From: a virus
Reading direction: 5' to 3' (one strand)
Virus record (IMG/VR): IMGVR_UViG_3300033991_000282
Span: 1-21,214 of that record
Length of the DNA stretch: 21,214 bases
Below are positions 1-21,214 of the stretch, one piece after another; within the stretch, counting starts at the first letter, position 1, and every line of letters starts with the position of its first letter. Both the position numbers and the translations under genes were made by a program. Under the pieces are notes generated by a model, which did not search any database, had not been told where the DNA came from, and was given only the letters and a program-made list of their open reading frames with translations.

Positions 1-21
1 ACGGGCCTTGCCGGACCTCGG

Positions 22-480
22 TTAAGCTTCAATCAGTTCAGCCAGTCCCATGCCTGCTGCGTTTCTCGGCGACTGGTCAAGAGGAAAACCAACGGCGATG
101 ATGCAGGCATTGACCCCCGTTGTGCCGTTTCCTGCGTGAGGGGCCTGTACCCGCTGATATCTCTTGTGGTTCTTCGTCAAGTCAACGTAGATGCCGAAGA
201 GTGAATCATCTTCAGTCGCGCCGATGGCGTCGGCGAGTGCGGCGGACGCGACGGCGGTATAAATGCCGTCGGTCGTGTCGCATTCTTCTACCAGCGGGGC
301 CGTTCCTTCGGCGGTCGAGCCGAGGGCGGCGTCAATGGTGCCGGTGGCGATTACGAACAGGATGCCGTTCATTCCCACCGTATCGACGTAGGTATTGCCG
401 GCCAGGTCGCCGTCGTCTTTAAGCTGAGGGGGCGTGAGAAGCGCCCATTTCGTTTGTTTCAAAAGCTCTCTTAAACCCAT
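22..480 (-). CDS. Small capsid-adjacent virion protein, probably head decoration or stabilisation
   Basis: A 152-residue protein placed directly downstream of the major capsid gene, the usual place for a head decoration, stabilisation or completion protein. No family can be named with certainty. It has no signal peptide or membrane segment. It is rich in Ala, Gly, Thr and Asp, with alternating hydrophobic stretches (for example NGILFVIATG and NACIIAVGFPL) that suggest a beta-sandwich, and a KNHKRYQRVQ segment like those of small phage virion proteins. I chose the ATG at 480 because AAAGGG lies six bases upstream. A TTG at 495 in the same frame would add five residues but has no comparable ribosome site. 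The virion role is inferred from position and general look. An unrelated small head or connector protein is also possible. Confidence 0.72.
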   Translation of the reverse strand: MGLRELLKQTKWALLTPPQLKDDGDLAGNTYVDTVGMNGILFVIATGTIDAALGSTAEGTAPLVEECDTTDGIYTAVASAALADAIGATEDDSLFGIYVDLTKNHKRYQRVQAPHAGNGTTGVNACIIAVGFPLDQSPRNAAGMGLAELIEA

Positions 481-559
481 TTTTTTCCCTTTCAAAAAAG
501 GTTAATTCTATCCATTTCTCCTAACCGAAACAAGTTTTCAAAAAAACTCAGAGCGGTTT

Positions 560-1939
560 TTAGCTTGCCGCAGTAATCAGACCGCAAATCGGGCCTGCGT
601 TGGTCGTGTCGCCGACGCCGTGTATGTTGATTGCCACGCGGTCTCTTCCGCGAACGGCGATTTGTCCTTTGTTGAAGTAAACATCGCTCGACTGTGCGAA
701 CTCAATCCCGCCGCGAGTACCGAGGATTGCTCCCTGCCGCAGATTCGCTAGCAATGCGCAAATCTGGCTGTTGCCCTCGGCTTTCGGCATGACCTGTGTG
801 AAATTCACGGGATAACCGAGATACGTCCTCGTTCTCAGTGACGTGCCGGCGAGGACTTCTGTGGCTGTGCCAGCGTTCGCAGTAAGGGCGAGTGTGACCA
901 TCACGGTGAAAAAGAAATATCGGTGGACATACCAGCCAGCATCGCCGTCGTCTGCGTATTGCGGCAGGATGCCTGCGACGGATTCGAAGTTGGCGAGGGT
1001 CAGTTCGCTGTAGGCGTTGCCTGCGCCGACAACGAGAGACTTGATACTGGCGATTGTGGCGGATACTGCACGAAGAGCAGCGACGATTCCCTTGAATCCA
1101 AAGTACGTGCCTGTCCCGTCGCCCAGAAATCCGCAGAGGTCTTCGTAATAGGCGAACGAGCGAGCGAATAGGCCCGCAAGCAATTCGCCCAGGGCGACCA
1201 TCGAATCCTCTTCGAGCTCCGAGGAAAAAACGGTCAGGCCGTATAGCGTCTTGGGAACTAGGTTAATCACGGAGATTGACGGGTCGGTAGAGGTTATAGT
1301 GCCGCCTTCGCCAGGGCAGTAAATCGTAAGGAGGCCGTCGATTTTGGGCACGGTCGTGGTCCCGCCGCCCATCGGCATAACCTGGGCATCCCGGCGGAAC
1401 AAACCGTACTGTTCCAGAAGCATAATGATGGACGGAATCTGCTCGGCCATCACCAGCGCACCGCCGCCCGTCTGCGCAGAGCCGGTCATTGCCTTGAAAC
1501 CCTGTTCGGTTACGAAGTAAGGCTCGATGCCGAGCGAGTCGAGATGTTTTTTCGCCCAGTCATATTTTGCCTCGACCTTCGTTCCGGCAGTGCAGGCAAC
1601 CAGCACAAGGCAGGCGAACGCCTTCGCCTCGGCGGGCGAAGAGAAGTGTCCCTTGTACTTTCCGCCCTCGAAGAGAGAGGAGGTCCTGAAGCTGCGGAAA
1701 TTCAGGACTTGCTTTTGCAGCTCTTTGCAGCTTTTGGCCACATCGGCGAGGCCGGTATTGATTTCGGCGATGCTCGTCTGGTGGGCGTTAAGCATCTCGA
1801 CATCTTTTTGCTTTTCATTTTTGATGAGGTCGAGGACCTCTTTTTTCGTGGCCTTATTTTCCTTGATGTCCTTAAGGCCCTTTTCAATCGCATCAGCAGT
1901 TTGTTTGAGCTGCTGTTCCATCTGTTCTGGTGTAAGCAT
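560..1939 (-). CDS. Major capsid protein, HK97 fold
   Basis: A 459-residue major capsid protein that forms the icosahedral head. Residues 1-80 are charged and helical (a coiled-coil scaffolding-like delta region), as in HK97 gp5-type proteins that the prohead protease trims during maturation. From about residue 155 the sequence follows the Phage_capsid family: GGGALVMAEQIPSIIMLLEQ at 158-177, a VMPMGGGTTTVPK strand region at 187-199, a glycine and acid rich loop near 209-220, and YYEDLCGFLGDGTGTYFGFKG at about 264-284, the typical a-x-ED-x-lnGdGtG signature. The start ATG has AAGGAA about eight bases upstream. The protease gene ends five bases upstream of it. Family assignment is firm. Removal of the N-terminal region is inferred from the family. 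Confidence 0.93.
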   Translation of the reverse strand: MLTPEQMEQQLKQTADAIEKGLKDIKENKATKKEVLDLIKNEKQKDVEMLNAHQTSIAEINTGLADVAKSCKELQKQVLNFRSFRTSSLFEGGKYKGHFSSPAEAKAFACLVLVACTAGTKVEAKYDWAKKHLDSLGIEPYFVTEQGFKAMTGSAQTGGGALVMAEQIPSIIMLLEQYGLFRRDAQVMPMGGGTTTVPKIDGLLTIYCPGEGGTITSTDPSISVINLVPKTLYGLTVFSSELEEDSMVALGELLAGLFARSFAYYEDLCGFLGDGTGTYFGFKGIVAALRAVSATIASIKSLVVGAGNAYSELTLANFESVAGILPQYADDGDAGWYVHRYFFFTVMVTLALTANAGTATEVLAGTSLRTRTYLGYPVNFTQVMPKAEGNSQICALLANLRQGAILGTRGGIEFAQSSDVYFNKGQIAVRGRDRVAINIHGVGDTTNAGPICGLITAAS

Positions 1940-1944
1940 GTTTT

Positions 1945-2781
1945 TTATTCCTTAAAAGAATTTTGAATACGGTTTAACTGTCGCTCGATATTATTTCCAT
2001 CGCCGCGAGTGTCGGGCAGCTCGTCGGGGTCATCGAGCAAGAACCTCTTCGACAGCCCGTCCGGGTCGGCGATTAAAAGCGATTTGATTTCATCGAGCTT
2101 TTGCTCGATAGAGACAATATCTTCTGAAAGAGCTTTTTTAAGTTGGTTGAAAAGCTCACCCAGCCTGTTCATATCCTCGTGCATAATCTGGAGTATGGCC
2201 TGTAACAAATTGTTCGGTTCCTCTTTTTGTATCGCGTCCAAAATATCGTGATAGATGTCTTCGTTGAGAGAAAAGCCCATTGCTCTGGCAAGGGCCTGAC
2301 GGTTGGCAGGGACGGCAACGGCGGAAACCTCCAGCAGCTCAATCTCTGTCCAGACCCAGGTGCGCTTGCTGCTGATTTCTTTTTGCTCTCCCTTTAGCGG
2401 CTTAAACCCGATTGAGAATGCACGCATGACTTTCTTATTATATTTGCGAGCGTATTTTGCGCTCAGCTCGTCATCATCAAAAAGGATATCGGCGTCAATC
2501 TGGTGCTCGCCGATGCGGATGCTTTCGGGAAGGACATTGCCGATAACAGGCGGCTCGCCATTCGCAAGACGCGGCTGATGGCAACCGAGAACAACAGGAT
2601 TTGTGAGAAACGCCGGCAGAGCGGCCTTGATGGCAGCAGGCTCTACGACCTCGTCGTAGCGGTCGATTTCGTCGGTTGAGATCACGGCGTGTATGAGATT
2701 CGGATTATCGGCGGCAACGTCTTTGACGAGGGCGAACATGTGACGCTGGTTAAAGTCGCGTTCGAGTTTTGCAGGAGGCAT
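1945..2781 (-). CDS. Prohead maturation protease, HK97 family (S78)
   Basis: A 278-residue serine protease of the HK97 prohead protease family. It would cleave the capsid protein's N-terminal region inside the assembling prohead. Visible hallmarks are a His in VVLGCHQPRL (His68), a Ser in RAFSIGFKPL (Ser123), and LLEVSAVAVPANRQAL at 149-164, the characteristic EvS-x-V-x-vPAN motif. The family domain ends near residue 170. The remaining 100 residues are helical and acidic (for example DEIKSLLIAD), longer than a minimal protease, and may act as a scaffold or targeting tail. The ATG has AAAGGA upstream. The gene sits between portal and capsid with gaps of 13 and 5 bases, the canonical portal-protease-capsid order. 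Note that phage Mu itself uses a different protease and scaffold pair (I/Z). Confidence 0.92.
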   Translation of the reverse strand: MPPAKLERDFNQRHMFALVKDVAADNPNLIHAVISTDEIDRYDEVVEPAAIKAALPAFLTNPVVLGCHQPRLANGEPPVIGNVLPESIRIGEHQIDADILFDDDELSAKYARKYNKKVMRAFSIGFKPLKGEQKEISSKRTWVWTEIELLEVSAVAVPANRQALARAMGFSLNEDIYHDILDAIQKEEPNNLLQAILQIMHEDMNRLGELFNQLKKALSEDIVSIEQKLDEIKSLLIADPDGLSKRFLLDDPDELPDTRGDGNNIERQLNRIQNSFKE

Positions 2782-2794
2782 AAAAATCCTTTCA

Positions 2795-5212
2795 TTAAGC
2801 CGCCGCGTCGGCGGTCAAATTCTCATAGGAATAAAATTTTAGATTCGCGTAAAATTCCAAACCAAATTCCTTACCTGCTGCACGCCTGGCGATTTCTGCG
2901 CAGCGGCAATTTATAATGTTGGCCGGCGAGCCTGACGGGTCGCCCGGGTACATAAGATTTTCGCCGCCGACCGTGAAGGGTATATCGAGTGGTATGCCGT
3001 CGGCGTATTTATCACCGGCGTCGGCGTGGGATTTTCTGACGTGCTCATCGCCTGCCGTAAGCCATCCTTTCAAATCAACGCCGGCCGCCTTCATCCCGGA
3101 ATGCCTGCCGGTGCCGACGGCGCCCGATGTCTGCGTGCGGGCGATTGTCTGAGCACGGGCGCGATTTGAGCCGAGAACGTCCTTTATTCGACCGGCCAAT
3201 TTGTCCAATCCTTCGCCGGCTTCAAGGCCCTGCTTTAACTGGCGGGCGACGAGCTTCTGAGTAATTTTATTTACGCCGGAGATTTTTTGCGTAGAGACAA
3301 GGAGCTTGCCCTTGAACCACGGTATGTTTTTGACCTGCTGGACTTTCTCGGCAAGGTCTTTGCCTTTAAGGCCGAGAATTTCAGACAGGGCTTGTCTTAT
3401 TCCAAGCTCGCCCGATTTCATAAAGAATGACTGATTGATTGAACGGAGTTTTCCGTCCTGGATTTTAAGGTCCAGGACAACACGGGCGAGGACCTCATCA
3501 GGGGTCGCCTTTAAAACGGCCTTACCTTCCTCGTAAATCATTTCAAGTTTTCGAATGAGGACCCGCTGCTGGCGAACAAAGAAAATCCTCATTGCGATTG
3601 TATATTCACGCTCAATACCTGCCCAGCTTATGACCCAGTTGTTCCATATACGAAGCTTGTGGGGGTCGGCAGCTTTATCGGTGGCATTATCAACAACTCT
3701 ATCGACCGGTCTATCGATAGCTTTGCCGGGTTCTTCCGTTTCTTCCGGCTCTTCGGGGGGCTGCTCGCCGGGATAGGGCGGGCCGGTGATTCCCTCAAGA
3801 CCCGCTTCGAGAATATAATCTGCCGGGACCTGGCCCATACCGACCCACCAGTGCTCGCCCCACGGGACCTGTTCATAGGGCAGGTCATGGGATTCGATGA
3901 GGTTGTTGAGCTTGACGCCGGATTCGGTGAATTTGAGGACCTGAACGGCCATCTCTCGCATCGCCTCTTGGACAACGGGGTGCTGCGACGAATCGAGCCA
4001 TGCAAAGACCTGGCTCGTCGATGAAATGGCCTTGTGTCTTGAATCGCGATAAAAACGATTTCGGTTTAGCGAAGACGTTCCGGTGAAGAACCTGGCGTCA
4101 CTGACGGGGACGGCGGGGAAGTTGTCGCCTAAGGATTTTGACGCAGTAAAGCGGCTGATAATTCCGTGAGTAATTGCCTCGGCGAACGTGGATGCAAGAG
4201 GGATAATCGTATTAAAAATAAATTGCCTGTTGGCAGGGCCGTGGGCGTACTGCGCCTCTGTTATCAGGCCTGCGACACCCGGCGGGACGCCGAACGCGGA
4301 GCAGATTTTTTTATCGCTATATTCAGTTATTTGCGCAACTTCGAGGTCCGCAAGCGTCTGGGCGACGGTCTTGACGTCTGCGCCTCCCGTAATCAGCGCC
4401 GTTTTTTTGGCGTTGCAGGCGCCACGATGACGGTTGTCAAACTGCTCGTGGAAGAGACGGATTTCCTCGTCGCCGGGATTGCCGGGCATCGTAAGTATGA
4501 TTCCGGGTTCTGCGCCGTTGGCCAGCGCCGAGGCGTTATACAAAGACGCCGCGAATCCGTAGTTTATTTCATTGGCGGCGGCTGCCAGCGTGCTTATGCC
4601 GTGAAATTTATCGTAAGGATTAAAGCCCTTCCACTGATAGACCTCCGACGCGGCGAACCTCTCACGCTCGCCGAACCTTCCTCGAAACTCCCAGCCGACC
4701 AGGTCGCTTGATGGCTGACCGTTTGACGTGAGCGGGTGCATCTGGCTGCCGCTTATTACGACGATTTCACTGACTTGCGAAAGAGCACCGCCCGGCGTCG
4801 GGTTTCCGTTAGAATCGAAGAACGCCCAGAACACGTCCCGCGTCAGGGAAAAATGGCCAATTGTCTGCAAAACAAAATTATGCCAGCTCGTCGGCGAGTT
4901 AAACAGCAGGTCGTAAACGGGGCCGGATTCGATGATTTTTTCATCGACAGTGGAAAGGACCAGCGGCAGGGACTGAACGCCTTTGATTAGTTCGTTGACG
5001 CAGGTAAAAATCAGTGCTACCTGCCGATATGCCTCCGAGGGCCGGCTTCGCTGGGAATCGTCCGAAACATCGCCGCCTGAAAGCCAGAGCTTCGCAAACT
5101 GGGAAAGACCGACTGATTTTTTTGACGTTTCAATCTGGCGGTCAACGGCGAACCTTAACATCTCGGCTGCCTCGGAACTTAATCTTGTTTCGGGGGTTAA
5201 GCTATTTATCAT
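2795..5212 (-). CDS. Portal protein fused to a MuF-type minor head protein
   Basis: An 805-residue two-domain protein. Residues 65-430 match the HK97-type portal: ALIFTCVNELIKGVQSLP at 67-83, FHGISTLAAAANEIN at 203-217, ICSAFGVPPGVAG at 303-315, and an Asn-Arg-Gln-Phe segment near 328. A Pro/Glu-rich linker follows (480-515, PGEQPPEEPEETEEPG). Residues 655-775 are MuF-like: ARTQTSGAVGTGRHSGMKAA at 691-710, then WLTAGDEHVRKSHADAGD and a terminal NIINCRCAE motif at 765-773. In Mu the portal (gp29) and MuF (gp30) are separate proteins, so here one chain would supply both the portal ring and the internal head protein. The start is the ATG at 5212, which overlaps the terminase stop as ATGA. A TTG seven codons upstream is less likely. 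The product may be cleaved or work as a fusion; the sequence does not say. Confidence 0.9.
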   Translation of the reverse strand: MINSLTPETRLSSEAAEMLRFAVDRQIETSKKSVGLSQFAKLWLSGGDVSDDSQRSRPSEAYRQVALIFTCVNELIKGVQSLPLVLSTVDEKIIESGPVYDLLFNSPTSWHNFVLQTIGHFSLTRDVFWAFFDSNGNPTPGGALSQVSEIVVISGSQMHPLTSNGQPSSDLVGWEFRGRFGERERFAASEVYQWKGFNPYDKFHGISTLAAAANEINYGFAASLYNASALANGAEPGIILTMPGNPGDEEIRLFHEQFDNRHRGACNAKKTALITGGADVKTVAQTLADLEVAQITEYSDKKICSAFGVPPGVAGLITEAQYAHGPANRQFIFNTIIPLASTFAEAITHGIISRFTASKSLGDNFPAVPVSDARFFTGTSSLNRNRFYRDSRHKAISSTSQVFAWLDSSQHPVVQEAMREMAVQVLKFTESGVKLNNLIESHDLPYEQVPWGEHWWVGMGQVPADYILEAGLEGITGPPYPGEQPPEEPEETEEPGKAIDRPVDRVVDNATDKAADPHKLRIWNNWVISWAGIEREYTIAMRIFFVRQQRVLIRKLEMIYEEGKAVLKATPDEVLARVVLDLKIQDGKLRSINQSFFMKSGELGIRQALSEILGLKGKDLAEKVQQVKNIPWFKGKLLVSTQKISGVNKITQKLVARQLKQGLEAGEGLDKLAGRIKDVLGSNRARAQTIARTQTSGAVGTGRHSGMKAAGVDLKGWLTAGDEHVRKSHADAGDKYADGIPLDIPFTVGGENLMYPGDPSGSPANIINCRCAEIARRAAGKEFGLEFYANLKFYSYENLTADAAA

Positions 5213-6561
5213 GCGGCTACAATGACCCTGCAAAATCCACTTGTTCTTGCGGCCTCTTTTGCGAGCATCGAGGCCCAGAAATCATCCGCGTGACCTTCGT
5301 CGGTCGAGGCGGCGTCATAGCGGACATTTCCTGAAACTGTTACAGTTTTTCTGACGGTATGAAAACTTTCTCTGATTAGCCGGTCGGCGGGTACGCGGCA
5401 GCGGCGGTCCTCGAACATCCCCCTGCCAAGCGAAGCCAGATGGTCCTTGACCTCCGATGTGAATTTTACTTTCTCCACGCGATACGAGCCGTGGAACCTC
5501 TGCGCCTCTTCGACCAGCATATCTCCTATGCCGGTCGCATCGATGCAGGCACGGCGAATATTCTGATTGGTCAGTAAATCGTTTAAGATCTGAAGCTGCG
5601 CGTGATAGGGAGTCTTGTGCAGATAGATTACCTTACGCGCAATCATCAGGTCGGCGACCTTCTCGTCGAGCCAGAAGACGGTTCGGTGCTGCTCCCTGCC
5701 GATATCGCCGCCGAGATAATACTCACGCCGCTCTTTTGTGTGGGGGACAAGCTCCTGCAGGCAGGTGGGGTCCTCGCAGGATTGGTATAAATCGTAGGGG
5801 ATAAGCGCCAACAGGGCGGTCGAAGGAACGCACATATACTCCTGGTTCCAGGCGTCCTCATTACGGCAGCGTGCTCGACATTCTTTGAGAAACTTCCCAC
5901 GTGCTTCAAGGTCTATATGGTCAAGCTTATAGACTTTCTCGGCGAGGCCCTGAGCGACGGCGTCCTCGATAGTTGTTCGATGCAAAGACCAGTGAAGAGA
6001 ATGGGCCTCATCAAAGGTCATCTCTCCGCGACGGACCTTGTTGGCAAGCTCGACGATGCGATTGAATTCCGACTCCTCGCCGTTATGTGTGGACAGGATT
6101 CGTATATCATAGCCCCACGTCGTCGTCGGTAAGGCGGCGTCGAGCATCGGGCCGGGGTCGTCATGCCAGCCGAATTCGTCGAGCACTACGTCGCCGCCCT
6201 TGCTGCGGAAGCGGCGGGGATTACTGGTCATACAGTTAATCCGACTGCCGTTAGGAAATTCGACGACGTAATTATTGTATTTGTAGCCCTTAACATCCTC
6301 TCGTTGCTCAAGCGTCTCTTTTACGACAAGCTCCATAATCTCGCACCACTGTTTGCAGTAAAGGGCGTATTCAAAGGCTGCGGATTCGTCGGCGGATGAG
6401 AACCATAAATCACGGCGAACGTCGGTAAGGTTTCGGTCGCGGCAGGTCTTATAGCTGTCGGCGTAGGTCATTCCGATACGCCGGCTCTTCTCTGAGAGCA
6501 TCGCGTTGCTCTCATCGAGAATCCATTTCTGCTGATACGGCAGGAAGTAACCTTCCGGCAA
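5209..6561 (-). CDS. Phage terminase large subunit (Mu gp28-like)
   Basis: A 450-residue packaging motor with an ATPase and a nuclease domain. A Walker A variant is seen at 26-32 (SRRIGMT) and Walker B at 124-129 (DVVLDE). The RNase-H-like nuclease region shows acidic residues in GGDIGREQHRT (Asp286), ACIDATGIGD (Asp341) and GHADDFWA (Asp427 or Asp428), the expected three positions. The length and the SRR-x-G-x-T motif resemble Mu-like terminases. The start is TTG at 6561: AAGGA lies seven bases upstream, and no in-frame ATG exists near it. The preceding gene stops 14 bases before. The stop codon overlaps the portal ATG, so the two genes should be translationally coupled. Mu-like phages package by headful from integrated copies, so flanking host DNA may be packaged (family knowledge). 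Confidence 0.92.
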   Translation of the reverse strand: MPEGYFLPYQQKWILDESNAMLSEKSRRIGMTYADSYKTCRDRNLTDVRRDLWFSSADESAAFEYALYCKQWCEIMELVVKETLEQREDVKGYKYNNYVVEFPNGSRINCMTSNPRRFRSKGGDVVLDEFGWHDDPGPMLDAALPTTTWGYDIRILSTHNGEESEFNRIVELANKVRRGEMTFDEAHSLHWSLHRTTIEDAVAQGLAEKVYKLDHIDLEARGKFLKECRARCRNEDAWNQEYMCVPSTALLALIPYDLYQSCEDPTCLQELVPHTKERREYYLGGDIGREQHRTVFWLDEKVADLMIARKVIYLHKTPYHAQLQILNDLLTNQNIRRACIDATGIGDMLVEEAQRFHGSYRVEKVKFTSEVKDHLASLGRGMFEDRRCRVPADRLIRESFHTVRKTVTVSGNVRYDAASTDEGHADDFWASMLAKEAARTSGFCRVIVAA

Positions 6562-6575
6562 TTTGTCCTTGTGAT

Positions 6576-7142
6576 TTACGATTTTACGACTCCCAAATGC
6601 TCGTCGATTATTTCCTGAATTAGTTTTCTATCTACGCCGGCCTTCGTGAGTTTGGACTTCGTCGATTTGGCAGCGGCGGCGATTTTTTCTTCGACCTGCT
6701 CACGGATGTATTGGTCAACTTTGATACTGACCTGCGCACAATCACGAACGGCCTGGCTGATTTCTTTAAGTTGCTTACTTGTATATCCTTCGCCTTCTAC
6801 CATAAATTTCAAAAGCAAGGCCGTCGCCATCTCGGCAGCCGCCTTCTGGGTTTTGGGGGCGTTCTCTTCAGTAAGGCCCGCCATAGTGTTCCGTGCAATA
6901 AGGCCGGCAGATTTCATAATCGAAATCGTTTTCAAGTTTTCAGCGAACCGGCCCACCGCCGACTTGGAAATCTTCGAGTTTTTTTGCTTGCAATAGACAA
7001 CGATGTCCTCGAAGCGGGGCTTGCCTTTCTTTTCGCCGGCGAAATCCTGCGGCCATTCGTTGTCAACGACCATGCGGGTAAGAACGTCACGCAGGCCGGC
7101 TGGCAGCTTGTCAATCGAACTATGTACCCTTCGCTTGGTCAT
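6576..7142 (-). CDS. DUF3486 family protein (Mu gp27-like), probable terminase small-subunit role
   Basis: A 188-residue soluble helical protein. It opens with MTKRRVHSSIDKLPAGLRDVLTRM and a segment with an HTH-like SKISKSAVGRF (about 57-67), features of DUF3486, the gp27 family of Mu-like phages. That family sits directly upstream of the large terminase and is thought to act as the small terminase or DNA recognition subunit. The C-terminal part (120-188) is charged and helical and may oligomerise. Its ATG overlaps the stop of the preceding gene as ATGA. The terminase begins 14 bases after its stop. The family call is good. The small-subunit function is inferred from family and context. Confidence 0.85.
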   Translation of the reverse strand: MTKRRVHSSIDKLPAGLRDVLTRMVVDNEWPQDFAGEKKGKPRFEDIVVYCKQKNSKISKSAVGRFAENLKTISIMKSAGLIARNTMAGLTEENAPKTQKAAAEMATALLLKFMVEGEGYTSKQLKEISQAVRDCAQVSIKVDQYIREQVEEKIAAAAKSTKSKLTKAGVDRKLIQEIIDEHLGVVKS

Positions 7143-7618
7143 TTGCGATAATCGTCGTAATAGATTGAGACCGTCACGCTCGTTAAATTATTCGGGTCAA
7201 CGTCGTTGGTATCGACCATTAAGGTACCTGCAACAGGGACTCCCAAATACTCCACCCCGCCGACATCAGACGTTACGAGGGCATACGACAGCGGCAACAG
7301 CGCAGTGTTGCAGTCGGTCTTGGAAAAAACGGCAAGCCCGTTTTCGTCCTTTAATATAACGTTGAAATCGAGGTCGCAGCCGTCGGCGGCGATGCTGATT
7401 CTTTTTAGCGTGCAAAAATACGAATCTGTTGACGTGGCGGTCGAGCTGACGGAGTTCGGGTCGTTTGCTTCGGGAGCAACAGTAACGACGAGCTTGTTTA
7501 TGACAGACTCCTTGCCGTAATAGCTATTGGTTTTGGTCTCGAACGTGGTCGAAGATGCAAAGACTAAGACACAAAAGCAGACGACTGCTATAGTGATGAA
7601 CATCGCCAATTTCTTCAT
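7139..7618 (-). CDS. Exported or virion-associated beta-rich protein of unknown function
   Basis: A 159-residue protein with a clear N-terminal export signal: MKK, then a hydrophobic run to about residue 20 and a possible cleavage after VFASS. The mature part looks like a beta-sandwich, with Asp-Pro-Asn stretches (EANDPNSV, NDVDPNNLTS) and three Cys. I recognise no family. The ATG at 7618 has AAAGGAA about eight bases upstream. A longer reading frame to 7702 would overlap the upstream gene and put 28 residues ahead of the signal, so I reject it. It lies between gp26-like and gp27-like genes that are normally adjacent in Mu-like phages, so it is an insertion in a conserved block. Its stop overlaps the next ATG. 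Possible roles are a surface fibre, an envelope protein of the host made during infection, or a superinfection factor. Confidence 0.72.
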   Translation of the reverse strand: MKKLAMFITIAVVCFCVLVFASSTTFETKTNSYYGKESVINKLVVTVAPEANDPNSVSSTATSTDSYFCTLKRISIAADGCDLDFNVILKDENGLAVFSKTDCNTALLPLSYALVTSDVGGVEYLGVPVAGTLMVDTNDVDPNNLTSVTVSIYYDDYRK

Positions 7619-7649
7619 TTTCGGGATTCCTTTAAATGGATTGTAATGT

Positions 7650-7952
7650 CTATATCTCCAATGCAGGGTCGGTTTGCGTGGCATCGGCAATTTCTTTGCC
7701 ATCCGCCGTCAGCATGATACATTTATCAATAAAGCGTACTCCTCCGATAACATCGTCCGGGTAAAAGATGTATTCCTTTTGCCATAGATACGTCAGGTCT
7801 TTTTCCAATAAGTCAAGCTCGTAGCTGGCACAAAAACTTACCATCACCCGCAAAAGGGTTTTGACCTGCAGAGGCGTTGGGTACACGCGATTTAGGTTTT
7901 CAAGAATCCATCGGCGGGCCTGCTTTTTTTTAGTCGCTTCGGTATCAGCCAT
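7650..7952 (-). CDS. Mu gp26-like small protein, winged-helix type
   Basis: A 100-residue soluble protein. RRWILENLNRVYPTPLQV, then helices and a C-terminal IMLTADGKEIAD resemble the gp26 group of Mu-like phages, whose members have a winged-helix look (a helical bundle, then a strand pair ending in L-T-x-x-G). Position supports the call: it follows the gp25-like gene and lies before the gp27-like gene. The ATG overlaps the last eight bases of the preceding gene. Function in the family is unknown; a role in DNA recognition for packaging or in regulation is a guess. Confidence 0.7.
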   Translation of the reverse strand: MADTEATKKKQARRWILENLNRVYPTPLQVKTLLRVMVSFCASYELDLLEKDLTYLWQKEYIFYPDDVIGGVRFIDKCIMLTADGKEIADATQTDPALEI

Positions 7953-8316
7953 TTTTTTCTCCGTTCTTCATTTCCTTGACGACGGCACGGGCGATATCGC
8001 CGCAGATGCCGGGGAGCTTCTCGACGACTGTAAGCTTGCCGTCGAGACGATTTACGGAATCGTTTATTTTTTCCAGCGTTCTTCTTTGAAGTCCTGTCTC
8101 ACGTAGGAAAGATTCCTGGTCAACGAAGTTGCGTTCGCAATCGATTTTGCACTTGCCGAAAGAAGTTTGAAGGCTTTTTATGTCGGTTTCATTCGATGTA
8201 AATCTTTGCTCGGCCTTTCGCAGCCAGGACTGTATCGACCGAAGATTGAGAATGAGCAGTGTGCCTACGAGAGAGAGCAGGCTGCCGATGATGGCGACAA
8301 CAATAGTTGATAGCAT
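7945..8316 (-). CDS. Small membrane-anchored coiled-coil protein, Mu gp25-like (DUF2730 type)
   Basis: A 123-residue protein with one N-terminal membrane helix (about residues 4-24, STIVVAIIGSLLSLVGTLLI) and a charged coiled-coil tail (about 40-95) holding the Cys pair CKIDC. This layout and its place before a gp26-like gene match the DUF2730/gp25 group of Mu-like phages. AAAGGAG lies six bases ahead of the ATG. The lipoprotein gene ends nine bases upstream, so it is in the same operon. The group has no proven function; participation in lysis (spanin- or holin-like) is sometimes guessed from the anchor, but the sequence does not show it. Confidence 0.72.
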   Translation of the reverse strand: MLSTIVVAIIGSLLSLVGTLLILNLRSIQSWLRKAEQRFTSNETDIKSLQTSFGKCKIDCERNFVDQESFLRETGLQRRTLEKINDSVNRLDGKLTVVEKLPGICGDIARAVVKEMKNGEKNG

Positions 8317-8325
8317 GCGTCTCCT

Positions 8326-9015
8326 TTACTGGCCCGTTGCGGTATTTATTTCGTTGTGAATTGCATCAACGGCGTCGGATGTTGCGCCGGCCTGGCTGTG
8401 CTCAAGTATAAATTTGGCTGCCCTGACCTTGTCCTCCGGGATAATCCCTTCGTTCGATTTCGGGTCTAATAGTTTATCAACGGATTGAACGGCATCGGCG
8501 AGGATTTTTTTCTGTTCTTTTATTTTTTGCCACTGCTGTAAAACTTTTACAGCCAGTCCGCCGAATATAGGAATCAATCCGCCTGCAAGATATACATAGC
8601 CGGAAATCGAGGAGGGCAATGCCGGGGCTGTCAGTTTGAGGGCGTCGCCGTAGGCATTCAGTTCAGCCTGCGGGTCGGCAGTATTGGGGTCTATGGAGGC
8701 GAGAATAGTTTTAGAATTCAGCAGCACCGCATCCACCTTTTGCTTGTGCGCTATAAGGGCATTAATCTTTGAGCGGGCGGCGGCAAGGGCAAGCTGGATT
8801 TGAGGCCCGGCGTCGGCGGGGACGTTAGGGTCATTCGCCAGGAGCTCCAGAGACGCGATGGTCTGATTGACATCGGCGATAGAGACATCGACCGACTGAC
8901 TGACGGACACCGCCTGGTCGATGACGGCTTTAACGGCGGCTATTCGCTCTTTAGCTGACGGGTCGCAGCCGCAGACCAAGAGCAAAAGGGCGATGATGAG
9001 GAGTGTTTTACGCAT
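8326..9015 (-). CDS. Predicted lipoprotein with a second internal membrane segment
   Basis: A 229-residue protein with a lipoprotein signal: MRK, a hydrophobic stretch and a lipobox ending VCGC, so Cys17 would be lipidated. Residues 20-110 are Ala-rich helices with Asp-Pro-Asn turns (NDPNVPADAG, SIDPNTADPQ). A glycine-rich hydrophobic segment at about 138-158 (SGYVYLAGGLIPIFGGLAVK) could span a membrane, followed by a charged helical tail. GGAGG stands about eight bases before the ATG at 9015; a longer frame would lack a sensible signal. I recognise no family. A lipoprotein plus a hydrophobic segment near the gp25-like anchor protein suggests an envelope role such as lysis, spanin function or exclusion, but this is inference. 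Confidence 0.75.
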   Translation of the reverse strand: MRKTLLIIALLLLVCGCDPSAKERIAAVKAVIDQAVSVSQSVDVSIADVNQTIASLELLANDPNVPADAGPQIQLALAAARSKINALIAHKQKVDAVLLNSKTILASIDPNTADPQAELNAYGDALKLTAPALPSSISGYVYLAGGLIPIFGGLAVKVLQQWQKIKEQKKILADAVQSVDKLLDPKSNEGIIPEDKVRAAKFILEHSQAGATSDAVDAIHNEINTATGQ

Positions 9016-9061
9016 GGCAGTACCTCCATGTACAAGGTTAATAAAATCCTTTTCGGCGGGC

Positions 9062-9110
9062 GTAAACAAAACGACCACCTTTATGAGTCTTTAAACTCAC
9101 CCGGTGGTCG
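9062..9110 (-). terminator. Rho-independent terminator or attenuator ahead of the lipoprotein gene
   Basis: On the minus strand, CGACCACC (9110-9103) pairs perfectly with GGTGGTCG (9079-9072). A smaller inner stem, TGAGT with ACTCA (9099-9095 and 9088-9084), sits between them. TTTTGTTT follows directly (9071-9064), which is terminator-like. It lies between the gene ending at 9206 and the lipoprotein starting at 9015, so it could reduce transcription from the regulator and coiled-coil genes into the packaging operon, or be read through by antitermination. Confidence 0.6.
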
Positions 9111-9152
9111 GCTATTCGATTTTACTAACCAATCCCGGCATCCGTGCCAGGA
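9096..9152. repeat. Copy A of a two-copy intergenic repeat with a following hairpin
   Basis: Bases 9096-9130 match 10481-10515 at 30 of 35 positions in the same orientation, including an uninterrupted CCGGTGGTCGGCT and CGATTTTA. A stem with GGCA and TGCC arms (9137-9147) follows in this copy, and a longer stem with the same arms follows in the other copy. The left half overlaps the terminator stem. The pairing partners of the shared block differ between the two copies, so the primary sequence, not one fold, is what is conserved. Confidence 0.7.
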
Positions 9153-9205
9153 GCTTACAAACTACATCGTCAAAAAGAAATGTCAAGGGGTAGAGGAAAA
9201 TTTTT

Positions 9206-9709
9206 TTATTCTTTTTTCTCGTTAGTCTCCTGTGCCGGCGGCTCCTCTGGGACGGGGGCCTCGGATTCGATGATTCGCTCGAGGAGGTCCACCCTTTTTG
9301 AAAGTTCATCGACCGAATCCTCAAGCCTTGTTATTTTTCGCTTCAGGATAACAATTTTTTGATTTTCCGACTGGTTAGGGTCAGAAGCCTCTTTTTCCGA
9401 CTCCTCACGCAACCGGGCTTGTCTCTCCTCAACTTTGGCCCTGGCATCCTCCCGCATCTGACGCAGCTCGTCGCGGGCCTCGCGGGAGCGCTCTATCTCT
9501 TCCCAGGAGCGATTATCATAACGACGATAATAGCGGCTGGGCCTTTCTGTGTAATCAATCGGATAGTCTCTCTTTTTTCTTATAGTTACAGTGGCGGGTC
9601 TTTGTTTTCGGGTTTGCGGCGATTGGGCCTGCTGTGCCATTATAACATCGCAAACGCACCAAACCGCAAGGATGAGACCGATGATTAAAATCAAATTTTT
9701 CTTTCTCAT
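9206..9709 (-). CDS. Exported or membrane-anchored coiled-coil protein
   Basis: A 167-residue protein with an N-terminal signal or anchor (MRKKNLILIIGLILAVWCVC, possible cleavage after residue 25, IMAQQ). Next comes an Arg/Tyr-rich stretch (50-68), then a long charged helix (68-107) and a heptad-like segment (118-148) ending in a Pro/Glu tail. No family is recognised. AAGGAGG stands six bases before the ATG at 9709, a very strong ribosome site, and a longer frame upstream overlaps the regulator gene and is unlikely. The shape (anchor plus periplasmic coiled coil) would suit an i-spanin-like or envelope-bridging role. This is a guess from shape only. Confidence 0.73.
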   Translation of the reverse strand: MRKKNLILIIGLILAVWCVCDVIMAQQAQSPQTRKQRPATVTIRKKRDYPIDYTERPSRYYRRYDNRSWEEIERSREARDELRQMREDARAKVEERQARLREESEKEASDPNQSENQKIVILKRKITRLEDSVDELSKRVDLLERIIESEAPVPEEPPAQETNEKKE

Positions 9710-9731
9710 AATTTGCCTCCTTAAAATAAGT

Positions 9732-10175
9732 TTAAGCACGTTTTGTTTTCTTTTTTTTCTTTTGCGGTTCAATCACAAGCTCACGAAACGCATTTAAGAC
9801 CTTTTGCTCCTCAACGTCAAGAACCTTGTATATGGTCCCAGGCTGCTGCCGCTCAATTTCCACCATCTCCTTGATTCGTTCGATAGCACCGTGAAGCTGC
9901 TCGCGGGTAGATTGCCCAAAAGATTCTTTTTTTATTTCTTTGGCTGTTTCGTCGAAAGTATTATCAAATTCAGTTTCAATAAGCAATCGAGCCTGTACTT
10001 CTGGAGGTAACTTTATCCATAACTTAACAGCCGCTGAAAGGGCTCCATATTTCTGCTGATGGCGGGATTCGCACTGAAACCGAAATGCCTCTACTAATTT
10101 GGAAGGCAATTCGCCTCCAAGATGAAGCGTTTGATTTTTCTGATTTTTATCAAAATTTTTTTCAACCATAAGCAT
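9732..10175 (-). CDS. Candidate ribbon-helix-helix DNA-binding regulator heading the leftward operon
   Basis: A 147-residue protein with an N-terminal RHH-like unit: strand QTLHLGG (15-21), helix ELPSKLVEAFRFQCESRH (22-39), turn, helix ALSAAVKLWIKL (45-56). The rest is charged and helical and ends in a Lys-rich tail (KKKKKTKRA). Proteins of this fold bind operators as dimers through the strand. It is the first gene of the leftward operon and is divergent from another small RHH-like gene. I chose the ATG at 10175; ATG 10169 and TTG 10187 are alternatives. None has a clear ribosome site, so the message may be leaderless or weakly translated. It may repress or activate from the repeats in the control region. 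The fold call is by eye and should be treated as moderate. Confidence 0.7.
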   Translation of the reverse strand: MLMVEKNFDKNQKNQTLHLGGELPSKLVEAFRFQCESRHQQKYGALSAAVKLWIKLPPEVQARLLIETEFDNTFDETAKEIKKESFGQSTREQLHGAIERIKEMVEIERQQPGTIYKVLDVEEQKVLNAFRELVIEPQKKKKKTKRA

Positions 10176-10191
10176 AGTATTTAACAATACT
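10176..10191. promoter_or_regulatory. Perfect inverted repeat at the start of the leftward regulator gene
   Basis: AGTATT and AATACT flank a TAAC spacer, giving a 16-base palindrome that touches the proposed ATG at 10175. Such a site is well placed to be an operator for autoregulation. It differs in sequence from the TTTTCTGT repeats farther right, so it might serve a different protein. Confidence 0.5.
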
Positions 10192-10210
10192 TACAATCAG
10201 TCCAATACAT

Positions 10211-10282
10211 TTTTCTGTTTTTTTCTGTATTTTTCTATTGACAAAAGACGACAGAATATTACAGATGGCTGTATATTTCTGT
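10211..10282. promoter_or_regulatory. Operator-like array: phased TTTTCTGT repeats and inverted copies around a promoter
   Basis: TTTTCTGT begins at 10211 and 10221, and a degenerate TTTTCTAT at 10231, exactly ten bases apart, so all three lie on the same DNA face. Reverse-oriented ACAGAAT (10251) and forward TTTCTGT (10276) form an outer imperfect inverted pair around an inner TACAG-ATGG-CTGTA palindrome (10260-10273). This arrangement is typical of cooperative binding by small dimeric repressors, RHH ones included. The array overlaps likely promoter elements, which suggests repression. Confidence 0.6.
10238..10277 (+). promoter_or_regulatory. Probable rightward promoter region within the operator array
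   Basis: A perfect TTGACA is at 10238-10243, but no good -10 box is at ideal spacing (TACAGA at 10260 is the nearest, at 16). A second pairing, ACGACA (10248-10253) with TATATT (10272-10277) at 18 bases, gives a start close to the ATG at 10291 and a nearly leaderless message. Either would be covered by repressor at the array. Confidence 0.4.
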
Positions 10283-10290
10283 AGAACCGT

Positions 10291-10500
10291 ATGAAAGAAG
10301 CTAAAACGTTATATCTAACTGCCAATGCCGACCCGGACCTCTTTGGTTTAATAAACCAATATGCCGCAATACTCGGCGTTTTGCCTACGACAGCCACAAA
10401 AAGGTTCCTAAGACGTTCGCTTCCAGCAGCAATAAGGGCTGAAAAAGAAAGCCCATTGAATCATATCTCGACTTGTGACGCTCAGCCGGTGGTCGGCTGA
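10291..10500 (+). CDS. Small RHH-like candidate regulator heading the rightward operon
   Basis: A 69-residue protein. Strand KTLYLTA (5-11), helix DPDLFGLINQYAAILG (14-29) and helix PTTATKRFLRRSLPAAIRAE (32-51) give the RHH pattern found in Arc/CopG-like repressors. The last residues (STCDAQPVVG) are encoded by the left arm of a stem-loop and by the shared repeat, so the true C-terminus may be incidental. There is no clear ribosome site. With the divergent regulator across the phased repeats it may form a repressor/anti-repressor pair like Mu c and Ner, though the fold differs. The gene call is supported by position and pattern only. Confidence 0.55.
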   Translation: MKEAKTLYLTANADPDLFGLINQYAAILGVLPTTATKRFLRRSLPAAIRAEKESPLNHISTCDAQPVVG

Positions 10501-10511
10501 GCGATTTTATT
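10479..10511 (+). terminator. Stem-loop with weak T tract after the first rightward gene
   Basis: CGCTCAGCCG (10479-10488) pairs perfectly with CGGCTGAGCG (10494-10503) over a GTGGT loop and is followed by ATTTTATT. The stop codon of the small RHH-like gene lies inside the right arm. It is terminator-like, though the T run is short. Confidence 0.5.
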
Positions 10512-10538
10512 AACCCCGGCGGGCAGGATGCCTGCCGG
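10481..10538. repeat. Copy B of the two-copy intergenic repeat with a following hairpin
   Basis: Bases 10481-10515 match 9096-9130 at 30 of 35 positions. A 10-pair stem with one G-T pair follows (CCGGCGGGCA at 10516-10525 with TGCCTGCCGG at 10529-10538, loop GGA). Copy A is also followed by a GGCA/TGCC stem. Confidence 0.7.
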
Positions 10539-10688
10539 AGAAGATGACCTCGCTCCGGCGAGTTATTAAGGGGAAGCGTCCTCCATGAACGCAAACGATT
10601 ATAGCGGAATCCGAAGGACACGCAAGCAAATTCCCCTTATTTTCGTAGTTTTTTTTGGCTTATTTTTGCTTTTCATCACCCTCCTCCG

Positions 10689-10733
10689 AAATCCCCCCTT
10701 CTTGCTTTCGCAAGAAAGCAGGGGGGATTTTGA
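10689..10733 (+). terminator. Strong stem-loop with T tail in the early leader
   Basis: AAATCCCCCC (10689-10698) pairs with GGGGGGATTT (10721-10730), and an inner stem TGCTTTC/GAAAGCA closes on a GCAA tetraloop (10710-10713), with TTCT bulged on the left. TTTT (10728-10731) follows on the plus strand. It should act as a terminator for early transcription unless there is antitermination. Confidence 0.5.
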
Positions 10734-10741
10734 CTTCCCAG

Positions 10742-10760
10742 CCGCCCACGGGCGGTTTTT
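10742..10760 (+). terminator. Second terminator-like stem with T5 tail
   Basis: CCGCC (10742-10746) pairs with GGCGG (10751-10755) over CACG and is followed by TTTTT. It lies 12 bases after the preceding strong stem, so the two act in tandem. Confidence 0.5.
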
Positions 10761-10946
10761 GACCTCCTTTAACGAGGGCCGTTTGTCATGGGACGGCCCC
10801 TCGAATGTTAATCAGCGCCAAACGCTGCTGTCCTTTTACAGATGCGGTCGGCGGAGCGAACCGCCGCTATCCCCCACCGCCGACCGCACCCTCCTTAAAA
10901 TTCAGAACGCAGAGGCCAGATGGCCGGGCTGCTTGGGAAAGGAATA

Positions 10947-11081
10947 ATGACAGACCCAAATATAATTCAGGCGCTGGAACGCATCGGGGATAAAATGAAT
11001 TATCTGGGAGTCTTTCTGTTTAGCATAACATTTGCACTTATATCAATAACGTTTGCGCTTCTATCAAAAAGGAACACTTAG
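10947..11081 (+). CDS. 44-residue single-span membrane peptide
   Basis: The reading frame MTDPNIIQALERIGDKMNYL is followed by a hydrophobic helix (about residues 19-39, ending in ALLS) and KRNT. AAAGGA stands four bases before the ATG, and the next gene's AGGAG overlaps its stop, so it looks like a genuine small gene at the head of the early operon. No family is recognised. Tiny membrane peptides at this place in phage operons can be inhibitors of host envelope functions or exclusion factors, but nothing in the sequence tells which. Confidence 0.6.
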   Translation: MTDPNIIQALERIGDKMNYLGVFLFSITFALISITFALLSKRNT

Positions 11082-11089
11082 GAGAATAA

Positions 11090-11536
11090 ATGGTAGCGTA
11101 CGCAAGAGACGACGGATGGACGGAAACGATGCAGGGGCAGGGACATGTAGAGGCAAGGCCGGTGGTTGTATGCACAGGCTGCAGCCGGGTCCTGCCGCAA
11201 TATAATCACAAAATCGTGGAGCTTCCCGGCGACACGTGGGCGCTCTTTACGTGGTGCGAAAGGTGTAACACGGGAGCGGAGGTGGTTTATTTTAAGCGCG
11301 ACGGCAAAGAGACGGTACACAAGGGCAGGCAGTGGGTAATCGAAGGCGGCAGGCATGTCCCGAAAAAATGGGTCATTATCAACGAGATGACGGCGCCGGT
11401 AGTTACGGGGACGGGCGGCGATTACAAACAGGATTACACGCCGGAAATCAGCAACGCTCTTGTGAACATAAAGAGCGTATTGGAATCACTGGCGAAGACG
11501 GTGGGGCTTTTATATAACGCAATCGTGGGGAAATGA
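11090..11536 (+). CDS. Zinc-ribbon protein coupled to the transposase gene
   Basis: A 148-residue protein with a four-Cys zinc-ribbon pattern: CTGC (Cys28, Cys31) and CERC (Cys56, Cys59). The middle is charged and contains EVVYFKRDGK; the C-terminal 30 residues form an amphipathic helix (ISNALVNIKSVLESLAKTVG). I recognise no family. AGGAG lies before the ATG. Its stop overlaps the transposase start as ATGA, implying coupled translation and possibly a function in transposition or its control. It could bind nucleic acid or another protein. Confidence 0.75.
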   Translation: MVAYARDDGWTETMQGQGHVEARPVVVCTGCSRVLPQYNHKIVELPGDTWALFTWCERCNTGAEVVYFKRDGKETVHKGRQWVIEGGRHVPKKWVIINEMTAPVVTGTGGDYKQDYTPEISNALVNIKSVLESLAKTVGLLYNAIVGK

Positions 11537-13509
11537 ACGGAAACCTGACCATAACGCAGGCCGCCCCAAAGATGGGAATGAGCGAACGGCACCTTCGCCG
11601 CCTTTGCATCGAAGGCAAAATCCCCGGCGTCATCAAAGAAGGTGATGACTGGAGTCTCCCGGCGACGGCGGATGCCCGGCTGGCGGAGAAAACAGAAAGT
11701 GTTCCATACGGCATAGACGAGATTGCCGGTGTGTCGGCGAAAAAAAGAGAGGCCGCCCTTAGGCGGCTTGCCGTCGTAAAAAGATTCGAGCAGTTCGCAT
11801 CGGCCTGCATCCGCGAGGGAGGGACACGCAAGCAGGCATTGGCTGTCTTTTCACAAAAAGAAGATGTCCCCCAGCGGACCTTGGAGCGATGGATTGAACG
11901 GCTTCGGAAGGAAGGAATAATCGGCCTGGTGGATGGGCGAGGGGGGTTGGCATTAGACGACGCCATCAGCCCGGAGGTGTTCGAGCTATTTAAATCTTTG
12001 TATCTCGACGAGCGAAAGCCCAGCGTAAAAACCTGCTGGCAGAATATCCGCTATATAAACAGCCGCGAGAACAGGGGATGGCGGATTCCAAAGCTCGGAG
12101 CGATGTACTCCATAATCAAACGGACAATCCCTCTGCCGGTACAGGTCCTGCACAGGGACGGACTTGAGGCATACGAGGCCAGATGCGCACCCTATATCGA
12201 AATCAACCCGGACAGCATCGAGCCGGGAGCCGTATGGGTTGGCGACCATTCACAGTTTAACTGCTGGGTACAGCACCGCAACCGCTGGATTCGGCCCTGG
12301 GTTACAGCCTGGCAGGACATGCGGAGCCGAACAATCGTCGGATGGGACATAAACTCAGGTCCGAACCAGAGCACGATTTTGCTGGCCATGAAGCGCGGCG
12401 TTGAAAGTTACGGCCCGCCGGATTCCGTGAAAATCGACAACGGCAGGGACTATGATTCGGAGATGTGGACGGGGACGACAAAGGCAAGAAGAAAGGCGCT
12501 GCGTAAGGGCTATATCGACGAGAGAATGGTTGCCGGGATTTATGCGATGATGGGGGTCGCGGTATCTTTTGCGATTCCGTATCACCCGCAGGCCAAACGT
12601 ATCGAGCGATTTTTTGACACCTTGGACCAGCAGTTTACAAAGACGCTCAAGACATATTGCGGCAGGGACACTGAGAGCAGGCCGGATGCCCTGGCGGATT
12701 ATTTAAAAAGCGACAAGGCCCTCCGGGAATCGCACACGCTTGAGAGCTTCGCTGAGGCGGCGGGCAGATACATCGAGATATACAATAATTCGGTTCATAT
12801 CGGGGCGGGGATGGAGGGACAAACGCCCCTGCAGGTTCTTAACAGCCGGGCAAGCCGGCGGGTAATGGTCGAAGGCGTAGCCGACCTTTTGCTTCGCACG
12901 TGGAGCGGCGAGCTTACGGTCGGCAAGAACGGCGTGCGCTTCCACGATATGTATTACGGCCAGTTCAATAATGAACTTCTGATTTGCCAGGGCAAAAAGG
13001 TCCGCGTCTCTTATGACCCCGACGATATCCGAAGTGTGCACGTTTACGACGCTGCGACGATGAAGCTAATAACAATCGCCGAGCAGAACCACTTAGTCAA
13101 TTACGGCTCGGCAGTCGGCGAAGAGGACCTGCGGCTTGCGATGCGTGAAAAAGCGAAGGCAGTAAAGATGGTCAAATCGTACTGCGACTCGCAGCTTACA
13201 GCCAATATGGACCTTACGAGTTTGACGCTGCGGGCGCTCGAGGAAGGGACGCAGGCGCCGGGGACGGAATCCGCCGAGGCAATTAGGCCGGTAAAGACGG
13301 CAATGGATTCGCAGGTCCGCGAGCACGCCAGGCAGCATGCGGTCAAGGCCGTCCGCAAGGCAGCCGGCGCCGAGGGGACGAGGACGGTGCTGGATATTGA
13401 CTTCGATGCTTTGAAACGACAGCCGGAAAAAATCATAGATTTGAATTTTGAATTACCAGGCAATGCAAAAATAGATTTTATGGATTTGATTTTCGACGAT
13501 GAGAGCTAA
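11533..13509 (+). CDS. A: Mu-type DDE transposase (MuA-like)
   Basis: A 658-residue transposase that would join phage ends to target DNA for integration and replication. Residues 5-45 (ITQAAPKMGMSERHLRRLCI) form an excisionase/MerR-like helix-turn-helix, where Mu A has its enhancer-binding domain. Residues 75-140 hold a second HTH region, consistent with an end-binding Ibeta/gamma-type domain. The rve-like core shows Asp238 (VGDHSQFNCW), Asp302 (VKIDNGRDYD) and Glu358 (HPQAKRIERFF), the DDE triad. From about 445 a Mu C-terminal beta-barrel-like region follows (RFHDMYYGQFNNELLICQGKKV), then a helical tail (about 530-658) probably binding the B ATPase. Its end overlaps the next gene by 11 bases. 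The length is close to Mu A's (663). The family call is firm. Confidence 0.95.
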   Translation: MNGNLTITQAAPKMGMSERHLRRLCIEGKIPGVIKEGDDWSLPATADARLAEKTESVPYGIDEIAGVSAKKREAALRRLAVVKRFEQFASACIREGGTRKQALAVFSQKEDVPQRTLERWIERLRKEGIIGLVDGRGGLALDDAISPEVFELFKSLYLDERKPSVKTCWQNIRYINSRENRGWRIPKLGAMYSIIKRTIPLPVQVLHRDGLEAYEARCAPYIEINPDSIEPGAVWVGDHSQFNCWVQHRNRWIRPWVTAWQDMRSRTIVGWDINSGPNQSTILLAMKRGVESYGPPDSVKIDNGRDYDSEMWTGTTKARRKALRKGYIDERMVAGIYAMMGVAVSFAIPYHPQAKRIERFFDTLDQQFTKTLKTYCGRDTESRPDALADYLKSDKALRESHTLESFAEAAGRYIEIYNNSVHIGAGMEGQTPLQVLNSRASRRVMVEGVADLLLRTWSGELTVGKNGVRFHDMYYGQFNNELLICQGKKVRVSYDPDDIRSVHVYDAATMKLITIAEQNHLVNYGSAVGEEDLRLAMREKAKAVKMVKSYCDSQLTANMDLTSLTLRALEEGTQAPGTESAEAIRPVKTAMDSQVREHARQHAVKAVRKAAGAEGTRTVLDIDFDALKRQPEKIIDLNFELPGNAKIDFMDLIFDDES

Positions 13510-14671
13510 AGACCTCGAAAGGGCCATAGACGATATCGTCTGCAGGGCCCTTGAGCAGGACGCTCAATTCAGAGAGGTAAGGATGCCTGAAATAATAGAT
13601 GAAAAAACAACGCGATGCTTCGCACAACAGGTCCGCAACTTTTTATTAGTTAATAATCTTCCTCAGTCGTTCCTTGTAAAAAAAATCAAGGCAAGCTCGA
13701 CGGCAATCAGCGAGTTTCTGGATTGTAAATACAAAGGCAACGTGGCCCTCTTAATGCGCAAACTGGCGAGTTTCATGGACACTTTCAATCGCCGCAAGCG
13801 CCGGGTAAAAGGGCCTGCATATATCGAAACTTCTGTCGCCAAGGTAATCTTCGCCGTCATAAAGCATACCGAGTCTTTTTCCGACGAAAGAGGCGGAAGA
13901 ATCGGAATGATAATAGGCGACTCCGGTCACGGCAAGAGCGCATGCCTTCAGGAATACGCCCATGGAAATCCCAACAGTGTATATGTCGAAATCGACGACA
14001 CAATGACCTCTACGGCAATTTTTTCTAAGATAGCTAAGACGCTTAAGCAGGCAAGGGACATTAATGTTGATTACACTGGCGTATTGAGGAAAATTACAGA
14101 GCATTTAGTTGATGCGCTCGAACAAAAAGAGATGACTGTTATAATCGACGAGGCCTCGGCGCTCGACGTGCATAAACTCAATCAGCTCCGCCAAATCATA
14201 TCCGTGCGATGCAAGTGCCCTCTGATAATTGCCGGTAACTCGCACTTATTAAAAACAATCAACGACGACGCAGGCAAGCGCGGCTACGAGTCGCTGGACC
14301 AGTTTCGGTCGAGACTTCTTTCTATCGTCAATCTCGACGCCCTCGCCTCGACCGGAAGGGGCAACTCATTACATACAATCGAGGACATCCGAAAGCTTTA
14401 TGAATATGGCGGCATCAGCCTCACGTCTGATGCAGTGAAAACGCTGCGAAGAATCTGCTGTACTCCACAGACAGGAAGATTGTGGACGTGTAAGACTATT
14501 ATTGAGGCGCTACATTTGACGAGAGAGCTTAGGAATGGAGGCGAAATTAACACTGATTATATCGTCTCTATAGTCAAAAAACTTAACTTATCCATCTCGG
14601 AACGGCTGCCGCTGAGGTGCGATGAGCCGGAAGAATCCGAAGCAGAAAAACAGGTGGCAATGGCTGGATAA
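13499..14671 (+). CDS. B: MuB-like AAA+ target-capture ATPase
   Basis: A 390-residue AAA+ ATPase, partner of the transposase; MuB-type proteins polymerise on DNA and deliver target DNA while giving target immunity. Walker A is GDSGHGKS at 140-147 and Walker B VIIDEAS at 214-220, with a sensor-type IIAGNSHL at 243-250. The first 100 residues have an HTH-like QSFLVKKIKASSTAISEFL, as in MuB's N-terminal DNA-binding domain. The C-terminal part (about 330-390) is helical like the MuB C-domain. It overlaps the transposase gene. MuB is usually about 312 residues, so this is long, by an extended N-terminus and a C-terminal tail rich in Glu. Confidence 0.92.
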   Translation: MRAKDLERAIDDIVCRALEQDAQFREVRMPEIIDEKTTRCFAQQVRNFLLVNNLPQSFLVKKIKASSTAISEFLDCKYKGNVALLMRKLASFMDTFNRRKRRVKGPAYIETSVAKVIFAVIKHTESFSDERGGRIGMIIGDSGHGKSACLQEYAHGNPNSVYVEIDDTMTSTAIFSKIAKTLKQARDINVDYTGVLRKITEHLVDALEQKEMTVIIDEASALDVHKLNQLRQIISVRCKCPLIIAGNSHLLKTINDDAGKRGYESLDQFRSRLLSIVNLDALASTGRGNSLHTIEDIRKLYEYGGISLTSDAVKTLRRICCTPQTGRLWTCKTIIEALHLTRELRNGGEINTDYIVSIVKKLNLSISERLPLRCDEPEESEAEKQVAMAG

Positions 14672-14882
14672 AATGAAATGCTGTTGCGAAGAAATATTGT
14701 ATCACCTCGACCTGCCCGTTTGCCAAATACGCAGCGGGGTGCGTGAGCATTTGAAGGCCATCGGATTGGGCTGGGGCTGGAGGCTTTGTTTCACCCTTCG
14801 ATGCGATAGCCTGGAACAGGTCGAAGCGAAATTGTGGAACATGATTAAAAGACGAAAGCGAATAAAAAGGCAGGAAGAGTAA
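14622..14882 (+). CDS. Small basic protein overlapping the B gene end
   Basis: An 86-residue basic protein, starting inside the last 50 bases of the B gene in another frame. GAGG stands about five bases before its ATG. It contains a CCC run (Cys20-22, MKCCCEEI), an aromatic WGWRLC segment and a Lys/Arg-rich C-terminus (KRRKRIKRQEE). No family is recognised. Its overlap, ribosome site and clean spacing to the next gene make it likely to be real. A nucleic-acid-binding accessory is possible. Confidence 0.55.
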   Translation: MSRKNPKQKNRWQWLDKMKCCCEEILYHLDLPVCQIRSGVREHLKAIGLGWGWRLCFTLRCDSLEQVEAKLWNMIKRRKRIKRQEE

Positions 14883-14892
14883 AAAGTAAAAA

Positions 14893-15285
14893 ATGAACAA
14901 AAAGAAATCACAAAACACAGATATACCAGCTTGGAAGCTTTTTTCTTCTGGATTCAAAATTCGCTGGAAAGGTTATGGGGCAACAATCCGATATTTACGT
15001 GACTTTGCTTTCATGGACCAGGCCGATTTTGGGCGACTTATAGGGGGCTATACTCGTGGGAAAATATCCCGTTATGAAGCCGAAAAATCTGAACCGCCTA
15101 TTGATTTTTGGGTGAAAGTGATGAAAACTTTCGGATTGAATATTAACTGGGCAATGACGGGCGATGGGATTCCGTATATTTCGGCTTATGCCGATTGTCC
15201 TGAGCGCAAGAGGTTTTTGAAATGGTACAAATTAAAGCGAGATATGGATGATTTTGCAAAGGCGATGGTTGACGTTGCTCAATAA
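14893..15285 (+). CDS. XRE/Cro-type transcription regulator
   Basis: A 130-residue protein with a typical HTH_XRE unit at about 29-83 (YLRDFAFMDQADFGRLIG, then KISRYEAEKSEPP), followed by the INWAMTGDG segment common in phage CI-like and Cro-like regulators. It would bind operators as a dimer. The gene lies within the transposition operon between the small basic protein and the GemA gene, so it may give feedback on early transcription rather than act as the master repressor. The ribosome site is weak (AGGAAGAG about 13 bases upstream). Its end overlaps the GemA gene frame by 38 bases. Confidence 0.85.
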   Translation: MNKKKSQNTDIPAWKLFSSGFKIRWKGYGATIRYLRDFAFMDQADFGRLIGGYTRGKISRYEAEKSEPPIDFWVKVMKTFGLNINWAMTGDGIPYISAYADCPERKRFLKWYKLKRDMDDFAKAMVDVAQ

Positions 15286-15793
15286 AGACCAAATAAAACT
15301 CGTTCAAACGGCTGTCCGGGCGGCGGGCCTGCGTGATAAGCAGTTCGACGGCAGATACCGCATGCTGCTGGGCCAGTACCTGCAGCCAAACGGCAGGCCC
15401 GTTACGAGCTGCACGCAGCTCACTAACGGCCAGTTGGACGACCTTCTGGCAATCTGCGAATGTCACGGCTGGCGGATGCCGGGCAAGGCGTGGAACCACT
15501 TTCAGCGGAAAATCCAGGAGAGCGAGACGGTCGCATCATTCGCACAGCAGGAGGCAATCAAGCACCTGGCGGGCGACATGGGCTGGAACGATGCTCAATT
15601 GGCCGGGATGCTCAAACGAATGACGGGCGGATTCGGGTCGAACGTCTCGGCGCTAAGTCCCGGCCAGGCGTATAAAATCATCGAGGCATTAAAGGCCATG
15701 CTGGGCCGTCAGCGAGGCACTTGTTACGAAAACATTCAGCAGGTCAAGGAAGAAATGGAGTGCGCTAAGGATGGCAAAGAGAATCAAATCTAA
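15248..15793 (+). CDS. gemA: GemA-like early protein (DUF1018)
   Basis: A 181-residue protein of the Mu gp16/GemA family. In Mu GemA affects host gene expression and DNA topology after induction. The N-terminal family unit is visible: LLNKDQIKLVQTAVRAAGL (10-28), then YRMLLGQYL, and LTNGQLDDLLAICECHGWRMPGK (about 58-80). The rest is helical, with a second unit at 90-160. ATG 15248 gives the longest frame but overlaps the XRE gene; TTG 15269 with AAAGG upstream is an alternative that would remove seven residues. It overlaps the following Gam gene by 23 bases. Confidence 0.85.
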   Translation: MILQRRWLTLLNKDQIKLVQTAVRAAGLRDKQFDGRYRMLLGQYLQPNGRPVTSCTQLTNGQLDDLLAICECHGWRMPGKAWNHFQRKIQESETVASFAQQEAIKHLAGDMGWNDAQLAGMLKRMTGGFGSNVSALSPGQAYKIIEALKAMLGRQRGTCYENIQQVKEEMECAKDGKENQI

Positions 15794-16283
15794 ACAGCCG
15801 AACCTCATACCCATCAAAGACTGGCAGGAAGCGGACCGGCTGGTTCGCATTATCGGCGAATCGCGGGCGTCTATCGAAAAAAGCGAGGCGGAGGCCAAAA
15901 ACAAAATCGACGTTATAAAAGCGAGGCTGGCCGGGGACGTGGAGGGTACACAGAAGCTCATCGAAACTACCTGCCGCAGCATCGAAGCGTTTGCCCTTGC
16001 GCATAAGGACGACTTCGGCGCCGCAAAGAGCAGGGAGCTTAACTTCGGCATTATCGGCTGGCGAAAAAGCACATTTATAACGAACGGCAAAAAGACGCTG
16101 GAGCTTGTCAAAAATATTTACGGCAAGGCCTGCGCATATATCCGCGTCAAGGAGTCGCTTGACAAAGAGGCGTTGGCCAGGCTCACGGACGAAAAGCTTG
16201 CCGAAATCGGCGCTCGACGGGAGATTACGGACGATTTCTTCGTCGAGCCTTCCATTGTCAAGGCTGCGGAATACAGAGATTGA
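15771..16283 (+). CDS. gam: Mu Gam-like DNA-end protection protein
   Basis: A 170-residue protein of the Phage_Mu_Gam family. Gam binds the ends of double-stranded DNA as a Ku-like dimer and protects from host exonucleases. The N-terminal long helix (IGESRASIEKSEAEAKNKID, 28-47) and the RELNFGIIGWRKS segment (about 87-99) are characteristic. The C-terminal part (125-165) is helical and acidic, with LTDEKLAEIGARREI. The length is typical of the family. The start overlaps the GemA stop region, with GGAG about ten bases upstream. In Mu, Gam and GemA are also near neighbours in the early region, which supports both calls. Confidence 0.93.
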   Translation: MAKRIKSKQPNLIPIKDWQEADRLVRIIGESRASIEKSEAEAKNKIDVIKARLAGDVEGTQKLIETTCRSIEAFALAHKDDFGAAKSRELNFGIIGWRKSTFITNGKKTLELVKNIYGKACAYIRVKESLDKEALARLTDEKLAEIGARREITDDFFVEPSIVKAAEYRD

Positions 16284-16300
16284 TTATTGATAATTGATGA
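16280..16300. repeat. Three tandem TTGATNA heptads after gam
   Basis: TTGATTA, TTGATAA and TTGATGA follow one another directly; a fourth, degenerate copy (TTTTTGATTTT) follows. The first copy overlaps the gam stop codon. It could be a simple-sequence artefact of a short spacer or a weak binding site. Confidence 0.6.
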
Positions 16301-16313
16301 TTTTTGATTTTGG

Positions 16314-16652
16314 ATGAAACATTACTTAAAAAGCAAATCAAGTTTTATGGTCGTAGTTTTGGCCTCGCTTCGGCACGGAAGCTGCGTGAGATGCGGCAGG
16401 CCGATTAAGTCGCTCGAAGAATCCGCCGGTCACTGGAGGAAGGAATTAAGAATCAGCGACAAAATGCAGAAAGCCTTATTGTGCATCAAAGGGGGGGAAT
16501 GTCCCAAAAATTCCAGAGCCACGCTTAGATGGCTTGGCATGCGAGGGCTAATTGAGTGGTTCGGCGATTTGAGAAGCCCCAAATTTATCAGATTAACGAA
16601 ATCCGGGAAAGAATATCTATCTAATGAACCAATCAAATCCGACAGCCGATGA
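16314..16652 (+). CDS. Small winged-helix-like protein with Cys pair
   Basis: A 112-residue protein. A CVRC pair (Cys24, Cys27) sits near the N-terminus, and two more Cys (57, 63) might complete a metal site. Residues 50-105 look like a winged helix: ALLCIKGGECPKNSRATLRW, then IEWFGDLRSPKFIRLTKSGKEYL. No family name is certain. No strong ribosome site precedes ATG 16314; an ATG at 16347 would be a shorter alternative. It overlaps the next gene by 29 bases. A regulatory role in the early operon is inferred from fold only. Confidence 0.6.
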   Translation: MKHYLKSKSSFMVVVLASLRHGSCVRCGRPIKSLEESAGHWRKELRISDKMQKALLCIKGGECPKNSRATLRWLGMRGLIEWFGDLRSPKFIRLTKSGKEYLSNEPIKSDSR

Positions 16653-17007
16653 GTTGAGTCTGTGCATGCGGCTCTTAGATGAGGCCGAGGCGCCGATGCT
16701 TGCGATTGACATCGCAGACAGGCTCTATATTACAGGCTCGCATGAGACCAAGAGACGTCACGTGCGGGCGCTGGTGCAGAAACTGCGTGATAACGGGGCA
16801 AGGATTGTTGCAACGACTGCGGACGGTTATTTTTTGACTGAGGACGAATCGCTCTGGCGGGATTATCTCGAAGGCCGGCAAATTGACGCCAAGCGAATCC
16901 TCGGCGAAACTTATAAACGAAAAAAGATGCTGGCCGATTCCCAGGGCCAGGGGCATCTATTTACACTGCCGCGAATCCAGGCCGGCTGCGCAACCGTGGG
17001 AGCGTAA
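16624..17007 (+). CDS. Winged-helix-type early protein
   Basis: A 127-residue protein with a probable HTH_11-like winged helix (about 10-72): MLAIDIADRLYITGSHETKRRHVRALVQKLRDNG, then the wing RIVATTADGYFLTED. After it come WRDYLEGRQIDAKRI and a basic KRKK segment. Similar small proteins occur in phage early regions, where they may bind replication origins or operators; function is unproven. Its stop overlaps the HNH gene start as TAATG. Confidence 0.7.
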   Translation: MNQSNPTADELSLCMRLLDEAEAPMLAIDIADRLYITGSHETKRRHVRALVQKLRDNGARIVATTADGYFLTEDESLWRDYLEGRQIDAKRILGETYKRKKMLADSQGQGHLFTLPRIQAGCATVGA

Positions 17008-17765
17008 TGACTGAATTTGTACGCAAAAAAAAGTTCCTTAAAGACGCATCCAAGATAGTCAAGAGGCTGCGGCAAACCGACGTTACGATGAGAGCCTTGG
17101 TGCAGGAATATAAGTGCAGTTGGGAGGTGCTGAAGCGAAGCGTCCTTAAGCACATGCCTGATGCGGAATATCAGCAGATTCGACTGGCTCGTTTGCGGCG
17201 GGGCGGATTCAAAAAAGGCCATCTTCCGCATAATTATAAGCCGGTCGGAACAATACTGATTTGTCGCCATATCCAAAGAGGCAATGCGTATCGGAGGATA
17301 AAAATCAGGGATTCATATCCGGCAAGGTGTGGCGACTGGATTCCTTATGCCAAATATCTGTGGGAGAAAAAGTACGGGCCAGTCCCTGAAGGATTGTTTA
17401 TTGTTCACAATGACGGCGACACTCTCAACGATTCGATTGATAATTATAAGATGGTTGACCGTGCTGGGAATTTGGCCCTGCAAATGCAGCGAGACCCGGA
17501 AATGAGAAATAGATGTAACGAAAAATTATCATTGTGCTCCAAAAAAAGATGGGCAGTATGGCGAAGGCTTACCGAAGAGCAGAGAGGCAAACATGAAGAG
17601 AGAAAGGCCGTCGAGCGATTTAAAAAGGAGAACAAACAGAGGTTTATTCATGGCTGGGACTGTGCCGACTGCGGCGAGAGCTTCGAAAAGGAGCCGCCGT
17701 GGAAATGCCCCAAGTGCCAGGGCCTGCGGTTTGTCAAAGTAAAACGCCTAAAAATGACGGGATAA
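17007..17765 (+). CDS. HNH endonuclease with C-terminal zinc ribbon
   Basis: A 252-residue nuclease. The central HNH unit (about 108-157) runs WIPYAKYLWEKKYGPVPEGL, then IVHNDGDTLNDSIDNYKMV, the pattern of phage HNH proteins with His134, Asn141 and Asn146 as probable active-site residues. The first 60 residues hold an HTH-like segment (VTMRALVQEYKCSWEVLKRSV). A C-terminal zinc ribbon has Cys219, Cys222, Cys234 and Cys237 (CADC, CPKC). GGGAG stands before the ATG. It could be a homing-type nuclease or an assistant in replication or packaging. Being in the early operon and in register with it argues for a resident gene, not a recent homing insertion. Confidence 0.85.
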   Translation: MTEFVRKKKFLKDASKIVKRLRQTDVTMRALVQEYKCSWEVLKRSVLKHMPDAEYQQIRLARLRRGGFKKGHLPHNYKPVGTILICRHIQRGNAYRRIKIRDSYPARCGDWIPYAKYLWEKKYGPVPEGLFIVHNDGDTLNDSIDNYKMVDRAGNLALQMQRDPEMRNRCNEKLSLCSKKRWAVWRRLTEEQRGKHEERKAVERFKKENKQRFIHGWDCADCGESFEKEPPWKCPKCQGLRFVKVKRLKMTG

Positions 17766-17767
17766 AA

Positions 17768-18037
17768 ATGGCTGAGCCGAACGAAAATTTTGTTATCGAG
17801 CTGCCCCGCGACGCGAGGATAAGGCTGCGGGGAGAAATTGTTTCGCAGATGGAAAAAATATTCCAAAAGAACCAGTCCGTCGAATTTTTAAAACTGTGTG
17901 ATGTGTTTTTGTCTGGCAACTGGCCGGAGGAAAACGACTGCGAAATTCTCCTCTCTGGCCTTGTAATTCTGGCAAAGAAACTGAAGATGCGAATCGTTAT
18001 CACAAATCTATTTATGGAGCCGCGAGTCGATGCATAA
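17768..18037 (+). CDS. Small acidic protein of unknown function
   Basis: An 89-residue soluble protein: MAEPNENFVIELPRDARIRL, then helices (SQMEKIFQKNQSVEFLKLCDVFL) and a hydrophobic C-terminal stretch (LLSGLVILAKKLKMRIVITNLFM). The C-terminal stretch looks like a buried helix and strand more than a membrane span. The ATG at 17768 is favoured because a GGGA lies upstream and the gene begins two bases after the HNH stop; a longer frame would overlap that gene. No family is recognised. Its end overlaps the next gene by eight bases. Confidence 0.6.
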   Translation: MAEPNENFVIELPRDARIRLRGEIVSQMEKIFQKNQSVEFLKLCDVFLSGNWPEENDCEILLSGLVILAKKLKMRIVITNLFMEPRVDA

Positions 18038-18524
18038 CATCCTCAACGATTATGAGCTGCAGGAGCGAATCGCCCTGAGGATGGAGGCGGGCGAGGACAG
18101 AAACACCGCCGCGTTCCACGCGCACGAGGAGCTTGCGATTCGCAAGGCACAGGACGGCATCGCCGAACGGCGAAAAATAGAAAGTGCGGAGGCCGCCCGG
18201 CGGGACGAAGTGCGACAAAAGGCACAGGCGCACCTGGCTGCCCGCAAGAAGGCTTATGATGATGAGATGGCCCGCAGGGTCGGCAGTGTACAAAGGCCGC
18301 CGCTCAGCGACGAGGACCAAAAGGTCCTCGATGAGCTGGAGGCCGCGAGGTCAAGGCTCGATTCTCGGATGGCGAGAGAGGAAGACCTGGAGAAGCACAA
18401 AGAATTATTCGGGCAGTGGAAGTCAATCACCGAAAGCATAATACAAATCAAGAAAGGATTCGCCGATGCGCAAGGGATATGCGGCGGGAACGCCGCTGGA
18501 AAATGCGTACCCAACGGAAGCTGA
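18030..18524 (+). CDS. Charged coiled-coil protein
   Basis: A 164-residue protein dominated by long charged helices (residues 10-80, for example EELAIRKAQDGIAERRKIES, and 90-145). No family is recognised. Its start overlaps the previous gene and its last 59 bases overlap the fibre-like gene in another frame. It could be a chaperone or scaffold for the virion protein that follows, or a DNA-binding accessory. The C-terminal 20 residues (ICGGNAAGKCVPNGS) lie in the overlap and look unlike the rest, so a shared end is possible. Confidence 0.62.
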   Translation: MHNILNDYELQERIALRMEAGEDRNTAAFHAHEELAIRKAQDGIAERRKIESAEAARRDEVRQKAQAHLAARKKAYDDEMARRVGSVQRPPLSDEDQKVLDELEAARSRLDSRMAREEDLEKHKELFGQWKSITESIIQIKKGFADAQGICGGNAAGKCVPNGS

Positions 18525-19254
18525 CCTCTTAGACTGGTTTTATGACAGGGGGCTGGAGCTTCAGACCGATAACGAGCCGGAATACATACTCACCTGGCTA
18601 AAGATAATGTGGGCCCTGCTTAACGCCGTGGACTGGGCGCTGCCGCTTGGGGTCTATGCGCCGACATCGACAACGTTCAACGTCCGGGGCGGCAAATATC
18701 TTTTCGCCGGCGGCGTGAAAACTTACACGCCCGGAGCGAACATCGACCCGACCGACAACGACACGACATACGTCTGGATGAATTATAACAATACTGTCGG
18801 CTCCGGCATCGACGGAAGCGGCTGGCCTTCGACTACGCATATAAAACTGGCCGAGGTCGATGTTGATGAGGACGGCGTCATAACCGACATCCGCGACCTG
18901 CGAAGCCAGGCGTTCCTGCAGTGGCTGCCGGCGACGACGAGCTTTATTCTCACAGCCACATTGACGGCGGGCAGCACAGTCCAAATCTATAACGCCAACA
19001 ACCCGTTTAAGTTCCGGGTTCTCGACGCCTGGTCGGTCGCCAAATCCGCAGACGGCGGGACGTGGAAACTGACCAACGGGGCGAGCGATATCACCAATAC
19101 TGTGACGGTAACCGGCACCAACAAGACAATCAATCGGGCGGGGACAATCGACGACGCCTATCACGAAATCGCCGCAGCCGGCAGCCTATCTGTCGTCGGC
19201 GACGGCGCCAACGCCGACGTGGAAGTATATATCCTTTGCATGAGGGTTGATTGA
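18466..19254 (+). CDS. Fibre-like virion protein
   Basis: A 262-residue protein. The N-terminal 60 residues are helical (YPTEADLLDWFYDRGLELQT, TWLKIMWALLNAVDW); then come beta repeats with TYVWMNYNNTVGSGIDG and HIKLAEVDVDEDGVITDIRD, a signature of tail-fibre and head-fibre proteins. The C-terminal half is Thr/Gly/Asn-rich beta structure. It has no signal peptide. AAAGGA stands about eight bases before the ATG. It is likely a virion surface or receptor-facing protein. It is the first clear structural gene on the plus strand, after the early genes and away from the head operon. Confidence 0.72.
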   Translation: MRKGYAAGTPLENAYPTEADLLDWFYDRGLELQTDNEPEYILTWLKIMWALLNAVDWALPLGVYAPTSTTFNVRGGKYLFAGGVKTYTPGANIDPTDNDTTYVWMNYNNTVGSGIDGSGWPSTTHIKLAEVDVDEDGVITDIRDLRSQAFLQWLPATTSFILTATLTAGSTVQIYNANNPFKFRVLDAWSVAKSADGGTWKLTNGASDITNTVTVTGTNKTINRAGTIDDAYHEIAAAGSLSVVGDGANADVEVYILCMRVD

Positions 19255-20312
19255 TGAAAAAACTTGCACTGATTTTGGTTTTGTTCTTTTGCGGGCTGTG
19301 CTTCGGGGACGTTACGGCTTATATCGTAGCAGACACTCATCACGGTGAAACGAGCGACTCTCTTCTGGACTGTCCGAACTCGCCATGCGGTATAAGGGAT
19401 GTGAATGAAGTGGTGCAGCGAAGCTGGCAGGACGTTGGCGATGGCGATTGGCGGGACTGGCATAACGGGCTGACGGTTTTTACGAATTTTATCGCTGCGG
19501 CGGAGGCCGATTCCAATACCGATTTCGTTGTGCATTTAGGCGATATATCGTCGTCAACGGAAGGCGACTACGCGAAAAGAGTCGGTGAGATTGTGGATGT
19601 TGCCGCCGCTTCTGATGTAAATATGGTCTGGACGTGGGGCAATCACGAAAATTCCGCCTATGACGGCTTCCCTTATGATTACAATCAGTTATGGCTGGGC
19701 GTTGATGGAAATTCAGGGTTGCTTGTCAAGTCAGTTACGATGGAAAATAAATATTCTGATATACCGTTTGGGGACGCTAATTATCCACATGCTTATACTT
19801 TTGATGTCTGTGATTGCAGATTTATCGTTATGTTTGTGAAAGGCATAGGACAGGAGGTTCAGGCTGCACAGCTCACCTGGCTGACTGAGCGGTTAACCGA
19901 AACGTCAAAGCCGACATTTGTTTTCACACACGGGCATCTGATTACAAATTCCGGCTATACCTATGCCTATGCCTCAAATCACGCGGCGGTTCGTACTATT
20001 CTGGAGAATAATGGTAATGTTCAGGGCGTTTTTAGCGGGCACTACCACAGGGGACTATCGCCGACGGTGATAAACGGCATACCCTATTTCCCGTTCAGGG
20101 GTTCGACGTGTAACCCGCCTTACGGCCCTGCCGAGAACGCGCCTGACCCGGGCGCACAGCCTTTGGAGCAGGCGGCTTATTTCAAGGTAACAATAAAGCC
20201 GAACGCCATTTTCACTGGCACACGATACATAGCGAACATAAAAGTAGAGGCTTTCAATCCGACAAATGCGAATGGTAAGAAGGAGTACGACAGTTATGTT
20301 GTCACGCAATAA
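19254..20312 (+). CDS. Exported calcineurin-like metallophosphoesterase
   Basis: A 352-residue enzyme of the calcineurin-like metallophosphoesterase superfamily, with an export signal (MKKLALILVLFFCGLCFG, cleavage near residue 18). The five metal-binding motifs are visible: VADTHHG (Asp27, His29), LGDISSS (Asp97), WGNHENS (Asn130, His131), FTHGHLI (His226) and SGHYHRG (His263, His265). It would hydrolyse phosphoesters outside the cytoplasm or on the virion; the substrate cannot be told. The ATG at 19254 overlaps the previous stop (TGATG), with GAGGG upstream. Its neighbours are fibre-like and exported proteins, which suggests a surface or tail-associated enzyme, perhaps acting on teichoic-acid-like, nucleotide or phospholipid substrates. 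A cargo gene changing host physiology is an alternative. Confidence 0.88.
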   Translation: MKKLALILVLFFCGLCFGDVTAYIVADTHHGETSDSLLDCPNSPCGIRDVNEVVQRSWQDVGDGDWRDWHNGLTVFTNFIAAAEADSNTDFVVHLGDISSSTEGDYAKRVGEIVDVAAASDVNMVWTWGNHENSAYDGFPYDYNQLWLGVDGNSGLLVKSVTMENKYSDIPFGDANYPHAYTFDVCDCRFIVMFVKGIGQEVQAAQLTWLTERLTETSKPTFVFTHGHLITNSGYTYAYASNHAAVRTILENNGNVQGVFSGHYHRGLSPTVINGIPYFPFRGSTCNPPYGPAENAPDPGAQPLEQAAYFKVTIKPNAIFTGTRYIANIKVEAFNPTNANGKKEYDSYVVTQ

Positions 20313-21186
20313 AATTTCAATTTTCGCTTCCGTGCTGTTTTTATTGCTGCCGGTTATACTTCAGGGAGCGTACACGCGCAATTCAACAGATACTTTTAGC
20401 AATAAAGACCTGACGTCAGAGGTTGAAATCGCATCCTATACCGCAACCGAAGACATGCTCGTTTGGATATGTGTTCAGCTTGGGGACACGGGCAAACTAA
20501 TGAATACGGCTGGCGCGAATACAGTCAGGGTAAGACCTACTTATTCGCAGGCAATAACAGGCCCGCCTCTTATTTCAGCTATCGAGGTAAATACTATCGC
20601 GTACAGTTCCAAAGCAAGGGTGTTTTTCAATTTTCCGACCCCCGTTTTTCTGCAATCCGGTCAAGCGATAAAGGTATCCGCCTATTCCTCAAACGGCAGC
20701 GATAGTGATGTCAACGGTTTTTTTCACTTGATAGATGCACAACAGGGCAATGTATCACAGGTTGGTAGCGGGATTTATTGCGAAAACGTCAATCTATATG
20801 GAATAAATGGAAGCTTGGCGAGCGGATTTGTTTCTTCTGGGCATATAAAGGCAACTGTGCGCAAGTATGGCACTACGGACGCGAACTGCCTGTTGAATGC
20901 AAATGATTTGCCTTTTATGGCGCTCGGCGATATAAACGACACGCATTACGAGGGCAAGGTAAGCGCGGGCGGTTATTTGCAGGTGGACGTTGTTTCGGTG
21001 GGCAATAATACACCGGCCACAACGACTGCCACTGCACAGGCGGTATGGGCGGACGCCAACGGCGTGGCGGTTATTGCGGACGCGAACACGGCGGCGATAA
21101 AATCAAGCGACGTTCAGGGAGAATGGGCGACGGTAGTTTTGGAGATAGCAAGTATGTTTCTCGATTCACAGGGAGGCATACCATAA
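20296..21186 (+). CDS. Exported beta-rich protein of unknown function
   Basis: A 296-residue protein with a signal peptide (MLSRNKISIFASVLFLLLPVILQG, likely cleavage before AYTRN). The mature part is beta-rich and low in Lys, with TAPL-like strands, repeated SSG/NGS turns (AYSSNGSDSDVNGFF) and a C-terminal Ala/Asp-rich segment (VWADANGVAVIADANTAAIK). It resembles fibre or coat-like domains, though no family can be named. Its start lies within the end of the phosphoesterase gene, with AAGGAG about 11 bases upstream. The stop overlaps the next ATG. With its neighbour it forms an exported pair. Confidence 0.72.
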   Translation: MLSRNKISIFASVLFLLLPVILQGAYTRNSTDTFSNKDLTSEVEIASYTATEDMLVWICVQLGDTGKLMNTAGANTVRVRPTYSQAITGPPLISAIEVNTIAYSSKARVFFNFPTPVFLQSGQAIKVSAYSSNGSDSDVNGFFHLIDAQQGNVSQVGSGIYCENVNLYGINGSLASGFVSSGHIKATVRKYGTTDANCLLNANDLPFMALGDINDTHYEGKVSAGGYLQVDVVSVGNNTPATTTATAQAVWADANGVAVIADANTAAIKSSDVQGEWATVVLEIASMFLDSQGGIP

Positions 21187-21214
21187 TGGACGAATTTCGC
21201 TTAGTCAAACCGGA
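21186..21214 (+). CDS. Start of a further plus-strand gene, cut by the window end
   Basis: ATG at 21186 overlaps the previous stop (TAATG) and opens MDEFRLVKP before the window ends. It continues the tight operon. Too little is present to identify it. Confidence 0.5.

Follow-up and report, generated by a model that had tools for sequence, protein, structure and literature searches.

A divergent pair of RHH-like genes and a phased repeat array as a candidate lysis-lysogeny switch in a Mu-like phage

What do two small divergent genes, separated by a short stretch of repeats and placed at the head of a transposase operon, do for the phage that carries them? This question is raised by a virus record of 21.2 kb (21,214 nt), the whole length of which is called the window here. 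The window is a Mu-like transposable phage, as judged by the presence of MuA, MuB, and Gam, and the gene pair lies at its exact point of divergence: MuA, MuB, and Gam are read rightward, while the terminase and head genes are read leftward. The genes referred to throughout are the following.

560-1939, minus strand: major head protein
5209-6561, minus strand: terminase
9732-10175, minus strand: left gene, 147 aa (ATG at 10175, second ATG at 10169), proposed lysogenic repressor (c or Mnt analog)
10291-10500, plus strand: right gene, 69 aa, RHH-like, first gene in the early (MuA/MuB) direction, proposed Ner or Arc analog
11533-13509, plus strand: MuA-like transposase (PF02914, 5e-13; phrog_310, 8e-93)
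13499-14671, plus strand: MuB-like ATPase (phrog_296, DNA transposition protein, 2e-34)
14893-15285, early strand, downstream of MuB: stand-alone helix-turn-helix (HTH) regulator (phrog_8, 4.5e-9; phrog_4, 6e-8)
15771-16283, plus strand: Gam homolog

A sequence-only reading of this DNA had described two adjacent divergent genes, and the open reading frames bear this out, as the two lie on opposite strands 115 bp apart. The same reading held that both proteins open with a strand-helix-helix pattern, which stands for the right protein and, moderately, for the left. The AlphaFold2 model of the right protein (monomer, pLDDT 75) has an extended segment at residues 1-14 followed by helices at 15-28 and 32-53, which is the strand-helix-helix chain of the RHH (MetJ/Arc) fold. 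CdbA, CopG, AtaR, TacA, VapB, Arc, and MazE-type antitoxins are prominent at the top of its structure matches, each of which is insignificant when taken alone (Foldseek E about 2, VIA Z at most 5). We consider it very probable that the right protein is an RHH protein. The left protein combines an N-terminal strand-helix-helix segment (about residues 17-56) with a helical, Lys-rich C-terminal part in a low-confidence prediction; its model, in which a candidate strand precedes helices at 25-37 and 43-55, is poor (pLDDT 60), and a fold search using this model returned an empty, uninformative result.

The expected resemblance to Arc/CopG family profiles was found only in part. Against P22 Mnt, the left profile scored 16.8, higher than any of 100 shuffles or 26 real control windows, and it scored 22.4 against independent right-hand relatives with textbook RHH signatures (control maximum, 11.9). 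By contrast, neither the left profile against Arc nor the right profile against Arc or Mnt rose above the controls, and no direct Arc homology is therefore claimed for the right protein. Among the relatives described below, Pfam RHH_4 has a weak match (E=0.005) in the left protein of locus L049, and only single relatives matched Arc-like phrog_582, with E about 0.1-0.2. The left protein is thus likely to be RHH, at a somewhat lower confidence than its neighbor, and both window proteins are probably of this fold.

Alternatively, these small helical proteins could be something other than RHH, either unrelated two-helix DNA-binding proteins or proteins that do not bind DNA, with the array being used by a host factor. 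Pfam and PHROG searches matched neither window protein to any family, RHH or HTH; the HTH domains of the Mu c and Ner families were recognized in neither; and profile searches against PDB sequences gave chance matches only. The lack of a sequence family, the low-confidence models, and the Foldseek E-values would suit such a reading. It is common, however, for RHH proteins to be too short or too divergent for curated sequence families. The prominence of RHH chains among the structures that best match the right model, the score of the left profile against relatives that occupy the same position and carry textbook RHH signatures, and the RHH_4 match in L049 argue against it, and we regard it as unlikely.

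The 115 bp between the two genes contain direct repeats, two dyads, and two predicted promoters.

10176-10191: AGTATT-TAAC-AATACT palindrome (AGTATT 10176-10181, AATACT 10186-10191), over the proposed -10 of P-left, putative function
10178-10205, minus strand: P-left, candidate repressor promoter proposed by eye, TTGGAC (complement of 10200-10205), 16-nt spacer, TAAATA (complement of 10178-10183)
10210-10239, plus strand: direct repeats TTTTTCTGTT / TTTTTCTGTA / TTTTTCTATT spaced exactly 10 bp apart, a putative operator array for the left protein
10238-10265, plus strand: P-right, candidate early promoter, TTGACA 10238-10243, 16-nt spacer, TACAGA 10260-10265, aligned to the box of the relatives
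10251-10282: imperfect dyad ACAGAATATTACAG-ATGG-CTGTATATTTCTGT, 14-nt arms, 79% complementary, which shares the TTTCTGT motif and covers the proposed -10 of P-right

Three repeat copies at exact ten-base spacing had been proposed. Two copies of TTTTTCTGT (10210-10218 and 10220-10228) and the 10-bp phasing were confirmed, but the third copy, at 10230 (TTTTTCTAT), is degenerate and carries one mismatch. By Tandem Repeats Finder (TRF), 10209-10236 is an array of 2.8 copies with a period of 10. The lag-10 repeat score of the gap is 21, a value reached by none of 300 dinucleotide shuffles, and sites resembling TTTTCTGT with at most one mismatch occur five times in 121 bp (mean 2.65; five reached by 0/200 dinucleotide shuffles). 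Of the two outlying copies that had been called inverted, the one at 10251-10259 (ACAGAATAT) is indeed inverted relative to the array, but the other, placed at 10276, corresponds to a site at 10274-10282 (TATTTCTGT) that has the array's own orientation. These two sites are inverted relative to each other and flank the inner TACAG (10260-10264) / CTGTA (10269-10273) palindrome, which is present as described, as is the AGTATT/AATACT palindrome beside the left start. It should be noted that dyad symmetry is the weaker signal, the best palindrome score in the gap (p=0.02) being centered at 10244.5, off the 10251-10282 dyad.

Lag-10 phased repeats with other motifs were found in three relatives (L012, L013, and L024), and L011 has a lag of 9, while a significant lag-10 array was absent from 11 of the 15 loci tested. 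With an earlier statistic, based on the commonest short motif, the window and L011 reached significance and L003 and L007 were marginal; we found the phasing statistic to be more informative.

The proposed -10 of P-right is weak, and a generic promoter scan gave no match at this position. The -35 belongs to a TTGAC-N4-GCCGA box that, by inspection, is exact at the rightward promoter of seven loci and has one mismatch in five more, including the window (GACGA; box at 10238-10251); in most loci this -35 sits 52-57 bp ahead of the right start. A role for the box as a host promoter motif was rejected, as it showed no enrichment in the Planctomycetota metagenome-assembled genome (MAG) G014 (6 occurrences against 3 in the control). 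The conserved box is independent of either regulator and might be a site for MuA or another conserved factor. P-left was modeled on the TTGCNN/TTGTAA-N16-TAAAAT/TATTTT pattern seen in relatives.

All relatives were obtained through MuA-based scans. Scans of viral contigs with the left or right protein alone, together with tblastn in annotated phages, yielded no relatives, and alignment A2 was too diverse to serve as a scan query. Besides the window, 18 loci have, ahead of MuA, a strand-helix-helix gene read leftward and a small gene read rightward; four others (L015, L016, L018, and L043) were excluded from the comparison of switches, MuA adjoining the head genes there. One relative (L031) was found inside a Planctomycetota MAG, one (L033) inside a Phycisphaerae MAG, and others in further Planctomycetota genomes. 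This appears to be a Mu-like phage family with Planctomycetota hosts; no host lysogen of exactly the window phage is known. In L086, which comes from a Planctomycetota genome, the left gene is of the L017/L020 type. The right-position gene of the same locus (6054-6488, 144 aa) resembles, by eye, two tandem RHH units.

The two positions of the pair are not always filled by the same fold. In L004, an HTH gene takes the left slot and an RHH-like gene the right one, and in L034 both slots are filled by an HTH/HTH-like pair, which fits what is expected of an exchangeable regulatory slot. The HTH gene in the left, or repressor, slot of L004 is a 56% identical homolog of the window's own HTH protein at 14893-15285, itself similar to phage repressors. 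This protein could therefore be the true immunity repressor, with the RHH pair being accessory, as immI is to immC in P22, where the double-RHH region is secondary (PMC11016777). Against this, the gene occurs only in the window and L004 among 19 records and is absent from the other 17, where the HTH_3 matches are mostly to MuB-type frames of about 380 aa and the candidate in common is the RHH-like pair. Moreover, in the window it lies on the early strand downstream of MuB, which is not where a lysogen would express its repressor. We think it improbable that this protein, instead of the RHH-like pair, holds immunity.

The evidence on what the central DNA belongs to came from comparing loci. L039 and L051 are identical over kilobases on both flanks and differ in one block of 466 and 479 bp, respectively (3273-3738 in L039, 3278-3756 in L051), that opens within the stretch coding for the C-terminal part of the left protein and closes at the -35 of P-right; farther downstream, the two also differ by a separate indel of 24 bp. 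Taken alone, this difference could still come from misassembly of one metagenomic contig. Ahead of the block, L021 and L024 share 97.6% identity; their left gene and center are unalignable, and the right genes that follow are 80% similar. The left gene and center of L024 are in turn shared with L013 and unlike those of L021. This three-locus pattern argues against misassembly as the explanation. The L039/L051 pair looks like a natural exchange of an immunity cassette between otherwise nearly identical phage genomes.

Mantel tests over 19 loci pointed in the same direction: the central DNA correlated with the left RHH protein (r=0.35, p=0.0005) and showed no correlation with the right protein (r=0.007, p=0.43). 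To the right of the promoter box, the DNA showed a weak association with the right protein (p=0.04) and none with the left one. It is important to note that recombination moves adjacent DNA jointly, so that block exchange alone is no proof of binding, and that linkage may inflate the correlation between center and left protein, while the right gene, which is also near, gives none. As the center follows the left protein and not the right one across the relatives, the array should not be assigned to both proteins. Taken together, the block exchange and the Mantel results indicate that the left gene and the array behave as a repressor/operator immunity module and that the right gene behaves as a Ner/Arc-like early gene. 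On the simplest reading of these alignments, the left gene and center would form a repressor-operator cassette of the kind by which heteroimmunity arises in other temperate phages.

The operators of phage Mu, which lie between c and ner, double as a transposition enhancer bound by the N-terminal domain of MuA. The phased array could likewise be mainly a MuA-binding enhancer, and both the N-terminal HTH_17-like segment of the window MuA and the wide conservation of the TTGAC-N4-GCCGA box at P-right would fit. Yet phages with similar MuA differ in their repeat sequences, which go with the left protein, and the L039/L051 block changes the center while the flanks stay identical; an enhancer as the main role of the array is thus quite unlikely, and an enhancer role can coexist with operator function. 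A partition (centromere/ParG-like) unit in place of a transcription switch is very improbable: iteron-binding RHH proteins are typical of ParG-type partition, of which one RHH/iteron case has been described in phage B83 (PMC6669507), but the ORF lists for the window and its relatives showed no ParA-type ATPase next to the left gene, a phage that integrates by transposition does not need plasmid partition, and the repeats overlap the predicted divergent promoters.

That the gene pair is a control switch, as first proposed from the letters, is supported by this comparative sequence evidence, namely the block exchange and the Mantel results. With the anatomy, the excess of phased repeats, the pair at 18 further loci, the block exchange, the correlation of center with left protein, and the RHH-like model of the right protein in hand, we favor, with moderate confidence, the reading that the region is the lysis-lysogeny control of a Mu-like Planctomycetota phage, exerted by two RHH regulators in Mnt/Arc geometry. 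From the anatomy and the published roles in P22 (PMC11016777), we infer how it might work; dimerization, DNA binding, cooperativity, the direction of regulation, the promoter positions, and the role of each protein are all predicted elements of this scheme. The left protein, an RHH DNA-binding head with a helical tail, would be the maintenance repressor. In a lysogen, it would sit cooperatively on the 10-bp-phased TTTTTCTGT array upstream of the early -35, and probably also on the dyad motif over the -10 of P-right, and this occupancy would keep the transposase operon off and tune its own divergent promoter. Upon induction, the 69-aa right protein would be the first early product and, like Ner or Arc, would damp the early promoter and shut off the repressor gene once lytic growth begins.

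Between the right gene and MuA lies about 1 kb in which there are small ORFs and a structured RNA, and the RNA element is the following.

10477-10544, plus strand: tandem RNA hairpins joined by an A/U-rich linker, with the right gene's stop codon inside the first

Covariation supports the hairpin pair, with 24 double-change cells where 7.8 were expected (0/500 shuffles). With its covariance model, most relatives, among them L007 and L010, which had no part in building the model, gave one match each, located where the right gene ends, and L004 gave two (5831-5904 and 6341-6410); further matches include L002 7085-7155, L003 6900-6970, L007 4412-4477, L011 3925-3994, and L031 4534-4606. No match was found in L042, L034, or L086, or in the stretches of Mu, BalMu-1, and P22 that were searched. 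Since the hairpin begins inside the right gene, many right proteins have QP..G C-termini in common. Rfam holds no family for this clade-specific element, and an assignment to rsmX was not accepted, as it remained below threshold (22.7 of 56 bits). The hairpin may act as a terminator, an attenuator, or a put-like antiterminator of early transcription. An all-RHH primary immunity switch with an exchangeable head-and-array cassette from which new immunity types arise, coupled to a hairpin that gates read-through into the transposase operon, is a more ambitious proposal and one that we consider unlikely.

The remainder of this interval contains two further elements. A four-cysteine (CxxC..CxxC) protein without a Pfam family, at 11090-11536 in the window, directly precedes MuA in nearly all relatives. 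At 10585-10947, and at the same place in L002, L003, and L004, a short possible membrane peptide (..LFITLLR..) is followed by GC-rich hairpins. In L002, L004, L011, and others, by eye, the peptide frame runs on into a transglycosylase-like domain, which the window lacks.

Mu control is taught through the HTH proteins c and Ner, and here the same job is apparently done by RHH proteins. As RHH is sometimes replaced by HTH in the same slot, the slot and its logic seem to be conserved while the DNA-binding fold is replaceable. The swapped L039/L051 pair offers a ready-made test of repressor-operator specificity. Little on lysogeny in Planctomycetota was found in the literature searched, and the system would provide an experimental handle on it.

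Three known systems can be set beside the window. In phage Mu, as in the window, a leftward gene (c) and a rightward gene (ner) are separated by repeats and followed by A and B, and the earlier placement of the pair where Mu keeps c and ner is thus correct in order and orientation before A. Unlike the RHH-like pair of the window, the Mu regulators c and Ner are HTH proteins, Ner being annotated as such in the Mu record, and in the window, unlike in Mu, about 1 kb lies between the right gene and MuA.

In phage 186, direct repeats spaced by 10-11 bp lie between pR and pL and are bound cooperatively by Apl (PMC7498355). One-turn-spaced direct repeats are thus a known switch design that the window shares; in contrast, Apl is of the excisionase type, not RHH, and the 186 promoters face each other while those predicted in the window diverge.

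The closest parallel in geometry is immI of P22, where the RHH repressor genes mnt (leftward) and arc (rightward) diverge, with both promoters and both operators in the short gap between the two. Of the two proteins, Mnt keeps arc and ant repressed, and Arc inhibits mnt while moderating ant; immI as a whole is secondary in P22, where it controls ant and modulates immC (PMC11016777). The window likewise has a larger leftward and a smaller rightward protein (in P22, Mnt of 83 aa with a tetramerizing tail, and Arc of 53 aa, which opens the rightward operon). Its Mnt/Arc-type geometry and repeats are present in the sequence, and the RHH fold of the left protein and the promoter positions are predicted. 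It differs from immI in that its proteins have no detectable sequence family, its putative operator is a 10-bp-phased array, and its pair fronts the transposase operon at the primary control position; no ant-like gene was recognized in the subset of its ORFs that was scanned, and MuA and MuB lie downstream instead. As P22 mnt/arc is already a divergent double-RHH switch, the suggestion that such a switch would be a new solution is not supported. In the literature searched, no transposable phage was found described with a pair of this kind as its apparent primary switch. The narrower claim survives, that one clade of transposable phages has an Mnt/Arc-type pair in place of c/ner, and there a double-RHH pair, as the apparent primary switch, puts a known design in a new setting.
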